A model generated the notes under the pieces. The model was not told where the DNA came from. It saw only the letters and a list, made by a program, of their open reading frames with translations, and ran no database searches. This document shows, in pieces, positions 1 through 64,000 of a stretch of DNA of 64,000 bases. Position 1 is the stretch's first letter, and each line of letters begins with the position of its first letter. This stretch comes from Amycolatopsis sp. 195334CR. Lineage in GTDB: Bacteria; Actinomycetota; Actinomycetes; Mycobacteriales; Pseudonocardiaceae. The translations under genes and the position numbers were made by a program. The stretch lies in contig NZ_JAFJMJ010000001.1 in the NCBI RefSeq assembly GCF_017309385.1, positions 4,766,411-4,830,410 on the forward strand, written 5' to 3'.

Positions 1-918
1 GGTCAGCGACTCCTGCACCACGTGGTGCGCGGCGTCGAGCACCGGACCGGGCAGCGGCCGCGTGGCGAGTTCGGTGTCGAGCGCGGTGGTCACGGCGGGA
101 CCGGTGGGGGAGAACCCGCCGACGGCGGCGTCCACCACCTCGCCGAGCGTGCGGTACGGGAGGTGGGGCGCGGGTTCGTCGTCGCGCAGGGTGGTCACCA
201 TCGACCGCATCGAGGCCAGCGCCCGCGAACCGGCCAGCTCGATCCCGGCCAGCATCGCGTCCAGGTCGGCCGGGTCGGGCGTGATGCCCGCGGCGGTGGT
301 GTAGCGCACCGCCTTGGTCTGGGCCACGATGCCGGTCACGTGGTGGGCGACGAAGTCGTGCAGGTCACGGGCGTAGGCCAGCCGCTGCGCCTGCTTGGCC
401 AGCTCGAAGCCGTCGGCCCGGCGCCGGTCGTGCAGGCGCAGGTACAGGCCCAGCAGCACCAGGAAGGCCACGCCGAGGAGCAGCAGGGCCGCCATCAGCC
501 CCAGGTACTCGCTCTCCACCTCGCCGACCCGCAGCGGCAGCAGCACGATCGCCACCGCCAGCGCGGCGGAGGCGCCCGCCGCCCGCAGTCGCGGGAACTG
601 CACCACGCCGTGGACCAGCAGCCACGCCAGGCCGGCCAGCTCCACCACGCCGAACGTGTTGTCCGGCCAGTCCCGCGCCAGCCAGCAGTACGCGGTGAAC
701 GCCACCGAAACCGCGGCCACGCCGGCGACGGCCGCCGGGCGCACGGTGGTCAGTGCCAGCACGAAGACGGGCAGCGCCGCGCACAACGCCAGGCCCACGC
801 CGGTCGGCACGCTCTCCGCGCTGAACGCCTCGGCCACGGCGAGCCCGAGTGCGACAACCACGATGGACACCACGGCGGCCCGCTGCGGCAGGCGGCGCCG
901 ATCGCTCAGTTCCGGCAT
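1..918 (-). CDS. Sensor histidine kinase, C-terminus cut by the window edge
   Basis: Reading leftwards from an ATG at 918 gives about 306 residues with no stop before the edge. The first half is hydrophobic, with roughly five to six membrane segments. It is followed by a HisKA_3 dimerisation motif, ARDLHDFVAHHVTGI, whose first His is the expected phosphoacceptor. The catalytic ATPase domain begins near the edge and is lost. This is the NarL/DesK-like class of two-component kinases, which normally pairs with a LuxR-type response regulator encoded just downstream, here outside the window. A GTG nine bases upstream (927) is an alternative start. The signal is unknown. Confidence 0.88.
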   Translation of the reverse strand, partial: MPELSDRRRLPQRAAVVSIVVVALGLAVAEAFSAESVPTGVGLALCAALPVFVLALTTVRPAAVAGVAAVSVAFTAYCWLARDWPDNTFGVVELAGLAWLLVHGVVQFPRLRAAGASAALAVAIVLLPLRVGEVESEYLGLMAALLLLGVAFLVLLGLYLRLHDRRRADGFELAKQAQRLAYARDLHDFVAHHVTGIVAQTKAVRYTTAAGITPDPADLDAMLAGIELAGSRALASMRSMVTTLRDDEPAPHLPYRTLGEVVDAAVGGFSPTGPAVTTALDTELATRPLPGPVLDAAHHVVQESLT

Positions 919-1037
919 GTCGATCACGCTACGACAACCCCACCGGCGCGGACCTCATCCTTTCGGCTGGGCGCGGCGACCGGGTCTAGGCGATCCGGTG
1001 GAGCGTCCTTTTCGGAGCACCGCCCAACCCGGTAAGT

Positions 1038-1050
1038 GTCCACTGTGGAC
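1038..1050. repeat. GTCCACTGTGGAC palindrome, one of a recurrent family
   Basis: Exact GTCCANNNTGGAC sites start at 1038, 13961, 25245, 28894, 30342, 35654, 36654 and 56476. GTCCACTNNGGAC (either strand) also occurs at 5690, 7236, 19418, 26411 and 36669, and 7213 is one base off. They are found both in genes and between them. Here the site lies in the 238-base gap before the AfsR-like gene. Confidence 0.7.
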
Positions 1051-1156
1051 CGACCGGTGCGCGGCGGATTCCCCCATCGGAACCAAGGCGTCCTAGCCAC
1101 TGGCGCTTGGCGGAACCTTGGGCATATCTTGAACGCCAAGCCGGAGAGGAATTCTG

Positions 1157-4100
1157 ATGGCGGCGGAGTTCTCCTTGCTGGGGGCGATCGAGGCCCGCGA
1201 ACACGGTCGGCCGGTCGCGCTCGGGCACGCCCGGCAGCGCCAGGTGCTGGCCGTGCTGCTGGTGGACGCCGATCGACTGGCGCCGGTCGGCCGTTTGGTC
1301 GACCGCGTGTGGGGCGAACGGGCCCCGCAGGGGGTGCAGGCGACCCTCTACAGCTACGTCTCCCGGTTGCGCCGAGCGCTTTCGCTGCTCTCGCAAGCCG
1401 TCACCATCCAGCGCGGGCCCGGCGGCTACCTGCTGGCCGTGGACCCGGGCGCGGTCGACCTCCACCGGTTCCGGTCACTGACCGCGCGGGCTCGTGCCGC
1501 CGACGACGGGCAGGCCACGGCCCTGTTCGAGCAGGCACTGGACCTGTGGCGCGGAGAGCCGTTCGCCACCGTGGATTCGCCGTGGTTCAACGGCTTGCGA
1601 GAGGCACTGCACCGCGAGCGGTTCGCCGCCGAACTCGAACTGAACGACCTCCGGCTGCGCGGCGGCCGCACCGCCGAAGTGGTGACGGCCTGCGGTGCCG
1701 CGCTGGCCGCGCAACCGTTCAACGAGCGCGTGGCCGGGCAGCTGATGCTCGCCCTGTACCGCAGCGGCCGCACCGCCGACGCGCTGGCCTGCTACGAAAG
1801 CGCCCGCCGCCGCCTCGCCGAGGAGCTGGGCGTCGATCCCGGTGAGGCGCTGAACCGGCTGCACACCGGCATCCTGGGTGCCGATCCCGCGCTCGCCACC
1901 CCGGCACCGCCCGAGGACGGCGAACCGGAACCGGCGGTGCGCGTCCGCGCGTGGTCGCCGCCCGCGCTGCTCCCGTCCGGGGTCCCGGATTTCACCGGCC
2001 GCCCCGGCGAATCGGCGGCCCTGCGGGAGCAGTTGACCGGACGCGCCGGGGTCACGGTGATCGCCGGGATGGGCGGGGTCGGCAAGACCGCGCTCGCGCT
2101 GCACGCCGCGCGGCAGGCGGCGGAGGCCTACCCGGACGGGCAGCTCTGGGCGAACCTGCGCGGGGCGGAGGCGTCTCCGCTGAAACCCGGTGACGTGCTC
2201 GCCCGGTTCCTGCGCGCGTTCGGGCTGGCGGACCGGGCGATCCCGGCCGAGCCCGCCGAACGGGCGGAGCTGTACCGCACCCTGCTGGCCGGGCGCAAAG
2301 TGCTGGTGCTGCTGGACAACGCGGCTTCGGAGGAGCAGGTCCGGCCGCTGCTGCCGGCCACGCCGGGCAGTGCCGTGGTGATCACCAGCCGAGCCAGGCT
2401 GACCGCGCTCGAAGGCGCCCGGCGCATCGACCTCGACGTGTTCACCGCGGAGGAGTCGGTGGGACTGCTCGCGCGGGTGGCCGGCGAACACCGCGTGCGC
2501 TCACAAGCCGAGGACGCCGCGGAGATCGTCAGCCTGTGCGGCGCGCTCCCGCTCGGCGTGCGGATCGCGGGCGCCCGGCTGGCTGCCCGGCCCGCGTGGC
2601 GGTTGGCCCATCTGGCCGCGCAACTCCGCGACGCGCGCCTGGATCGGCTGGCCACCGGTGATCTGGCCGTGCGGGCCTCGCTGACCTTGAGCTACCAGGG
2701 GCTCGATGAGCGCTCGCGACGGTTGTTCCGCCTGCTGGGCCTGTTCGAGGTACCGGATTTCCCGGCGTGGCTGGCCGCGACCGTGCTCGACTGCCCGGTG
2801 GGCGAGGCGACCGAGCACGCCGAGGCACTGGTCGACGCGCACCTGCTCAGCGTTTCCGGCACCGACCCCGCCGGTCAGTACCGCTACCGCTTTCACGACC
2901 TGGTAAGGCTTTTCGCCGCCGAACGCGCCGAGGCCGAGGAACCGGAGGACGAGCGGCGGCGGGTGGTTTCCCGTGGTCTGGGCGGTTGGCTCGCCCTCGC
3001 CGAGCGCATGGCCGCGAAGATCCCCGGCCCGTGTTACGCCTCGATCAGCGGTGACGCGGTGCGTCCGCGGGCTGAGCGCCTCCTGCGCGGGTTCCGCGAC
3101 GAATGGGCGGACAGCTGGTTCGACGCCGAGCGCGCCGCGTTGCTGTCGGCGGTCCGTCAGGCGTGCCGCCTCCGCGACGCCGAACTGGCCTTCGACCTGG
3201 CCGGGTGCCTGGAGAAGTACTTCGACCTTCGGGGCATGTACGCGGACTGGGCCAAGCTCGACACCGAGGTGATGACCGTCTGCCGGGACACCGGGCACCG
3301 GCTCGGGGAAGCGGTGATGCTGCGCGGCCTGCTCGACGTGACCACGTGGATCACCGACGGGCAGGACGGCAACGCGATGGCCCGGCTGCACGCGGAGGCC
3401 CTGCGCCTGCTGGAGGTGTTCACCGGACTGGGGCACCAACGCGGGATGTCGGACGCGGCGGTGATGTGCGCGTGGTCGTTCACCGCCACCGGTGCCTACA
3501 CCGAGGCCGTCGCCATGGCCGAACGCGCGCTCGGCCTCGCGGAGATCTCGGGTCACCTCGGCGGGCGGATCCGCGCCGAACTGGCGCTCGCGCTGGCCCA
3601 CTTCCAGAACCGGCGGGTGGACATCGCCATCGCCCACGCGGACAACGCGCTGGAGCACGCCCGGATACTGGGCAATCCGCGCTGCGAGGCCACCGCCCTG
3701 CAGTTCGCCGGGATCGGGCACCGCGAGCTGAGCCGGTTCGGCACGAGCAGGCGGATGCTCGAAGAGTCGCTGGCCATTTCCCGCCGCTACCGCGACAACT
3801 ACACCGAGGTGCTGACCCTGCTCGCGCTGGCGCGCCTGCACTTCCAGTGCGGCGACCCCGAGGCGGTCCCGACCGCGCAGGCCTCGCTCGCGCTCAGCCG
3901 CGAGTACCGGATGACCCACCACCTGGCCGAGGCGCTCGAACTGCTCGGTGAACTCGAACTCGCCGCGGGCAACCCGGCCGGGGCGGTGCCCTACCTGGAG
4001 GAGTCGGTGGCGCTGTGGCGCACCCGTGGCTGGCACTCGTACCTGGCTACCGCGCTGACCGGGCTCGGCAAGGCCCACGCCGATACGGATCCGCGCGCCG

Positions 4101-4270
4101 CTGCGTCCGCCTTCGAGGAGGCACGCGCGTTGTTCGACCAGGCCGGGGACCCCGCCAAGGCCGCCGAAGTGGGGCAACTGGCCGAGCGGGCCGGTGAGTG
4201 GGCAGACTTGGCCGCAGGCGGGCCGGCGGTGGCGCCGGCGCCACGAACAGGTGAGGGAAGGTCCAGATGA
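1157..4270 (+). CDS. AfsR/SARP-family transcriptional regulator (HTH-BTAD-NB-ARC-TPR)
   Basis: This 1037-residue protein has the full AfsR layout. An OmpR-type winged helix occupies about residues 1-95 and a bacterial transcriptional activation domain about 96-245. An NB-ARC ATPase follows, with Walker A GMGGVGKTA near residue 300 and a Walker B-like VLVLLDNA, and then a long TPR-rich C-terminal half. Such proteins activate secondary metabolism or stress operons by binding direct repeats near -35. A GGAGAGG ribosome site precedes the ATG. Its stop overlaps the next start (ATGA at 4267-4270), so the following enzyme gene is translationally coupled. No biosynthetic cluster lies beside it, so its target is unclear. 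Confidence 0.93.
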   Translation: MAAEFSLLGAIEAREHGRPVALGHARQRQVLAVLLVDADRLAPVGRLVDRVWGERAPQGVQATLYSYVSRLRRALSLLSQAVTIQRGPGGYLLAVDPGAVDLHRFRSLTARARAADDGQATALFEQALDLWRGEPFATVDSPWFNGLREALHRERFAAELELNDLRLRGGRTAEVVTACGAALAAQPFNERVAGQLMLALYRSGRTADALACYESARRRLAEELGVDPGEALNRLHTGILGADPALATPAPPEDGEPEPAVRVRAWSPPALLPSGVPDFTGRPGESAALREQLTGRAGVTVIAGMGGVGKTALALHAARQAAEAYPDGQLWANLRGAEASPLKPGDVLARFLRAFGLADRAIPAEPAERAELYRTLLAGRKVLVLLDNAASEEQVRPLLPATPGSAVVITSRARLTALEGARRIDLDVFTAEESVGLLARVAGEHRVRSQAEDAAEIVSLCGALPLGVRIAGARLAARPAWRLAHLAAQLRDARLDRLATGDLAVRASLTLSYQGLDERSRRLFRLLGLFEVPDFPAWLAATVLDCPVGEATEHAEALVDAHLLSVSGTDPAGQYRYRFHDLVRLFAAERAEAEEPEDERRRVVSRGLGGWLALAERMAAKIPGPCYASISGDAVRPRAERLLRGFRDEWADSWFDAERAALLSAVRQACRLRDAELAFDLAGCLEKYFDLRGMYADWAKLDTEVMTVCRDTGHRLGEAVMLRGLLDVTTWITDGQDGNAMARLHAEALRLLEVFTGLGHQRGMSDAAVMCAWSFTATGAYTEAVAMAERALGLAEISGHLGGRIRAELALALAHFQNRRVDIAIAHADNALEHARILGNPRCEATALQFAGIGHRELSRFGTSRRMLEESLAISRRYRDNYTEVLTLLALARLHFQCGDPEAVPTAQASLALSREYRMTHHLAEALELLGELELAAGNPAGAVPYLEESVALWRTRGWHSYLATALTGLGKAHADTDPRAAASAFEEARALFDQAGDPAKAAEVGQLAERAGEWADLAAGGPAVAPAPRTGEGRSR

Positions 4271-5052
4271 CCGGCAAGGATGTCGCGGCCAAGGCCACCG
4301 AACTGCTCCGGCTCCACCGCGAGCCGGAGTTGCTGCGGGTGGTCAACGTCTGGGACGTGATCAGCGCGAAGGTGGTCGGTGACACCGCGGGCACCACCGC
4401 GCTCGCGACGGCCAGCCACTCGATCGCCGCTTCGCGCGGTTACGAGGACGGCGAGAAGATCCCGGTCGCGGAGATGATCGAGGAGGTGGGGCGGATCGTC
4501 GCCGCCACCGAGCTGCCGGTGAGCGCGGACCTCGAAGGCGGTTACGGGAACGCGGCCGAGACGGTCCGGCGGGCGATCGGCGTCGGTGTGGCCGGGGCCA
4601 ACATCGAGGACCAGCTCAAGCCGCTCACCGAGGCGGCCGCGCAGGTCGAGGCGATCGTGAAGGCCGCGGCCTCGGAGGGCGTGCCCGATTTTGTGCTCAA
4701 CGCGCGCACCGACGCGTTCGTGAAGGCGGGCGACCGCGACCCGGCCGAGGTGCTCGCCGACGCGGTCCAGCGCGGCAAGGCCTTCCTCGACGCGGGCGCA
4801 CCCGTGGTTTTTGTGCCCGGTTTGCTTTCCGAGGAGCAGATTTCCACGTTGAGCGAGGCATTCGGCCCGCAGCGGCTGACCGTCATCGGGCTGCCGGGTT
4901 TGCCGTCGCAGGAACGGCTCGTCGAACTCGGTGTCGCGCGCATTTCCTACGGCCCGCTTACGCAGCGGGTCGCGCTGACCGCGCTGGCGGAACTCGCCGA
5001 ATCCGTGCGTGACGGCGGTGGAATTCCGGAAGGAACTCGTCCACTGAACTGA
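4267..5052 (+). CDS. Isocitrate lyase/PEP mutase superfamily enzyme
   Basis: This 261-residue TIM-barrel protein resembles the PEP_mutase family, which includes carboxy-PEP mutases, oxaloacetate hydrolases and 2-methylisocitrate lyase relatives. The motif ADLEGGYG near residue 85 provides the usual acidic Mg-binding positions, and NARTDAF follows further on. The K-K-C-G loop typical of true isocitrate lyases is not visible, so a C-C or P-C lyase/hydrolase on a small oxo-acid is more likely. It is coupled by a 4-base overlap to the AfsR-like gene, an unusual pairing that suggests the enzyme is either the regulator's output or modifies its signal. Confidence 0.85.
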   Translation: MTGKDVAAKATELLRLHREPELLRVVNVWDVISAKVVGDTAGTTALATASHSIAASRGYEDGEKIPVAEMIEEVGRIVAATELPVSADLEGGYGNAAETVRRAIGVGVAGANIEDQLKPLTEAAAQVEAIVKAAASEGVPDFVLNARTDAFVKAGDRDPAEVLADAVQRGKAFLDAGAPVVFVPGLLSEEQISTLSEAFGPQRLTVIGLPGLPSQERLVELGVARISYGPLTQRVALTALAELAESVRDGGGIPEGTRPLN

Positions 5053-5120
5053 ATTTCCCCGGCGCTGCGCCGATTCGGCGGTCGCGGGGGGCGGTCCGGC
5101 CCGGCCACAGTTGACGGGCC

Positions 5121-5136
5121 GGGCCCGGCCGGGCCC
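5121..5136. terminator. GC palindrome after the PEP-mutase-like gene
   Basis: GGGCCCGG followed directly by CCGGGCCC forms a perfect 16-base palindrome in the 105-base gap before the c-subunit gene. There is no T run. It may terminate the AfsR operon or occlude the next leader. Confidence 0.3.
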
Positions 5137-5157
5137 GCGGAGCGAAGGGGAAATCCG

Positions 5158-5397
5158 ATGAGCAATCTGGTTCTCGCCCAAGCCGCCGTCGACATCAATC
5201 CCGGACTCGCCACCATCGGTTACGGACTGGGGGTGATCGGTCCGGGTATCGGGGTCGGGCTGATCTTCTCCGCGGTGATCAACGGCACCGCGCGCCAGCC
5301 GGAAGCGCAGAGCAAGCTGATGACGCTCGCGTGGACCACCTTCGCCATCATCGAGGTGCTCGCGCTGATCGGCATCGTGCTGTTCTTCATGGTCTGA
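5158..5397 (+). CDS. Orphan F1Fo ATP synthase subunit c (AtpE-like)
   Basis: This 79-residue hairpin protein has two membrane helices. The first has the glycine-rich [14 protein letters not shown] packing motif. The polar loop NGTARQPEA matches subunit c, and the second helix ([11 protein letters not shown]) keeps the proton-binding carboxylate, Glu66. The rotor ring of ATP synthase is made of such subunits. Here the gene stands alone: no atpB, atpF, atpH or atpA lies nearby. It has a good ribosome site (GAAGGGGAA) and its own hairpin terminator downstream. It is either a second c subunit that could alter ring composition or a repurposed proteolipid. Identification is firm and the role is unknown. 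Confidence 0.88.
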
Positions 5398-5406
5398 CGG
5401 ATACCC

Positions 5407-5436
5407 GGGGGTGCGGGCCGGTTCGCCCGCGCCCCC
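5407..5436. terminator. Hairpin terminator between convergent genes
   Basis: GGGGGTGCGGGC and GCCCGCGCCCCC pair over 12 bases with one mismatch around a CGGTTC loop. It lies just after the c-subunit stop and before the end of the opposing membrane-protein gene, so it can serve both directions. Confidence 0.7.
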
Positions 5437-5455
5437 GTTCCGCGAGGTCGGTGTC

Positions 5456-6280
5456 CTACCGGGGGTCCGGAACGACCTTGGCGATGGCGACGTTGGCCAG
5501 TTCGGTCGCGGTGGCCGAGACGTTCGCGCCGTCGGATTTGTTGGAGTACTCGAATTTGTAGACGACATTGCGGTAGCGGGCAGTGACGTCCGCCGACGTC
5601 TTGTTGACCGTGATCAGGGCCTCGTCCGCGCCCCGCACGTTCACCGCGGCACCTTTCTGCGCACTGCGCCGGTAGTGCTCTTTCGCGGCGTCCACTCCGG
5701 ACTCGGTCCGGGTGGCGCGGAAGTGGTAACTGGTGACGATCAGGTGCGCCGCCGGCACCTTGTCCTGGGACCAGGTGTCGGTGTTGCTCCAGTTGCACTG
5801 CCCCTGTTCGCGCGCGTCCGAGGAACTGCTGGACCCGGTCGGCTTGAACGTCATCCGGCCGGGGATGTAGGCCTTCACCTCGTGCTCGTCGAAGACCGCG
5901 CAGCCGCCCAGCGATTTCTCCACGTCCTGGGAGGCGTCGATGGGTGGTGGCCCGTCGGGCTCGTCGTTCGCGGTGAAGACCCAGATGCCGACGCCCGCCA
6001 GTATGAGCACGAAGACGGTGGCGAGCACCCCGATCAGCAACCCCAGCTTCCGCTTCGGCGGCGGATACCCCTGGCCGTAGTGGGGGTGGTGCTGCTGCGG
6101 GTACTGCTGCTGGGATTGGAACTGCTGGTGCTGCGGCTGCTGGCTCTGCGATGGCTGGCCCGGCGGCGACGGCTGCTGCGGCTGCTGCGGCTGCTGGTGC
6201 GGCGGCTGCTGGTTCTGGTGCGGCGAGTACTGCTGGTTCTGCTGGGGCGGGTACTGCCCTGGCATACCGGGCCCGGTCAT
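5456..6280 (-). CDS. Gln/Pro-rich membrane-anchored protein with DUF3558-like outer domain
   Basis: The protein has 274 residues. About 75 N-terminal residues are almost only Gln, Pro, Ser, His and Tyr, ending in GYPPPKRK. One membrane helix follows (LGLLIGVLATVFVLILAGVG), then an outer domain of about 160 residues with a QCNW motif. The C-x-W spacing and layout recall DUF3558 proteins, which are usually lipoproteins rather than membrane-anchored. A paralogue with the same architecture and the same YPPPK junction lies at 25644-26345. The disordered cytoplasmic tail suggests a partner-binding or envelope-sensing role. No enzyme motif is seen. Confidence 0.75.
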   Translation of the reverse strand: MTGPGMPGQYPPQQNQQYSPHQNQQPPHQQPQQPQQPSPPGQPSQSQQPQHQQFQSQQQYPQQHHPHYGQGYPPPKRKLGLLIGVLATVFVLILAGVGIWVFTANDEPDGPPPIDASQDVEKSLGGCAVFDEHEVKAYIPGRMTFKPTGSSSSSDAREQGQCNWSNTDTWSQDKVPAAHLIVTSYHFRATRTESGVDAAKEHYRRSAQKGAAVNVRGADEALITVNKTSADVTARYRNVVYKFEYSNKSDGANVSATATELANVAIAKVVPDPR

Positions 6281-6348
6281 CCCACTCCCTCGGTCAAGCT
6301 GCCTCGTGCGTCGGGCGCCAGTCTCGCGAGGGGGCTTTCACCGCGCTT

Positions 6349-6777
6349 TCAGCCCGAGGAAACCGCCGCCGCCATCCGGTCGAGATCGGCGAGGAACTGC
6401 GCCCGGCGGCTCGCCGGAACGGCCTCGGTCAGGCGCTGGTCGATCGCGTAGACCGCCGCCCGTGCCTGGTCCAGGCGCTCCTGACCCGCGTCGGTGAGGC
6501 GCGCCGGCAGCGCCCGCCCGTGGTCGCTGGTGGCGGGCCGGGTGATCAGCCCGTCGGCCTGCAACGCGCGCAGCACCACGTTCATCGACTGCCGGGTGAC
6601 GAACGTCCCCCTGGCCAGTTCGGCGTTCGACAACCCCGGCTGCTGGTCGAGCAGTTCGAGGCAGGCGTACTGCGGCACGGTCAGCCCGTGCTCCCGCAGC
6701 GCCTTGTCCATGGCGCCGCGCAGGGCGGCGGCGGCCCCCTTGAGGCGGTACCCGAGGCGGGCGGTCACGTCTTGCAT
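6349..6777 (-). CDS. MarR-family transcriptional repressor
   Basis: The protein has 142 residues from the ATG at 6777. It has the winged-helix core of MarR proteins (VPQYACLELLDQQPGLSNAELARGTFVTRQSMNVVLRAL, interrupted here only for reading) and the wing basic residues after ITRPATSDHGR. It is divergent from a VOC-family gene, and two nearly identical palindromes sit in the 78-base gap, one covering its own start codon. Autoregulation and control of the VOC gene are therefore likely. An in-frame start eight codons upstream exists but would place the operator inside the gene. Confidence 0.9.
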   Translation of the reverse strand: MQDVTARLGYRLKGAAAALRGAMDKALREHGLTVPQYACLELLDQQPGLSNAELARGTFVTRQSMNVVLRALQADGLITRPATSDHGRALPARLTDAGQERLDQARAAVYAIDQRLTEAVPASRRAQFLADLDRMAAAVSSG

Positions 6778-6793
6778 GTCAGGAGTTTGACAT
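6776..6793. promoter_or_regulatory. MarR operator, copy 1
   Basis: The palindrome is ATGTCA, six bases, TGACAT. It overlaps the start codon of the MarR gene. Its reverse complement matches copy 2 at 17 of 18 positions. Confidence 0.75.
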
Positions 6794-6821
6794 ACGACCA
6801 CCGCCGGGTCTACCGTCGCTC

Positions 6822-6839
6822 ATGTCAAAGTCCTGACAT
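6822..6839. promoter_or_regulatory. MarR operator, copy 2
   Basis: ATGTCA, six bases, TGACAT, centred 46 bases from copy 1 and just upstream of the AGGAGG of the VOC gene. It is placed to block that gene's promoter. Confidence 0.75.
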
Positions 6840-6855
6840 CAACCAGGAGGTACTC

Positions 6856-7212
6856 ATGGGACCGGACTTCCTCGCCCTGCAGGTGCGCGACGTGGCGAAG
6901 GCGGCCCTCTTCTTCGAGGAGCAGCTCGGCCTGACCCGCGCGCCCGCCTCCCCGCCGGGCGCGGTGGTGTTCGCCACCGAACCCATCCCGTTCGCCGTGC
7001 GCGAGCCCCTGCCGGGCCTCGACCTCGACGCGATCGAGCAGCCGGGCGCCGGGATCGCGCTGTGGTTCCGCACGGACGACGCGCAGGCGCTGCACGACCG
7101 GCTGGCCGGCGCCGGTGTCCCGGTGCTACGGGCGCCGGAGAACGGCCCGTTCGGCCGGATGTTCACCTTCGCTGCCCCGGAGGGCTACGCGATCACCGCG
7201 CACGACGGCTGA
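6856..7212 (+). CDS. VOC (glyoxalase/bleomycin-resistance fold) protein
   Basis: The protein has 118 residues after a strong AGGAGG site. It shows the paired beta-alpha-beta-beta-beta modules of the VOC superfamily, starting FLALQVRDVAKAALFFEEQLG and ending FGRMFTFAAPEGYAIT. Family members act as metal-dependent isomerases or dioxygenases, or bind drugs as dimers. The single-domain length fits a dimeric antibiotic-binding or glyoxalase-like role. Its divergent MarR neighbour and dual operators suggest induction by a small toxic ligand. Its end overlaps the opposing SDR gene by 20 bases. Confidence 0.85.
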   Translation: MGPDFLALQVRDVAKAALFFEEQLGLTRAPASPPGAVVFATEPIPFAVREPLPGLDLDAIEQPGAGIALWFRTDDAQALHDRLAGAGVPVLRAPENGPFGRMFTFAAPEGYAITAHDG

Positions 7213-7852
7213 GTCCACTGTGGAGCACCTCGGCCGTCCACTCCGGACGCGGCTGGGTGTGCAACCGCCAGTAGTGCTCGGCGATGTCGTCGGGGTCGAA
7301 GGCGGTGCCGGGCGCGACGGGGCCGTCCACGGTCACCGAAGCCACGTGGACGCCCTCGGCTCCGTACTGGTGGTCGAGCAGTCCGACCAGCGTGCGCACC
7401 CCGGCCTTGCCCAGGGACAGACTGGTGTAACCGGCTTTCGGCTCGGGCATGCCGCCGGTGATCAGGAACGAGCCCCCGGCCATCGCGGGCAGGACGTGCG
7501 TGGCCGCGGTCAGCGCGCCGAGCACGTTGACCGTGTACGCCGCCAGGTGCTCGCGGACGCTCAGTTCGCCGGGAGCGTCGGGCTGGATGAGCGCGGCGTT
7601 GTAGACCACGACCTCCGGCGGCCCGAGCCGGTCGATCGCGGCGTCGAGCGCGCCGCGCAACGAGGCTTCGTCGGCGGCGTCGGCGGTCAGCGAGAGCACT
7701 TCGGTGCCGTGAACGCCGACCGCGGCGGCGACGGCTTCGAGGGTGGAAGCAGTCCGGGCGAGCAGGGCGATCGGCAGGCCTTCCCTCGCGAAGCGGGCGG
7801 CGACCGCGCGGCCGATGCCCTGGCCCGCTCCGATGACAATGGCTCCCGGCAT
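7193..7852 (-). CDS. SDR-fold protein lacking the usual catalytic Tyr
   Basis: The protein has 219 residues. It starts with the NAD(P)-binding GAGQGIG loop and has VVYNAA in place of NNAG. At the active site it reads GYTSLSLGKAG: the Lys is present, but the position four residues earlier is Leu, and the nearest Tyr is seven before the Lys. Catalysis by the standard Ser-Tyr-Lys route is therefore doubtful. It may be a reductase with a shifted Tyr or a binding protein. An elongated promoter of MerR type lies upstream (7882-7913). Confidence 0.82.
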   Translation of the reverse strand: MPGAIVIGAGQGIGRAVAARFAREGLPIALLARTASTLEAVAAAVGVHGTEVLSLTADAADEASLRGALDAAIDRLGPPEVVVYNAALIQPDAPGELSVREHLAAYTVNVLGALTAATHVLPAMAGGSFLITGGMPEPKAGYTSLSLGKAGVRTLVGLLDHQYGAEGVHVASVTVDGPVAPGTAFDPDDIAEHYWRLHTQPRPEWTAEVLHSGLSRRAR

Positions 7853-7881
7853 GGCACTCCCTCGAATCGGCGACGGCCGCG

Positions 7882-7913
7882 AACCTAGACCCTGACATCG
7901 GTGTGAAGGTCAA
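7882..7913 (-). promoter_or_regulatory. Elongated MerR-type promoter for the SDR gene
   Basis: On the minus strand, TTGACC at -35 and TAGGTT at -10 are separated by 20 bases. The spacer region carries an imperfect dyad, GACCTTCACA/TGTCAGGGTC (8 of 10). Over-long spacers with a central dyad are typical of MerR-regulated promoters. No MerR gene is in the window. Confidence 0.5.
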
Positions 7914-7975
7914 GTCACCGGATCGGGGGTTGGTGTTTCATCAGGAATTCATTGCTGTTCGTTAGTTTCTGACGA

Positions 7976-8626
7976 ATGAAGAGGATTTCCGCATTTCTCG
8001 CCGGGGTCATGGCCACCGCGGGCGTGGTGCTCGCCGGGGCGCCCGCGGCGCAGGCCCAGTCGTGCGAGGGCACCTACACGATCGTGGTCGGCGGGACGGG
8101 GGACAACAACTCCGCCGCGCCCTACTGGGGTGGCAACATCAGCCAGCGCGTCGGCTACCCCGCCCAGCCGATCGGCATCAACGCCCGGCAGGGGGTGAAC
8201 GAACTGAACCGGCTGATCCGCGACCACCGCAACGCCTGCCAGGACCAGCACGTCAAGGCGATCGGCTTCTCGCTGGGCGCGGCCGTGGTGCACACCTGGG
8301 TCACCGAGAACTGGGAGACCTTCGACAACGTCAACGCGGTGCTGATCGCCGACCCGAAGCGGGCGGGCGACCCGGGCGCGCCCGGTGCCGCCGCGCACCC
8401 GCTCGTCGCGCCGGTGGCCGGGTTCCCGCTGTCGGGGGCCGACGACTTCTTCGGCGACGTCCCGGTGCTCACCCTGTGCACCGACGACATCATCTGCGAC
8501 GCGAACGCCGCCTCCGGCCTGCCGGGTTACCTGTGGGAGGGCAAGCACGGCAACTACAACTTCAACGTCGACACCTACGCCGACGACGCCAGCGGGCAGT
8601 GGTTCAACGGCGTCTTCTACCCGTGA
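7976..8626 (+). CDS. Secreted cutinase-like serine esterase
   Basis: The protein has 216 residues. A Sec signal peptide ends near AQAQS (about residue 28). The mature protein has the alpha/beta-hydrolase elbow GFSLGA with nucleophile Ser99. The cutinase-type segment CTDDIIC provides Cys168, Asp170/171 and Cys174, and His191 follows in GKHGNYN. Two further cysteines (30 and 88) can form the usual first disulfide. Cutinases hydrolyse polyesters or lipid esters outside the cell. The elbow is GFSLG rather than the classical GYSQG, so the match is to cutinase-like or PE-PPE-type hydrolases rather than a confirmed cutinase. Confidence 0.8.
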   Translation: MKRISAFLAGVMATAGVVLAGAPAAQAQSCEGTYTIVVGGTGDNNSAAPYWGGNISQRVGYPAQPIGINARQGVNELNRLIRDHRNACQDQHVKAIGFSLGAAVVHTWVTENWETFDNVNAVLIADPKRAGDPGAPGAAAHPLVAPVAGFPLSGADDFFGDVPVLTLCTDDIICDANAASGLPGYLWEGKHGNYNFNVDTYADDASGQWFNGVFYP

Positions 8627-8671
8627 TCCGGCGCACGATTCGACGGCGGGAGCCCGGGTACTCATGAGTCC

Positions 8672-9679
8672 ATGAGCACGATGGGCGTCGAGGAGGAGTT
8701 CGTGCTCGTCGACGCCCATCGGGTGCCGGTCCCGATCGCCGACAAGGTGTGCCACACGGCCGGGAGCCCGGCGGTCCGGCGTGAACTGCGGGACACCCAG
8801 ATCGAGGTGGCCACCGGCATCTGCCGCACCGCCGCCGAACTCGAGGACCAGCTGACCACCGGCCGCGAGCTGGTCACCCGCGCGGCCGCCGAGCACGGCG
8901 CGATGCCGATGGCGACCGGCACGCCCGCCGAACCCTCACCGCCGCCCGGCCGGGGACGCGGGCGCGGCCGGGCCATCGACGACCGGTTCCGCGCGGTCGT
9001 CACCGACTACGAGGCCTGCGGTTGCCATGTCCACATCGGACTCGAAGACCGCGACACCGCGGTGGCCGTGGTCAACCACGTGGCCCCGTGGCTGCCGACG
9101 CTGCTGGCGCTGTCGGTCAACTCCCCGTTCCACGCCGGGCACGACACGGGGTACGCCAGCTGGCGCATGGTGCAGCAGTCCCGTTTTCCCGGCTCCGGGA
9201 TCCCGCCGTGGTTCGCCGACTTCGCGGCCTACGAGCGCGCGGTCGACCGGCTGGTGGACTGCGGCGTGCTGATCGACGCGGACATGAGCTTCTGGCTGCT
9301 GCGGCTGTCCACCAAGTTCCCGACCGTCGAGTTCCGGACCGCCGATACCGCGAGCACGGTCGGCGAGGCGGTATTGCAGGCGTTGCTCTCCCGCGCACTC
9401 GTGCACCGCGCGCTGTCGGACCTGGCTGCCGGACGTGAGGCCGCCCCCTGCGATCCGCAGGTCGCCGCCGCCGCGGTGTGGGCGGCGGCCCGCCACGGTC
9501 TCACCGGCCCCGGCGTGGACGTCCGGCTGGGCACCCCGAAACCCGCCGAGGTGCTGGTCGCCGAACTCCTGGTGCACCTGCGTCCCGCCCTGGCGGACCA
9601 GGGCGACTGGGCGACCGTGCACGAACTCGTCGAATGGCTGCACCACCACGGAACCGGCGCCGAGCGGCAGCGCGCCTAG
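8672..9679 (+). CDS. Carboxylate-amine ligase, glutamate-cysteine ligase 2 family (YbdK type)
   Basis: The protein has 335 residues. It begins MGVEEEFVLVD, the hallmark nucleotide/Mg-binding start of the YbdK/GCS2 family. It contains CGCHVHIGL and later VEFRTADTASTV, all conserved in these ATP-dependent ligases. The family has weak gamma-glutamylcysteine synthetase activity, and actinobacterial members such as EgtA-like enzymes feed ergothioneine. No egt genes are adjacent, so the true substrate is open. The coding end overlaps the converging oxidoreductase by four bases. Confidence 0.87.
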   Translation: MSTMGVEEEFVLVDAHRVPVPIADKVCHTAGSPAVRRELRDTQIEVATGICRTAAELEDQLTTGRELVTRAAAEHGAMPMATGTPAEPSPPPGRGRGRGRAIDDRFRAVVTDYEACGCHVHIGLEDRDTAVAVVNHVAPWLPTLLALSVNSPFHAGHDTGYASWRMVQQSRFPGSGIPPWFADFAAYERAVDRLVDCGVLIDADMSFWLLRLSTKFPTVEFRTADTASTVGEAVLQALLSRALVHRALSDLAAGREAAPCDPQVAAAAVWAAARHGLTGPGVDVRLGTPKPAEVLVAELLVHLRPALADQGDWATVHELVEWLHHHGTGAERQRA

Positions 9680-10641
9680 GGAACCAGCACCACCTTCCCG
9701 CTGGTGGCGCGGTTTTCCAGGGCCGCGTGCGCGGCGGCGGCTTCGGCGAGCGGGAACGCGTGCACGGCGGGAACGAGCTTTCCCTCAGCCACCGCGGCCA
9801 GCGCCCGGACTTCGTACGCCGGGCCCTCGTCGAGCCGCCCGAGGAGGTCGAGGAGCGCGTTTCTGGTGGTGATGCCGCGCGCGGCGGCCAGTTCCGGGTC
9901 CGGCACGTGGTCCTGCTGCGACGACGTGCCGATGGTGAGGAGCCGGCCCCCATCGGCGAGCAGGCGGTAGGCGGCTTCGGCCTTCGCGCCACCGACGCCG
10001 TCGAGGACCACGGTGACCGGACGCCCGTCGACGGCCTTTTCCCACCCCGGCTCGTTGTAGTCCAGCACCAGGTCGGCGCCGAGCGCCCGCACGACCTCCA
10101 CCTTCTCCGGGCCACCCGCCGCGCCGATCACGGTGGCGCCGAGACCGCGTGCGTACTGCACCAGCAGCTGCCCGATCCCGCCGGCGGCCGAGGTGATCAG
10201 GACGGTGTCCTCGGCGGTCAGCTCGGCGACGTCGAGGAACTGAAGCGCGGTGGTGCCGGTGACCACCATCGCGACCGCCGCCTCGAACCCGACCTCGGCG
10301 GGAACGCGGTGCAACGCGGACACCTCGGCGACCGCCAGTTCCGCGTAACCGCCGGGCTCGCTCGCGGAGACGACCACCCGCGCGCCCAGCCAGGCGGCGT
10401 CCACCTCCGGGCCAACCGATTCGACCGTGCCCGCGACCTCGCCACCGAAGATCGACGGCAGCTCGGGCGGCGGTGGCGCGAGCCCGGTCTGGACGCCGGT
10501 GCGCATCACCGTTTCGATGAAGTGCACCCCGGCGGCGCGGACCGCGATGCGCACCTGACCGGGCCCAGGCTCGGGGTCGGGCACCGTTTCGTAGCGCAGG
10601 TTCGCCGCGGGGCCGTATTCGTGCAGAACGATTGCGTGCAT
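9676..10641 (-). CDS. Zinc-independent quinone oxidoreductase, MDR superfamily
   Basis: The protein has 321 residues from the ATG at 10641. It begins MHAIVLHEYGPAANLRYE and has the nucleotide-binding loop SAAGGIGQLLVQYA. The cysteine and histidine zinc ligands of alcohol dehydrogenases are absent, as in NADPH:quinone reductases such as QorA. It is divergent from a small VOC gene with a 10-base perfect palindrome between them. It probably reduces a quinone or enone, perhaps in electrophile defence. Confidence 0.88.
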   Translation of the reverse strand: MHAIVLHEYGPAANLRYETVPDPEPGPGQVRIAVRAAGVHFIETVMRTGVQTGLAPPPPELPSIFGGEVAGTVESVGPEVDAAWLGARVVVSASEPGGYAELAVAEVSALHRVPAEVGFEAAVAMVVTGTTALQFLDVAELTAEDTVLITSAAGGIGQLLVQYARGLGATVIGAAGGPEKVEVVRALGADLVLDYNEPGWEKAVDGRPVTVVLDGVGGAKAEAAYRLLADGGRLLTIGTSSQQDHVPDPELAAARGITTRNALLDLLGRLDEGPAYEVRALAAVAEGKLVPAVHAFPLAEAAAAHAALENRATSGKVVLVP

Positions 10642-10657
10642 GCGACCAGCGAACAAC

Positions 10658-10674
10658 CTCAACCATGGTTCAAG
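10658..10674. promoter_or_regulatory. Palindromic operator between oxidoreductase and VOC genes
   Basis: A perfect AACCATGGTT core (10661-10670) is flanked by partial symmetry. On the minus strand a TTGACT lies just upstream of the dyad, so the dyad would fall in the spacer, as in MerR-controlled promoters. The -10 is weak. Confidence 0.5.
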
Positions 10675-10699
10675 TCAAGGGACCTGGTTGACTGGGCGC

Positions 10700-11047
10700 A
10701 TGTCCGTGCGCCGTGTGATGCCCGTTGTCCAGTCCGAGAAGGAGCGGGAGAACCGCGAGTTCTACGGCCTGCTCGGTTTCGAGGAGGTGATGAACCACGG
10801 TTGGATCGTGACGCTGGCGTCGCCGGACAACCCGGGGGCGCAGCTCAGCTTCATGACGGCGGACAAAACCGCGCCGGTGTGCCCGGAGGTCAGCATCGAA
10901 GTGGACGATGTGGACGCCGCGTACGCGGAATTCCTGGCCAGTGGCGCGGAAATCGTGCACCCGCTGCAGGACGAGGAGTGGGGCGTGCGGCGGTTCTTCG
11001 TCCGCGATCCGAACGGCCGCGTGGTGAACGTGCTCAGCCACCGCTGA
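10700..11047 (+). CDS. VOC-family protein
   Basis: The protein has 115 residues. SVRRVMPVVQSEKERENREFYGLLGFEEVMNHGW (broken here by description only) opens a glyoxalase-like module, and EWGVRRFFVRDPNGRVVNVLSHR-type ending strands close it, with the usual metal-site Glu replaced. This suggests a small-molecule-binding or isomerase role. It shares its control region with the oxidoreductase, so both may respond to the same electrophile. A hairpin terminator follows immediately. Confidence 0.82.
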   Translation: MSVRRVMPVVQSEKERENREFYGLLGFEEVMNHGWIVTLASPDNPGAQLSFMTADKTAPVCPEVSIEVDDVDAAYAEFLASGAEIVHPLQDEEWGVRRFFVRDPNGRVVNVLSHR

Positions 11048-11072
11048 CCCGCGCCCCGGTCGGGGGCGCGGG
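11048..11072. terminator. Bidirectional hairpin terminator
   Basis: CCCGCGCCCC and GGGGCGCGGG form perfect 10-base arms between the VOC gene and the converging argG. Confidence 0.75.
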
Positions 11073-11083
11073 CGAGCGGGACC

Positions 11084-13469
<2,386 letters not shown>

Positions 13470-14342
13470 ATGGTTGTTGATGGTCGTGCCGGGATCGACG
13501 CCGCGCTGGTCCGGCGCCTGATCGCCGCGCAGTTCCCGCACTGGCGGGACCTCGAAGTGATTCCGGTGGAGGTCGACGGCTGGGACAACCGGACCTACCG
13601 CCTCGGCGACACGATGACCGCCCGCCTGCCGACCGCCGAGGTCTACGTGGCCGCGGTGGCCAAGGAGAACGAGTGGCTGCCGCGGCTGGCGCCCGCGCTG
13701 CCGGTCGCCGTGCCGCGGATCCTCGGCCGGGGCGAACCAGGGGAGGGCTATCCCTTCCCGTGGTCGATCCGCGGCTGGCTACCCGGCGAGACCGCGGTAC
13801 CCGAACGGCTCCCCGACCTGCCCGCGTTCGCCGTGTCGGTGGCCGAGTTCATCCATGCGCTCCAGCGCTGCGACACCACCGGCGGGCCGCTGGCCGGCGC
13901 GCACTGCTTCCACCGCGGCACCCCGCCCGCCCACTACGACGGGGAAACCCGGCGCTGTCTGTCCAAGTTGGACGGTCAGGTGGACACCGCGCGGGCGACC
14001 CGCGTCTGGGAAGCGGCGCTGGAAGCGCGCTACGACGGCCCGCCGCTGTGGTTCCACGGCGACCTCGCCTTCGGCAACCTGCTGGTGGAGCACGGAAAGC
14101 TGGTCGGGGTGCTCGACTTCGGCACCTCGGGCGTCGGTGATCCCGCCTGCGAACTGGTGCTCGCCTGGACGATGCTCGACGACCGCGCCCGCGCGGCCTT
14201 CCGCGAGGCGGTCGACCAGGACGAGGGCATGTGGGCGCGGGCCCGCGGCTGGGCGCTGTGGAAGGCCCTGCTCACGCTGGCCGCGGACCCGGCGAGGGAC
14301 GACCAGCGGGAAGTGATCGAAAAGGTGCTCGCCGAAGCCTAG
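13470..14342 (+). CDS. Aminoglycoside phosphotransferase-family kinase
   Basis: The protein has 290 residues of the APH/choline-kinase fold. The substrate-binding/catalytic segment WFHGDLAFGNLL provides the catalytic Asp, and VLDFGTSGVGDPACEL the Mg-binding Asp. The N-terminal lobe has NRTYRLGDTMTARLP. Such proteins phosphorylate a hydroxyl on antibiotics or small metabolites. The HGDL motif has AFGN where drug kinases usually have HPGN. The gene converges on the GT39 gene with a 3-base gap. The substrate is not predictable. Confidence 0.85.
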   Translation: MVVDGRAGIDAALVRRLIAAQFPHWRDLEVIPVEVDGWDNRTYRLGDTMTARLPTAEVYVAAVAKENEWLPRLAPALPVAVPRILGRGEPGEGYPFPWSIRGWLPGETAVPERLPDLPAFAVSVAEFIHALQRCDTTGGPLAGAHCFHRGTPPAHYDGETRRCLSKLDGQVDTARATRVWEAALEARYDGPPLWFHGDLAFGNLLVEHGKLVGVLDFGTSGVGDPACELVLAWTMLDDRARAAFREAVDQDEGMWARARGWALWKALLTLAADPARDDQREVIEKVLAEA

Positions 14343-14345
14343 GGT

Positions 14346-15887
14346 CTACGACTGCATCGGGCTCATGTACTGCCAGGCGTCCGCCCACGACCGCAGCGGG
14401 CCCCGGCAGATGAACACGGCCTGCCCCTGCGTGCCGTTGTTGATCTGCTCGCCGTTGTCCACCAGCGTCACCGCCTTCACCTCGGCGAACAGGGATTCGG
14501 CGTCCTGCGGGGAGAAACCGACGACGATCGCGGTGGTGGCCGTTTCCGGCGGGCTGCCGAAGTACCAGTAACCCCGGTGCGGGCTGTGCACCTCGGGCAG
14601 GCCGCGCTCCGGGCCGTACTCGTCGAGCGCGCTGGCCTGCCAGTAGTGCCCGGCGAGCACGGTGGTGGTGGCGCGTTCGGCTTCCGGCACCGCGAGGTAG
14701 GCGCGTTCCACCGCGTCCACCATGTGCGGCCAGCCGAACTCCTCCAGTTGCATGTTCGCCGGGCTGAACGGCTGGTTCGCGTAGTGCGACAGCGGCCAGA
14801 TCGGCGGCCCGGCGGGCAGGCCCCACAGCATGAGCACCCCGCACACCGCGTAGATCGGCCCGGCGATCCAGCGCACCTGCGCGCGCTTCGGCCCGCGCTG
14901 CTCGATCACCACCGCCGCGGCCGCCCAGCACACCACGAAGAGCCCCGCCATGTAGAACGAGCGCCCGTCGTTGTACCAGAACACGGCGATGATGCCCGCC
15001 GCGGCGAGGCCGTAGAAGCGGAACGGCCGCAGCGTCGGCGCGAAGAGCAGGGCCAGCACCCCGATGCACAGCATCACCGCGCCCAGCGGCCCGGCGACGT
15101 AGGAGAAGGCGACCGGGAAGAAGGTCTCCTTGCCGCCGCCCTCCGCCTCGATCTCCTTGGCCACCACCTCGGTCATCGCCGCCTGCGGCCAGTCGTGGGC
15201 ACGCTGCCAGAGCAGGAACGGCACCGCCACCACGGCGGCGACGACCGCGCCGAGCCACAGCTGCTTCTTCAGCAGCATCTTGCGCGGGCCGAGCAGCAGC
15301 ACCGCGATCGCGATGCCGATCCAGAACGCCGCCAGCATGACCTTGGCCTGCAGCCCGACGGCGGTGACCAGCGCGGCGTAGAGCAGCAGCCGGTCGTCGC
15401 GCTTGCGGACCCAGCGCAGCACCAGCCAGCCGGTCAGCGTCCAGAAGAACGAGTCGAAGGACTGGGTGGACAGCGTGTGCCCGGCGCCGTACATGAAGAA
15501 CGGCGAGACGGCGAACACCCCGGCGGTGAGCAGCTGCGCCAGCTTGCCGCCGCCGAGTTCCCTGGCGATCAGCGCGGACAGGAACACCCCGGCGACGACC
15601 AGCGCGATGATCGGCAGCCGGGTGCCGATCACGGACTGGCCGAAGAGCAGGTCCATCGCGCGGGCCACCAGCGGGACCAGCGGCGGCTGGTCGGCCAGCC
15701 CGCTGCCCAGGTGCCGCCCGGCGGCCCGGAAGTACAGCTCGTCACCGAAGAACCCGTAGCGCCAGCTGGTCCCCAGCAGCAGGGCCGCGACCGCGCCCGC
15801 GACCACCGAGACCTGGCGCCAGGCCAGCTCCGGTGCCGTGGCGAGCGCCTGCTCCGGTGGGCGTTCGGCTACCGCGCTGGTCTGCAA
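14346..15887 (-). CDS. GT39-type membrane glycosyltransferase (ArnT/PMT-like)
   Basis: The protein has 513 residues with about 11-12 membrane helices. The first outer loop carries GDELYF, the acidic pair used by GT-C enzymes for metal or acceptor binding. A large outer C-terminal domain of about 150 residues follows. Enzymes of this class transfer a sugar from a polyprenyl-phosphate donor to a lipid, protein or wall polymer outside the membrane. There is no polyprenyl-phosphate sugar synthase nearby to hint at the donor. Confidence 0.87.
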   Translation of the reverse strand: MQTSAVAERPPEQALATAPELAWRQVSVVAGAVAALLLGTSWRYGFFGDELYFRAAGRHLGSGLADQPPLVPLVARAMDLLFGQSVIGTRLPIIALVVAGVFLSALIARELGGGKLAQLLTAGVFAVSPFFMYGAGHTLSTQSFDSFFWTLTGWLVLRWVRKRDDRLLLYAALVTAVGLQAKVMLAAFWIGIAIAVLLLGPRKMLLKKQLWLGAVVAAVVAVPFLLWQRAHDWPQAAMTEVVAKEIEAEGGGKETFFPVAFSYVAGPLGAVMLCIGVLALLFAPTLRPFRFYGLAAAGIIAVFWYNDGRSFYMAGLFVVCWAAAAVVIEQRGPKRAQVRWIAGPIYAVCGVLMLWGLPAGPPIWPLSHYANQPFSPANMQLEEFGWPHMVDAVERAYLAVPEAERATTTVLAGHYWQASALDEYGPERGLPEVHSPHRGYWYFGSPPETATTAIVVGFSPQDAESLFAEVKAVTLVDNGEQINNGTQGQAVFICRGPLRSWADAWQYMSPMQS

Positions 15888-15998
15888 AGAATTCTCCGAA
15901 ACTGCTCCGATGTCGACAACCTAGGCTGCCACAACGCCGGGACCCGCACCTGCCCAGGCCCGGCTGGAGCACCGGGAACGTGTGCGGTACCACACGGA

Positions 15999-16253
15999 TC
16001 AGTCCTCGCCACCGGACCAGTGGTGCAGGTAGGACAGCACGAAGCCGAGCAGGCCGGTGATCGCGGCGGCGGTGGTCATCGGCACGGCGAGCACACCGGC
16101 CACGCCTTCGACCACCGCGCCGCTGCCCACCACGATCCCGGCGGCCTGCCCCAGCACGAGTGCCACGCCGAGCACCAGGAACACCACCAGCCCGAGCTTG
16201 AAGACCGGCATGGTGACGCGCTTGAGCAGGGCGCGGGCGGGCGATTCGCTCAT
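15999..16253 (-). CDS. Small two-helix membrane protein of the DctM operon
   Basis: The protein has 84 residues and starts at an ATG 17 bases after the DctM-like gene. It has two hydrophobic segments (about residues 15-45 and 48-72) and ends in HHWSGGED. It sits where a TRAP transporter would encode its small DctQ subunit, but it is half that size. It could be a minimal partner of the permease. No family is recognised. Confidence 0.7.
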   Translation of the reverse strand: MSESPARALLKRVTMPVFKLGLVVFLVLGVALVLGQAAGIVVGSGAVVEGVAGVLAVPMTTAAAITGLLGFVLSYLHHWSGGED

Positions 16254-16270
16254 CAGGGGCTCCAGTGGGT

Positions 16271-17617
16271 TCAGGCGAAGAGGGGCAGCACACCGACGGC
16301 GACCAGCACGCCGATGAGCAGGACGGGCAGCACGAACCAGAGGATCAGCCGGACGAACATCCGGGCCGGGTCCACCCCGGCGATGCCGCTGGCGATGTAG
16401 ATCGGCGCCGCGCCCGGTGGTGAGGCGCCCTCGGTGGAGGCGAAGATCAGGATGGCCACCGCCGCCGCGACCGGCGGTACCCCGGCGGCGACCAGCGCGC
16501 TGAAGCTCACCCCGCCGACCGCGGCGATGGTCGCGGTCCCGGTCAGCGGCGCCGAGATGATCACGATCAGCAGCCCGACCAGCGTGGCGATCACCACGGC
16601 CGGCGCGTCGATGCGTTCCATCAGCCCGGTCAGCTCGGCGACCAGGCCGAGTTCGCCGAGGCAGGCCGCCGCGGCGAAGGCGAAGAACAGGGTGGCGCCG
16701 ATGATCGCGTACTTCGGGGCCATCGCGCCGAGCAGCTCGTTCCAGCCGCGGCCGGTGCGCGGCAGCCGCCGCCAGGCGACCAGCAGGGTGCCGATGATCA
16801 TCAGCACCGGGATCCAGACCACGATGCTGATCTCGCCGGCCGCGTCCTCGCCGATCCAGCCTTCGAGCAGCTTCTGCCCGGTTTCGACGGTGAGGAACAC
16901 CGGGATGGCGATGCCCGCGTAGACCAGCAGCGAGGTCCAGCCCTGCCGCCACGCGGTCCGGAACGGCAGGATGCCCTCGGGCTCCACCCGGCCGATCTTG
17001 TGCCTGCGCACCCAGATGAACACCACCAGGAACCGGTAGAGCACCGTCCACGAACCACCGACGAAGGCGCCGACGAGCAGCTGGTCGGCGGTCAGCACCG
17101 GGGCCACCGCGGCCGAGCCGAGCAGCAGGAACATCGACGAGCTGGGCGGGATCGAGATGCCCAGTCCGGCGTTGCCCGCGACCAGGCTGGCCGCCAGTTC
17201 GGGCCGCCAGTTCGAGCGGACCATCCACGGAATGGTCACCGAGCCGACCGAGGCGGCGATGCCGGACCCCGAGCCCGCCGGTCCGCCGAGCAGCGCGGAG
17301 GCGGCCGTCGAGACGTACCCGGAACCCCCGCGCATCCGGCCGAACACGGCGTTGAGCAGGGTGACCTGGCGGTCGATCAGGCCCAGTTCGGTGAGCAGGT
17401 AGCCCATGAAGACGAACGCGAGTGCGGCGAACACGACCTCTTCGGCGGCGGCGTCGGCGATCCCCGCCGCGGCCAGCGAAAGCGCTTCGGTCCCGCCGAA
17501 CAGGCAGACCACCACGAAGCCCAGCACCATGGCCTCGCCGATGTTGCGCTTGAGGACGGCGTTCCAGACCACGATGACAACGATGTAGGTGACCAGCGCC
17601 CAGACGGCGACGCCCAT
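16271..17617 (-). CDS. TRAP-type large permease (DctM-like)
   Basis: The protein has 448 residues and about 12 membrane helices. Family-typical glycine-rich loops are present: GGPAGSGSGIAASVG in the first half and GASPPGAAPIYIASGIAGVD in the second. DctM subunits carry organic acids with sodium symport, normally with a DctQ subunit and a periplasmic DctP binding protein. No DctP gene lies in this operon, so it may use a remote binding protein or act alone. Its operon with a CoA transferase and lyase points to uptake of a dicarboxylate that is then activated and cleaved. Confidence 0.82.
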   Translation of the reverse strand: MGVAVWALVTYIVVIVVWNAVLKRNIGEAMVLGFVVVCLFGGTEALSLAAAGIADAAAEEVVFAALAFVFMGYLLTELGLIDRQVTLLNAVFGRMRGGSGYVSTAASALLGGPAGSGSGIAASVGSVTIPWMVRSNWRPELAASLVAGNAGLGISIPPSSSMFLLLGSAAVAPVLTADQLLVGAFVGGSWTVLYRFLVVFIWVRRHKIGRVEPEGILPFRTAWRQGWTSLLVYAGIAIPVFLTVETGQKLLEGWIGEDAAGEISIVVWIPVLMIIGTLLVAWRRLPRTGRGWNELLGAMAPKYAIIGATLFFAFAAAACLGELGLVAELTGLMERIDAPAVVIATLVGLLIVIISAPLTGTATIAAVGGVSFSALVAAGVPPVAAAVAILIFASTEGASPPGAAPIYIASGIAGVDPARMFVRLILWFVLPVLLIGVLVAVGVLPLFA

Positions 17618-17651
17618 GTGTACTCCTTTGTAGCGGGCGTGAAAAAGGAAT

Positions 17652-18461
17652 TCAGGCGGCCAGGCGTGCGGCCAGCTCGAGGACGCGGCGTGCGCGGTCG
17701 ACGATGGGCTGGTCGACGAAGGTGCCGTCGGGCAGGGCGATCGCCCCGCGGGCGCCGGCTGCTTCGGCGGCCTGGACCACGGCGCGCGCCCTGGCCACCT
17801 CCTGCTCGCTCGGCGCGAAGGCCCGCCGCACCACCGGGATCTGCCGGGGGTGGATGACCGAGCGGCCGAACATGCCGAGTTCCCGGCCGCGCCGGGTGCT
17901 GTGCAGCAGCCCGTCGTCGTCCCGGACGTTGGCGTGCACCGACATGGCCGGTGCGGGAAGTCCCGCGACCGCGGCGGCGAGCACCGCGCGCAGTCGCAGG
18001 TGGTCCAGCGCGTCGGACGCGGTGAGCGCCAGCGCCGAAGCCAGGTCCTGTTCCCCCAGGCCGAGACCGGCGGTGCGGGGGTGGGCGGCGATCTCGTCCA
18101 TGGCGGCGAGCCCGCGCGCCGACTCGATCAGCACGTGCACGCGGAAACCCGCGGGCAGCAGGTTGTCCAGCGCGTCGAGCTGGGCGGTCGATTCCACCTT
18201 CGGCAGGCGGAGACCGCCGAGCCCGGGCAACCCGGCCAGCGCGGCGAGATCGCCGAGGTCGCCGATCCGCACGTGCCGCGGCGGCCCGTCGTGCGGCTGG
18301 GACAGGTATTCGGCCACGGTCGCGCGTGCGGTGTCCTTGTCCGCGGGCGCGACGGCGTCCTCCAGGTCGATGAGCACGACGTCGGCCCCGCTCGCGGCGG
18401 CTTTTTCGAACCGTTCGGGCCGGTCACCGGGGACGTAGAGCCAGGTCAGCGGCGCGTTCAC
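17652..18461 (-). CDS. HpcH/HpaI-type CoA-ester lyase (CitE-like)
   Basis: The protein has 269 residues from a GTG that overlaps the CoA-transferase stop (GTGA). It has the CitE fold: LTWLYVPGDRPERFEKAAAS at the start, VLIDLEDAV with Mg ligands, VLIESARGLAAMDEIA with the catalytic-site Glu, and GLGEQDLA. Such enzymes cleave or form malyl-, citramalyl- or beta-methylmalyl-CoA. Coupled to a class III CoA transferase and a diacid permease, it probably cleaves an activated hydroxy-diacid to acetyl-CoA or glyoxylate plus another acid. The exact substrate is not decided by sequence. Confidence 0.88.
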   Translation of the reverse strand: MNAPLTWLYVPGDRPERFEKAAASGADVVLIDLEDAVAPADKDTARATVAEYLSQPHDGPPRHVRIGDLGDLAALAGLPGLGGLRLPKVESTAQLDALDNLLPAGFRVHVLIESARGLAAMDEIAAHPRTAGLGLGEQDLASALALTASDALDHLRLRAVLAAAVAGLPAPAMSVHANVRDDDGLLHSTRRGRELGMFGRSVIHPRQIPVVRRAFAPSEQEVARARAVVQAAEAAGARGAIALPDGTFVDQPIVDRARRVLELAARLAA

Positions 18462-19645
18462 GCGACAACGCCCCGGTCCCGCAGCGCCGCGATCCGCGTG
18501 TGGTCGTAGCCGAGTTCGCCGAGCACCTCGTCGGTGTGCCTGCCCTTCGCCGGACCGGGCCACCGGACCTCGCCGGGGGTCTCGGACAGCCGGAACTGGA
18601 CGTTCTGCACGGTGACTTCGCCGAGTTCCTCGTCCGGCAGGTCGAGAAAGGTGCCGAGCGCCTGGTACTGCGGATCCTTCACGATGTCGGAGGCGTCGTA
18701 GACCAGCGCGATCGCCGCCTGTGCCTCCTCGAAGGCCGCGATCACGTCCTCGCTGTCGCGTTCGGCGATCCACCCGGCGACGGCGGCATCGAGTTCTTCG
18801 ACGTGCGCGACCCGGCCCTGACCGGTGGCGAACCACGGCTCGTCGATCAGCTCGGGCCTGCCGACCAGGCGCATCACCCGCTCGGCGATGGACTGCGCGC
18901 TGGTGGAAATCGCCACCCACCGGCCATCGCGCGTGCGATAGGTGTTGCGCGGCGCGTTGCTGTTGGAGCGGTTACCGGTGCGCCGCGGCAGCACGCCGAG
19001 CGCCTTGTACGCGGTGACCTGCGGCCCGAGCAGCCCCAGGATCGGCTCGATGATCGCCATGTCGATCACCTGCCCGCGGCCGGTCTGCCGGCGCGCGTCC
19101 AGCGCCACCATCACCGCGTAGGCCATGGCCAGCCCGGCGATGCCGTCGGCCAGCGCCAGCGGCGGTAGCACCGGCGGTCCGTCCGGCTCACCGGTGGAGG
19201 AGGCGAACCCGCTCATCGCTTCGGCGAGCGTGCCGAACCCCGGCCGCTTCGCCATCGGGCCGGACTGGCCGAATCCGGTCATCCGCGCGATCACCAGGCG
19301 CGGGTTGAGTTCGTGCAGTTCGGCCGGTCCGAGGCCCCAGCGCTCCAGCGTGCCCGGCCGGAAGTTCTCGATCAGCACGTCGCTGCGCGCGGCCAGCTCC
19401 CGCAGGATCGCCTGGCCGTCCTCAGTGGACAGATCGACCGCGGCGGTGCGCTTGTTGCGGGCCAGCGACTTCCACCACAGGCCGGCGCCCTCGGCGGCCG
19501 GGCCGTGGCCGCGGGCCGGATCGCCCTTGCGGGGGTGCTCGATCTTGATCACGTCGGCGCCGAAGTCCCCGAGCATGGCCGCCGCGGACGGCCCGGCGAA
19601 CAGGGTGGCGACGTCGAGAACGCGGAGCGACGACAGTGGGCTCAT
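18458..19645 (-). CDS. Class III (CaiB/BaiF) CoA transferase
   Basis: The protein has 395 residues. The family start VLDVATLFAGPSAAAMLGDFGADVIKIEHP is followed (broken here) by NKRTAAVDLSTEDGQ, and GTLERWGLGPAEL provides the usual loop. The catalytic Asp lies in the region after GLAMAYAVMVALDARRQTG. It is the first gene of a four-gene operon with a CitE-like lyase, a DctM-like permease and a small membrane protein. It would move CoA from a donor such as succinyl-CoA onto the imported acid. A GntR regulator diverges from it across a nested palindrome. Confidence 0.9.
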   Translation of the reverse strand: MSPLSSLRVLDVATLFAGPSAAAMLGDFGADVIKIEHPRKGDPARGHGPAAEGAGLWWKSLARNKRTAAVDLSTEDGQAILRELAARSDVLIENFRPGTLERWGLGPAELHELNPRLVIARMTGFGQSGPMAKRPGFGTLAEAMSGFASSTGEPDGPPVLPPLALADGIAGLAMAYAVMVALDARRQTGRGQVIDMAIIEPILGLLGPQVTAYKALGVLPRRTGNRSNSNAPRNTYRTRDGRWVAISTSAQSIAERVMRLVGRPELIDEPWFATGQGRVAHVEELDAAVAGWIAERDSEDVIAAFEEAQAAIALVYDASDIVKDPQYQALGTFLDLPDEELGEVTVQNVQFRLSETPGEVRWPGPAKGRHTDEVLGELGYDHTRIAALRDRGVVA

Positions 19646-19719
19646 GACTCATAAGTTATAAGACTCGGCCGAGTGCGCCAGGGTCCTGTTGTGCAGGTCA
19701 CAGGCGCCCGGCGAATTCG

Positions 19720-19770
19720 ACCTATGTGTGCTGGCCGTAATACAACGTATTACGTTGAGAACACATAGGT
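19720..19770. promoter_or_regulatory. Nested palindrome in the CoA transferase/GntR control region
   Basis: Outer arms ACCTATGTGT and ACACATAGGT and inner arms CGTAATAC and GTATTACG are concentric on base 19745. It lies between divergent genes, 75-125 bases from each start, so operator function for the GntR protein is plausible. The 19-base inner element recurs at 33130-33148. Confidence 0.65.
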
Positions 19771-19848
19771 GGAAACGAGGGCCGACGCGGCGTTCGCGCC
19801 GCCCGGTAGCGTGGTCGCCACCGCGGGTATCGAGAGGGGTTTCGGGGC

Positions 19849-20499
19849 ATGGCTGGACCACCGCAGAGCAAGGCGGACTACGTCTACACCTCGCTGCTCG
19901 ACGACCTGCGCAACGCCCGCATCTCCGGCGGCACCCCGCTGCGCGCCACCGAGATCGCCCAGCGGCTCGGGGTGTCCATCACGCCGGTGCGGGAAGCGCT
20001 GCGGCGCCTGGAGAACGACCGGCTCATCCGGTACGAGCAGCACCACGGCGCCACGGTGATCGACCTGTCCGCCGACGCGCTGGTCGAGTACTACAACGTG
20101 CGGGCCGTGGTCGAGGGGCTCGGCGCCCGGCTCGCCGCCGCGCGGATCACCGACGAGCAGCTCGCGCGGCTGCGGGCGATCCACGACCGGATGGTCGCCG
20201 ACGAGGGGGCGGGCCGGTACGAACTGCTCGGTGAGCAGAGCCGCGAGTTCCACCTGGCCATCGCGGACATCGGCGGCCCCGCCTTCCTCGGCGCGCACGC
20301 CAGGGCCGTGCGCAACAACTTCCCGGTGCCCGCGCACGCCTCCCTCTGGCTGGACCCGGACCAGGCGCGCAACCACCTGACCGTGCACGAACAACTGCTC
20401 AAGGCGCTGAAGGCGGGCGACGGCACCACCGCCGAACGGATCATGATCGACCACGTCCAGTTCAGCGGGAAGTACCGGCTCGACCGCCCCGGCGGCTAG
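19849..20499 (+). CDS. GntR-family regulator, FCD (FadR-like) subfamily
   Basis: The protein has 216 residues. The winged helix includes ATEIAQRLGVSITPVREALRRLE. The all-helical FCD ligand domain carries the metal-binding Asp/His pattern, including EFHLAIADIGG and HLTVHEQLLKAL. These proteins bind organic acids and repress adjacent catabolic operons. It faces the CoA transferase/CitE/permease operon, so the imported acid or its CoA ester is the likely effector. Confidence 0.92.
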   Translation: MAGPPQSKADYVYTSLLDDLRNARISGGTPLRATEIAQRLGVSITPVREALRRLENDRLIRYEQHHGATVIDLSADALVEYYNVRAVVEGLGARLAAARITDEQLARLRAIHDRMVADEGAGRYELLGEQSREFHLAIADIGGPAFLGAHARAVRNNFPVPAHASLWLDPDQARNHLTVHEQLLKALKAGDGTTAERIMIDHVQFSGKYRLDRPGG

Positions 20500-20512
20500 C
20501 ACCGGACACCGC

Positions 20513-21118
20513 CTAAGCGTCCCGGAGCAGCTGCTCGAAACTGGGCACCGAGCTGAACTCGTCGGCGGGTTTGCGCGGCTGGGCGCCGAGCACCTTCCTG
20601 GCCAGTTCCGCGCCGGCGCGGTCGATCCGTTCGCGCAGGGCGCCGTCGTCGGCCCAGTCGTCGGTGGCGGCGAACACCGAGGTGGTCACCACGTCCGCGT
20701 GCAGGTAGGTGAACAGCGGGCGCAGGTTGTACTCCAGTGCCAGCGAATGCCGCGGCGTGCCGCCGGTGGCGCCGAGCAGCACCGGCAGCCCGGTCAGCGC
20801 CCTGTTGTCCAGGATGTCCACAAAGGACTTGAACAACCCGGAGTACGAGGTGGTGAAGACCGGGCTGACCGCGATCAGCCCGCTCGCCCCGGTGACCTTC
20901 TCGAGCACCTCGGGCAGGCCACCGGCCGGGAAGCCGGTCAGCATCATGTTCACCACGTCGTGCGCGATGTCGCGCAGTTCCACGGTTTCCACGGTCACCT
21001 CGGCGCCTTCGGCTTCGAGCGCGGCGGCGGTGGCCGCGCCCAGCCGGTCGGCGAGCAACCGGGTGGACGACGGCTGCCGCAGGCCCGCCGAGATGGTGAC
21101 GATCTTGACCTCGTTCAT
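20513..21118 (-). CDS. NADPH-dependent FMN reductase (CE1759 type)
   Basis: The protein has 201 residues of flavodoxin-like fold: TISAGLRQPSSTRLLADRLG binds FMN phosphate, and SPVFTTSYSGLFKSFVDILD forms the dimer/flavin region. It follows the LLM gene by 12 bases. The pair matches a recurrent two-component set in which this protein supplies reduced FMN to the monooxygenase. A GTG four codons upstream is an alternative start. Confidence 0.9.
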   Translation of the reverse strand: MNEVKIVTISAGLRQPSSTRLLADRLGAATAAALEAEGAEVTVETVELRDIAHDVVNMMLTGFPAGGLPEVLEKVTGASGLIAVSPVFTTSYSGLFKSFVDILDNRALTGLPVLLGATGGTPRHSLALEYNLRPLFTYLHADVVTTSVFAATDDWADDGALRERIDRAGAELARKVLGAQPRKPADEFSSVPSFEQLLRDA

Positions 21119-21130
21119 CGCGTTCTCCAC

Positions 21131-22237
21131 TCAGACGAGTTCGGACTGCTGGGCCTGCTCGGACTGCTGGGCGGCGACGCGGTCGGCGTGGCTCGGCGGG
21201 TTCGACGGCACGTGCTCCGGCCGCTTCGCCTCCATCTCCTTGCGCAGCACCGGGACGACCTCCTCGGCGAGCAGGTCGATCTGCTCCAGCACGGTCTTCA
21301 GCGGCAGCCCGGCGTGGTCGACCAGGAACAGCTGGCGCTGGTAGTCGCCGACCCCCTCGCGCATGCCCGCGTACCGCTCGATCACCTGCTGCGGGCTGCC
21401 CACGGTCAGCGGGGTGCTCGCGGTGAAGTCCTCCATCGACGGCCCGTGCCCGTAGACCGGCGCGTTGTCGAAGTACGGGCGGAACTCGGTCCACGCGTCC
21501 TGCGAGTTCTTCCGGATGAACGCCTGGCCGCCGAGGCCGACGATGGCCTGGTCGGCCTTGCCGTGGCCGTAGTGCTCGAAGCGCTGGCGGTAGAAGTTGA
21601 CCATCTGGGCGGTGTGGGACATCGGCCAGAAGATGTTGTTGTGGAAGAAGCCGTCGCCGTAGTACGCGGCCTGCTCGGCGATCTCCGGGCTGCGGATCGA
21701 GCCGTGCCAGACGAACGGCGGCACGCCGTCGAGCGGGCGCGGGGTCGAGGTGAAGCCCTGCAGCGGGGTGCGGAACTTGCCCTCCCAGTCGACCACGTCC
21801 TCCTCCCACAGCCGCCGCAGCAGCGCGTAGTTCTCGATGGCCAGCGGGATGCCCTGGCGGATGTCCTGGCCGAACCACGGGTAGACCGGGCCGGTGTTGC
21901 CGCGGCCGAGCATCAGGTCCATCCGGCCGTCCGAGATGACCTGGAGCATGGCGTAGTCCTCGGCGATCTTCACCGGGTCGTTCGTGGTGATCAGCGTGGT
22001 CGAGGTGGACAGCGTGATGTGCTCGGTCACCCCGGCCAGGTAGCCGAGCAGCGTGGTCGGGGAGGAGGCCACGAACGGCGGGTTGTGGTGCTCGCCGGTG
22101 GCGAAGACGTCCAGTCCGGCCTGGTCGGCGTGCTGGGCGATCTTCAGCATCGACCGCACGCGCTGGGTGTCGTCGGGGGTCTCGCCGGTGGTGGGGTCCG
22201 TGGTGACGTCGCTCACGGTGAAGATGCCGAACTGCAT
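21131..22237 (-). CDS. LLM-class flavin-dependent monooxygenase (CE1758 type)
   Basis: The protein has 368 residues of luciferase-like TIM barrel: QFGIFTVSDV at the start, FATGEHHNPPFVASSP, then GRMDLMLGRGNTGPVYPWFG. The C-terminus ends in a Gln/Ser-rich tail. It oxidises an unknown substrate using FMNH2 from the reductase encoded next. Actinobacterial relatives are usually annotated as alkanal- or nitrilotriacetate-monooxygenase-like. A 12-base inverted repeat lies 48 bases upstream. Confidence 0.9.
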   Translation of the reverse strand: MQFGIFTVSDVTTDPTTGETPDDTQRVRSMLKIAQHADQAGLDVFATGEHHNPPFVASSPTTLLGYLAGVTEHITLSTSTTLITTNDPVKIAEDYAMLQVISDGRMDLMLGRGNTGPVYPWFGQDIRQGIPLAIENYALLRRLWEEDVVDWEGKFRTPLQGFTSTPRPLDGVPPFVWHGSIRSPEIAEQAAYYGDGFFHNNIFWPMSHTAQMVNFYRQRFEHYGHGKADQAIVGLGGQAFIRKNSQDAWTEFRPYFDNAPVYGHGPSMEDFTASTPLTVGSPQQVIERYAGMREGVGDYQRQLFLVDHAGLPLKTVLEQIDLLAEEVVPVLRKEMEAKRPEHVPSNPPSHADRVAAQQSEQAQQSELV

Positions 22238-22284
22238 GGGGAGCCTCCTGTGGTCCTCCGGCGCCCGGGGTGGCGCTACCGGGT

Positions 22285-22323
22285 AAACGTCTCGCGCGAA
22301 AGAATATTTCCCGCGAGACGTTT
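22285..22323. repeat. Inverted repeat between MetE-like and LLM genes
   Basis: Perfect 12-base arms AAACGTCTCGCG and CGCGAGACGTTT enclose a 15-base A/T-rich loop. It follows the MetE-like stop by five bases and precedes the LLM start by 48. It could be the end of one operon or the operator of the next. No T run follows. Confidence 0.6.
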
Positions 22324-22327
22324 CGGC

Positions 22328-23293
22328 TCACCCGAGGGGGTCGAAATGCAGGGCGAGCAGGCGGGGCACGTCCTCGCGCTCGGCCCTGGCCATCCCGCAT
22401 TCGGTGCAGATGCCCCAGTCCCGCCGGACGTGGCGCCGGATCAGGGCCGCCTGCTCGGCCGCGTGGACCGGCTGGTCGGGGTGGTACGGGACCAGGGAGA
22501 AGTAGAGCTCCGCGGTCGTGTCGAGGTCGGCGAGCGGGGCGAAGAACTCCTCGGCGTGCTGGTACTGGGGCACGGTGAAGGAGACCCAGGCGGCGCGGGG
22601 CAGGGCGTTGGCCAGCTCGACCTGGGTGCGCAGCGAGCGCGGCTCGACCATGTGGCGGTGCTCGAAGTCGCCGTAGCAGAGGTGGACGCCGGCGGGCACG
22701 GCCGCGGGAACGTGGTCGAGCAGAGCAGCGAGCTTGCCGGTCAGGTCGTCGGCTCGGCCGGGGTCGAGGTCGATGGTCACCGTCTCGACGGCGGCGTCCC
22801 ACTGCACGGCGAGGTCTTCGGGCGGGATCTGGGCCAGCAGGTGGTCGAGGTCGGCGAGCAGGGCGGTCGCGTAGGAGGGGATGAGGCGGTCGCGGTCGTC
22901 GGGGTGGAAGAGGTTGCCGACGGCCAGCGGGGTCGGGTACTGCACCTGGAACCGGGTGCCGGGGCGGATCACGCCCTCGTCCCGGAGTCGGGTGAAGGTC
23001 TTATAAGACTTCGTGTACTCGCGGGCGTAGCCGAGGTCGGGCCAGGGCAGCGTCGCGGGGTCGGTGCCGGGGGCGAGGCGGACGGTGGGGCCGCCGCTGT
23101 AGTCGTTGGCCGGGGTGTGGTCGTCGAAGACGAGGCCGGGGGTGGCTCGGACGAGCGGCAGCTGGAAGCCGATCCATTGGGCGCGCTGGCCGGTTTCGCC
23201 GTCGGGGAGGCGCTTCGCGCGGTGCGGGGCGAGTGCGCGCAGCACGCTTTCGGTGTCGGGCAGGTTGACGCCGCCGTTGAAGTGGACCTGCAT
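22328..23293 (-). CDS. MetE-like TIM-barrel protein of unknown function
   Basis: The protein has 321 residues. It resembles the uroporphyrinogen decarboxylase/cobalamin-independent methionine synthase superfamily: HFNGGVNLPDTESVLRALAP, KRLPDGETGQRAQWIGFQ, and a C-terminal WGICTECGMAR that may hold a metal through its cysteines. Intact MetE is over 700 residues, so this is a stand-alone half. It starts 16 bases after the MFS pump stop and is presumably co-transcribed with it. The function is not known. Confidence 0.72.
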   Translation of the reverse strand: MQVHFNGGVNLPDTESVLRALAPHRAKRLPDGETGQRAQWIGFQLPLVRATPGLVFDDHTPANDYSGGPTVRLAPGTDPATLPWPDLGYAREYTKSYKTFTRLRDEGVIRPGTRFQVQYPTPLAVGNLFHPDDRDRLIPSYATALLADLDHLLAQIPPEDLAVQWDAAVETVTIDLDPGRADDLTGKLAALLDHVPAAVPAGVHLCYGDFEHRHMVEPRSLRTQVELANALPRAAWVSFTVPQYQHAEEFFAPLADLDTTAELYFSLVPYHPDQPVHAAEQAALIRRHVRRDWGICTECGMARAEREDVPRLLALHFDPLG

Positions 23294-23309
23294 GGGGCTC
23301 TCCTCGGGG

Positions 23310-24710
23310 TCAGGCATTCGTCTTGGTGCGCAGGGAAGTGGTGGTGAGCAGGGCGATGGCGAGCAGGGCGGCGCAGAGGTAGGCGGCGAAGGCGAGCGCG
23401 TCGGTCATCGCCTGGCCGCCGGTGAGCGAACCGGAGGCGCTGAAGAACACCGTGGTGATCACCGCGATGCCCAGTGCGGAACCGAGTTCGCGGGTGACGC
23501 TCTGGATGCCCGAACTCTGGCCGGCGCGTTCGGGCGGGATCTCGGCGAGCACCACGTTGGTCACCTGCGCGGTGGCGAACCCGACGCCGACGCCGTAACC
23601 GAGCAGCGCGAGCACGATCGGCCACCAGCTCGTCTCGGGGCTGGCCAGCAGGCCGAGTGCGGCGAGACCGCCGATTTCCAGCGCCAGGCCGAGGCGGACC
23701 TGGGTGAGCGGGGACGACTTCATCGAGAAGCTGGCGCCGCTGGCCGCGAAGCTGCCCAGCGCCAGCGCGGCCAGTGCCCAGGCCGCTTCGAGCGGGGTGT
23801 AGCCGAGGGTGAGCTGGAGCCACAGCGGCAGGACCGCGAGCAGGCCGAACTCGCCGATGCCGACGAGCAGGGTGATCGCGTTGCCGTTGCGGAAGGACGG
23901 GATGGTGAACAAGCGGACGTCCAGCAGGGCGGCGTCGCCGAGCTTGGCCTGGCCGCGGAGGAACACGGTCAGCAGCAGGGCCGCCAGCACGAGGGCGACC
24001 AGCGCCGGGGACGGGCCGGCGGACCAGAGCCACGGTTCGGTGATCAGCAGCCAGCCGTGGCTGCGGCCCTCGATCAGCGCGAACGCGATGAGGCCGAGCC
24101 CGGCAGCTGACAACACCGCGCCGGTGAAGCCGATCCGGCCGCTTCGCCGGGGCGTCGCGGGCAGGTAGGCGAATGCCACGAGGGCGATCAGGGCGGCGAG
24201 CGGCAGGTTGATGCCGAACGCCCAGCGCCACGAGAACCCGGCCAGCCAGCCGCCGAGCAGCGGGCCGAGCGCGGCCGCCGCGCCGATCGTCGAACCCCAG
24301 ACGGCAAACGCTTTCGCCCGGTCCGGGCCGGGGAACGCGGTGTTCACCAGCGACAGCGAGGCGGGCAGGATCAGCGCGCCGCCGACGCCCTGCAGGAAGC
24401 GGGCGGCGATGACCAGTTCGCCGGTCGGCGCGAGCGCGACGGCGAGGCTGGTCGCGGCGAACACCGCCAGCCCGAAACCGAACACGCGGCGGGCGCCGTG
24501 CAGGTCGGCGAGGCGGCCGGTGAGCAGGAGCAGGGCGGCGAAGACGATGGCGTAGGACTCCTGGACCCACTGCGCCTGCGCCGAGGAGAGCGCCAGGTCC
24601 TCGATGACCGGCGCCAGGATGACGTTGACGATCGTGAGGTCGACCACGATCAGGGCGACGCCGAGGGAGACGGCGACGAGTCCGAGCCAGCGGTGCGCGG
24701 GACGGTGCAC
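23310..24710 (-). CDS. MFS drug transporter, DHA2 (14-helix) type
   Basis: The protein has 466 residues from a GTG at 24710 with a GGAGG 10 bases upstream. The first helix has VVDLTIVNVILAPV, followed by WVQESYAIVFAALLLLTGRLADLHGARRVF, motif A of proton-coupled exporters (split here). About 14 helices are predictable, as in EmrB/QacA. A divergent MarR gene and a perfect palindrome sit at its start, so it is likely derepressed by the exported drug. In-frame ATGs 11-12 codons upstream would place the start within the operator. Confidence 0.9.
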   Translation of the reverse strand: MHRPAHRWLGLVAVSLGVALIVVDLTIVNVILAPVIEDLALSSAQAQWVQESYAIVFAALLLLTGRLADLHGARRVFGFGLAVFAATSLAVALAPTGELVIAARFLQGVGGALILPASLSLVNTAFPGPDRAKAFAVWGSTIGAAAALGPLLGGWLAGFSWRWAFGINLPLAALIALVAFAYLPATPRRSGRIGFTGAVLSAAGLGLIAFALIEGRSHGWLLITEPWLWSAGPSPALVALVLAALLLTVFLRGQAKLGDAALLDVRLFTIPSFRNGNAITLLVGIGEFGLLAVLPLWLQLTLGYTPLEAAWALAALALGSFAASGASFSMKSSPLTQVRLGLALEIGGLAALGLLASPETSWWPIVLALLGYGVGVGFATAQVTNVVLAEIPPERAGQSSGIQSVTRELGSALGIAVITTVFFSASGSLTGGQAMTDALAFAAYLCAALLAIALLTTTSLRTKTNA

Positions 24711-24735
24711 TATGCTGAAACCTCCATGGTGAAGT

Positions 24736-24752
24736 AACTTCATCATGAAGTT
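24736..24752. promoter_or_regulatory. MarR operator between pump and regulator
   Basis: AACTTCAT and ATGAAGTT flank one base in a perfect 17-base palindrome. A second overlapping dyad, TGAAGT and ACTTCA around one base, lies at 24730-24742. Both sit between divergent starts. Confidence 0.75.
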
Positions 24753-24804
24753 AGTTTGGCGGACGGTAGGTTGTCAATCTGGGTCGCGGCGACGGGGAGA
24801 GGTC

Positions 24805-25284
24805 ATGAAGAAGGTCGGTTCCAGCGGGGAGTCCCCGGTGGATCGGGTGCTGGACGGGTTGCGGGGTTTCGGCGCGCACTACACCGAGTTCACCCGGGGG
24901 TTCGCCGCCCACCTGGGCCTGCACGCCACCGACGCGGCGGCGCTGGTGGAGATCCTCTACGCCGAGGACCACGGGGAGCCGCTGTCACCGGCGCGGTTGA
25001 GCGAGCGGATCTCGCTGACTTCCGGTGCCACCACGGCGTTGCTGCACCGGTTGGAGCGCGCGGGGCACATCGTCCGGACGCGCGAGCACAGCGACCGGCG
25101 GATCGTCACGCTGCGGAGCAGCCCGGAGATCCAGGGGCCGGGGCGGGAGTACTTCGGCCCGCTGGCGGAGCACCTCGGCGCGATGCTGGCGAAGTACCCG
25201 GCCGCGGAAATCGCCCGCTTCGAAGCCTTCCTGGCCGATCTGCAGTCCACTATGGACACGGTGCTGGCCGAACAGCAGCACTGA
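24805..25284 (+). CDS. MarR-family regulator
   Basis: The protein has 159 residues from the ATG at 24805, preceded by GGGGAGAGG. The winged helix has RLSERISLTSGATTALLHRLERAGHIV and the wing REHSDRRIVTLR (split here). It is divergent from the MFS pump with a shared palindrome, the classic arrangement of a drug-sensing repressor and its exporter. The gene's last codons contain GTCCACTATGGAC, one of the recurring palindromes. Confidence 0.9.
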   Translation: MKKVGSSGESPVDRVLDGLRGFGAHYTEFTRGFAAHLGLHATDAAALVEILYAEDHGEPLSPARLSERISLTSGATTALLHRLERAGHIVRTREHSDRRIVTLRSSPEIQGPGREYFGPLAEHLGAMLAKYPAAEIARFEAFLADLQSTMDTVLAEQQH

Positions 25285-25299
25285 GACGGACTTCCTGCC

Positions 25300-25505
25300 G
25301 CGCGGGCCCTACCGCTCGGGCTCTGCTGCCGCTCGGGCCCTACCGCGCAGGCCCTGCCCCGCGCAGGCCCTGCCCCGCCCAGGGCAAGGCCCTGCCCCGG
25401 GGCGGGCCTTGCCCTGGGCGGGCCTTGCCCCGGGGCGGGCCTTGCCCCGGGTGGGTCCTGCCCCGGGGCGGGCCTTGCCCCGGGCGGGCCCTGCCCGGGC
25501 GAGGT
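25300..25505. repeat. Low-complexity tandem GC repeats
   Basis: After the MarR stop comes about 200 bases of imperfect 17-18-base units of the type GGGCGGGCCTTGCCCCGG. At least six are in a row at 25390-25495, with shorter GGGCCCTACCGC-like units before them. The 359-base gap shows no credible gene. Its short open frames encode only Gly-Pro-Arg repeats. Confidence 0.75.
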
Positions 25506-25508
25506 GCG

Positions 25509-25555
25509 GTGAATGTGGCTTTCACAGCGGAATCCGCTGTGAAAGCCACATTCAC
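25509..25555. repeat. Perfect 47-base palindrome with AAAGCCACATTC motif
   Basis: Two 23-base arms, beginning GTGAATGTGGCTTTCACA, flank a single central A with no mismatch. It shares GAAAGCCACATTC with the element at 12774-12826. It lies between convergent genes, so it can act as a terminator, but it looks like a dispersed repeat. Confidence 0.85.
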
Positions 25556-25586
25556 GGCACTCGCTGACGGCGGCGGCCTGGCACGA

Positions 25587-25621
25587 AGGGGGCTTTCGGA
25601 GCGTCTCGAAAAGCCGCCGTC
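25587..25621. repeat. Degenerate copy of the palindromic repeat
   Basis: GGGGGCTTTCGGAG and CGTCTCGAAAAGCC partly pair. They resemble the inner part of the 12774-12826 element (CTTTCGAGACG/CGTCTCGAAAG). It adjoins the perfect palindrome. Confidence 0.45.
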
Positions 25622-25643
25622 GGGACGTTCGCCGGGGCTGGGG

Positions 25644-26345
25644 TCAGAGGGATTCGGCGGCGGCGGTGGCTACCTTGAGCACGTCGGATTCGCAGGTGGA
25701 GGTGCTGATCGAGGCATCGGCGTCGGCGTAGTAGGTGGCGCCGATGTAGGCGTTGCCGATCAGCACGTGCACCGAGCATTCGTCGGTGTTGAAGGAGGTG
25801 CGCGTGGCCTTGTCCGCCCCGGGCACGTCGGCCGAGCCGCCGGGGGTGCCCTGTCCGGCCATGGTGTCGTAGTAGCGGCTCGCCGCCGCCGCGCCGGCGC
25901 CGCTCTTGCCCGGCAGCGAGGTCGACAGGTGGATCGACAGCTCCACCCGGATCGGGCTCTCGCCGGAGTCCCACAGGCACGAGTGCCCGTTCATGGTCAC
26001 GTCCGGATCGGAGGTGCCCAGGTCCTTGGTCTCGTCGCTCATCTTCTCCGGCAGGCCGCTGACCCGGCTCTCCACGTCGGTACACCCGGGCACCTTGGTG
26101 AACCGGTCCGGCGGGCCGGCCGCGCTGCTCGGCGCGGAGATCGGCGCCGAGCGCGACGAGGAACTGTTGCTGTCGATCAAAAAGTACGCCCCCACGCCCA
26201 GCCCGCCCAGCAGCAGCACACCCACCAGGCACAGCGTGACGATCAGCCCGGTGTTCGACTTCTTCGGCGGCGGATACCCCGGATATCCCGGATAACCCTG
26301 CGGATGCCCCTGATATCCCTGCGGCGGCGGGTAGCCCGGCTGCAT
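25644..26345 (-). CDS. Membrane-anchored DUF3558-like protein, paralogue of 5456-6280
   Basis: The protein has 233 residues from the ATG at 26345. A short Gly-Tyr-Pro-Gln-rich cytoplasmic tail ends in GYPPPKKS, followed by one membrane helix (GLIVTLCLVGVLLLGGLGVG). A Ser-rich linker follows, then an outer domain with GHSCLWDSGE and several cysteines. The architecture and C-x-W motif match the protein at 5456-6280, although the tail is shorter. The function is unknown. Confidence 0.75.
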   Translation of the reverse strand: MQPGYPPPQGYQGHPQGYPGYPGYPPPKKSNTGLIVTLCLVGVLLLGGLGVGAYFLIDSNSSSSRSAPISAPSSAAGPPDRFTKVPGCTDVESRVSGLPEKMSDETKDLGTSDPDVTMNGHSCLWDSGESPIRVELSIHLSTSLPGKSGAGAAAASRYYDTMAGQGTPGGSADVPGADKATRTSFNTDECSVHVLIGNAYIGATYYADADASISTSTCESDVLKVATAAAESL

Positions 26346-26428
26346 GTTTCGTCCCCCCAACTGACGCGCTGGCGCCCGTCAGTAGACCACACAGCCCGCG
26401 GCCACCCGCCGTCCGGAGTGGACTTCAT

Positions 26429-27931
26429 TCACACCTGAAAGCGGACAATTCCCTCGGCTGCCAGGTAGACGGCCCCGTCCGGGCCGACCGCCAATCCGGC
26501 GAACGGGATCGGCGCGCCCGGCATGCCGTCGGCGAACAGGGCCCGTGGCTCCGCCGGTGGTGGCGCGACCGCCAGGTCCGTGGCCTCGATCCGCGACTCG
26601 CCCGTGCTCAGCGAAATCGCCCGCAGCCGGCCGTGCGTGGTTTCCACCGTGAACACCTCGTCGCCGCGCACGGCCAGGCCCTGCGGTGCGCCGAGTTCCG
26701 TGGCGATCGGCACCGCGTCACCGTCCTCGATGCGGAACACGCCCCCGCGGTGGTCGTCACTGAAGTACACGCGGTCCGACGGGTCCAGCGCCACGTCCAC
26801 CGGGTGGTCGAGGCCCTCGGCGAGCACACTCACCTCGTCCGCCGAGTCGATCGCCACCACGCGGCCCGCGTCCGCTTCGGCGACCACCAGCGCGCCATCG
26901 GCCCGCACCGCGATGCCCATCGGGCGCGCCAGCCCGTTCGCCCGCAACCGCGACTCGCCGGTGGCCGGGTCGTACGTGCTCACCTGCCCGTACTGCGAGG
27001 TCAGGTGCAGCAGCTCACCGTCGGCGACCACGCCGTGGGTGAAGATCAGCAGCTCGTCGGTGCGCACGCCGCCCGACGGATCCGGGCTCGCCAGCCGGTA
27101 GTGGTCGCCGGCGTGGACGCGGCCGCCCAGGTCGACGGTCACCCCGTACGGCCCGCCGAACCCCGGTTCGACCACCTGCCGGATCCGGCCGTCCGGATGC
27201 AGCTCGGCCAGGCCACCACTGGCGTAGCTGGAGACGAACATCCGGTTCTCCGCGTCGAAGGCGGCGTTGTCCAGCCCCACCACCCCGCTGGTCAGCAGCG
27301 AACGGTCACCGCTGCCGTCGATCCGGGTGACGATGCCCGCCGCGCCACGGGACAGCACGTGCAGCACGCCACCGCGGTCGAACCGCACGGCCACCGGCTC
27401 GTGCACCTCCTCGGCGACCAGTTCCGGCGCACCGCCGTCGAGCGGCACGCGGAACACCTGCCCGGTGAGCATGTGCGGGTAGTAGAGGCAGCCGTCCGGG
27501 CCGAGCTGCATCGCGTTGCCCATGGCCAGCCCGTCGGCCAGCACGCGCACCGTGCCGCCGGTCAGCTCCACCACCCGGCCGCCCGGGCGCATCTCGTTCA
27601 CGAACAGCCGGTCGCCGACGCAGGTGATCCCGTTGGGCAGCCGCAGTTCCTCGGTGACCAGCTGGAACTCGCCGCCGGGATCGCGCCGCCACACCCGCCC
27701 GGGCACCAGATCGGTGATGTACATCGAGCCGTCGGCACCGAAGGCGAGGTCATCCGGCGACTGCACCGGACCGCCCTCGGGCACCACGATCTCGACGTCA
27801 CCGGAACCGAGGTCCACCGCGCTGATCCGCCCGGCGAGGAACTGCGCCACGTACAGGCGGCCGTCCGGGCCGAACGCGACGCCGTTCGAACCGGGCAGCG
27901 GGTTCGGCCGGGTCAGCCGGGTGCCGCTCAT
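26429..27931 (-). CDS. SMP-30/NHL-type beta-propeller protein, possible lactonase
   Basis: The protein has 500 residues, with an ATG overlapping the BVMO stop (ATGA). About ten repeats of the type GVAFGPDGRLYVA and DLAFGADGSMYITD run through the whole chain, enough for one large or two small propellers. SMP-30/gluconolactonase relatives bind a metal at the centre and open lactones, but members of this length are poorly characterised. As the last gene of a P450/BVMO operon, it could hydrolyse the lactone made by the BVMO. That step is inferred from context only. No signal peptide is present. Confidence 0.8.
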   Translation of the reverse strand: MSGTRLTRPNPLPGSNGVAFGPDGRLYVAQFLAGRISAVDLGSGDVEIVVPEGGPVQSPDDLAFGADGSMYITDLVPGRVWRRDPGGEFQLVTEELRLPNGITCVGDRLFVNEMRPGGRVVELTGGTVRVLADGLAMGNAMQLGPDGCLYYPHMLTGQVFRVPLDGGAPELVAEEVHEPVAVRFDRGGVLHVLSRGAAGIVTRIDGSGDRSLLTSGVVGLDNAAFDAENRMFVSSYASGGLAELHPDGRIRQVVEPGFGGPYGVTVDLGGRVHAGDHYRLASPDPSGGVRTDELLIFTHGVVADGELLHLTSQYGQVSTYDPATGESRLRANGLARPMGIAVRADGALVVAEADAGRVVAIDSADEVSVLAEGLDHPVDVALDPSDRVYFSDDHRGGVFRIEDGDAVPIATELGAPQGLAVRGDEVFTVETTHGRLRAISLSTGESRIEATDLAVAPPPAEPRALFADGMPGAPIPFAGLAVGPDGAVYLAAEGIVRFQV

Positions 27932-29721
27932 TCGGCCTCCGCCATGACCTCGTCCATCCGGTGCGCGCGCCAGTCGCGCAGCACCTCGTGGAAGGCGATC
28001 GGCCCGTCGCCGTAGGAGAACCGGCGCTCGTGCGGCATGCCCTCGTTGTTGTAGTACCCGGGCGTGCACTCGAGGTGGAACTTGTACTGGTCGGCCGACT
28101 TCACCTCGATCGTGGCCACCCAGCCGTCCTCGGCCGCCGCGGTCGGCTCCACGCAGCGGACCCCGCGCCGCCGGGCTTCGGCGACCACCTCGCCGACGTG
28201 CGTGGCCTGCTCGTCGAGGATGTGCACGAAGTTCACCGAGGCCGCGTTCTGCAGCGGTCCGAGGTGGAAGAGGTTGGGGAACTTGCTGCTGTAGAACCCG
28301 TGCAGCGTCTTCGGCCCGCGGCCCCAGTGCTCGAACAGCGAGATCCCGCCGCGCCCGTGCACCGGCAGCTTCCCGGACAGCACCCCGGAGATGCCGACCT
28401 GGAAACCGGTGGCGAAGACGATGCAGTCCACTTCGTACTCCCGGTCGCCGACCACCATGCCGCGCTCGGTGATCCGCTGCACCCCGCCGTGGTCGGCGGT
28501 GTCCACCAGGGTGACGTTGGGGCGGTTGAAGGTCTCCAGGTAGTTGTCGCTGAACGTGGGCCGCTTGCACATGTAGCGGTACCAGGGCTTCAGCAGTTCG
28601 GCCGTCGCCGGGTCCTCGACCAGCCGGTCCACCCTGGCGCGGAGCTCGTTCATCTTCTGGAAGTCGACGATCTCGTCGATCTGCTCGCGCTGCTCGGCGG
28701 ACAGCTCCGGGTAGGAGTCGCTCGGGATGAGCTTCTGCAGCAGCTGCGCGCTGCCCGTCCAGGCGTCGGCGACCAGGTCCTCCTCGGTGGGTCTGCCGGT
28801 GACCACGGAGAGGAAGTTGTCGCGGCGGCGCCGGTGCCAGCCGGGGGTGAGCGAGGCGGCCCACGCCTGGTCCGTCCGGCGGTTCCCCCGGACGTCCACA
28901 GTGGACGGCGTGCGCTGGAACACGTACAGGTGCTCGGCGTCGCGGCCCAGGTGCGGCACCACCTGGATGGCGGTGGCGCCGGTGCCGACTACGGCCACCT
29001 TCTTGTCCGCCAGCCCGGTCAGGCCGCCCTCGGCGGTGCCGCCGGTGTAGTCGTAGTCCCAGCGGCTGGTGTGGAAGGTGTGCCCCGTGAACGTCTCGAT
29101 CCCGGGAATGCCGGGCAGTTTCGGTGTGCTGAGCGTGCCGCTGGAGACCACCACGAACTGGGCGCGCATCCGGTCGCCGCGGTCGGTTTCCACCACCCAC
29201 TCGGATTCGTCGTCGTCCCAGCGCAGCGAGGTCACCCTGGTCTGGAAGCAGGCGTCGCGGTAGAGGTCGAACTTCCGCCCGATCGCCCGCGAGTGCTGCC
29301 GGATCTCCTCACCCGGCGCGTACTTCCACTCCGGGACGTAGCCGACCTCCTCCAGCAGCGGGAGGTACACATAGGACTCGATGTCGCAGTGGATGCCGGG
29401 GTAGCGGTTCCAGTACCAGGTGCCGCCGAAGTCCCCGCCGTCGTCGATCAGCCGGATCCGGTCGAGCCCGGCCTGGCGCAGCCGGGCCCCGGCGAGCAGG
29501 CCGCCGAACCCGCCGCCGACCACGATGGCGTCCATCCGGTCGGTCAGCGGTTCGCGCTGGTAACCGGGGTCGACGTACGGATCGGCGCCGTACGAGCTGA
29601 ACTCTCCTTCCGTGCGGCGGTACTGCGCGTTGCCGTCGGGGCGGATCCGGCGTTCGCGCTCGGCCCGGTATCTGGCGCGCAGGGCGTCCGGGTCGAAGCC
29701 GAGGTCGTGGGGAGTGGGCAT
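27928..29721 (-). CDS. Baeyer-Villiger monooxygenase (class B flavoprotein)
   Basis: The protein has 597 residues from the ATG at 29721. The FAD loop GGGFGG is at 69-74, the fingerprint FTGHTFHTSRW (F-x-G-x3-H-x3-W) at 211-221, and a second nucleotide loop GTGATA near residue 250. Class B enzymes insert oxygen next to a ketone to give an ester or lactone with NADPH. The N-terminal extension of about 60 residues resembles the longer phenylacetone/cyclododecanone/steroid BVMO branch. It lies between a P450 and a propeller gene in one operon, so the substrate is probably a P450-derived ketone. Confidence 0.92.
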   Translation of the reverse strand: MPTPHDLGFDPDALRARYRAERERRIRPDGNAQYRRTEGEFSSYGADPYVDPGYQREPLTDRMDAIVVGGGFGGLLAGARLRQAGLDRIRLIDDGGDFGGTWYWNRYPGIHCDIESYVYLPLLEEVGYVPEWKYAPGEEIRQHSRAIGRKFDLYRDACFQTRVTSLRWDDDESEWVVETDRGDRMRAQFVVVSSGTLSTPKLPGIPGIETFTGHTFHTSRWDYDYTGGTAEGGLTGLADKKVAVVGTGATAIQVVPHLGRDAEHLYVFQRTPSTVDVRGNRRTDQAWAASLTPGWHRRRRDNFLSVVTGRPTEEDLVADAWTGSAQLLQKLIPSDSYPELSAEQREQIDEIVDFQKMNELRARVDRLVEDPATAELLKPWYRYMCKRPTFSDNYLETFNRPNVTLVDTADHGGVQRITERGMVVGDREYEVDCIVFATGFQVGISGVLSGKLPVHGRGGISLFEHWGRGPKTLHGFYSSKFPNLFHLGPLQNAASVNFVHILDEQATHVGEVVAEARRRGVRCVEPTAAAEDGWVATIEVKSADQYKFHLECTPGYYNNEGMPHERRFSYGDGPIAFHEVLRDWRAHRMDEVMAEAE

Positions 29722-29744
29722 GACTGCCTTTCCGGTGGTGGGGA

Positions 29745-30941
29745 CTACCAGGTGACGGGGAGCGCGTAGACGCCGTAGACAAAGCCGTCGTGCTTGAACG
29801 GGATGTCGGCGAAGTCGGCGGCCAGCGCCAGTTCGGGGGCGCGCCGGTAGAGCGTGCGGTAGACCACCTCCAGCTCCAGCCGGGCGAGCGGCTGGCCGAG
29901 GCACTGGTGCACGCCGAAGCCGAAGGCGACGTGGTGGCGTGCCTCGCGGGTGATGTCGAGGCGGTCGGGGTCGGGGAAGGCGTCGGCGTCGCGGTTGGCG
30001 ATCTCGTTGGGCAGCACCAGCCCTTCGCCCGCGCGGACCACCTGCCCGGCGACTTCGAGGTCCTCCAGCGCGACGCGGCGCCGACCGCCGTGGGTGATGT
30101 TGAGGTAGCGCAGCATTTCCTCGACCGCGCGGGTCGCCACGGTGGGATCGTCGGACTCGCGCAGGAGCTCGAGCTGGCCGGGGTTGCGCAACAGCAGCAG
30201 GGTGCTCAGCGCGATCATGTTCGCGGTGGTCTCGTGCCCGGCGATCAGCAGCAGCACGGCCATCGCGGTGGCCTGCTCGAGGTTCAGCTCGTCCGCCTTG
30301 ATCCGCTCGCACAGCCGCGACAGCAGGTCGTCGCCGGGGTTGTCCATTTTGGACATCAACAGGCCGCCGAGGTAGCGGGCCAGGTTGCCGGACGCCTCGG
30401 CCCGCTGCTCCGGGGTGGAGTTGCGGTTGATCATCGTCTTGCTGTTGTCCTGGAAGAACCCGTGATCGCGGTACGGCACGTCGAGCAGTTTGCAGATGAC
30501 CAGCGACGGCACCGGCAGCGCGAAGCCCTCCACCAGGTCGGCCGGTTTCGGGCCGCCGAGGAACTCGTCGAGCGCGTCGTCGACGATCTGCTGCACCATC
30601 GGCCGCATCGCCGCCACCTTCTTGATCGCGAAGGCGGACCCGACCATGCGCCGCAGCCGCGCGTGCTCGGGGTCGTCCATGCCGATGAAGCTGAGCGTGG
30701 CCCGGCCGGGGGCCTGGCGCGGGTAGGTCGGGTGCATCATGTCGGCGCTGACGCGGGGATCGGTGAGCACCGCGCGCTGGTCGGCGTACCGGGTGACCAG
30801 CCACGGGGTGCTGCCGTCCCACAGCTTGATCCGGGTCATCGGCGTCTCCCGCTGGAGCTCGCGCAGTTCCGGCGGCGGGTCGAAGGGGCAGCCCGCGGCC
30901 CGGGCCATCGGGTACTCGGGGGTGGGCACGGTGCTGGTCAT
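29745..30941 (-). CDS. Cytochrome P450, CYP105-like
   Basis: The protein has 398 residues. The oxygen-activating helix I reads AGHETT, the K helix EEMLRY supplies E-x-x-R, and the haem loop FGFGVHQCLG has the proximal ligand at Cys347. PRVSADMMHPTYPR and FIGMDDPEHARLRRM are typical of the actinobacterial CYP105/CYP107 group. Its redox partners are encoded just upstream: a ferredoxin and a ferredoxin reductase, whose stop overlaps this ATG. It would hydroxylate a terpenoid-, steroid- or macrolide-like compound. Confidence 0.94.
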   Translation of the reverse strand: MTSTVPTPEYPMARAAGCPFDPPPELRELQRETPMTRIKLWDGSTPWLVTRYADQRAVLTDPRVSADMMHPTYPRQAPGRATLSFIGMDDPEHARLRRMVGSAFAIKKVAAMRPMVQQIVDDALDEFLGGPKPADLVEGFALPVPSLVICKLLDVPYRDHGFFQDNSKTMINRNSTPEQRAEASGNLARYLGGLLMSKMDNPGDDLLSRLCERIKADELNLEQATAMAVLLLIAGHETTANMIALSTLLLLRNPGQLELLRESDDPTVATRAVEEMLRYLNITHGGRRRVALEDLEVAGQVVRAGEGLVLPNEIANRDADAFPDPDRLDITREARHHVAFGFGVHQCLGQPLARLELEVVYRTLYRRAPELALAADFADIPFKHDGFVYGVYALPVTW

Positions 30942-32116
30942 CGGGAACCTCCAAGGTGCTGCCGGCGGTGCAGACGGGCTTGTTTCGGCATGTTCCAGCC
31001 GAGTACGCCGACGGCCTTGCCGTGGCGTGCGTAGCGGGCGACGAAGCGCCGGGCGGCCGGATCACCCTCGACCACGCTCACCTCGGCGTCGGCGGTGAGC
31101 ACGCCGTGGATCTGCAGCTTCGCGTCGAACTGGTCGGTCCAGAAGTACGGGATCGGGGTGTACGGCTGGTCGGCGCCGAGCAGGTTGGCGGCCACGGCCA
31201 GCGCCTGCTCGGTGGCGTTGGTGCGGTTTTCCAGGCGCAGCAAGGAACCGAGGTGCTCGTGGTGCCAGCGGGCGACGTCACCGGCGGCGTAGATCCCGTC
31301 GGCCGCGCGGCACCGGGAATCGCAGACGACGCCGTTGCCCAGCACCAGACCACTGTCCTCCAGCCAGTCCGTGCAGGGAATGGCCCCGAGCGCCACGACC
31401 ACCAGATCGGCCTCCAGCACCTCGCCGGTGCACAGCCGCGCGCCGGTGACTCGGCCGCTGTTCGCGGCGTCGGTGGTGAGGCCGTCGACCCCGGCGCCGA
31501 GCCGCAGTTTCACCCCGTTCTCGTTGTGCAGTTCGGCCAGCAGACCGGAAGCCAGCGGCCCGAGTTGCGCGGCCAGCGGGGCGGCCTGCGGTCCGGCGAG
31601 CACGACCTCCACGCCGAGACCCCGTGCGGTGGCGGCGATTTCGGCACCGAGCACCCCGTCACCGACGACCAGCAACCTGCGTGCGGCGAGCAGTTCGGCG
31701 CGCAGGGCGAGCGCGTCGTCCAGTGAGCGCAACACGTGTACTCCGGTCAGGCCCTCCTGACCGGGCAGCGTGCGCGGGCGGACCCCCGTGGCCAGCACGA
31801 TCGCGTCGGCGGCCAGCGCGCGCCCGGATTCCGTGTGCACGGTGCGGTTCGCCACGTCCAGCGACGCGGCGGCGTCGCCGAGCAGGAACTCCGCGTCCAA
31901 TGCGTCGAGCACCTCGCGGGTGCGCAGGTGCGAGCGTTCGGGCTGCCAGGCCCCGGCGAGCACCTGCTTGGACAGCGGCGGCCGGTCGTAGGGCACGTGC
32001 TCTTCGTCGCCCAGCAGGGTCAGCGCGCCGGTGTAACCCTTGCGGCGCAAGGCTTCCGCAGTGGCGAGCCCGGCGGCCGAGGCGCCGGCGACGAGCACCC
32101 TGGCCGGAGTGCTCAC
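30938..32116 (-). CDS. FAD-dependent ferredoxin reductase
   Basis: The protein has 392 residues from a GTG overlapping the ferredoxin stop. FAD loop GASAAGLATAEALRRKGY at the N-terminus, VPYDRPPLSK, NAD loop VVGDGVLGAEIA and YAAGDVARW are diagnostic of putidaredoxin/rubredoxin reductase-type oxidoreductases. It passes electrons from NADH to the operon's own ferredoxin. Confidence 0.92.
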   Translation of the reverse strand: MSTPARVLVAGASAAGLATAEALRRKGYTGALTLLGDEEHVPYDRPPLSKQVLAGAWQPERSHLRTREVLDALDAEFLLGDAAASLDVANRTVHTESGRALAADAIVLATGVRPRTLPGQEGLTGVHVLRSLDDALALRAELLAARRLLVVGDGVLGAEIAATARGLGVEVVLAGPQAAPLAAQLGPLASGLLAELHNENGVKLRLGAGVDGLTTDAANSGRVTGARLCTGEVLEADLVVVALGAIPCTDWLEDSGLVLGNGVVCDSRCRAADGIYAAGDVARWHHEHLGSLLRLENRTNATEQALAVAANLLGADQPYTPIPYFWTDQFDAKLQIHGVLTADAEVSVVEGDPAARRFVARYARHGKAVGVLGWNMPKQARLHRRQHLGGSR

Positions 32117-32310
32117 GCCTCGCTCAGCGCGATCGCGGCGGCCGGGCAGACGTCGGCGGCCTCGCGCACCGCCGCTCGCAGGTGCTGGGCGGGTTCGGCC
32201 TCCAGCAGCACCACCACGCCGTCCTCGTCGCGCTGGTCGAACACCTCGGGGGCGGCCAGCACGCACGAACCGGCACCGCAGCACTTGTCCTCGTCGACCG
32301 TGATCTTCAC
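32113..32310 (-). CDS. 3Fe-4S ferredoxin of the P450 system
   Basis: The protein has 65 residues and starts at a GTG (VKITVDEDKCCGAGSCVLA, only a part of the chain). The cluster ligands follow C-x5-C, then a single CP near the C-terminus (ADVCPAAAI), with the fourth ligand missing, as in CYP105-partner ferredoxins. It starts 26 bases after the TetR gene and its stop overlaps the reductase start. Confidence 0.92.
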   Translation of the reverse strand: MKITVDEDKCCGAGSCVLAAPEVFDQRDEDGVVVLLEAEPAQHLRAAVREAADVCPAAAIALSEA

Positions 32311-32336
32311 GTTTCTTGTCCTCTCGGGTGTTTCGG

Positions 32337-32972
32337 CTACCGGCCGGGGGTGACCGGCGCCGTCCACAGGCCGGTGATCGCGTCGATCAGGCCGGTGGCG
32401 GTGCGCTCCCAGGTGTCCTGGCGCCCGGTGCCCTCGGCGAGGGCGCGCTCGCGCTCGGCGCAGCCGTGGGAGATCAAGTGGCGGGCCATGTCACCGCGTT
32501 CCAGGTGCACGGGCACCGGGAGCGCGGGCAGGCAGTGGTTGAGCCGCTCGACCACCTGCCGGACCGGCTCGCCGGCCAGCGCGTCGTCGACGACCACCCG
32601 CCGCAGCACCGGATCGGTCATCACCTGCTCGCCGAAGCGGGCGAACCAGGTGGGGCTGCCGAGCTCGGCCAGGTGCTCGGTGAACGGGCGGACCAGGCAG
32701 GCGATCCAGTCGCGCACCTCGCCGTGGCCCTCGATCCGCTCGATCATCCGCACGCGGCGGTGCTCGATCGGCTCGGCGTGCCGGTGCAGGATCGCCCGCA
32801 CCAGCGCGGTCCGGTCGCCGAAGTGGTAGCCGACGGCGAAGTTGTTGCCCTGTCCGGCGGCTTCGCCGATCTGGCGGTGGGAGACCGCGGTGACCCCGTG
32901 CTCGGCGAACAACCGCTCCGCCGCGGTGAGGATCGACTCACGGGTGCTCACCGAGCGCCCGTACCGGCTCAC
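32337..32972 (-). CDS. TetR-family repressor of the P450/BVMO operon
   Basis: The protein has 211 residues from a GTG preceded by GAGGAGG. The helix-turn-helix reads VTAVSHRQIGEAAGQGNNFAVGYHF. It is strikingly similar along its length to the adjacent TetR at 33170 (QGNN-AVGYHF, VRDWIACLVRP, QVMTDP, ATGLIDAITGLWTAP), so the two are recent paralogues. It is the first gene of the operon, with a palindromic operator over the predicted -35, and so probably represses its own operon until substrate arrives. Confidence 0.92.
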   Translation of the reverse strand: MSRYGRSVSTRESILTAAERLFAEHGVTAVSHRQIGEAAGQGNNFAVGYHFGDRTALVRAILHRHAEPIEHRRVRMIERIEGHGEVRDWIACLVRPFTEHLAELGSPTWFARFGEQVMTDPVLRRVVVDDALAGEPVRQVVERLNHCLPALPVPVHLERGDMARHLISHGCAERERALAEGTGRQDTWERTATGLIDAITGLWTAPVTPGR

Positions 32973-33031
32973 CGTGCCTCCTCACGTCGTTCAACGGCCT
33001 GTCGGAAAACAGCTAACCGACTTCGCGGGCT

Positions 33032-33052
33032 TGAGTCAAGCGACTGACTTAG
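33032..33052. promoter_or_regulatory. TetR operator (site B) over the -35 of the P450 operon
   Basis: The minus strand reads CTAAGTCAGTCGCTTGACTCA, given here in full as arms AGTCA and TGACT around six bases. The TTGACT is a -35, followed after 17 bases by TTAGCT. A very similar site (A) lies at 33951-33970. Confidence 0.6.
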
Positions 33053-33109
33053 ATTTCGGCCGATGTCCCGGTGTGACGGCCTCGGTGCGTGGGGTAACCG
33101 CGGAGCGAA

Positions 33110-33168
33110 TTTCACACGTGTGTCGCGTCCGTAATACGGCGTATTACGGACGCGACACCGGTGTGAAA
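33110..33168. repeat. 59-base palindrome with CGTAATAC core
   Basis: Arms of 28 bases pair at 26 positions around GGC. The core CGTAATACGGCGTATTACG matches the element at 19736-19754 except for the two central variable bases. It begins directly after the upstream TetR stop codon, so it may end that transcript. Confidence 0.75.
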
Positions 33169-33169
33169 A

Positions 33170-33829
33170 TCAGCGGGTGATCGGGGCGGTCCAGAGGCCG
33201 GTGATGGCGTCGATCAGGCCGGTGGCGGCCTCGTCCCAGGTGGTGCGCGGGGTGGCGGTGCCTTCGGCGAGAGCTCGTTCGCGTTCGGCGACCACGTGCA
33301 CCAGTAGCGTGCGCAGCATGTCGCCGCGTTCGGCGCGCACCTCGGGTGGCAGGACAGGCGGGCACTGCCGGGAGTTGTCGATCACCGACTGCAGTGACGG
33401 CGTGGCCAGCGACTCTTCGGTCATGATCGCCCGGAACGCCGGGTCGGTCATCACCTGCGCGCTGAACCGCCCGTACCAGGACTGGCCGTCGAACGAGGCC
33501 AGGTGCGTGGTGATCGGGCGGACCAGGCAGGCCACCCAGTCGCGGACCTCGCGGGAGCCCGCGGCGGCCGCGGCCATCTCGGTGCGCAGTGCCTCGATCG
33601 GCCCGGAATGCCGCCGCACGATCGCGCGGACGAGATCGGCCTTGGTGCCGAAGTGGTAGCCGACGGCGGCGTTGTTGCCCTGCCCGGCGGCGGCGCTGAT
33701 CTGCCGGTTGGACACCGCGTAGAGCCCCTGCTCGGCGAACAGCCGTTCCGCGGTGGTCAGTATCTGCAGCCTGGTGGCGCCGACCTGCGCGGATCGGGGG
33801 GTTCTGCCGAGTTCGGTCACCACGATCAC
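33170..33829 (-). CDS. TetR-family repressor, paralogue of 32337-32972
   Basis: The protein has 219 residues from a GTG at 33829; several neighbouring GTGs (33820-33832) are equally possible. The DNA-binding region LYAVSNRQISAAAGQGNNAAVGYHF and most of the ligand domain match the neighbouring TetR. It diverges from an MFS exporter, with a near-copy of the P450 operon's operator in between. The pair probably arose by duplication and may cross-regulate the catabolic operon and the pump. Confidence 0.9.
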   Translation of the reverse strand: MIVVTELGRTPRSAQVGATRLQILTTAERLFAEQGLYAVSNRQISAAAGQGNNAAVGYHFGTKADLVRAIVRRHSGPIEALRTEMAAAAAGSREVRDWVACLVRPITTHLASFDGQSWYGRFSAQVMTDPAFRAIMTEESLATPSLQSVIDNSRQCPPVLPPEVRAERGDMLRTLLVHVVAERERALAEGTATPRTTWDEAATGLIDAITGLWTAPITR

Positions 33830-33950
33830 CACCGTACAGGGGCGGTGTGCGGGGCACTGACCAGGACGAGTTCGCCCACCACCGCGAGCCTGCTCATCTA
33901 CTGTCCTCCTGGGGGTCGCCGGGGGGACAGTCAAACCGGACAGTTTATGC

Positions 33951-33970
33951 TAAGTCAAGCGCCTGCTTTA
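33951..33970. promoter_or_regulatory. TetR operator (site A) between TetR-2 and the MFS exporter
   Basis: TAAGTCAAGCGCCTGCTTTA shares AGTCAAGCG-CTG-CTTA with site B. On the minus strand it overlaps a TTGACT box. Confidence 0.55.
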
Positions 33971-34005
33971 ATTCTGTTGTTTACCGAGCTCAGGGAGGCC
34001 GCCTC

Positions 34006-35442
34006 GTGGCGTCCATGCCAGTGACCACGCCCGCCGAACCCGCCGATCCGGCGCCGGTGGCGGCCCGGCGGCCCAACCTCGTCGTCGCCGTGCTGGCCTT
34101 CGGCGGGGTGACCGTCGCGCTGATGCAGACGGTGATCATCCCGCTGGTGCCCCTGCTGCCCGACCTGCTCGGCTCCACCCCGGCCGACACCGCCTGGGCG
34201 ATCACCGCCACCCTGCTCGCCGCCGCGGTCGCCACGCCGACCATGGGGCGGCTCGGCGACATGTACGGCAAGCGCCGGATGCTGCTGATCAGCCTCGGCC
34301 TGCTGATCGCCGGCTCGGTGCTGGCCGCGCTGAGCACCAGCCTCGCGCCGCTGGTGGTGGCGCGCGTGCTGCAGGGACTGGCCTCCGGCGTGATCCCGCT
34401 GGGCATCAGCATCATGCGGGACGAACTGCCCGCCGAACGGCTCGGCTCGGCGACCGCGCTGATGAGCGCGTCGCTCGGCGTCGGCGGGGCGCTGGGCCTG
34501 CCGCTGGCGACGCTGCTCGCCGAGAGCGTCGACTGGCACGTGCTGTTCTGGGTCGCGGCGGGCCTCGGCGCGCTGGCCACCGCGCTGGTGGTGACCGTGG
34601 TGCCCGAGTCGTCGGTCCGCTCCGGCGGGCGGTTCGACTTCGTCGGCGCGATCGGGTTGTCGATCGTGCTGCTGTGCCTGCTGCTCGCTGTGTCGAAGGG
34701 CGCGGAGTGGGGCTGGGGCAGCGGGCTGACCCTCGGCCTGCTCGGCACCGCGGCGGTGGTGCTGCTGGCCTGGCTCCGGTGGGAACTGCGGACCCGCGAA
34801 CCGCTGGTGGACCTGCGGACCTCGGGGCGCCGGCCGGTCGCGCTGACCAACCTGGCCTCGGCGGTGTTCGGCTTCTCGATGTTCGCCATGTCGCTGGTGC
34901 TGCCGCAGTTGCTGCAACTGCCCGCGGCGACCGGGCACGGGCTCGGGCAGCCGATGACCGTGGTCGGCCTGGTGCTCGCGCCGTCCGGGCTGGTGATGAT
35001 GGCGATGGCGCCGGTGTCGGCCAGGATCACCCGGCTCAGCGGCCCGCGCACCACGCTCATCGCGGGCACGCTGGTGGTCGCGCTCGGTTACGGGCTCAAC
35101 TTCTTCCTGATGAGCGAGATCTGGCAGCTGGTGGTGATGTCCAGCCTGATCGGGTGCGGGATCGGACTGGCCTACGGCGCGATGCCCGCGTTGATCATGT
35201 CGGCGGTACCGGTGTCCGAAACCGCGGCGGCCAACAGCCTGAACACGCTGATGCGCTCGATCGGCACGTCGGTGTGCAGTGCGGTGGCCGGGGTGGTGCT
35301 CTCGCAGCTGACCGTGCCGTTCGGCCCGGTCGAGGTGCCTTCGCTCGCCGGGTTCCGGGTGGTCGTCGCGATCGGGGCGGGCGCGGCGCTGGCCGCGGCC
35401 TTCATCGCCTGCTTCATCCCGCGGCGCGCCCCGGCCGCGTAG
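34006..35442 (+). CDS. MFS exporter, DHA2 (14-helix) type
   Basis: The protein has 478 residues from a GTG seven bases after CAGGGAGG. It has about 14 membrane helices, motif A GRLGDMYGKRRM, and motif C-like loops in the first half (LGVGGALGLPLATLLAE). Such pumps expel hydrophobic drugs in exchange for protons. The divergent TetR shares an operator with the P450/BVMO operon, so this may export the substrate or a toxic intermediate of that pathway. Confidence 0.9.
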   Translation: MASMPVTTPAEPADPAPVAARRPNLVVAVLAFGGVTVALMQTVIIPLVPLLPDLLGSTPADTAWAITATLLAAAVATPTMGRLGDMYGKRRMLLISLGLLIAGSVLAALSTSLAPLVVARVLQGLASGVIPLGISIMRDELPAERLGSATALMSASLGVGGALGLPLATLLAESVDWHVLFWVAAGLGALATALVVTVVPESSVRSGGRFDFVGAIGLSIVLLCLLLAVSKGAEWGWGSGLTLGLLGTAAVVLLAWLRWELRTREPLVDLRTSGRRPVALTNLASAVFGFSMFAMSLVLPQLLQLPAATGHGLGQPMTVVGLVLAPSGLVMMAMAPVSARITRLSGPRTTLIAGTLVVALGYGLNFFLMSEIWQLVVMSSLIGCGIGLAYGAMPALIMSAVPVSETAAANSLNTLMRSIGTSVCSAVAGVVLSQLTVPFGPVEVPSLAGFRVVVAIGAGAALAAAFIACFIPRRAPAA

Positions 35443-35471
35443 GGTCGGTGGTGAGCAGAGGGGAGCGACCG

Positions 35472-35696
35472 ATGACCGAGCCGGAGGGCACCGACTACAC
35501 CAGCGCGGGTGTGCCGAACTTCGACTACGTGCGCGACAAGATCGACAAGCGCTTCGCCACCGCCGAGGGTTCGACCGAGCTGGCCGGGCTGGGCGGTGAG
35601 GAGACCGTCGAGTCGCTGGACAAGAAGCTGGCCGACCGGGACGAGGCGGCGAAGTCCAAATTGGACGAGATCCGGCGGTCGATGCGCGGGGAGTGA
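35472..35696 (+). CDS. Small acidic helical protein of unknown function
   Basis: The protein has 74 residues with a good GGGGAGCG site. It starts EPEGTDYTSAGVPNFDYVRDKI and ends in a charged helix with DKKLADRDEAAKSKLDEIR. Short proteins of this shape are widespread in actinobacteria and uncharacterised. It lies four bases before the MOSC gene and is likely co-transcribed. The codons AAA TTG in SKLD create a GTCCAAATTGGAC palindrome. Confidence 0.75.
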   Translation: MTEPEGTDYTSAGVPNFDYVRDKIDKRFATAEGSTELAGLGGEETVESLDKKLADRDEAAKSKLDEIRRSMRGE

Positions 35697-35700
35697 CGCC

Positions 35701-36201
35701 GTGCGGGTGGAGATCGTGGCGTTGCTGGTGTCCTCGCGGCACGCCTTCGAGGGCAGGCCGAAGGACGGGCCGCGGCCCGATCCCGAACCGCCGGCGCGGG
35801 AGCGGGTCACCGTGCGCGCCGGCCTTGGCTTGGTCGGCGACCGGTTCTTCAACCACGCCGCGCACCGCCACGCCGCGGTGACCGTGTTCGCCGCGGAGTC
35901 GCTCGACCACCTGGTGGACGCGCTGAGCCTGCCCGCCGCGCCGGATCCGCACCTGACCCGCCGGAACATCACCCTGCGCGGCTTCGATGTCGATGGGCTG
36001 GAGCGCGGCACGGTGTTCAGCCTCGACTCCGGTGACGGGCCGGTCCGCTTCCGCGCGCACCGGCCCGCGCACCCCTGCGCCTGGATGGACGTGGTGCTTG
36101 CGCCGGGCGCGTTCCGCGGGTTGCGGCGACGCGGCGGGATCCGGTGCGAACCGCTCGACGACGGAGTGCTCCGCCTCGGTCCCGCCGCGCTGGAGTTCTA
36201 G
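35701..36201 (+). CDS. MOSC-domain protein
   Basis: The protein has 166 residues from a GTG. The fold of the molybdenum-cofactor sulfurase C-terminal domain is recognisable from GLVGDRFFNH, RRNITLRGFDVDGL and HPCAWMD, whose Cys is the conserved sulfur-carrying position. MOSC proteins bind or sulfurate molybdenum cofactor, or reduce N-hydroxylated compounds with partner domains. None are fused here. Its stop overlaps the converging DUF4232 gene by four bases. Confidence 0.87.
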   Translation: MRVEIVALLVSSRHAFEGRPKDGPRPDPEPPARERVTVRAGLGLVGDRFFNHAAHRHAAVTVFAAESLDHLVDALSLPAAPDPHLTRRNITLRGFDVDGLERGTVFSLDSGDGPVRFRAHRPAHPCAWMDVVLAPGAFRGLRRRGGIRCEPLDDGVLRLGPAALEF

Positions 36202-36869
36202 CGCACCACGTCGACGGAGAGCTGGTGCTTGCCGGCGACCGTGCAGGCGTCGTGCTCGAAGGGCACGAACATCGCCGCCGTGTCACCCGGCGCGTAGACG
36301 CGCAGGCCCCGCGAAAGGGCGGGCTGGCACTCGGTTTCGTCGTACACCCCGGCGTTGACCACGGTGAGCGGGCTGTCGGCGTGACCGCCCGGAGCGATCC
36401 GGACCAGTGCGCCCTGGTCGGCGGGTACGCGCTCGGCCGGGTCGCCGAGCTGGTGCCCGTCGTCGCCGGCCACGAAGGACACGCCGGGGCTGCCCTTGAG
36501 CGAGCACGCTTCGCCGGACTTGTTGGTGAACCGGAGGGTGAAGTGGTTCTGGTTCATTCCGGCGCCGCCCTCGTCGGGGACCAGGGAGAGGTCGAGGGAG
36601 GCCGCCTTGCACAGGCCTTCTGTGTGGGCGGTGGCCATCGAGACCGGTTTGGTGTCCATAGTGGACTCGTCCGGAGTGGACGGTGCCGGGGCCGGGCCTT
36701 GGGCTTGGGCTGGGGCCGGGTCTTGGGCAGCTGCTGGGGCTTGTGCCTGGGACTGGGGCGCGGGCTGGCCGCTGGTGCCGCACGCGGCCAGTGCGCCGGT
36801 GGCGCCGAGCGCCGCCGCGGTCATCGCGATCCGCCGGAAAGCACGGGTCCTGGTCGGCTGCTGGGTCAT
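36198..36869 (-). CDS. DUF4232 lipoprotein
   Basis: The protein has 223 residues. A lipobox ALAAC at about residue 30 follows a short hydrophobic segment. A Pro/Ala/Gln-rich linker precedes a beta-sandwich domain with LSLVPDEGGAGMNQNHFTL, NKSGEACSLKGSPGVSF and paired cysteines, as in DUF4232. These surface lipoproteins are common in actinomycetes and have no established function. The linker contains two of the recurring GTCC...GGAC 13-mers, 15 bases apart. Confidence 0.85.
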   Translation of the reverse strand: MTQQPTRTRAFRRIAMTAAALGATGALAACGTSGQPAPQSQAQAPAAAQDPAPAQAQGPAPAPSTPDESTMDTKPVSMATAHTEGLCKAASLDLSLVPDEGGAGMNQNHFTLRFTNKSGEACSLKGSPGVSFVAGDDGHQLGDPAERVPADQGALVRIAPGGHADSPLTVVNAGVYDETECQPALSRGLRVYAPGDTAAMFVPFEHDACTVAGKHQLSVDVVR

Positions 36870-36962
36870 GGCCGTTCCTCCTCGTTGTCCGTCGGAGCCT
36901 CACTTCGTAAGATGCGTGGTCCCCCGATCCGGTTGTGCTTTCCGGGATTTGCATGAAATAGG

Positions 36963-38162
36963 TCAAGATTTCGCAACCCGCGGCACGGCGGCTCCCGATT
37001 TGACCGCTTCGAGCGCATCGTCCCAGGGCATCGGCTCGCGCCTGCTCCCGTCGCGCAGGCGCAGGGCGACCTCGGCCCGCGCGGCTTCGCGGGCGCCGAT
37101 CACCGCCTGGAACGGCACCAGCCTGCCGTTTCGCACGCGTGCGCCGAGGCTGCCCTGTTCCTCGATCTCCGCCCGCAGACCCAGATCGACGGCGCGATCG
37201 GCGAATTCCCGTGCGCTGCCGGATGTGGCTTCGGAGATCGGCAGGACCAGCACCTGCACGGGCGCGAGCCACGCCGGGAACGCACCGCCGTGCCCCTCGA
37301 CCAGGTGCGCGACGGCGCGTTCCAGACTGCCGATGATGCTCCGGTGCACCAGCACCGGCCGGTGCTTCGCGCCGTCCTGGCCGACGTAGTGCAGGCCGAA
37401 CCGCTCCGGCTGGTGGAAATCGACCTGCACGGTGGACAGGGTCCATTCGCGACCGACGGCGTCGGCCAACTGCACGTCGATCTTGGGGCCGTAGAACGCC
37501 GCTTCCCCTTCGACGGCTTCGTAGTCCATGCCGTCCAGTGCTTCGCGCAGCACGGCTTCCGCCCGCCGCCACATTTCCGGTGCGGCGACGTACTTCCCGC
37601 CGGCACCGGGCAGGGAAAGGCGATAGCGGGCGGGTTTGAAGCCGAGGTGGTCGTAGGCCTGGCCGATCAGGTCGAGCGCCGCGCGGACCTCCGGTACGAC
37701 CTGTTCCGGCGCGCAGAAGATGTGCCCGTCGTTGAGCTGGATGGACCGCACGCGGGCCAGGCCGCCCAGCACGCCGGACGCCTCGGCCCGGTACATGCCG
37801 CCCAATTCGGCCAGGCGCAACGGAAGTTCGCGGTAACTGCGCCCGCGTGACCGGTAGATCAACGCGTGGTGCGGGCACAGGCTCGGCCGGAGCACCACCT
37901 GCTCCTCCCCGAGGTCCATCGGCGGGAACATGTCGTCGCGGTAGTGCGCCCAGTGCCCGGAAAGCTCGTACAGCTCCCGTTTCCCGAGCACCGGCGAGCA
38001 CGCGTGCCGGTAGCCGGAGCGGCGTTCGGCGTCGCGGAGGTACTCCTCCAGCGCGTGCCGGACGGCGGCTCCGGCGGGCAGCCAGTACGGCAGGCCGGCG
38101 CCGATCAGCGGATCGCCGCCGAACAGGCCCAGTTCGCGGCCGAGTTGCCGGTGGTCGTGCAT
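36963..38162 (-). CDS. Threonyl-tRNA synthetase lacking the editing domains
   Basis: The protein has 399 residues, against about 640-690 for housekeeping ThrRS. The TGS and editing domains are absent, and the class II core plus anticodon-binding domain remain. The zinc ligands are kept: Cys in LRPSLCPHH, His in NDGHIFC and His in LVHRSIIG. Motif 2 reads YRAE and motif 3 GSLERAVAHL. It has a strong GGAGGAG site and a Thr-rich leader peptide with a terminator hairpin upstream. Stand-alone catalytic ThrRS forms are known as drug-resistant copies in antibiotic clusters and as a zinc-responsive second enzyme in cyanobacteria. The former is my preferred guess. Confidence 0.93.
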   Translation of the reverse strand: MHDHRQLGRELGLFGGDPLIGAGLPYWLPAGAAVRHALEEYLRDAERRSGYRHACSPVLGKRELYELSGHWAHYRDDMFPPMDLGEEQVVLRPSLCPHHALIYRSRGRSYRELPLRLAELGGMYRAEASGVLGGLARVRSIQLNDGHIFCAPEQVVPEVRAALDLIGQAYDHLGFKPARYRLSLPGAGGKYVAAPEMWRRAEAVLREALDGMDYEAVEGEAAFYGPKIDVQLADAVGREWTLSTVQVDFHQPERFGLHYVGQDGAKHRPVLVHRSIIGSLERAVAHLVEGHGGAFPAWLAPVQVLVLPISEATSGSAREFADRAVDLGLRAEIEEQGSLGARVRNGRLVPFQAVIGAREAARAEVALRLRDGSRREPMPWDDALEAVKSGAAVPRVAKS

Positions 38163-38203
38163 GGTGGTCTCCTCCCGCCGGGGAACGGATGACCACGTGA
38201 CAA

Positions 38204-38227
38204 AGCCCGGGGCACCCGCCCCGGGCT
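38204..38227 (-). terminator. Attenuator hairpin in the thrS leader
   Basis: Perfect 10-base arms AGCCCGGGGC and GCCCCGGGCT with a 4-base loop are followed on the minus strand by TTTG. It lies between the Thr leader peptide and the ribosome site of the ThrRS gene. A further TGACCA/TGGTCA pairing can extend the stem. Confidence 0.75.
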
Positions 38228-38244
38228 CTGGTCACTGCAGGGAA

Positions 38245-38295
38245 TCAGCGCGCCGGGACAGTCTCCGGCGTCGTGGTGACGGCTGCGCGCTTCAT
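38245..38295 (-). CDS. Thr-rich leader peptide controlling thrS
   Basis: The 17-codon frame encodes MKRAAVTTTPETVPAR and a stop. Four of 16 residues are Thr, three in a row. An inner dyad, CGCCGG and CCGGCG, covers the codons just after the Thr run and can form the 1:2 pause hairpin. Its second arm (CCCGG) could instead pair with CCGGG of the terminator's first arm. Stalling at Thr codons when Thr-tRNA is scarce would then favour read-through into the synthetase gene. The ribosome site is weak (GTGGAA). Confidence 0.7.
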   Translation of the reverse strand: MKRAAVTTTPETVPAR

Positions 38296-38326
38296 GGGTT
38301 CCACGATATCCCCGGGTGCAACGGAA

Positions 38327-39199
38327 TTACCGCTGCGCCCACTGGAGCATGAACTTGCCCCACGGGTCGTCGGGCCTGCTGACCGCGATCGCCACCGCCA
38401 TGCCCCGGCACCAGGCCCACAGGCGGTCGCGGTCGACGCCGGGGATCCGCTCGCTCAGCAGAGCCACGTTCCGGCGCGCGGTTTCCTCGTCGGTGACCCC
38501 GTCGAGCGCCCAGTCGACCAGGTCCATGGTCTGGTCGCCCAGGCTTGGCCGAGGATCGATGGCGACCAGTCCGCGCCCGTCGCCCGCGCGCACGAGGTTG
38601 CCCGCGTGCAGGTCACCGTGCACCAGGCCGGGCGTGCCGCTGGACGCCAGTTCGAGGCAGGCCGCGCGGCCGTCGGCGAGCAGGCCGGGCAGGAAGTCGT
38701 ACGGCGGTAGCTGCCGCGCGCGGACGTCCATCAGGTCGAAGATGAACTTGACGCGTTCGGCCAGCGTCGGCAGTTCCGCGTCGTCCGGCGGGCCGACCCG
38801 GACCGCGGTCAGCAGCGGGGTGACCTCCTCGAGCGACCACGCGGAATCGGCCAGGGTTTCCGGGCTGGGCAACCATTCCAGCAGAACCGCGCCCCGGTCG
38901 GGCTCGGCTTCGAGGAGGTCGACCACCTGCCGGACGCCCGCCCAGCCGCGCAGCGCGACGGCCTCCTGCCGGGCGACCTCCGGATCGGGCGTCAGCTTCA
39001 GCACGGCGTGGCCGTGCTCGGCGGATTCACAGCGCAGCACCACGGAATTGCTGCCCGCCGGGAGCAGGTCGAGCGGGCGCAGGCCCCAGGCACCCGCGAA
39101 TTCGGCGATCAGCGCGTCCAGTTCGTCGCACCACGCGGCGGCCGCGGTGCCGAACCGCTGCACGAGGCGGGCACGCGACGAATCCGGTAGCACGATCAT
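38327..39199 (-). CDS. APH(6)/hydroxyurea-kinase-type phosphotransferase
   Basis: The protein has 290 residues of the streptomycin 6-phosphotransferase-like family: LLPAGSNSVVLRCES, AVLKLTPDPEVARQEAVAL, LVHGDLHAGNLV with catalytic Asp, and AIDPRPSLGD. Known relatives inactivate streptomycin or hydroxyurea. It starts seven bases after the glycosyltransferase stop, so the two are one operon, and the special ThrRS follows. Drug modification is likely, but the drug is unknown. Confidence 0.88.
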   Translation of the reverse strand: MIVLPDSSRARLVQRFGTAAAAWCDELDALIAEFAGAWGLRPLDLLPAGSNSVVLRCESAEHGHAVLKLTPDPEVARQEAVALRGWAGVRQVVDLLEAEPDRGAVLLEWLPSPETLADSAWSLEEVTPLLTAVRVGPPDDAELPTLAERVKFIFDLMDVRARQLPPYDFLPGLLADGRAACLELASSGTPGLVHGDLHAGNLVRAGDGRGLVAIDPRPSLGDQTMDLVDWALDGVTDEETARRNVALLSERIPGVDRDRLWAWCRGMAVAIAVSRPDDPWGKFMLQWAQR

Positions 39200-39206
39200 G
39201 CGGTCA

Positions 39207-40181
39207 TTATGGGAGGAACTCGGGCAACCGCTGAGCGATTTTCTCCGGCGACGGCATCGCGGCGATCTCCGCCTGTACCGATCGCGCGGCTTCCCGATAG
39301 CCGTTTTCCCTGGGGGACAGCAGTTTCCGCGCGTGGTCGGCAATCTCCTCGGTGGTGCCGGTGAGCCCGGCGCCGGCGGCGCTGACCGCGTCGGCGTTGG
39401 CGAACTGGTCGGCGCCCTGGGGCAGCAGCAGTTGCGGCACGCCGGCAGCGAGCGCGCCGAGGGTGGTGCCGCTACCGCCGTGGTGCACCACCAGGTCGGC
39501 GTGGGGCAGCAGGTCCGCCTGCGGCACCCAGGACCGGACGGTGACGTTGGCGGGCACGTCCCCGAGCTGGTCCGGCGTCACCCGTCCGGTGGCGACCACC
39601 ACCTCCGCGTCCAATGCGGCCAGTGCGTTCACGGCGGTGGTGAGCAGTTCCGCGGTGCCGAACGCGGTGCCCAGGGTGAGGTAGATCAGCGGTTTCGTGT
39701 GCTCCACCCGCCACGGTTCGGGTGGGGAGAACGGCACCGGTCGCACCGGGATGCGCCGGCCGTTGTCGAGGAAGTCCTTGTCCTGCAAGGAAGGCGGGCA
39801 GATGTCGAAATGCGGCCGGTCGGGGGCCACGGCCATCGGCAGTTCGAGGCCGATGCCGGGCGGGACCATCCGGCCGAACCCGTGCCAGATCCCCGGGATC
39901 CCGGCGCGGGTCGCGGCGATCGCGGCGCCGGGCAAGCCCCATTCGTGCACCACCAGGTCCGGCCGCAACCGGTCCAGTTCGGGCGCCAGGTCCTCGGCGT
40001 AGATCTCGTAGAAGGAGTCGGCGGGCCGGAACGGCCGCAACCCGTTCGCCGCGAGCGGGGCGTGGACCTCCTCACCGGCGGCGAAGTGCACCTCGTGCCC
40101 GGCCGCCCGCACGGCGATCGCCAGCGGGATGAGGGGATAGGTGTGACCGACCGACGCCAGGCTGGCGAAAAGCACGCGCAT
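39207..40181 (-). CDS. GT1-family glycosyltransferase (macrolide-transferase-like)
   Basis: The protein has 324 residues of GT-B fold: FASLASVGHTYPLIPLAIA at the acceptor domain, WVPQADLLPHADLVVHHGGS, and GVPQLLLPQGADQ, the nucleotide-sugar signature. It is shorter than typical 390-430-residue macrolide or antibiotic transferases. The N-terminal domain appears trimmed between residues 60 and 100. It may inactivate an antibiotic by glycosylation. The ECF42 gene ends nine bases upstream and the kinase follows by seven, which suggests one stress-driven transcript. Confidence 0.87.
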   Translation of the reverse strand: MRVLFASLASVGHTYPLIPLAIAVRAAGHEVHFAAGEEVHAPLAANGLRPFRPADSFYEIYAEDLAPELDRLRPDLVVHEWGLPGAAIAATRAGIPGIWHGFGRMVPPGIGLELPMAVAPDRPHFDICPPSLQDKDFLDNGRRIPVRPVPFSPPEPWRVEHTKPLIYLTLGTAFGTAELLTTAVNALAALDAEVVVATGRVTPDQLGDVPANVTVRSWVPQADLLPHADLVVHHGGSGTTLGALAAGVPQLLLPQGADQFANADAVSAAGAGLTGTTEEIADHARKLLSPRENGYREAARSVQAEIAAMPSPEKIAQRLPEFLP

Positions 40182-40190
40182 GGACCGAAC

Positions 40191-41441
40191 CTACGCGAGC
40201 GCGTCCAGTTTGCGCCGCAGGAGCCGTCGATCGGCTTCGGACCCGGCCAGCTCGATCGCCTGCTCGTAGGCCGTTCTGGCCTCGTCGATCCGGCCGAGCC
40301 GGTGCAGCAGGTCCGCCCGCGCGGCGGGGTAGGGGTGGTGGGTGCGCAGCAGCGGCTCGCCGGCGAGTTCGTCCAGCAGGGCCAGGCCCGCCTCCGGGCC
40401 GTCGCGCATGGCGATGGCGGCGGCGCGGTTCAGCGAGACCACCGGCGAGGGGGTGAGCTGCTGCAATACTTCGTAGAGCGCGACGATCTGCGGCCAGTCG
40501 GTGCTCGCGAGATCGGCGGCTTCGTCGTGCAGCGCGGCGATCGCGGCCTGGACCCCGTACGGGCCGGGCGGGCCGCCGGTCAGCGACGGCGGCACCAGCG
40601 CGCTGCCCTCGGTGATCATGGCGCGGTCCCAGCGGGTGCGGTCCTGGTCGTCGAGCAGCACCGGTTCGCCGCCGGGTCCGGTGCGCGCGTCGCGGCGGGC
40701 GTGGACCAGCAGCATCAGCGCGAGCAGGCCGGTGACCTCGCGTTCGGCGGGCAGCAGCCGGTGCAGGATCCGGGTCAGCCGGATCGCCTCCTCGGCCAGG
40801 TCGAGGCGTTGCAGGTCCGGGCCGGAACTGGCCGCGTAGCCCTCGGTGAAGATCGAGTACACCACCTGGAGCACGCCGGGCAGACGGTCCGGCAGCTCGT
40901 CCGGGGCGGGCACGCGGAACGGGATGCGGGCTTCGCGGATCTTCTTCTTCGCGCGCACGATCCGCTTGGCCATGGTGGCGGGCGGGACCAGGAACGCCCG
41001 TGCCACCTCGGGGGTGGTCAGGCCGGCGAGGCAGCGCAGCGTCAGGGCCGCGCGGTCCTCGGCGGGCAGGGCCGGGTGCGAGCAGGTGAAGAACAGTTGC
41101 AGGCGCTCGTCCGGCAGTTCGGCGTCGTGCTCGCCGGGGACCGGCGCCGCTGCCGCGCGGTCGGCCTCCACCTGCAGCACCGCGAGCCGGGTGGCGAGCA
41201 CCTGGTCGCGGCGGAGGCGGTCGACCGCGCGGCGGCGGGCGGTGGTCATCAGCCAGGCACCCGGCTTGGGCGGTACGCCCTCGACGGGCCAGCGCGCCAG
41301 TGCCACCTCGATGGCTTCGGAGGTGACCTCCTCGGCGAGGTCGAGGTCACCGAAGCGCCGCACGAGGGCGGCGAGCAGCCTGCCGTGCTCCTCGCGGAAG
41401 ACGGCTTCGATCGAGGACACAGACGACACCGGCGCGCTCAT
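40191..41441 (-). CDS. ECF42 RNA polymerase sigma factor
   Basis: The protein has 416 residues. Sigma region 2 (FREEHGRLLAALVRRFGDLDLAEE, split here) and region 4 (LTTPEVARAFLVPPATMAKRIVRAKKKI) occupy the first 190 residues. The long C-terminal TPR-like extension, with FTEGYAASSG and PVVSLNRAAAIAM, is diagnostic of group ECF42. This group has no anti-sigma factor and pairs with YCII/DGPF proteins, as here (5-base gap). A promoter motif matching the neighbouring hydrolase gene marks a likely local regulon. Confidence 0.93.
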   Translation of the reverse strand: MSAPVSSVSSIEAVFREEHGRLLAALVRRFGDLDLAEEVTSEAIEVALARWPVEGVPPKPGAWLMTTARRRAVDRLRRDQVLATRLAVLQVEADRAAAAPVPGEHDAELPDERLQLFFTCSHPALPAEDRAALTLRCLAGLTTPEVARAFLVPPATMAKRIVRAKKKIREARIPFRVPAPDELPDRLPGVLQVVYSIFTEGYAASSGPDLQRLDLAEEAIRLTRILHRLLPAEREVTGLLALMLLVHARRDARTGPGGEPVLLDDQDRTRWDRAMITEGSALVPPSLTGGPPGPYGVQAAIAALHDEAADLASTDWPQIVALYEVLQQLTPSPVVSLNRAAAIAMRDGPEAGLALLDELAGEPLLRTHHPYPAARADLLHRLGRIDEARTAYEQAIELAGSEADRRLLRRKLDALA

Positions 41442-41446
41442 CCGGA

Positions 41447-41788
41447 TCAGGCGTCGAAGTCGGCGACCGGCCGCACCACGATGGACCCGCCACCGCGGGA
41501 TCCCGGGCAGCGCGCCGCCCAGTCCAGCGCGACGTCGAGGTCCGGCACGTCGATGACGTAGAACCCGCCGAGGACCTCCCGGGTCTCGGCGTAGGGGCCG
41601 TCGGTCACCGTCCGCTTGCCCTCGGCGTCGACGCGCACCGTGGTCGCGGTGACCAGATCGGCCAGCGACTCGCCGGAGACCAGGATCCCGGCGTCGCGCA
41701 CCTCCTTGTCGTAGGCCATCCAGTCGGCCGGAGTGCAGTCCGGCTCGGTCTGCCCGGCGGCGGCCTGGATCAGCATCAGGTACTTCAT
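41447..41788 (-). CDS. YCII/DGPF-domain protein, partner of ECF42
   Basis: The protein has 113 residues: MKYLMLIQAA, then the DGPF-type signature TVTDGPYAETREVLGGFYVI. Such small dimeric proteins are nearly always encoded with ECF42 sigma factors and are thought to link it to an unknown signal or enzyme activity. It is the first gene of the operon behind promoter P1. Confidence 0.92.
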   Translation of the reverse strand: MKYLMLIQAAAGQTEPDCTPADWMAYDKEVRDAGILVSGESLADLVTATTVRVDAEGKRTVTDGPYAETREVLGGFYVIDVPDLDVALDWAARCPGSRGGGSIVVRPVADFDA

Positions 41789-41822
41789 GGTGTGCTCCTT
41801 AGCGGCTTGACTGCCCTCACTA

Positions 41823-41849
41823 CGAACGGGCCGGGACCGGATGGACAGC
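41823..41849 (-). promoter_or_regulatory. Putative ECF42 promoter P1
   Basis: The minus strand reads GCTGTCCATCCGG, seven bases, CCGTTCG. The -10 ends 34 bases before the YCII start. The same two boxes with identical spacing occur at P2. Confidence 0.65.
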
Positions 41850-41889
41850 CGCACCCGAAAAAAATTCTTCCACGTTCGAAAGCCGGGGG

Positions 41890-42792
41890 TCAGGAGCCGG
41901 GCATCGGGGCGTCGAGGAAGGTGGGGATGGCCGGGAGCAGGTGCTCGGTGCGGTCCACCAGGCCGATGTGCGAGGACCCCGGGACCACCAGCAGCTGCGA
42001 GGCGGGCATCGGCATCACGTCGCCCATCACGCCGCCGCCGAGGAGGCGGAACATTTCCACCGTGTGCTCCGGGGTGACGATGTCCGAGTCTGCGGCGATC
42101 AGCTGCACCGGGGCCTTGATCGCCCTGACCTGGTCGGCGGTCAGCTCCGGCATGCTCAGGTCGAGGTCCTTCGTCTTCTCCAGGAACACCGGCCAGTGCG
42201 CGGGATCCGGCGCCTTCGCCAGGTACTCCGCCTCGAACACGCTGCCAGCCAGGTCCTCCGGCTTCAGCTGGTCGATCCCGTCCAGCGTGCCGGGGTGCAG
42301 GCCCGAGTTGTTGTACGAGACCGCCGCCAGCACCAGCTTCCGCACCCGGTCCGGGTGCCGGACGGCGATCTGCAGCGCCACCGAGCTGCCCATGCTGTAC
42401 CCGAAGAAGTCCGCCTCGGCCAGGCCGAGGTGGTCGAGCAGGGCCACCGTGTCGTCGGCCATCCGCTCGATCGACAGCGGCTCGTCGCGGTCGGCGGTGT
42501 GCCCGTAGCCCTGCTGCTCGACCGCGATCACCTGCCGCGTCCGCGCCAGCTCGGGCATCAGCTTGCCGAACGACGTGGTGATGGTGGACAGCGAACCGTG
42601 CAGCAGCACCAGCGGCTGCTGTCCCCGCCCCTGCGTCTCGTAGTACATGTTCAGGCCGTTGACCTGGGCGTAGTTCCCCTGCGGCGGCGCGAGTCCTGGC
42701 TCGGCCGCCTGCCCGCCGCCACCCGACTGGCAGCCGGCGAGCAGCAGCACGGCGAGCGCCGCCGCGGTGGTGGGCCTGAACTTCGGGGTCAT
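41890..42792 (-). CDS. Alpha/beta hydrolase lipoprotein
   Basis: The protein has 300 residues. The lipobox LLLAGC lies near residue 21, followed by a Gly/Gln linker. The hydrolase core has VLLHGSLSTITTSFG (oxyanion hole), nucleophile elbow GYSMGS, acid in AADSDIV and His in PGSSHIG. It is therefore a surface-anchored esterase or peptidase-like enzyme. Its promoter P2 copies the ECF42 promoter P1, so it is probably switched on by the adjacent sigma factor. Confidence 0.88.
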   Translation of the reverse strand: MTPKFRPTTAAALAVLLLAGCQSGGGGQAAEPGLAPPQGNYAQVNGLNMYYETQGRGQQPLVLLHGSLSTITTSFGKLMPELARTRQVIAVEQQGYGHTADRDEPLSIERMADDTVALLDHLGLAEADFFGYSMGSSVALQIAVRHPDRVRKLVLAAVSYNNSGLHPGTLDGIDQLKPEDLAGSVFEAEYLAKAPDPAHWPVFLEKTKDLDLSMPELTADQVRAIKAPVQLIAADSDIVTPEHTVEMFRLLGGGVMGDVMPMPASQLLVVPGSSHIGLVDRTEHLLPAIPTFLDAPMPGS

Positions 42793-42831
42793 CGGGATCT
42801 CCTCCGGTCGCTGGCGGGTGCACTGAAGTGT

Positions 42832-42858
42832 CGAGCGGCACCCGCCCGGATCGACAGC
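42832..42858 (-). promoter_or_regulatory. Putative ECF42 promoter P2
   Basis: The minus strand reads GCTGTCGATCCGG, seven bases, CCGCTCG, 39 bases before the hydrolase start. It differs from P1 at two of the 20 box positions. Confidence 0.65.
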
Positions 42859-42883
42859 GCGCCGGAGGATTTCCCCGGAACGC

Positions 42884-44122
42884 TCAGAACTGCCCGCGGG
42901 CCAGCCCGATCAGCCGGTCGAGCACGTGCCCGCCGCTCGCCCGCAGTCCGTTGTGCTCGTACTCGTTGGTCAGCCACGGCCGCATGGTCGGCAGCAACCG
43001 CACGGTCTCCTCCGACAGCGCCCGGTCGACGTAGGCGTCCTCGGCGTAGATCGCCGCGGCGCAGGGCACCTCGCACTCCCGCAGCCGGTCGGCGTCGTAC
43101 AGCCGCGGCCACTCGTGCTCGGCGAGCAGTTCGGCCGCCTCGGTCAGCGGTGCCAGCCCGCGGTCGTCGGTGAAGGTCCACGGGAAGACATGCTCCCCGG
43201 AGAACAGGGTCACGTCGTCCTCATACTCGGCGGGCTGGACCCGCGCGGCCGACCACCGGGTGCGGTGCCCGTCGGCGTAGCAGGCCTCGTGGATCACCGC
43301 GTAGAGCGGGTTGCGGGCGTTGAACGGCAGCGCGGCGGCCACGTCGTGGGCGAAGGCCGGGGAGGCCGGGTCGCGTTCGAGCAGGTGGTGCAGGTGCTCG
43401 GCGCCGTCGCTCATCCCGAGCACGCTGCCCACCTGGCGGAACAGGCGCCCGGTCAGCGTCGAGCCGTTGGGCAGCACGACCTCGCCGGCGTCGAGCCGCT
43501 CGTGCAGCGCGCGCACGCGGTCGCGGTCACCGGGGTAGCGCTGGTAGTACCGGCGGTTGCGCTCGAGCACGGTGGCGAAGGTGGCGCGGTAGATCTCGTC
43601 GATGTGCCGGCCGACCGGCGGCACCCCGCCGGTGAACAGCGCCTCGCGCAGCCCCTCCGGCGCGGTGGACAGGTAGTTCAGCGTGCAGAAGCCGCCGAAC
43701 GACTGGCCGAGCACGCTCCACTTGTCCACCCCGAGCGCGCCGCGGATGAACTCGGCGTCACGCACGATCGAGTCCGCGCGGAAGTGCTTGAGGTAGTCGG
43801 CCTGCTGCCGCGGGGTGCGGCCGGGCAGCGTGCCGACCGGGGTGGATCGGCCGGTGCCGCGCTGGTCGAGCATCAGCACGCGGTAGTCGCGCAGCGCGCG
43901 GGCCAGCCAGCCGGGGGTGACCGGCGAGCCGGTCGGCCGGGGCGCCTCCTGGCCCGGTCCGCCCTGCAGGAACACCAGGAACGGGCGGTCGCGGCCGCCC
44001 GGATCGGCGACCTCCCGCGCGAAGACGGTGAGCTGCTCGCCATCGGGGTTGCCGTGGTCGAGCGGGACCTGGAACTCGTGTTCGGTCAGGACCAGTCCGG
44101 GGATGTGCACGGTTTCAGCCAC
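42884..44122 (-). CDS. Proline iminopeptidase-like S33 hydrolase
   Basis: The protein has 412 residues from a GTG at 44122. FLQGGPGQEAPRP forms the oxyanion hole, MLDQRGTGRSTPV follows, the nucleophile is in GQSFGGFCTLNYLS, and the His is in ASGGHVLDRL. This is the S33 family of proline iminopeptidases, which release N-terminal proline or related residues. The first 36 bases overlap the upstream nucleotide-kinase-like gene, so translation is coupled. Confidence 0.9.
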   Translation of the reverse strand: MAETVHIPGLVLTEHEFQVPLDHGNPDGEQLTVFAREVADPGGRDRPFLVFLQGGPGQEAPRPTGSPVTPGWLARALRDYRVLMLDQRGTGRSTPVGTLPGRTPRQQADYLKHFRADSIVRDAEFIRGALGVDKWSVLGQSFGGFCTLNYLSTAPEGLREALFTGGVPPVGRHIDEIYRATFATVLERNRRYYQRYPGDRDRVRALHERLDAGEVVLPNGSTLTGRLFRQVGSVLGMSDGAEHLHHLLERDPASPAFAHDVAAALPFNARNPLYAVIHEACYADGHRTRWSAARVQPAEYEDDVTLFSGEHVFPWTFTDDRGLAPLTEAAELLAEHEWPRLYDADRLRECEVPCAAAIYAEDAYVDRALSEETVRLLPTMRPWLTNEYEHNGLRASGGHVLDRLIGLARGQF

Positions 44123-44688
44123 GCACCCGATCTTGCCAGCCAGGTGTCGGCCTCGCGCTGACCGCGGAGCCGGACCACCACCAGGTCCGGGTGCCGGTTC
44201 TCGGTGATCAGCCGCGCCACCCTGGCCCGGATCCACGCGTGCCGCCGCCAGGACTCCCGGACGATGTGGTCGCGGTCGGTGAAGAAGGTGTGCAGCGGGC
44301 TTTCGAGGTTGCCGCCCTCGATGGGCCTGCCGCGGCCGAAGCGGCGCTGGACCGTGCGGTTGATCACCCTGGCCGTGGTGAGCCAGCGCGGGTGGTCGAG
44401 CCAGACCAGTACCTGGGTGCGGGCGGTCAGCTGTTCCCTGACCTCCTCGCCCTGCCACTCGATCGACCACGCGTCGCCGTCGACGTAGGCGAGCACCTTC
44501 TCCTCCCAGTCGGGTAGCACGGTCCAGTTCGGCCCGTGGAAGAAGGACTCGAACTGGACGAACGGCAGGCCCAGCCGGTCGCTGAGCTGCTCCGCCAGCG
44601 TGGTTTTCCCGGCGCCGGGGGCACCGGCCACCGCGATTCGCCGGGGCCGGTCGATGGGCATGGGGTCGGTCGGTCCGAGCAGGCGCAT
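44086..44688 (-). CDS. P-loop nucleotide kinase-like protein
   Basis: The protein has 200 residues. Walker A GAPGAGKTTLAEQL and a FESFFHGPNWTVLPDWEEK segment resemble small adenylate-kinase/topology-modulation (FlaR-like) proteins. RRHAWIRARV in the C-terminal half supplies basic lid residues. Function is not assigned. A TAGATT seven bases before the ATG suggests a leaderless transcript. An internal ATG at 44661 is an alternative. Confidence 0.8.
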   Translation of the reverse strand: MRLLGPTDPMPIDRPRRIAVAGAPGAGKTTLAEQLSDRLGLPFVQFESFFHGPNWTVLPDWEEKVLAYVDGDAWSIEWQGEEVREQLTARTQVLVWLDHPRWLTTARVINRTVQRRFGRGRPIEGGNLESPLHTFFTDRDHIVRESWRRHAWIRARVARLITENRHPDLVVVRLRGQREADTWLARSGAWLKPCTSPDWS

Positions 44689-44724
44689 GGCCCAAATCTA
44701 ACGGCATATGGCCGTCCGACTATT

Positions 44725-44739
44725 TGACAATGACGTTCA
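44725..44739 (+). promoter_or_regulatory. Candidate Zur box
   Basis: TGACAATGACGTTCA matches the actinobacterial Zur consensus TGAAAATGATTTTCA at 12 of 15 positions (my hand comparison). It lies 46 bases upstream of the FecCD-type permease start, in a rare A/T-rich patch. Confidence 0.45.
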
Positions 44740-44784
44740 TGTTCGGCAACTCTGCGTCGGGCGAACGGCGGAGGCGACGTGTTC

Positions 44785-45855
44785 ATGGGGAAAACCCGGC
44801 AGGCCGGGGAAAAACGGGGTGCGGGACGGGACGCGGTGGTGGTCGCCGCCGGGCTGGGGGCGGTGCTGGTCGCGTCGGTCGTGCTGGCGATCGGCCTGGG
44901 GTCGGCGGTGATCGCGCCGGCGGACACCGCGCGGTACCTGTGGGCCGCGCTGGTCGGCGACGGCATCCCGGCCGAGGAGTTCACCCGCTACCAGATCATC
45001 TGGCAGGTGCGCACACCGCGCGTGCTGCTGGCCGCGGTGATCGGCGCCGGGCTCGGCGCGGTCGGCGTGGCGATCCAGGCGATGGTGCGCAACGCACTGG
45101 CGGATCCGTTCATCCTCGGCGTTTCGTCCGGGGCTTCGGTGGGCGCGGTCGCGGTGACCTCGTTCGGCGCCTTCGCCGTGTTCGGCATCTACGCGGTGTC
45201 GATCGGCGCCTTCCTGGGCGCACTGCTGGCGTCCGTGCTGGTCTACGTGGCGGCCCGGTCGCGCGCCGGGATCACCCCGCTGCGGCTGGTGCTCACCGGG
45301 GTCGCGCTCGCCTTCGGCTTCGAGGCGGTGATGAGCCTGATCATCTACTTCGCGCCGGACAGCGAGGCCACCAGCACGGTGCTGTACTGGACGATGGGCA
45401 GCTTCGGCGGCGCGACCTGGGGTTCGCTGCCGGTGGTGGCGTTCGCGGTGGTCGCCGGGGTGGTGCTGCTGCGGCGGTACGCGCGCAGCCTGGACGTGCT
45501 GTCCCTCGGCGACGAGACCGCCGCCAGCCTCGGCGTGCGCACGGAAACCCTGCGGCGCGGGCTCTTCGTGCTGACCGCGGTGGTCACCGGCGCGATGGTC
45601 GCGGTGAGCGGCGCGATCGGGTTTGTCGGCCTGGTGATCCCGCACCTGGTGCGGATCGTGTTCGGCGCTTCGCACGCGCGGGTGCTGCTGATCGCGCCGC
45701 TCGCGGGGGCGATCTTCATGGTCTGGGTGGATCTGGCCGCGCGCACCGTGGTCGCGCCCCGCGAACTGCCGCTCGGGGTGATCACCGCGCTGATCGGCGT
45801 GCCGGTTTTCGTCACCCTGATGCGGCGTCGCGGCTACCTGTTCGGAGGGCGTTGA
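44785..45855 (+). CDS. FecCD-type metallophore ABC permease
   Basis: The protein has 356 residues and about ten membrane helices. It has family-typical RTPRVLLAAVIGAGLGAVGV, NALADPFILGVSSGASVGA and FVGLVIPHLVRI. It forms the homodimeric channel for siderophore-, haem- or cobalamin-type cargo. ATG is chosen because a GGAGG lies ten bases upstream; the in-frame GTG at 44779 is too close to it. It is followed by its ATPase after one base. Confidence 0.93.
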   Translation: MGKTRQAGEKRGAGRDAVVVAAGLGAVLVASVVLAIGLGSAVIAPADTARYLWAALVGDGIPAEEFTRYQIIWQVRTPRVLLAAVIGAGLGAVGVAIQAMVRNALADPFILGVSSGASVGAVAVTSFGAFAVFGIYAVSIGAFLGALLASVLVYVAARSRAGITPLRLVLTGVALAFGFEAVMSLIIYFAPDSEATSTVLYWTMGSFGGATWGSLPVVAFAVVAGVVLLRRYARSLDVLSLGDETAASLGVRTETLRRGLFVLTAVVTGAMVAVSGAIGFVGLVIPHLVRIVFGASHARVLLIAPLAGAIFMVWVDLAARTVVAPRELPLGVITALIGVPVFVTLMRRRGYLFGGR

Positions 45856-45856
45856 G

Positions 45857-46642
45857 GTGGAACTCCGCTTCGAGGACGTAAGTGTTGCGCTGCAAGGGAA
45901 AACCCTGGTCGACAAGCTGGGCCTGGTGGCGGGTTCCGGGCAGGTCACCGGGCTCGTCGGGCCCAACGGCTCGGGCAAGTCGACCGCGCTGCGCTGCGTG
46001 TACGGCGCGCTGAAGCCGAGCGGTGGCGCGGTGTGGCTGGGGGACACGGCGTTGGCCGAACTCGGGCACCGCCGTGCCGCGCGGGCCGTCGCCGCGCTGA
46101 CGCAGGAAAGCAGCAGCGAGTTCGACTTCACCGTCGCCGAACTCGTGGAGATGGGCCGATTTCCGCACCTCACCGGCAACCAGGCGCTGACCACCCGGGA
46201 AAAGGAGCTGTGCCGCGACGCGATGGACCGGCTCGACGTCGCGCACCTGGCCGAACGCGGGGTGCTGACGCTGTCCGGCGGGGAACGCCAGCGCGTGCTG
46301 ATCGCGCGAGCGCTGGTGCAGGAACCGGCCGTGCTGGTGCTGGACGAACCGACCAACCACCTCGACGTCCGGCACCAGATCGAACTGCTGTCGCTGCTGC
46401 GGACGCTCGGCCTGACCGTGCTCGTGGTGCTGCACGACCTCAACCTCGCGGCGGCGGTGTGCGACCGCATCGGCGTGCTGTCGGCCGGTTCGCTGGTCCG
46501 CGCCGGGACTCCGGCCGAGGTGCTCACCGCCGACCTCGTGCGCGAGGTGTTCGGCGTCGAGGTGACCGTGGTGGACCATCCGCTCACCGGCGACCCGCAA
46601 CTGCTCTACGCCCTGACCAGTGACAGAAGGAGTTCGGTGTGA
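45857..46642 (+). CDS. FecE-type metallophore ABC ATPase
   Basis: The protein has 261 residues from a GTG. Walker A GPNGSGKST, signature LSGGERQRV and Walker B VLVLDEPTNHLD are intact. It powers the adjacent permease and overlaps the binding-protein start by four bases (GTGA). Confidence 0.95.
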   Translation: MELRFEDVSVALQGKTLVDKLGLVAGSGQVTGLVGPNGSGKSTALRCVYGALKPSGGAVWLGDTALAELGHRRAARAVAALTQESSSEFDFTVAELVEMGRFPHLTGNQALTTREKELCRDAMDRLDVAHLAERGVLTLSGGERQRVLIARALVQEPAVLVLDEPTNHLDVRHQIELLSLLRTLGLTVLVVLHDLNLAAAVCDRIGVLSAGSLVRAGTPAEVLTADLVREVFGVEVTVVDHPLTGDPQLLYALTSDRRSSV

Positions 46643-47628
46643 ACAAGAAGAAGGCGGGTCCCGTCCTGGCGGCGGCGCTGCTGCTCTCGGGGCTTTCGGC
46701 GTGTGGCGCGGAGGTCGAAGGCGGTGCGCCGGCGGCGCGGGAGACGGTGGTGAAGCGGTGCGGGGAGGACGTCCGGTACAAGACCCCGCAGCGGTCGGTG
46801 GTCTACGAGGCGGGCAGCGCGGACAAGATGTTCGCGCTCGGGCTGACCGACCACGTGCACGGGTACGTGATGCCGCCGGCGAACCCGCCGGTGCAGGAAT
46901 CCCCGTATGCCGCGGAATACGCGAAGGTGCAGTTCCTCGGCGACGACCTGCTCAACCGCGAACTCGTGGTCGACGCGCAGGCCGATTTTGTGGTGGCGGG
47001 CTGGAATTCGGGGTTCAGCGACCAGCGCGGCATCACCCCGGCGATCCTGGACGGGCTCGGCATCCAGAGCTTCATGCACAGCGAATCCTGTTTCAACTAC
47101 CCGAAGTTCCCGGAGAAGGTGACGCCGTTCGAAGGCCTGTACACGGATCTGGAGCGGATGGGGCAGATCTTCGGCGTGGCCGACCGGGCGCAGCGGCTGG
47201 TCGCCGAGTACCGGGGCCGGGTGGACCAGGTGGTCGCCGCGGCGCCGAAGGGTGAGCCGGTGAAGGTGTTCCTCTACGACTCGGGCACCGACCAGGCCTC
47301 GACCGCCGGGAACCAGGTGCCGCCCAACGACATCATCCGGTTCGCCGGCGGCCGCAACATCTTCGACGGGGTGGACGCGCGCTGGACCAAGGTCGGCTGG
47401 GAGGCGGTGGTCGACGCGCAGCCGGAGGTGGTGGTGATCCTCGACTACGGCGACAAGCCGGCGCAGGAGAAGATCGACTTCCTGAAGTCCTCGCCCGCGA
47501 CCGCGCAACTGCCCGCCGTGGTGAACAACAAGTTCTACGTGCTGGACTACAACGAGGGCATCAGCGGCCCGCGCAACATCAACGGCCTGGAGGGTTTCGC
47601 CAAGTACCTGCGCGAATTCCAGCGTTAA
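46639..47628 (+). CDS. FecB-type substrate-binding lipoprotein
   Basis: The protein has 329 residues from a GTG. A lipobox GLSAC lies near residue 22, followed by a class III binding protein with NRELVVDAQADFVVAGW, TEEMGQIFGV-like helices and PEVVVILDY. Cargo is a metal-chelate. The upstream Zur-like box suggests a zincophore rather than a ferric siderophore. Amycolatopsis is known to make the zincophore EDDS, so this is a reasonable but unproven link. Confidence 0.9.
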   Translation: MNKKKAGPVLAAALLLSGLSACGAEVEGGAPAARETVVKRCGEDVRYKTPQRSVVYEAGSADKMFALGLTDHVHGYVMPPANPPVQESPYAAEYAKVQFLGDDLLNRELVVDAQADFVVAGWNSGFSDQRGITPAILDGLGIQSFMHSESCFNYPKFPEKVTPFEGLYTDLERMGQIFGVADRAQRLVAEYRGRVDQVVAAAPKGEPVKVFLYDSGTDQASTAGNQVPPNDIIRFAGGRNIFDGVDARWTKVGWEAVVDAQPEVVVILDYGDKPAQEKIDFLKSSPATAQLPAVVNNKFYVLDYNEGISGPRNINGLEGFAKYLREFQR

Positions 47629-48569
47629 CCCCGAACGCGCGCGACGACGCACCGATAGGGGAGGGACCGGGTTTCCCGGATCGGGGCCGGGCTGCCGTCG
47701 GAGCAGGCGGTGTCCAGGTAGAGGTGGCGCACTTCGTACGGGTAGCCGTCGGGGTGGCCGGGCGGGAAGACGTCCCAGGCGAGCGGGTCCTCGCGGAGGA
47801 GGCGGGCGTCGTCGCGGGTGCGCGGGTCGGCGAGCAGGAGGGACCACATCGCGTCGTCGGTGGTGGCGGGGATCTCCGGGTGGGTGGGCAGCAGGATCGA
47901 GGCGAGGCCGCGGACCACCGCGTTGGGCACCACGTTCTCCCAGGTGCACAGGTAGTCCGCTTCGCCGGCGGCGAGTTCGGCCAGGTAGGCGGCGGTGTCC
48001 CGATCGGTGTGGACCTCGCCGTCGACCAGGCGCAGCCGGGCCAGCGTCGCGGGCGCGGGCTCGGTCAGCCGGGCGTGGGCCCGGCCGCTGCGCACGAAGG
48101 ACTCCAGGTGGTCCAGCTTCAGCGCGCCCCGGCGGCCACGCAGTACCGACGGCCCGCCGGCCTCCACCGCCAGCACGTCCTCTACGTCGACGCCGTGCTC
48201 GGCGAGCAGCGGCTTCAGCTCGCGGATCTGCCGGACGCCCAGTTCGTGGTGGTCCAGCCCGCCGACGCCTTCGAAGGTGTGGCTGAACGGCAGGTGCCCG
48301 AGGTCGTGCACCAGCGCGGCGACCCTGGCCGCCTGGTCGTCCGGGGCGAAGTGCGCGACCAGCGACAGCAGCCCGAGGCTGTGCTCCAGCCGGGTGTAGG
48401 TCTGGTGCGTGGTGACCGCGGCCGCCCCGGCGTGCGCGACGAACTGCAGCCGCCGCACCGGGCGGCACCGCAGCAGGCGCCGCTCCACCGGGGTCAGCCG
48501 GAACTCCACCGCCCACAGGGGATCGGCGTACCGCTCCGACCGGCCGAGGATCCCGGCAACCGCGTTCAC
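47625..48569 (-). CDS. HD-domain phosphohydrolase
   Basis: The protein has 314 residues from a GTG. Metal-binding HD residues appear in TRLEHSLGLLSLVAH, VHDLGHLPFSHTFEG and a later Asp in LDHLESFVR. The arrangement resembles dNTP triphosphohydrolase/YdhJ-like HD proteins. The nucleotide substrate is not predictable. It overlaps the binding-protein end by four bases. Confidence 0.87.
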   Translation of the reverse strand: MNAVAGILGRSERYADPLWAVEFRLTPVERRLLRCRPVRRLQFVAHAGAAAVTTHQTYTRLEHSLGLLSLVAHFAPDDQAARVAALVHDLGHLPFSHTFEGVGGLDHHELGVRQIRELKPLLAEHGVDVEDVLAVEAGGPSVLRGRRGALKLDHLESFVRSGRAHARLTEPAPATLARLRLVDGEVHTDRDTAAYLAELAAGEADYLCTWENVVPNAVVRGLASILLPTHPEIPATTDDAMWSLLLADPRTRDDARLLREDPLAWDVFPPGHPDGYPYEVRHLYLDTACSDGSPAPIRETRSLPYRCVVARVRG

Positions 48570-48612
48570 GCCCCGAGCGTATCCAAGGCAGCCGAACCAA
48601 GGGGGACATCAC

Positions 48613-49593
48613 ATGCGAGGCCGGATCCTGCTCGCCGCGCTGCTCGGCGCGGCCCTGACCGTCACACCGGCCCAAGCCGCCGAAGCGGGCTGCACCTGGA
48701 CCGAAACGCCGATCCCGGGCGCCGACACCTGGGGCACCACGCACGTGGCCGGTGGCACCGGCACCGGGAACTACGCCGGATCGGTGCGCCGCGTGGAGAA
48801 CGACCAGCTGGTGGTGCAGCTGGTGCTGTGGGCCGGCACCGACGCGCCCGGCCGCACGCAGCTGCCGCCACCGGGGTACCAGCAGGCCGCCGCGGTGGAC
48901 CAGAACGCGGCGGGCACCGTGCTGGTCCGGGCCTACGCCCTCGACCAGACCGGTGCCGCCGTCTTCCGCTATCACGACCTCGGCGGCTACGAAGCGCTGA
49001 CCGGGTTCAAGCGCGTCGACCCGGTGGCGATCAACGACCGCGGTGACGTGCTCCTCACGGCGTTCGTGGACAACCGGACCGAGGCCGTGGTGTGGCCCGG
49101 CGACGGCACCCCGCCGGTGGTGCTCGACCTCCCCGCGGACAACTACGTGGTCCAGGCCACCGACCTCGACAACGACGGCACGGTCCTGCTCCACCTCGCC
49201 CAGGGCCCGCACCTGTGGCGAGCCGGGATGCTCACCCCGCTGGCCACGCCGCCGGGGTACCGGCTGACCGCCGCCACCTCGCTGCGCGGCGGCCTCGCCA
49301 CCGGGTACACCCGCGGCCTCGACGAGGTGGCGACCTACCAGGCCCTGCTCTGGGCCGATCCGGCGAACCCCGAGCCGATCAAGGGGGCCGCCATCGCCGA
49401 CGAGGTCAACGCCGGCGGCCAGGTGATCGGCCGGGACGCCGGGTTCGCCGACGCCGTCTGGCAGCGCACCACCTTCGTCGACCACTTCCCGCAGAACGCC
49501 TTGCCCACCAGGGTTTTCGACGACGGCAGCATGCTCGCCGAGCGCACCGGCGGCTACTCGGTCTGGCGCGGCGCCTGCGTCGGGTCCAGTTAG
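48613..49593 (+). CDS. Secreted HAF-repeat-like protein
   Basis: The protein has 326 residues. A signal peptide ends near AQAAEA (about residue 24). The rest is made of repeats ending in VAINDRGDVLLTAF-, DLDNDGTVLLHL- and EVNAGGQVIGRD-like strands, reminiscent of HAF extracellular repeats that build a propeller. There is no enzyme motif. It is probably a secreted binding or structural protein. Confidence 0.78.
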   Translation: MRGRILLAALLGAALTVTPAQAAEAGCTWTETPIPGADTWGTTHVAGGTGTGNYAGSVRRVENDQLVVQLVLWAGTDAPGRTQLPPPGYQQAAAVDQNAAGTVLVRAYALDQTGAAVFRYHDLGGYEALTGFKRVDPVAINDRGDVLLTAFVDNRTEAVVWPGDGTPPVVLDLPADNYVVQATDLDNDGTVLLHLAQGPHLWRAGMLTPLATPPGYRLTAATSLRGGLATGYTRGLDEVATYQALLWADPANPEPIKGAAIADEVNAGGQVIGRDAGFADAVWQRTTFVDHFPQNALPTRVFDDGSMLAERTGGYSVWRGACVGSS

Positions 49594-50366
49594 GACAGCA
49601 TGCCGCCGTCGACCCGGAGCACGACACCGGTGACGTAGGAGGCCCGGTCGCTGAGCAGCCACGCGGCCGCCTCGGCGACCTCCGCCGGGTCGGCGGCGCG
49701 GCCCAGCGGCGTCCCCGCGTTGAGCCGGTCGATGACGCCCGGCGAGGCCTTGTCCCAGTCGAGCAGCATCTCGGTGAGCGTGGTGCCCGGCGCCACGGCG
49801 TTCACCCGGATGCCCACCGGGCCGTAGGTGGCCGCGGCCGAGGCGGTGAGGCTGTTCACCCCGCTCTTCATCGCGCCGTACGAGGGCAGCTCCGGATTGG
49901 CCATCAGGCTGCCGACGCTGGTGTTGTGCACGATGGCGCCGGTGCCCGCGGTCGCCCGGATCGCCGCGACCTCGGCGACCATGGCCAGCCAGGGGGCCTT
50001 CAGGTTGACCGCGTACACGTGGTCGAAGTCGGCTTCGGTGGTCTGGTCCATCGGTCCGGGCGGGGCGTTGGTGGCGGCGTTGTTGAAGGCCACGTCGAGG
50101 CGCCCGTGCAGGTCGACCGCGCGGTTCACCGCGGCGCGCACGCTGTCCGGGTCGGCGAGGTCGCAGACCACGTAGTCGGCCGTGCCGCCGTCCGCGCGGA
50201 TCTCCTCGGTGACCGCCTTGAGCTGGGTTTCGGTGCGGGCGGCGAGCACGACACGAGCGCCTTCGCGGGCGAACAGCCTGGCCGCGGCGGCGCCGATGCC
50301 GCGCCCGGCGCCGGTGATGAAGGCGACCTTGTCGTCGAGCAGGCCGGTGGTGGTTGTCGTAGTCAT
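49590..50366 (-). CDS. SDR-family oxidoreductase
   Basis: The protein has 258 residues of classical SDR: TGAGRGIG, NNAA, catalytic Ser in HNTSVGS, and YGAMK with Tyr and Lys. The C-terminal VTGVVLRVDGG is standard. It diverges from an XRE/MmyB regulator with a near-perfect 31-base palindrome between them, the usual layout for this regulator family. Confidence 0.93.
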   Translation of the reverse strand: MTTTTTTGLLDDKVAFITGAGRGIGAAAARLFAREGARVVLAARTETQLKAVTEEIRADGGTADYVVCDLADPDSVRAAVNRAVDLHGRLDVAFNNAATNAPPGPMDQTTEADFDHVYAVNLKAPWLAMVAEVAAIRATAGTGAIVHNTSVGSLMANPELPSYGAMKSGVNSLTASAAATYGPVGIRVNAVAPGTTLTEMLLDWDKASPGVIDRLNAGTPLGRAADPAEVAEAAAWLLSDRASYVTGVVLRVDGGMLS

Positions 50367-50393
50367 GCTTCGAGCCTGCGTCGGAGCGCCGCG

Positions 50394-50424
50394 CTCAGCC
50401 AGGCATCGGCGATACCTGGCTGAG
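50394..50424. promoter_or_regulatory. Operator between SDR and MmyB-type regulator
   Basis: Arms CTCAGCCAGG and CCTGGCTGAG are perfect. Inside, ATCG and CGAT continue the symmetry about base 50409. It is placed 28 bases from each start. Confidence 0.8.
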
Positions 50425-50452
50425 CCCGCCGCGGCACGCGCACACTGGGGAG

Positions 50453-51304
50453 GTGGATCGAGCGGAACTGGCCGGCTTCCTGCGCAGCAGGCGGGAGCGG
50501 ATCACCCCGGCCGACGTGGGACTTCCCGCCGGTCGCCGCCGCCGGACGCCGGGGGTGCGGCGCGAGGAGGTGGCGCAGCTGGCGTTCATCTCGAACGAGT
50601 ACTACACACGGCTGGAGCAGGCCAAGGCCCCGCGCCCGTCGCGCGAGGTGCTGGCCGGGTTGGCCCGCGCGCTGCGCCTGTCCGACGCCGAACGCGACTA
50701 CCTGCACCACCTCGCCGGCGCCCCGCCCGGCCCGCCGCCTGGACCTTCGCGCGAGGTGCGGCCGAGCATCCTCGCCCTGCTGGACCGGCTGCCGACGGCC
50801 GCCGCGGTGGTGCTGTCCGCCGCGTACGAGGTGATCGCCTGGAACCCGCTCGCCGCCGCACTGATGGAGGACTTCTCGGCGTTGTCGCGCCGGGACCGCA
50901 ACCTGCTCCGCCGCGCGTTCCTCGAACCACGTCCCGAGGGCGTGCGGTTGTACGGCGTCGCCGACGGTGAGGAGTTCGCCGAGAGCGCGGTCCGGCACCT
51001 GCGGGCCGTCGCCGCGCGGTACCCCGACGACCCGGAACTGACCGCGCTGATCGCCGAACTCCGGGACGGCAGCGCCCACTTCGCGCGCCTGTGGGACGCG
51101 CGCGAAGTGAACGCCCGGCCGAACCTGTGCAAGACCTTCCACCACCCGGTGGTCGGCTCGATCACCGTGGTCTGCGACGTGCTCGACATCGCCGACCGCG
51201 ACCAGCGCGTGGTGATCTACACCGCCGAACCGGGGTCGCCGTCGGAGGAGGCGCTGCGGCTGCTCTCGGTGGTCGGCACCCAGCGGCTCGACGTGCCCGG
51301 CTGA
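50453..51304 (+). CDS. XRE-family regulator with MmyB-like ligand domain
   Basis: The protein has 283 residues from a GTG preceded by GGGGAG. The helix-turn-helix has RRRTPGVRREEVAQLAFISNEYYTRLEQ, split here, and PSREVLAGLARAL. The PAS-like MmyB domain includes YEVIAWNPLAAALM and NLCKTFHHPVVG. Relatives bind fatty acids and control adjacent SDR genes. Its last 88 bases overlap a convergent membrane-protein gene, which is unusually long for a tail overlap. Confidence 0.9.
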   Translation: MDRAELAGFLRSRRERITPADVGLPAGRRRRTPGVRREEVAQLAFISNEYYTRLEQAKAPRPSREVLAGLARALRLSDAERDYLHHLAGAPPGPPPGPSREVRPSILALLDRLPTAAAVVLSAAYEVIAWNPLAAALMEDFSALSRRDRNLLRRAFLEPRPEGVRLYGVADGEEFAESAVRHLRAVAARYPDDPELTALIAELRDGSAHFARLWDAREVNARPNLCKTFHHPVVGSITVVCDVLDIADRDQRVVIYTAEPGSPSEEALRLLSVVGTQRLDVPG

Positions 51305-52272
51305 TCCGGGCGCCCGCGGAAGAGCAGGCCGAGCCAGATCAGCCCGCCCATCACCGCGACCAGCAGGTACTCGATCACCGGGATGCGCACGATCTCCTGC
51401 AGGTCGCCGAGCGAGCGCGAGCCGTAGACCGCCACCGCCGCGGCGAGGTAACCGATCCCGATCGTCCACCGCGTGCGGAGGCCGAGGCCCAGCCCGTGCA
51501 TCTGGGTCACCACGAAGACCCCGAGGAAGCCGAACAGGAACATCGGCCACATCCCGTCCGGGCCCGAGTTCATCACCGCGACCAGCGTGCCGTGCACCGC
51601 CACCATCAGTTCCAGCGTCAGCGTCCACCAGCGGTTGGTGTGCGCGCGGGTGAAGAAGAGGCTGCCCTGGAACAGCAGCAGGAACATGTAGAAGAAGCCG
51701 ATCAGGTGACCGCTGGTGGTCTCCATCGGGTGGTACCAGAAGGTGTAGATGGCCGCCCAGCTGAACAGGTAACCGTGGTACTTGCGGGCGAACCGGACCA
51801 CCTCGGCCGACAGCGGCGCGCGGCGGCCGAAGAACAGCCCGCGGCGGCGGTTCTCCATCAGCAGCACCACGATCAGCAGCAGCACCACCGAGCCCTGCGA
51901 GCTGAAGATCGACACGTCCTGCGCCAGGCCGTCGTAGAACACCCGGGTCTGCACCTCGTGCAGGGCGATGAAGCCGAGGTTCGCGGCCAGCGCGATCACG
52001 TTCACCCGGTGCAGGCCGTTGGTGTAGCGGCGGACGTGCCGCTGGGCGTAGAAGATCAGCCACCACGAGACGAGCTGGTGGGCGGCGTACCCGAGCCAGG
52101 CCGAGGCCCTGGTCCAGAAGGTCGGGTCGGGCAGTTTCCAGTAGTACCAGGACGCGCCCTGGTCGGGGAGGAGGGTGACGTTCAGTCCCTGGCCCAGCAG
52201 CCAGACGAGCCCGGTCAGCACGACGGCGGCGGACACGCCCCAGAGCGGCAGCCACCGCGAATTGCTCAGCAT
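51217..52272 (-). CDS. Multi-spanning membrane protein of unknown function
   Basis: The protein has 351 residues from the ATG at 52272 (52281 is an alternative). About nine hydrophobic helices carry many Trp, Tyr and His (SWYYWKLPDPTFW, YHPMETTSGHLIGFFYMF). No family is recognised. The 48-base palindrome at its start and the divergent MarR gene suggest it is the regulator's target. The C-terminal 30 residues are low-complexity and antisense to the MmyB-type gene, so the true stop may matter little. Confidence 0.75.
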   Translation of the reverse strand: MLSNSRWLPLWGVSAAVVLTGLVWLLGQGLNVTLLPDQGASWYYWKLPDPTFWTRASAWLGYAAHQLVSWWLIFYAQRHVRRYTNGLHRVNVIALAANLGFIALHEVQTRVFYDGLAQDVSIFSSQGSVVLLLIVVLLMENRRRGLFFGRRAPLSAEVVRFARKYHGYLFSWAAIYTFWYHPMETTSGHLIGFFYMFLLLFQGSLFFTRAHTNRWWTLTLELMVAVHGTLVAVMNSGPDGMWPMFLFGFLGVFVVTQMHGLGLGLRTRWTIGIGYLAAAVAVYGSRSLGDLQEIVRIPVIEYLLVAVMGGLIWLGLLFRGRPDQPGTSSRWVPTTESSRSASSDGDPGSAV

Positions 52273-52309
52273 GCTGAACATTCTGCATAATGATCAGCAG
52301 GCTGAGCAA
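52262..52309. promoter_or_regulatory. 48-base nested palindrome, MarR operator
   Basis: Outer arms TTGCTCAGC and GCTGAGCAA and inner arms CTGAACATT and AATGATCAG (8 of 9) share one centre at 52285.5. It covers the start of the membrane-protein gene and precedes the MarR gene. Confidence 0.75.
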
Positions 52310-52324
52310 GTGGGGGGTGAGAGG

Positions 52325-52798
52325 ATGCTGGGCGTGCCGAGGAGAACCCGTCCGGTGGCGCCCGAAGAGGTGGACCCCGGAGATGTCAGTTCCTGGCCGA
52401 CCGGGCGGTTGCTCTCGGTGGCCGCCAGGGTGGTCGAATCGCGGTTCGACGACGTGCTCGCCGGGCTCGGGCTGACCCACGCCGGGTTGATCGTGCTGCA
52501 CCACCTGGACGCCGAACCGCGGTCGCAGCGGGAGCTGGCGGTGCTGTGCCGGGTGACCGACCAGACCATGAGCCGGACCATCGAGCGCCTGCAGCGCACC
52601 GGGTTCGTCGAGCGCTCGAACGATCCGGCGGACCGGCGGCGCACCATCGTCCGGCTGACCGAGGCCGGTGGCCGGGTGCTGGCGAGCGCGCGCCGTGAGG
52701 AGCGCGAGTCGGAGTCGTTGCTCGGTGTGGTCGACGACTACGACCACTTCCGGGCGCAGTTGCTGAAGCTGATCCGGCACGGGAGCGCCGGGCGGTAA
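52325..52798 (+). CDS. MarR-family regulator
   Basis: The protein has 157 residues from the ATG at 52325, after GGTGAGAGG. The winged helix SQRELAVLCRVTDQTMSRTIERLQ and wing RSNDPADRRRTIVRLTEAG are canonical. It probably represses the divergent membrane protein and itself through the nested palindrome. Confidence 0.92.
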   Translation: MLGVPRRTRPVAPEEVDPGDVSSWPTGRLLSVAARVVESRFDDVLAGLGLTHAGLIVLHHLDAEPRSQRELAVLCRVTDQTMSRTIERLQRTGFVERSNDPADRRRTIVRLTEAGGRVLASARREERESESLLGVVDDYDHFRAQLLKLIRHGSAGR

Positions 52799-52853
52799 CA
52801 CCGCGCCGAGCAGGGGCGACTACGGCCCTGAGGGGACGGACTGCGAGGCGCGG

Positions 52854-53093
52854 ATGAATCGGGATCTCCCAGCCGGTGCGCTGGACCGGCTGCTCGCGGC
52901 TTGGCGCGCGGAAATCGACAGCGTGCCCGTGCCGGAACTCGTTTCCACCGAACAGGCGCTGGTCATCATCACCAAGGCGGCGGGTTGCCCCTGTCGCTCC
53001 GGCCGGGGCCGCAGGCACGGCCCCGCGAGGAAGCGGATGGTGTGCCGCCCGATGGGCTTCCTCCGCACCCGGCGCGGCCGAACGGGCCGGTGA
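52854..53093 (+). CDS. Small basic hypothetical protein
   Basis: The protein has 79 residues. Codon third positions are G/C-rich as in real genes here. An N-terminal helix (LDRLLAAWRAEIDSV) precedes a basic, Cys-containing tail with CPCRSGRGRRHG and RKRMVCRPM. It could bind nucleic acid or metal, or be the 5' remnant of a longer gene. The ribosome site is poor. Confidence 0.45.
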   Translation: MNRDLPAGALDRLLAAWRAEIDSVPVPELVSTEQALVIITKAAGCPCRSGRGRRHGPARKRMVCRPMGFLRTRRGRTGR

Positions 53094-53194
53094 CGCCTCA
53101 GAACTCGGCCACGCGCTGTTCCTCGTCGGTCAGCGGCTCCGGCGTCGGGAGTCGCACCCGGCGGCGAACCGGCGAAGCGGGGTGGCGGTCCGGA

Positions 53195-53601
53195 TCAGGT
53201 TTTCGTGGCCCACCAGTAGAAACGCCAGCCCATGCTGCCGAATCCGGCTGGTTCCACGGCGGTGACGCTGGCCACCCGCCCGGCGGACCTCGCCGCCAGG
53301 TTGAGCGCGAGCCAGCCGCCGCGGGAGATGCTGGCCAGGTGCACCCGGGGGTGGCCGATGCCGGTGAGCACCTCGGCCAGCCAGGCAGCGTGCTCCCCGG
53401 CGTCCCGCACCGGGCGGCTCAACCTGCCGCGCCCCGGCTCGTCGATGGTGTCCACGGCGAAACCGGGTGTTCTTCGCTCAGGGGGTACCACGAGACGGAG
53501 GTACTGAGCGCACCGTGGAGCAACACGATCGGCACACCCCGTCCCGTTGCCGCAGCGCCTCGTTGTGGGCGCTGGTTGCCCACCGCGGGTGGCGCAGGCA
53601 T
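53195..53601 (-). pseudogene. Frameshifted, truncated alpha/beta hydrolase
   Basis: One frame carries the N-terminal part, GVPIVLLHGALSTSVSWYPL. About 40 bases on, a different frame resumes with FAVDTIDEPGRGRLSRPVRD and reaches a nucleophile region, LASISRGGWLALNLA. The expected oxyanion-hole, nucleophile and order are those of a single hydrolase, but the frame changes near 53450-53490, and about half of the C-terminal sequence, including the His, is missing. Confidence 0.7.
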
Positions 53602-53602
53602 T

Positions 53603-53632
53603 ATGAACGCAGGTTCATGAACGCGTGTTCAT
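53603..53632. promoter_or_regulatory. Two tandem TetR operators before the methyltransferase
   Basis: ATGAAC, four bases, GTTCAT occurs twice (53603-53618 and 53617-53632), sharing two bases. Both copies are perfect in their arms and sit just ahead of the GAGGAGG site. Confidence 0.8.
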
Positions 53633-53646
53633 AGAGGAGGTACCGC

Positions 53647-54501
53647 ATGTCCGGCATCGTCAACACCGCGCAAGCTGAGGCCTGGAACGGCTACGAGGGC
53701 GAGCACTGGGCCTCCCACGACGATCGGTACGACGCGGTCAACGGGGGCTTCAACGAGTTCGTGCTCGAGGCGGCCGGCATCACCGAGTCCGACCGCGTGC
53801 TCGACCTCGGCTGCGGCAACGGCCAGCTGACCCGGCAGGCCGCCCGCCGCGCGCATCGGGGCCGGGTGGTCGGCGTCGATCTCTCCGGGCCGATGCTCGC
53901 CACCGCGCGCGCCAGGGCGAAAGCCGAAAGCCACCTCACCTTCGTGCAGGCGGACGCGCAGGTCCACCCGTTCGAGCCCGCCGGCTTCGACGTGGCGCTG
54001 AGCCGGTTCGGGGTGATGTTCTTCGCCGACCCCGTTGCCGCGTTCGCCAACGTCCATCGGGCGCTGGCACCCGGCGGGCGCCTCGCTTTCCTCTGCATGA
54101 CCGCGCTCGACGGCACCGATCTCGGCCGCGTGTTCGCCGCGATGGAGCCGTACCTGCCGCGGCCGACCGGCGCCGACGGCACCGGGCCGACCTCGTTCGC
54201 CGATCCGGCGCGCAGCCGGGAAGTGCTGTCGGCCGCCGGGTTCACCGGCATCACCTGCACCCGGGTCGAAGCCGACCAGGTCTGGGGCCGTGACGTCGAG
54301 GACGCGGCGGGCTTCATGGCCGACTGGGGACCGGTGCGCTACCACCTCGGCCTGGTCGAACCGGAAACCGCGGCGCACGCGCGCGCCGCCCTTACCGAGG
54401 CCTTGCGCCCCTTCGCCCAGGCTGACGCGGTCCGGTTGCGCGGCACGGCCTGGCTGGTCACCGCGCTCAAGCACGGAGGAGAACCGGTTGTCCCCACGTA
54501 A
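53647..54501 (+). CDS. SAM-dependent class I methyltransferase
   Basis: The protein has 284 residues. Motif I VLDLGCGNGQLT, acidic loop VVGVDLSGPML and post-motifs FDVALSRFGVMFF and LAPGGRLAFLCM are typical of UbiE-like small-molecule methyltransferases. It is co-transcribed with a TetR gene that overlaps its end by 14 bases. The substrate is unknown. Confidence 0.92.
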   Translation: MSGIVNTAQAEAWNGYEGEHWASHDDRYDAVNGGFNEFVLEAAGITESDRVLDLGCGNGQLTRQAARRAHRGRVVGVDLSGPMLATARARAKAESHLTFVQADAQVHPFEPAGFDVALSRFGVMFFADPVAAFANVHRALAPGGRLAFLCMTALDGTDLGRVFAAMEPYLPRPTGADGTGPTSFADPARSREVLSAAGFTGITCTRVEADQVWGRDVEDAAGFMADWGPVRYHLGLVEPETAAHARAALTEALRPFAQADAVRLRGTAWLVTALKHGGEPVVPT

Positions 54502-55093
54502 AGCGGCCGCGCTGCGGCACACCGACGGCCGTTCGCTCCGCGAGCACCTGATCGCCACCGCCGGGCGGATGATCTCCGCCCGTGGCACGGCCGGGCTCAC
54601 CGTGCGGGCGATCGCGCGGGAGGCGGGCGTCGCCGACGGTGTGCTGTACAACCACTTCGCCGACAAGGAGGAACTGCTGGCGAACGCGTTGCGCGCGCAC
54701 GTCCGTGCCGTGGAGGCGGAACTCGGCGAACTGCCCGAGCCCGGTTCCGGCACCATCGAGGGAAACCTGCGCGCGCACCTGGACTACGGGCTGGCGCTGC
54801 ACCGGGGCATCCTGCCCGCGTTCACCGGGCTGCTCGCCCAGCCCGCCGTGCTCACCCGGTTCGGCGAACTCGACGGCGGCGGGGACGAGTGGCGCGACCG
54901 GCTGCGCAAGTACCTGCGCGCCGAGCGCGCGCTCGGCAGGCTGGCCGCCGACGCGCGGGTGGACGCGGCGGCGGCGATGCTGGTCGGGCTCTGCCACGAG
55001 GCGGTGCTGTCCGGCCTGCTCCCGCACACCGGGCGCGCCCGGCCCCCGGCCGTGCGGGACGTGATCGATGTGCTGCTGTCGGGGATCAGCTGA
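54488..55093 (+). CDS. TetR-family regulator of the methyltransferase operon
   Basis: The protein has 201 residues from a TTG at 54488, chosen because GGAGGA lies seven bases upstream. The DNA-binding segment AIAREAGVADGVLYNHFADKEEL is canonical. It overlaps the methyltransferase by 14 bases and presumably represses the shared promoter through the tandem ATGAAC-N4-GTTCAT sites. Confidence 0.88.
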   Translation: MSPRKAAALRHTDGRSLREHLIATAGRMISARGTAGLTVRAIAREAGVADGVLYNHFADKEELLANALRAHVRAVEAELGELPEPGSGTIEGNLRAHLDYGLALHRGILPAFTGLLAQPAVLTRFGELDGGGDEWRDRLRKYLRAERALGRLAADARVDAAAAMLVGLCHEAVLSGLLPHTGRARPPAVRDVIDVLLSGIS

Positions 55094-55424
55094 GCACCAG
55101 CGAAGCCGCCGCCGGGGCCAGGTACAGCAGCGGGGCCGGGATGTGCGCCCACGACCGCGCCCGCAGCACGGTGACCAGCGCACCGGTGAAGTACAGCACC
55201 AGCCCGATCGCCGCGGCCACGCCGACCCACGGCACGAAGAGCCCGGCGATCAGCCCGGCCGCACCGGCCAGTTTCGTGCCGGCCAGCCACGGCCACCACG
55301 ACCGCGGCACGCCGTAGTCGGCCAGCGGCCCCACCACGAATTCCGCCTTGGAGTAGATCGCGAAGGCCGAGAACGCGGCGAGCGCGGCGGCGACGGTGGT
55401 GACGACGACGTAGGTGGTGGACAT
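55086..55424 (-). CDS. DoxX-like small membrane protein
   Basis: The protein has 112 residues and four membrane helices: KAEFVVGPLADYGVPRSWW after helix 1, then AGTKLAGAAGLIAGLFVPWVG, split here. The pattern is that of DoxX/DUF4870-like membrane proteins, associated with thiol or quinone redox balance. It overlaps the TetR end by eight bases. Confidence 0.82.
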   Translation of the reverse strand: MSTTYVVVTTVAAALAAFSAFAIYSKAEFVVGPLADYGVPRSWWPWLAGTKLAGAAGLIAGLFVPWVGVAAAIGLVLYFTGALVTVLRARSWAHIPAPLLYLAPAAASLVLS

Positions 55425-55491
55425 CCGGACTCCTCATCCGTGCGGGCAGGTCATCGGGTCGACCCGCCCGCCGCCGAGGATGTGACACGGG

Positions 55492-58014
55492 CTAGGAGTA
55501 GTCGTTGAACTGCACGGTCACCGTGTGCCCGGCCGACGGCCAGTTGACCACCGGCACCGTGCGCGCCCGCCCGCCACCACCCCGGGCCACCTCGGTGACG
55601 CGGATGGTCCCGGCGGGCTGGGCGGCCAGGTAGGTGTCGACCGCGGTCAGGAACGGCAGGGCGTTGAACGGGGGCAGCACGGTACCCGGCGCGGAGGTCA
55701 GGTCGCAGTTGTCGTCGAAGGCGAACGCGGCGAGCACCTGGCGCGCCCGGGGTGCGACGGCCGGGCCGAGCAGGTTGACGCCGTCGAACTCCAGGCGGTC
55801 GCTGTCGGCCTGGTCGGACCACCACTCACGCCCGCGCAGCACGGTGACCGCGGTGTGCGTGGGGCACTTGTCGACGTAGTCCCCGATGCCGCCCGGCGCG
55901 GAGACCTGCAACCGGAGGAACCGGTCGCTGCGCTCGAACGGCTCGAAGTAGTAGTGGTACGTCTGCTCGCCTTCGCGGAGCAGAACGGCCTCGTAGTGCT
56001 TGTGCCCGTTGACCTTCAGCGGCCCGAACGAGCCGTCCGGCGCGGTCGGCAGGTCGTGCGCGGGCGCTCCGCGACGCACCCCGTCGACGACCTCCCACAC
56101 CTGCAACCGACCGGCGATCCCGGTGTTCTGCGGGAAGTGGACCGCGCGGCCGGAGATCCGGACCAGGCCGGGTGGTTCGGGGACCACCTCGGTGGTGATC
56201 GGCGGCCGTCCGCGCAGGAACTGGTGGATGTGCCCGAAACTCTCCGCGGCGGTGGCGGTTTCGGTGTGCCCGAGGTGCGTTAGACGGACGTTGACCGCGC
56301 CACCGATGCTGCCCTCGGGTTGCAGGCCGCCCCACAGCGCGAGCGTCGGCACGCCGCCGGGCTGGGTGGCACTGGACCGGCCGTCGACGTTGACGTACCG
56401 GTGCACCAGCGCCGCCCGGTCCGGCGTGGCGAGGAAGGCGTGCATCACCGTGGTACCCCGCGAATGCGCGATTATGTCCACTGTGGACGAACCGGTGCGC
56501 GCCCGGACGTCGGCGACGAACGCGTCGAGCCCGGTGATGGCGTGGTCGTTGGTCAGGATGCTGGTGTCGTACTCGTAGGAGAACAGCCGCTCGTCGGCGT
56601 AACCGTTGACGGAGAAGCGTTTCGCGTTGGACTGCCACTGGTGCGCCGAGCCCTGGTGACCGTGCACGAAGATCACCGGCGTGCTGCCGCCCGCGGCGTC
56701 GTCGTGGTTCTGCTTCGCGTCGGCGGCGAGCAGGTACCCGGCGCGGACGTTGCGCGCGTCCGCCACGGCGACCTGGTCGGTGTAGTACTCCACGCTGGGG
56801 TAGAGCTTCGCCAGGGTCGCCTGGTCGAACGGCTGGTAGGTGCCGAAGAGCTGGCAGAACGTCTCGCCGCTGTTGTCCCCGGTGTTCAGCGCGGTCGGCA
56901 CCGAGACCTGCGAAAGCCGGATCCCGCCCACGGCCAGCCCGAGTTCGTCGCGTTTCTTGACCGGGCCGTCGAATTCCAGCGGCGGCGCGGTCGGTGGTGG
57001 CGTCCCGCGCTCGGCCCAGCGCCGCAGGTGCTCGTACGCGGCGGCCGTGACGTGGTGCACCGGAACCCGGCTGAACGGTGGCTTGTCGCAGTCGTACTGG
57101 GGTGCCGCGCCGAGATCGCGCTCGGAGATCGGCGCGCGGTAGACCTGACCCTGGTACCCCGAATGCGCGCCGCCCGCGACCTCCCACCGGCGGAACTGCG
57201 CGGTGTCCGGCGGGCGGTGGGGGTTGCGCACATCGGTCTCGGACAGGATCTGGAACACGGGTTCCTTGCCGACCCGGGTCGGCGCGCTGCCGACCACGAA
57301 CGCGTACCCGTCGAACACCGGCGTCTGGTGCGGAAGGACCTTGTCGTAGAGCACGGTCATCCGGCCCGCCGACTGGGAAGCGCCGATGGCGAGCAGCGTG
57401 CGCGGCTTCAGCCCGCCCAGCACCGCGCCGGTTTCCACGGCGTGGCCCGCCTGCGTGAAGATGTCGTAGGACAGCTCGTCGGCGTTGTGGCGACCGCCGC
57501 CGGTCACGTCGAGAGTGCCGTAGCGCGCCGGGCTCCACCCGCGGAGGTGGTCGACGCCGACCCGCTGGGCCGACACCCCGATCCACGCGTGCCCCGCGCG
57601 GAGCACCGATTCCGCGTTCCACAACGCGTCCAGGTCGTACCCGGCGGTCACGTTCTGCCATTCGACCAGCGCCGTCCCGCTGAAGTCCTCGGCCCGCGCA
57701 GGCCGCCGCACCACCACGCGCGTGGTGTACGGGACGTCGGTGCCCACCTGCGTGCCGTCGGCCGCCCAGCCGTCGGCGAGGCCGGAGACGTGGAACTCCT
57801 GCTCCAGGTAACCCCGCGCGGCGAGGTCGGCGGGAGTGGAGAAGAACGGGTAGGTGTCCTCGATCCGTTCGGCCTTCGGATCACCGGGCACGGTGCCGGG
57901 CAACGGGCCGACGACCTGAGGCACCAGAGACGCCGGAGGCGCGGCGGTGGCGGGCAAGGAGGTCGGGAGGAGCAGGCTGACCGCTAGGACCAAGCCCCAC
58001 ACGGACTTCGACAT
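55492..58014 (-). CDS. Secreted fusion of two alpha/beta hydrolases
   Basis: The protein has 840 residues from the ATG at 58014. A signal peptide ends near PATAA (residue 25). Residues about 30-440 form one hydrolase with elbow GASQSAG (Ser213). Residues about 445-840 form a second lipase with VHGHQGSAHQW, nucleophile AHSRGTT (Ser518), and a C-terminal beta domain beginning VRISGRAVHFPQNTGIAG, like lipases with a lipid-binding C-terminal domain. Each half is usually a separate protein. The fusion suggests sequential or broad ester hydrolysis outside the cell. Confidence 0.85.
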   Translation of the reverse strand: MSKSVWGLVLAVSLLLPTSLPATAAPPASLVPQVVGPLPGTVPGDPKAERIEDTYPFFSTPADLAARGYLEQEFHVSGLADGWAADGTQVGTDVPYTTRVVVRRPARAEDFSGTALVEWQNVTAGYDLDALWNAESVLRAGHAWIGVSAQRVGVDHLRGWSPARYGTLDVTGGGRHNADELSYDIFTQAGHAVETGAVLGGLKPRTLLAIGASQSAGRMTVLYDKVLPHQTPVFDGYAFVVGSAPTRVGKEPVFQILSETDVRNPHRPPDTAQFRRWEVAGGAHSGYQGQVYRAPISERDLGAAPQYDCDKPPFSRVPVHHVTAAAYEHLRRWAERGTPPPTAPPLEFDGPVKKRDELGLAVGGIRLSQVSVPTALNTGDNSGETFCQLFGTYQPFDQATLAKLYPSVEYYTDQVAVADARNVRAGYLLAADAKQNHDDAAGGSTPVIFVHGHQGSAHQWQSNAKRFSVNGYADERLFSYEYDTSILTNDHAITGLDAFVADVRARTGSSTVDIIAHSRGTTVMHAFLATPDRAALVHRYVNVDGRSSATQPGGVPTLALWGGLQPEGSIGGAVNVRLTHLGHTETATAAESFGHIHQFLRGRPPITTEVVPEPPGLVRISGRAVHFPQNTGIAGRLQVWEVVDGVRRGAPAHDLPTAPDGSFGPLKVNGHKHYEAVLLREGEQTYHYYFEPFERSDRFLRLQVSAPGGIGDYVDKCPTHTAVTVLRGREWWSDQADSDRLEFDGVNLLGPAVAPRARQVLAAFAFDDNCDLTSAPGTVLPPFNALPFLTAVDTYLAAQPAGTIRVTEVARGGGGRARTVPVVNWPSAGHTVTVQFNDYS

Positions 58015-58098
58015 GTTGGCTCCCACACGGCGATGGGCGAGACCTGGCGAACGTAACCGGCCCGCCACGCCGGGTGCCAGGAACGTGAGACCGCGGTC

Positions 58099-58656
58099 TC
58101 AGCCGGGGCGCAGCACCGCCAGGGCCGCCCGCTCGACCAGTTCGGGATCGGGGGCGGGCGCGCCGAGGAGCTCGGCGTAGACGGCGGATTCGATGATGCG
58201 CACGTACAGGTAGGCCATCTGGTCGAGCGCGGTGGGCGACCACGGCCGGTCCCGGTGCGCCTCGCGCAGGATCTCGCGCTGCACCGAAACCACCCGCCGG
58301 TGCACCACGCCGGAGGTGGTGAACAGCACGCGTGCGGCGGTTTCCGGTTCGCTGCGCAGGAAAGCGCGGAACGGCAGTGCCGCGTGCAGCTGGCCGACGA
58401 ACCACCGCGTGACTTCCAGAACGCCCTCGTCACCCGCGTGCCTGCGTCGTCGCCGGGCCGTGGCCAGCAGGCGGTCGGTGAACCGCCACAGCACCTCACC
58501 CAGCAGGCCGTCCCGGCTGTGCGCCACCCGGTAGAGCGTGGCGCGGCTGACCGCGAGGCTCGCCGCCAGCCGGTCCATGTCGACCCCGCCGTGCTCCAGG
58601 AAGAACCGGCACGCACCGCGCACGACCTGCTCGTGGCTGACCACCCGGCCCGTCAT
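58099..58656 (-). CDS. TetR-family regulator (QsdR-like)
   Basis: The protein has 185 residues from the ATG at 58656, preceded by GGAGG. DNA-binding MDRLAASLAVSRATLYRV lies near residue 30, with a mainly helical C-domain. It follows the S9 peptidase gene by 28 bases, on the same strand, and precedes the hydrolase fusion, so either could be its target. Confidence 0.87.
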   Translation of the reverse strand: MTGRVVSHEQVVRGACRFFLEHGGVDMDRLAASLAVSRATLYRVAHSRDGLLGEVLWRFTDRLLATARRRRRHAGDEGVLEVTRWFVGQLHAALPFRAFLRSEPETAARVLFTTSGVVHRRVVSVQREILREAHRDRPWSPTALDQMAYLYVRIIESAVYAELLGAPAPDPELVERAALAVLRPG

Positions 58657-58684
58657 CGCCGCCTCCCGCGCTCGCTCCCCGCCA

Positions 58685-60433
58685 TCATGGCGTGCGCAGG
58701 ACCGCGAACCAATCACGCATGCGCCGCAACAGGTCCAGCTGGTGGTCCCGTTCGCTGATCCGGTGGCCCTCACGCGGGTAGACGATGAACTCGTGCGGCA
58801 CACCGTGGTGGCGCAGCGCGCGGTGGTAGCAGATGGCCTGGCTCAGCGGAACGTTCGTGTCGTTCTCGCCGTGCACGATCAGGACCGGCGTGGTCACCTT
58901 CGCGGCGTGGGTCACCGGGCTGAGTTCGGCGGGCAGCTCGCGGTTCGTCCAGTACATGCCGCCGCCGAGCCCGCTTTCCAGCACGCCTTCCTCGCCGGTG
59001 GCCACGAGCATGCCCCAGTCGCTGATCCCGGCCCCGACCAGCGCGGCCTTGAACCGCCCGGTCTGCCCGACCGCCCAGGCGGCGAAGAACCCGCCGTGGC
59101 TCCAGCTGCCGATGCCCAGCCGGTCCGGATCGGCCACCCCCTGCTCGATCAGCAGGTCGATGCCGGTGAGCACGTCGGTCCATTCCTCGCGCCCGACCGC
59201 ACCGGCCACCGACGCCGCGAACTCGTGCCCGTGACCGCGCCCGCCACGCGGGTTCGGCAGGAACACCGCGTGCCCGTCGGCGGCGAACCACTGCGCGGAG
59301 GGGAACCAGTGCAGGGAAAGCTCGTCGGCGTACCGGCCGTACGGGCCGCCGTGCGGGATCGTGATGAGCGGGAACGGCCCGTCCTCGCGGGTGCGGCCCG
59401 GCGGCAGGATCAGCAGGCCGTCCAGGTCGAGACCGTCGGATGCCTGGTAGGACAGGCGTTCCTGGGTGCCCCAGTCGATGCCGCGCAGTTCCGGCCGGGT
59501 GTCGCTGAGCTGTTCCAGTGGCCCTTCCGGCGGGCCCGCGTGCACGTTCCTCGGTTCGTAGCTGGTGCTCGCGAGCAGCGCGATCCGCTCGCTCGAAACG
59601 CTCAGCGCCGACAGGCTTCCCCGGTGGTGGAGCACTTTCTGGAACGTCTCGCCGGTAAGGCGGTACAGCGCGGTGTCGAGGCCTTCTTCGAAGAGAACGA
59701 GCGGATCGCCGTCGGGTGACGGCACCAGTTCGACCGGGCAGCGGGGCTGACCGGCGGTCAGGTTGCGGTGATCCGCGTCGAACACCGCGAAGCCGCCGAT
59801 CGGCTGCGTGTTGGCGAGATAGGTGATCCGCCATTCGCCGCCCGACCGCCGCCAGACCGGCGAATGCGCCAGCAACTCCGTCTCGCCGAGGTGCTCGACG
59901 TGCCCGGTCTCCAGTGCGACGAGGTGCAGTTCGGTGGTGGGGTGCACGGGATCCTGGTCGGGCGTGGCCCTGGTGAGCACGGCGAGCAGGTCGTCGCCGG
60001 GCCGCCGCGCGAGTTCGAGCACGTGCCTGCCCGGCAGCACGTCGAGCGGCCGGACCTCGCCGTTGTCCAGCAGGGCCAAGCCGTTGACCGCCGGTGGATC
60101 GGTCCAGACCACCGGATCCCGGTGGTGCGCAGGCGGTTCGGTCACCAGTACCACCCGGCCGTCGTCGAGCGGCAGGCAGTCGGACACCCCGCCGGCGAGC
60201 TTTTCCCCGCCCTCCGGGGAAATCCGGTGCAGCTCGCCCGCGTGGACGTAGTACAGCCAGCGCGAGTCGGGCGACCAGCGGAGTCCGGTGCCGCGCACCC
60301 CCAGCGAGCCGGTCGAGGCCAGCCACAGCTCGCCGCCCACCAGGTAGGCGACCTCGCGGCCGTCCGGCGAGATCCGGGGTTCGGCGGGGGTGGCGGCGTC
60401 GGTGATCAGTTCGGCGGTCAGTTCGGTTCCCAC
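58685..60433 (-). CDS. S9 prolyl oligopeptidase-family peptidase
   Basis: The protein has 582 residues from a GTG at 60433. The N-terminal two-thirds is a beta-propeller with repeats such as RISPDGREVAYL and RWSPDSRWLYYV. The catalytic domain has ITIPHGGPYGRY, nucleophile GSWSHGGFF, acid in HGENDTNVP and His in EGHRIS. It cleaves short peptides at the propeller-gated active site. It diverges from a nitroreductase gene with a gap of about 29 bases. Confidence 0.92.
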   Translation of the reverse strand: MGTELTAELITDAATPAEPRISPDGREVAYLVGGELWLASTGSLGVRGTGLRWSPDSRWLYYVHAGELHRISPEGGEKLAGGVSDCLPLDDGRVVLVTEPPAHHRDPVVWTDPPAVNGLALLDNGEVRPLDVLPGRHVLELARRPGDDLLAVLTRATPDQDPVHPTTELHLVALETGHVEHLGETELLAHSPVWRRSGGEWRITYLANTQPIGGFAVFDADHRNLTAGQPRCPVELVPSPDGDPLVLFEEGLDTALYRLTGETFQKVLHHRGSLSALSVSSERIALLASTSYEPRNVHAGPPEGPLEQLSDTRPELRGIDWGTQERLSYQASDGLDLDGLLILPPGRTREDGPFPLITIPHGGPYGRYADELSLHWFPSAQWFAADGHAVFLPNPRGGRGHGHEFAASVAGAVGREEWTDVLTGIDLLIEQGVADPDRLGIGSWSHGGFFAAWAVGQTGRFKAALVGAGISDWGMLVATGEEGVLESGLGGGMYWTNRELPAELSPVTHAAKVTTPVLIVHGENDTNVPLSQAICYHRALRHHGVPHEFIVYPREGHRISERDHQLDLLRRMRDWFAVLRTP

Positions 60434-60462
60434 AACGCCCCAACCTAGCGACAATGGCCGCC

Positions 60463-61146
60463 ATGTGGACGCCCAACTACGGACACCCCTTCGAGCCGAT
60501 GCCCTACCGGCCCGCTCGAACGCCCGCGGAGCAGTCGCTGGCCACCGCCGCCGACCTGCGCCGCCGCATGGACACCCGCCGCACGGTGCGGGAGTTCTCC
60601 ACCGATCCGGTCCCCGAGCAGGTGGTGCTGGACGCCATCGCGGTGGCCGCCACCGCGCCCAGCGGGGCGCACCAGCAGCCGTGGACCTTCGTGCTGGTCT
60701 CCGACGACGAGGTCAAGCAGCGCATCCGCGAGGCCGCCGAGGAGGAGGAACGCGTCTCCTACGAAGGCAGGCTGGGGGAGGAGTGGCTGTCCGCACTGCG
60801 GCCGCTCGGCACCGACGCGGTCAAGACCCACCTCACCGACGCGCCCTACCTGATCGTGGTCTTCCAGCAGCGCTACTTCCTCGACGAGCACGGCGAAACG
60901 CACAAGCACTACTACGTCGACGAGTCGGTGGGCATCGCGGTCGGCATGCTGCTCACCGCGCTGCACCTGTCCGGGCTGGCCGCGCTGACGCACACGCCGT
61001 CGCCGATGCGGTTCCTCGGTGAACTGCTGGACCGGCCGCGCAACGAGAAGGCGTTCGCGGTCATCCCGGTCGGCTACCCGGCCGACGACTGCGTGGTGCC
61101 GAACCTGGTGCGCAAATCGCTGGACCAGGTGCTGGTGCGCCGCTGA
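60463..61146 (+). CDS. Nitroreductase-fold flavoprotein, iodotyrosine deiodinase-like
   Basis: The protein has 227 residues from the ATG at 60463 (60454 is also possible). FMN contacts are RRTVREFS and TAPSGAHQQPWTFVLVSD. The active-site lid EEERVSYEGRLGEEW and K121 keep the E-x3-Y...K spacing (Glu96, Tyr100, Lys121) that binds halotyrosine in iodotyrosine deiodinases. Bacterial homologues of that group dehalogenate halotyrosines. It could remove halogen from tyrosine or a halogenated natural product. Confidence 0.85.
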   Translation: MWTPNYGHPFEPMPYRPARTPAEQSLATAADLRRRMDTRRTVREFSTDPVPEQVVLDAIAVAATAPSGAHQQPWTFVLVSDDEVKQRIREAAEEEERVSYEGRLGEEWLSALRPLGTDAVKTHLTDAPYLIVVFQQRYFLDEHGETHKHYYVDESVGIAVGMLLTALHLSGLAALTHTPSPMRFLGELLDRPRNEKAFAVIPVGYPADDCVVPNLVRKSLDQVLVRR

Positions 61147-61149
61147 GGG

Positions 61150-61494
61150 TCAGTGCGGCTGGCTGTACTGCTGCGGTTGCTGCTGCCACTGCGGCGGGGT
61201 CGGCACCGGCTTCGGCCGGTTGCCGACCGCCGCGGCGGCGACCATGAAGCCGACCCCGGTCAGCGAGAGCATGATCTGCAGGGCGAAGTGGTCGGCGTCC
61301 AGGCGCAGCAGGGAATCGGAGCTGTGCGTGGTGTTGCACTCGACCCGCGCGGAGGCCTTGTCCGGCGGCTCGCAGGTCCATTCCAGCGACCCGCGCAGGC
61401 GGGCTTCGTCGGACATGACGGCGGCGACGCCGAAGGCCGAGCCGAGGAAGAGGAAACCGAGGATCAGGAAGGTGAGCTTCACCGCCGCCAGCAT
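61150..61494 (-). CDS. Small two-helix membrane protein with Gln-rich tail
   Basis: The protein has 114 residues. Helices lie at about 5-27 and 70-90, with a Cys-containing outer loop between (LEWTCEPPDKASARVECNTT). The C-terminal tail is Pro/Gln-rich (PPQWQQQPQQ). No family is recognised. It converges on the deiodinase-like gene with a 3-base gap. Confidence 0.65.
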   Translation of the reverse strand: MLAAVKLTFLILGFLFLGSAFGVAAVMSDEARLRGSLEWTCEPPDKASARVECNTTHSSDSLLRLDADHFALQIMLSLTGVGFMVAAAAVGNRPKPVPTPPQWQQQPQQYSQPH

Positions 61495-61627
61495 CCGGGC
61501 CGCGCTTTCATGGCGCTTTCACGTGTGGGTCGATCGGACCCTGGGCAGGCCGGACCCCCCGATTTAAGTTGCTTGTTGTCGAACTGATCGCCCGATGAGT
61601 CAATCGGCAACTGCGGGGAGAACAGGG

Positions 61628-62020
61628 ATGAACGGAAAACTGCGCCGGTTCGCGGTGGTGCTGGCGGTGGCCGCCGGCGGGCTCGGGATCTCGGCGGGGA
61701 GCGCGCAGGCGGCGAGCTTCGTGCCGATTCCCGGCAACTACGAATACAACCCGGACCGCGGGGCGTGGCACGACTACTGCACGCTCTCGCCGGACATGCC
61801 GGTGGTCCCGCCGTGGGGTCAGGTCGACTTCCGCGGCCCGTGCGCGAACCACGACATGTGCGAGGAAGCGGGCGGGGCCAACACCCTGCGCTGCGACCGC
61901 CTCTTCTTCGACCTGATGCACCAGCAGTGCGAGCACACCTTCGGTACCGGCCCCGCGCGCGGCCCGTGCGATTTCATCGCCGACACCTACTACAACGCCG
62001 TCCGCAACACCGGGAACTGA
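61628..62020 (+). CDS. Secreted prokaryotic phospholipase A2
   Basis: The protein has 130 residues. A signal peptide ends near SAQA (about residue 28). The catalytic loop DFRGPCANHDMCEEAGG has the His-Asp pair and flanking Cys of PF09056-type phospholipase A2, as in Streptomyces violaceoruber. RCDRLFFDLMHQQC supplies the second helix. It hydrolyses sn-2 ester bonds outside the cell with Ca. Confidence 0.92.
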   Translation: MNGKLRRFAVVLAVAAGGLGISAGSAQAASFVPIPGNYEYNPDRGAWHDYCTLSPDMPVVPPWGQVDFRGPCANHDMCEEAGGANTLRCDRLFFDLMHQQCEHTFGTGPARGPCDFIADTYYNAVRNTGN

Positions 62021-62027
62021 CCGGCTC

Positions 62028-62056
62028 GGCCCGGCCGTGCCAGGGCCGGCCGGGCC
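62028..62056. terminator. Bidirectional hairpin terminator
   Basis: GGCCCGGCCG and CGGCCGGGCC form perfect 10-base arms between the phospholipase and the converging RraA-like gene. Confidence 0.75.
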
Positions 62057-62065
62057 GTTCCCTTT

Positions 62066-62545
62066 TCAGAGCGCGGGGAGAACCGCCACGCCGTCTTCGT
62101 CGGCGTAGAGCTGGTCCCCCGGCGTGAAGGTGATGCCGCCGAAGGTGACCGGGGTGTCCACCGCACCGGCGCCGGTTTTGGCGCTCTTGCGCGGGTTCGT
62201 GCCCAGCGCCTTGATGCCGAGCGGCAGCTCCGCGAGCACCGCGCTGTCGCGCACCGCGCCGTTGACCACCAGCCCCGCCCAGCCGTTCTCCACCGCCGAG
62301 CCCGCGATCAGGTCGCCGGTCAGCGCGGTGTGCAGGGAACCGCCGCCGTCGATCACCAGCACCGCGCCCCCGCCCGGCGTGCGCAGCAGCTCGCGCACCA
62401 GGCCGTTGTCCTGGTTGCAGGCCACGGTCCGCACCGGGCCGGAAAACCGCCGGTGCCCGCCGAATTCGCGGAACTGCGTGTCACAAACGAGCAGCCGCTC
62501 GCCGTGTTCGTCGACCAGGTCGGCGGTGCTGAAGTTCTTGCTCAC
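62066..62545 (-). CDS. RraA-like protein/HMG aldolase family
   Basis: The protein has 159 residues from a GTG at 62545. [17 protein letters not shown] at the start, [20 protein letters not shown] and AVRDS supply the conserved Gly, Asn and Arg-Asp of the RraA/4-hydroxy-4-methyl-2-oxoglutarate aldolase fold. Some members regulate RNase E and others cleave oxo-acids. A class II aldolase role fits the intact RD motif, but sequence alone does not decide. Confidence 0.88.
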
Positions 62546-62614
62546 GGGCGACGCGGCCTTTCTTCGCGAAGTCTGGGAGAACACGCCCAGTTTGCGCTAC
62601 GGTACTCGCTGCTG

Positions 62615-62635
62615 ACATCGCGCCCGGCGCGATGT
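62615..62635. promoter_or_regulatory. Palindrome between RraA-like and CvnA-like genes
   Basis: ACATCGCGCC and GGCGCGATGT are perfect arms around one base. It lies in the divergent 254-base gap, where it may be an operator. Nothing else is recognised in that gap. Confidence 0.5.
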
Positions 62636-62799
62636 GACGTCCGTCCCCGCCGTTGTGGAGCTGCGCACATGCCGTCCTGTCCCGGGCCTGTCCGAACGCC
62701 CATCGCCCGGCAGCGCGGTCGTGGTCCCGGCGCGGACCCCCTGGTCGCGATCGCCTAACCGGCCGGCCTTTCCCCCGCCCGGCCGACCGTGAGGATTTC

Positions 62800-63996
62800 A
62801 TGGAATACCCCTTGCTGCTGGCAGGCTTGAGCTGCCTGCTGTTGCTCGCCATCGTGCTCGCCGTGCTGTTGCTCCGGCAGCGCAACGTCACCGCCGCCGT
62901 CGGCCGGTACCGCGACGCCGCGGTCGCCGAGCTGAACGCGCGGGAAGCCGAGGAACGGCACCTGCGCGAGGTGCGGCTCCCGGCGGTCGCGGAATCGCTG
63001 GCGAACCCGTCGGTGAGCGTGCCCGGTCCCTTGCGGGACAACGGTCACGACCCGCACCGCGCGGTGCTCGACACGATCACCGAACTGCTCGGCCAGACCC
63101 GCCGCGACTCCGCCGATTCCGCCGCCGCGACCCTGCGCGCGATGATGCGCACGGTGCAGAACCTCGCCGGTGAGCAGCAGGTGCTGATCTCGGCGATGGA
63201 GGACCGGCACGACGACCCGTCGGTGCTCGACGGCCTGCTCGGCCTCGACCACGCGAACTCGCAGCTGGGCCGCCGCGCCCAGGCGACCGCGGTGCTCTGC
63301 GGTTCGTGGCCCGGTCTGCAGCGGTCCGCCGCGACGCTGACCGACGTGGTCCGCGGCGCCACCGGCCGCATCCGCGACTACGCGCGCGTCCAGATCCCCG
63401 CGCCGTCGGACACCGCCGTGGTCAGCCAGGCGGTAGAGCCGGTGGTGCTCGCGGTGGCCGAGCTGCTGGACAACGGCGCCCGCCACTCCCAGCCCGGCTC
63501 CCCGGTGCAGGTGACTTTCCAGCAGGCGCACAACGGCCTGGCCATCATCATCGACGACGCCGGCGTCGGCATGACCGTGGAAGCGGTGCAGCGCGCGGCC
63601 TGGCTGCTCGGCGGCCACGGCGGGCAGGACATCGCCTCGCTCGGCGTGCCGCCGCGCATCGGGTTCGCGGTGATCGGCGCGCTCGCCAACCGGTACGGCT
63701 TCCGCGTCTCGGTGGACACCCGCTCGCCCTACGGCGGTGTGCGGGCCGTGTTGTTCCTGCCGACCGAACTGCTCACCCGGATCACCACCCCGAGCCCCGC
63801 CCCGGCCGTGATCGCCACACCCCCGGCCCCGCGCACCGAAACCCCCGCCGTGACCACTGAACCCGCCCGACCGGCCGAACCGGTCCCCGCGAAGGCACCG
63901 GACCTGGGCACCACCGCCCACGGCCTGCCCCGGCGCCGCCGCCGCACCCCCGCCGCCGCCGCGTCCTCGGCCCCCCCGGAGAGCGGGAAGGCGTAG
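62800..63996 (+). CDS. CvnA-like membrane histidine-kinase-type ATPase
   Basis: The protein has 398 residues. One N-terminal membrane helix is followed by a coiled helical region with AEERHLREVRLPAVAES. The GHKL ATPase core has AELLDNGARHSQPGSP (N box), IDDAGVGM (G1) and RIGFAVIGALANRYGF. The tail is Pro/Ala/Arg-rich. Such proteins open conservon operons (cvnABCD) that signal through a roadblock protein, a DUF742 protein and a small GTPase. The stop overlaps a GTG of the next gene. The phosphoacceptor His is not clear. Confidence 0.85.
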   Translation: MEYPLLLAGLSCLLLLAIVLAVLLLRQRNVTAAVGRYRDAAVAELNAREAEERHLREVRLPAVAESLANPSVSVPGPLRDNGHDPHRAVLDTITELLGQTRRDSADSAAATLRAMMRTVQNLAGEQQVLISAMEDRHDDPSVLDGLLGLDHANSQLGRRAQATAVLCGSWPGLQRSAATLTDVVRGATGRIRDYARVQIPAPSDTAVVSQAVEPVVLAVAELLDNGARHSQPGSPVQVTFQQAHNGLAIIIDDAGVGMTVEAVQRAAWLLGGHGGQDIASLGVPPRIGFAVIGALANRYGFRVSVDTRSPYGGVRAVLFLPTELLTRITTPSPAPAVIATPPAPRTETPAVTTEPARPAEPVPAKAPDLGTTAHGLPRRRRRTPAAAASSAPPESGKA

Positions 63997-64000
63997 TGGA
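63996..64000 (+). CDS. Start of the next gene, probably conservon cvnB
   Basis: A GTG overlapping the CvnA-like stop (TAGTGGA) begins an open frame that leaves the window after five bases. By analogy with conservons, a roadblock/LC7 protein is expected. Confidence 0.35.

Follow-up and report, generated by a model that had tools for sequence, protein, structure and literature searches.

A predicted threonine-type transcription attenuator before a second, editing-less threonyl-tRNA synthetase gene in Amycolatopsis and related actinobacteria

In Amycolatopsis sp. 195334CR, the gene of a second, editing-less threonyl-tRNA synthetase (thrS2, enzyme ThrRS2) is preceded by a short leader ORF with consecutive Thr codons and by two conserved hairpins. 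This arrangement is most probably (at roughly 85%) a Thr-specific transcription attenuator of the classical, ribosome-mediated kind. The initial annotation had proposed an attenuator at this place, and the proposal is well supported by the conserved leader and hairpin and by a predicted transcription start at the leader. Coordinates refer to the window, i.e., the whole analyzed stretch of 64,000 nucleotides, and the features of the unit lie on its minus strand.

In the proposed mechanism, the transcript would start at the leader ATG. With ample charged Thr-tRNA, the ribosome would reach the leader stop codon and cover region 2, upon which the 3:4 hairpin would end transcription. Upon shortage of the Thr-tRNA reading ACG, the ribosome would stall on the Thr run, region 2 (GUCCCGG) would pair with region 3 (CCGGGGC), the terminator would not form, and thrS2 would be transcribed. 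The most economical view of thrS2 is that of a spare enzyme for Thr-tRNA shortage, which in many species is also raised by antibiotic stress. The weak U tract and the statistics of the 2:3 helix, both described below, were counted against the attenuator, as was the case of ilvB in Streptomyces coelicolor, where the presumed regulatory codons could be changed without effect (cited in PMC1262725).

Leader, promoter and conservation of the unit

The leader ORF (38295-38245, minus strand) begins with ATG at 38295, comprises 16 codons and TGA, and its predicted translation is MKRAAVTTTPETVPAR. Sequence reading agrees here with the Thr-containing 17-codon frame of the initial annotation: the peptide has four Thr, three of them consecutive, and the regulatory codons of the run are ACC ACG ACG (38269..38277). 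The predicted translation thus shows the short ORF expected of an attenuator, with a run of codons for the amino acid that the downstream enzyme handles.

The short ThrRS was found by protein search (E up to 1e-115) in 53 of 80 same-genus genomes and in 98 of 390 genomes of the family Pseudonocardiaceae, a set which includes Saccharopolyspora, Allokutzneria and Streptoalloteichus. One 155-aa match (L076, genome G073) was set aside, and G073 is counted among the 27 same-genus genomes without thrS2. The claim of the initial annotation would have failed without conservation before orthologues. A Thr leader is located upstream of thrS2 in all 98 family genomes having the enzyme, and in the same 98 the leader is followed by a hairpin with 7 or more pairs. 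The leader is also present in 78 of 80 named loci (the best 80 of 572 relatives) from Streptomyces, Streptosporangium, Microbispora, Kitasatospora and others; in L171, a named locus without a counted leader, the contig begins inside the leader. A locus of Streptomyces inhibens (L113:1-155) has the hairpin and ThrRS2, and no leader is seen in the available 155 nt, at which the contig starts. In pairwise comparison of 75 loci of the best 80 of 572, the upstream kilobase was similar in 20 of 2775 pairs and the element in all 2775.

A covariance model (R1) was built from 61 elements, all from the family, and run with fast filters and 45 candidates scored per genome. At E below 1e-9, it returned the same 53 same-genus genomes as thrS2, at the same places, and gave neither a strong match nor a leader in the 27 same-genus genomes without the short enzyme. 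Since 25 of the 53 genomes supplied rows of the model, matches in these were bound to occur; this does not apply to the absences or to the finding of one strong place in each genome. A comparable leader at the main thrS was rejected by the same scan, as the sole strong match in each genus genome is that of thrS2. Sixteen of the 24 weak same-genus matches that follow the 53 strong ones were read: 12 turned out to be hairpins lacking a Thr leader, and L199 and L201-L203 look like coding sequence, also with no Thr leader. Two of the remaining eight fall on the thrS2 leader, but on its opposite strand. Some weak matches (L189-L193, L195, L196, L198 and L204) represent a second conserved hairpin, AAAGCCCGGGGC...GCCCCGGGCTTT, which in several of these genomes closes a different gene and looks like a plain terminator.

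In 396 genomes of the phylum, 9 of 12 R1 matches precede a short ThrRS, including three (L211-L213) at 48-56% protein identity. The other three (L214-L216) were discarded, with no ThrRS match and no Thr leader seen. A protein search of the same 396 genomes gave 12 enzymes judged short, all with a Thr-rich leader, the upstream regions of 14 of 29 returned loci having been read; the leader was recognized by looser criteria in L222, L226 and L227. The frames of L223 and L224 continue without a stop well beyond the upstream end of the ThrRS match, and the locus of G783 (L233) begins at a contig end. The counts given below for 184 elements combine 98 family, 78 named (of the best 80 of 572) and 8 phylum elements, with L208-L210 excluded. 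There are 169 distinct leader-to-terminator sequences among the 184, five named loci carrying the same sequence as family loci, and codon and residue counts include duplicates.

The Thr codons of the leaders were aligned as the initial annotation had advised, and they proved conserved: a run of at least three Thr occurs in 181 of 184 leaders, two leaders have two Thr, and one has an interrupted run (TAT). Of the 98 family leaders, 95 have three consecutive Thr, L078 and L093 have two, and L033 is the one with the TAT codon. Divergent leaders keep the Thr run and not the remaining peptide, the ending VPAR being replaced by LRRIV, SGAR, SGVHV or VPEV. Where VPAR is retained, it is spelled GTC CCG GCG CGC in 165 of 165 leaders; flanking ORFs choose those codon spellings in just 41-56% of cases.

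The -10 box TATCGT (38303..38308) ends with a T located 8 nt ahead of the ATG of the leader, and a leaderless transcript is predicted. A TAnnnT box with the last T 7-8 nt before the leader ATG or GTG was detected by script in 182 of 184 elements, the background frequency being 0.06% per position; the two missed elements (L147, L183) show by eye the same box ahead of a longer leader. Most start sites of WblC-activated promoters in S. coelicolor are located 7-8 bp below the -10 box (PMC7157823), and from this spacing the mRNA is probably leaderless, with translation of the leader ORF beginning at its 5' end. For the homologous thrL leader of S. lividans, RNA-seq put the start at the leader itself, also leaderless (PMC8079986). 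The conserved -10 box thereby places the predicted transcription start at the leader start codon, and the transcript would contain the leader. This predicted position speaks against a start below the leader, which the initial annotation had named as incompatible with its proposal.

Hairpins and the candidate switch

Region 1, GCGCGC (38285..38290), identified by the fold, the helix table and covariation, forms the 5' arm of a protector or pause hairpin, whose 3' GCGCGC arm (38248-38253) overlaps region 2. Region 2, GUCCCGG (38253..38259), can either pair as antiterminator with region 3, CCGGGGC (38218..38224), in the 5' arm of the terminator, or overlap the 1:2 hairpin. The 3:4 terminator-like hairpin (38204..38227), AGCCCGGGGC-GGGT-GCCCCGGGCT, is a perfect 10-bp stem with the loop GGGT. 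The inner dyad and the 10-base terminator hairpin with TTT, both described in the initial annotation, were recovered from the sequence. There are three T in a row at the hairpin end if the last stem base is counted, and GTC follows. The U tract is weak, and a generic terminator scan missed the hairpin because it needs at least 5 T.

The 165-nt RNA folds at -86.3 kcal/mol as compared to -69.0 (sd 4.5) in shuffles (z -3.84). Covariation was scored in an alignment of 61 elements (A2) against 500 shuffles that ignore kinship. Both the 1:2 and the 3:4 helix have four pairs with double changes, and either score was reached by 0 of 500 shuffles, uncorrected for kinship. The pair of hairpins typical of attenuators, a protector (1:2) and a terminator (3:4), is present. 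Both sides of the outer 1:2 stem are changed in L097 and L099, and L212 has a different 1:2 stem of nine pairs.

The seven-pair core of the 2:3 helix is complete in 171 of 182 elements and imperfect in 11. The script took the best-pairing CCGG blocks; L176 and L226 miss one block, so that 182 elements were counted. The version GUCCCGG/CCGGGGC is found in 160 of 182, the partner CCGGGGU in seven, AUCCCGG/CCGGGGU in two, and other fully paired versions in L212 and L213. In some divergent helices, A-U replaces G-C, and U-A or A-U replaces U-G; L074 and L101 have the exchange of G-C for A-U at the outer pair. Within A2, the helix is 98.6% paired, observed and shuffled alike, with two cells showing a double change, and its score was reached by 469 of 500 shuffles, i.e., there is no excess covariation. 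Being nearly invariant, the antiterminator receives no proof from covariation. The duplex energy beats 95% of shuffles in two of 16 listed elements and barely reaches that level in one more, and when 2:3 partners were swapped, the native pairing ranked third or lower in 7 of 10 divergent elements; these energies are mostly like those of shuffles and were rejected as proof of 2:3. The frozen synonymous sites of VPAR are, as far as sequence comparison goes, a stronger sign of constraint at the RNA level than the covariation or duplex energies of 2:3.

Constrained folds of the window RNA were calculated on the assumption that the ribosome occludes 12 nt counted from the A site. When the RNA was cut after region 3, the 2:3 helix formed at -23.3 kcal/mol if the ribosome stood on either of the first two codons of the Thr run and at -15.8 kcal/mol on the third, and it did not form with the ribosome at the leader stop. 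The ribosome-free RNA of this length also formed 2:3 (-27.8 kcal/mol) rather than 1:2. With region 4 present, the 3:4 hairpin formed in every fold tested, the stalled ribosome included. Since 3:4 wins once region 4 is present and ribosome-free RNA also forms 2:3, the switch would have to be kinetic. Of the three foldings advised by the initial annotation, 1:2 and 3:4 hold and covary, and 2:3 pairs in folds of the RNA cut after region 3 but without excess covariation.

No Rfam family matched the window at its gathering score, and T-box was absent from the six sub-threshold matches at the site. A T-box riboswitch was rejected on the basis of these structure and sequence models for both the window and the site, and assignment to a known RNA family was likewise rejected, the best candidate being Ms_IGR-5 with 25.3 of 45 bits. 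This sub-threshold match is full-length (38196-38317, minus strand). Ms_IGR-5 is an actinobacterial sRNA family, which may itself be a two-hairpin leader.

The short synthetase and the codon split

The ribosome-binding site GGGAGGAG (38176-38169) and the thrS2 ATG at 38162 are located where the initial annotation had seen a ribosome site before the ThrRS. The gene (36963..38162) encodes 399 aa, in which Pfam recognizes tRNA-synt_2b and HGTP_anticodon only. NCBIfam thrS (TIGR00418) gives 429 bits with a cut-off of 384, and the match begins at profile position 171. Neither a TGS nor an editing domain is therefore recognizable, as had been described; ThrRS2 is not a full-length bacterial ThrRS with both domains. 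Residues C334, H385, H511, R363, Y462 and R520 are kept in all aligned ThrRS2 covering them. They belong to the catalytic and Zn-binding residues of ThrRS (E. coli numbers). Since the examined residues are kept, ThrRS2 is probably an active enzyme.

Leader and enzyme gene use Thr codons in opposite ways. In 184 leaders, 523 of 585 Thr codons (89%) are ACG, and the last Thr of the run is ACG in 182 of 183. In 138 ThrRS2 genes, ACG makes up 0.8% of 1226 Thr codons, as compared to 35.4% of 8752 in flanking ORFs (353 ORFs of at least 200 codons from named-locus flanks, picked by length and GC3, not annotation) and 20.3% of 251 in 14 main ThrRS gene cores. No other four-codon box of the ThrRS2 genes differs in this manner from the flanking ORFs. 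ACG is absent from 86 of 91 ThrRS2 genes with at least 8 Thr codons and from 1 of 348 flanking ORFs. Thr is scarce in the enzyme as well, at 2.39% (n=136) versus 4.51% in main cores (n=33), with 1.34% (n=47) in the family of the window. The window protein has 3 Thr among its 399 residues, and its gene is without an ACG codon. Seven divergent thrS2 genes show weaker avoidance, ACG forming 9.3% of their 86 Thr codons, with five ACG in L227.

In the scanned stretches, the genome of the window has one tRNA-Thr gene each with the anticodons GGT, CGT and TGT; four of 48 tRNA matches were not read by ARAGORN. According to Elf and Ehrenberg, leader codons are chosen for the isoacceptors losing charge first (PMC1183508). 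The codon split and the Thr-poor enzyme fit a switch that fires when the ACG-reading tRNA-Thr loses its charge, with a gene still translatable at that time. With few Thr codons, almost only ACC and ACT, read by tRNA-Thr(GGU), thrS2 appears tuned for translation in Thr-tRNA shortage. This can be extended tentatively, at somewhat less than even odds, to an isoacceptor-split emergency circuit. The ACG run of the leader would read tRNA-Thr(CGU), perhaps with UGU, and thrS2, cleared of ACG, ACA and most Thr, would be made via tRNA-Thr(GGU) at the very time when the isoacceptor being sensed carries no Thr. Leader and gene would then be the product of joint evolution, in many species tied to the WhiB7 antibiotic response.

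The genome of the window also has a ThrRS core, 44% identical to ThrRS2, in a 753-codon frame (G000:C3:420883-422094). In G000, G003 and G054, the main ThrRS scores like that of genus genomes without thrS2 (44% to the query), and the thrS2 promoters (L006-L008) are without the A-rich box; late gain or retention of thrS2 in these genomes is possible.

Known systems and rival explanations

The thr operon attenuator of E. coli controls biosynthesis genes. Like the unit described here, it senses Thr-tRNA by Thr codons, but its eight regulatory codons are ACC (PMC1183508), whereas those of the thrS2 leaders are mostly ACG. The trpS and leuS attenuators of Streptomyces (Seliverstov et al. 2005, PMC1262725) share with it a cognate-codon leader before an aminoacyl-tRNA synthetase gene and belong to the same phylum, but concern amino acids other than Thr; the same survey reported no conserved RNA structure upstream of threonine operons. 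The nearest relative is thrL-thrS of S. lividans TK24 (SLIV_19412/SLIV_19410; Droste et al. 2021, PMC8079986). It likewise has a Thr leader ending in VPAR (MKRVRPFLETTPGFVPAR), a leaderless start and a single hairpin without a U-rich tract before a ThrRS gene, but two Thr in the run versus three in the window. Judging from leader and gene order, SLIV_19410 is presumably a short enzyme.

A Thr attenuator before thrS is therefore not new, the S. lividans leader having been called an attenuator in 2021 (PMC8079986). The authors call its termination unclear, and in the accessible text of their paper no thrL antiterminator, cross-genome comparison, codon analysis or statement on a short paralogue was found. 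The codon split between leader and thrS2 appears to be new: a search mostly of literature outside subscription journals gave no earlier description of the split, of the link to the short enzyme or of the conservation, nor, in a narrow search on this point, of the mirror codon pattern. What was a short entry for one Streptomyces strain is thereby extended to a regulatory unit that is widely conserved and whose promoter, leader and hairpins are defined. From it follows a prediction of the conditions under which these actinobacteria should express their spare ThrRS.

Antibiotic stress is brought in by S. coelicolor, where a second ThrRS gene, thrS2, belongs to the WblC/WhiB7 response to translation-targeting antibiotics generally and is listed as WblC-activated with lysS, alaS2 and trpS (PMC7157823, Table 1). 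The accessible text of that study gave no mention of an attenuator. This thrS2 is presumably SCO3778, named threonyl tRNA synthetase in PMC10771440; a text search of PMC7157823 counted SCO3778 and SCO1531 once each, and neither was found in its main text. The leader could accordingly be imagined as a general translation-stress sensor, which stalls under many translation-targeting antibiotics and, together with WblC/WhiB7 promoter control, supplies Thr-tRNA. WblC boxes are placed 3 nt upstream of -35 (PMC7157823), and about where they are expected, 26-36 nt before the -10 box, AAA is present in 91 of 182 elements versus 2.2% of background windows, and exact GAAAWY in 33 of 182 versus 0.1%. Half of the relatives thus share TAnnnT and an A-rich box with the promoters of the regulon, but the promoter of the window has neither AAA nor GAAAWY at that place, and divergent leaders keep the ACG-biased Thr run, not the rest of the peptide. 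The general sensor is considered rather unlikely; Thr attenuation and WblC control do not exclude each other.

The initial annotation had ascribed to the unit an on-demand resistance circuit against a poisoned main ThrRS, which would be a plausible role. Under dedicated self-protection, thrS2 would be a drug-tolerant spare for an inhibited main ThrRS, e.g., under borrelidin, and would be switched on by the resulting uncharged tRNA-Thr. In the obafluorin producer, a second ThrRS beside the housekeeping enzyme, ObaO, confers self-resistance, and a change of Gly463 leads to resistance to both obafluorin and borrelidin (PMC11252418). ObaO has Ser in the place of Gly463, and its construct covers residues 241-637 of an apparently full-length form (PMC11252418), whereas the window enzyme is short and keeps Gly463. 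This residue is Gly in 136 of 136 ThrRS2 covering the position, and it was rejected as a resistance mark. Of 136 ThrRS2 covering position 489, which is close to the inhibitor pocket, 132 have Gln there, and the main enzyme of the window genome (L002) has Leu, but Gln also occurs in 21 of 33 main enzymes, and dedicated self-protection is considered unlikely.

The leader ribosome might instead govern translation, the region after the hairpin folding over the thrS2 ribosome-binding site. GUGGUC at 38196-38191 can pair with GACCAC beside this site, and the site is mostly paired in local folds of 150 of 164 spacers (no shuffle control). RNAalifold, however, gave no consensus structure for the spacers, on which ground sequestration was rejected, and the terminator helix itself covaries; translational control is accordingly improbable. 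An ordinary terminator of the upstream kinase gene combined with a chance ORF is hardly credible. The stop codon of that gene lies just 31 nt before the leader, and hairpins of this sort also terminate other genes of the genus, but a -10 box is located between the kinase gene and the leader, the leader is conserved at the codon level, and the upstream sequence differs while leader and hairpin stay in the 75 named loci among the best 80 of 572. The transcription attenuator of the Thr type is the preferred reading.

The kinase gene (38327-39343, minus strand) is related to APH(6) aminoglycoside/hydroxyurea phosphotransferases, its score being far below the NCBIfam APH(6) cut-off. At 39207-40181 (minus strand), a 324-aa macrolide-type (MGT) glycosyltransferase is encoded. 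Its match to the family profiles is largely confined to their C-terminal half, so it is a shortened or diverged family member.
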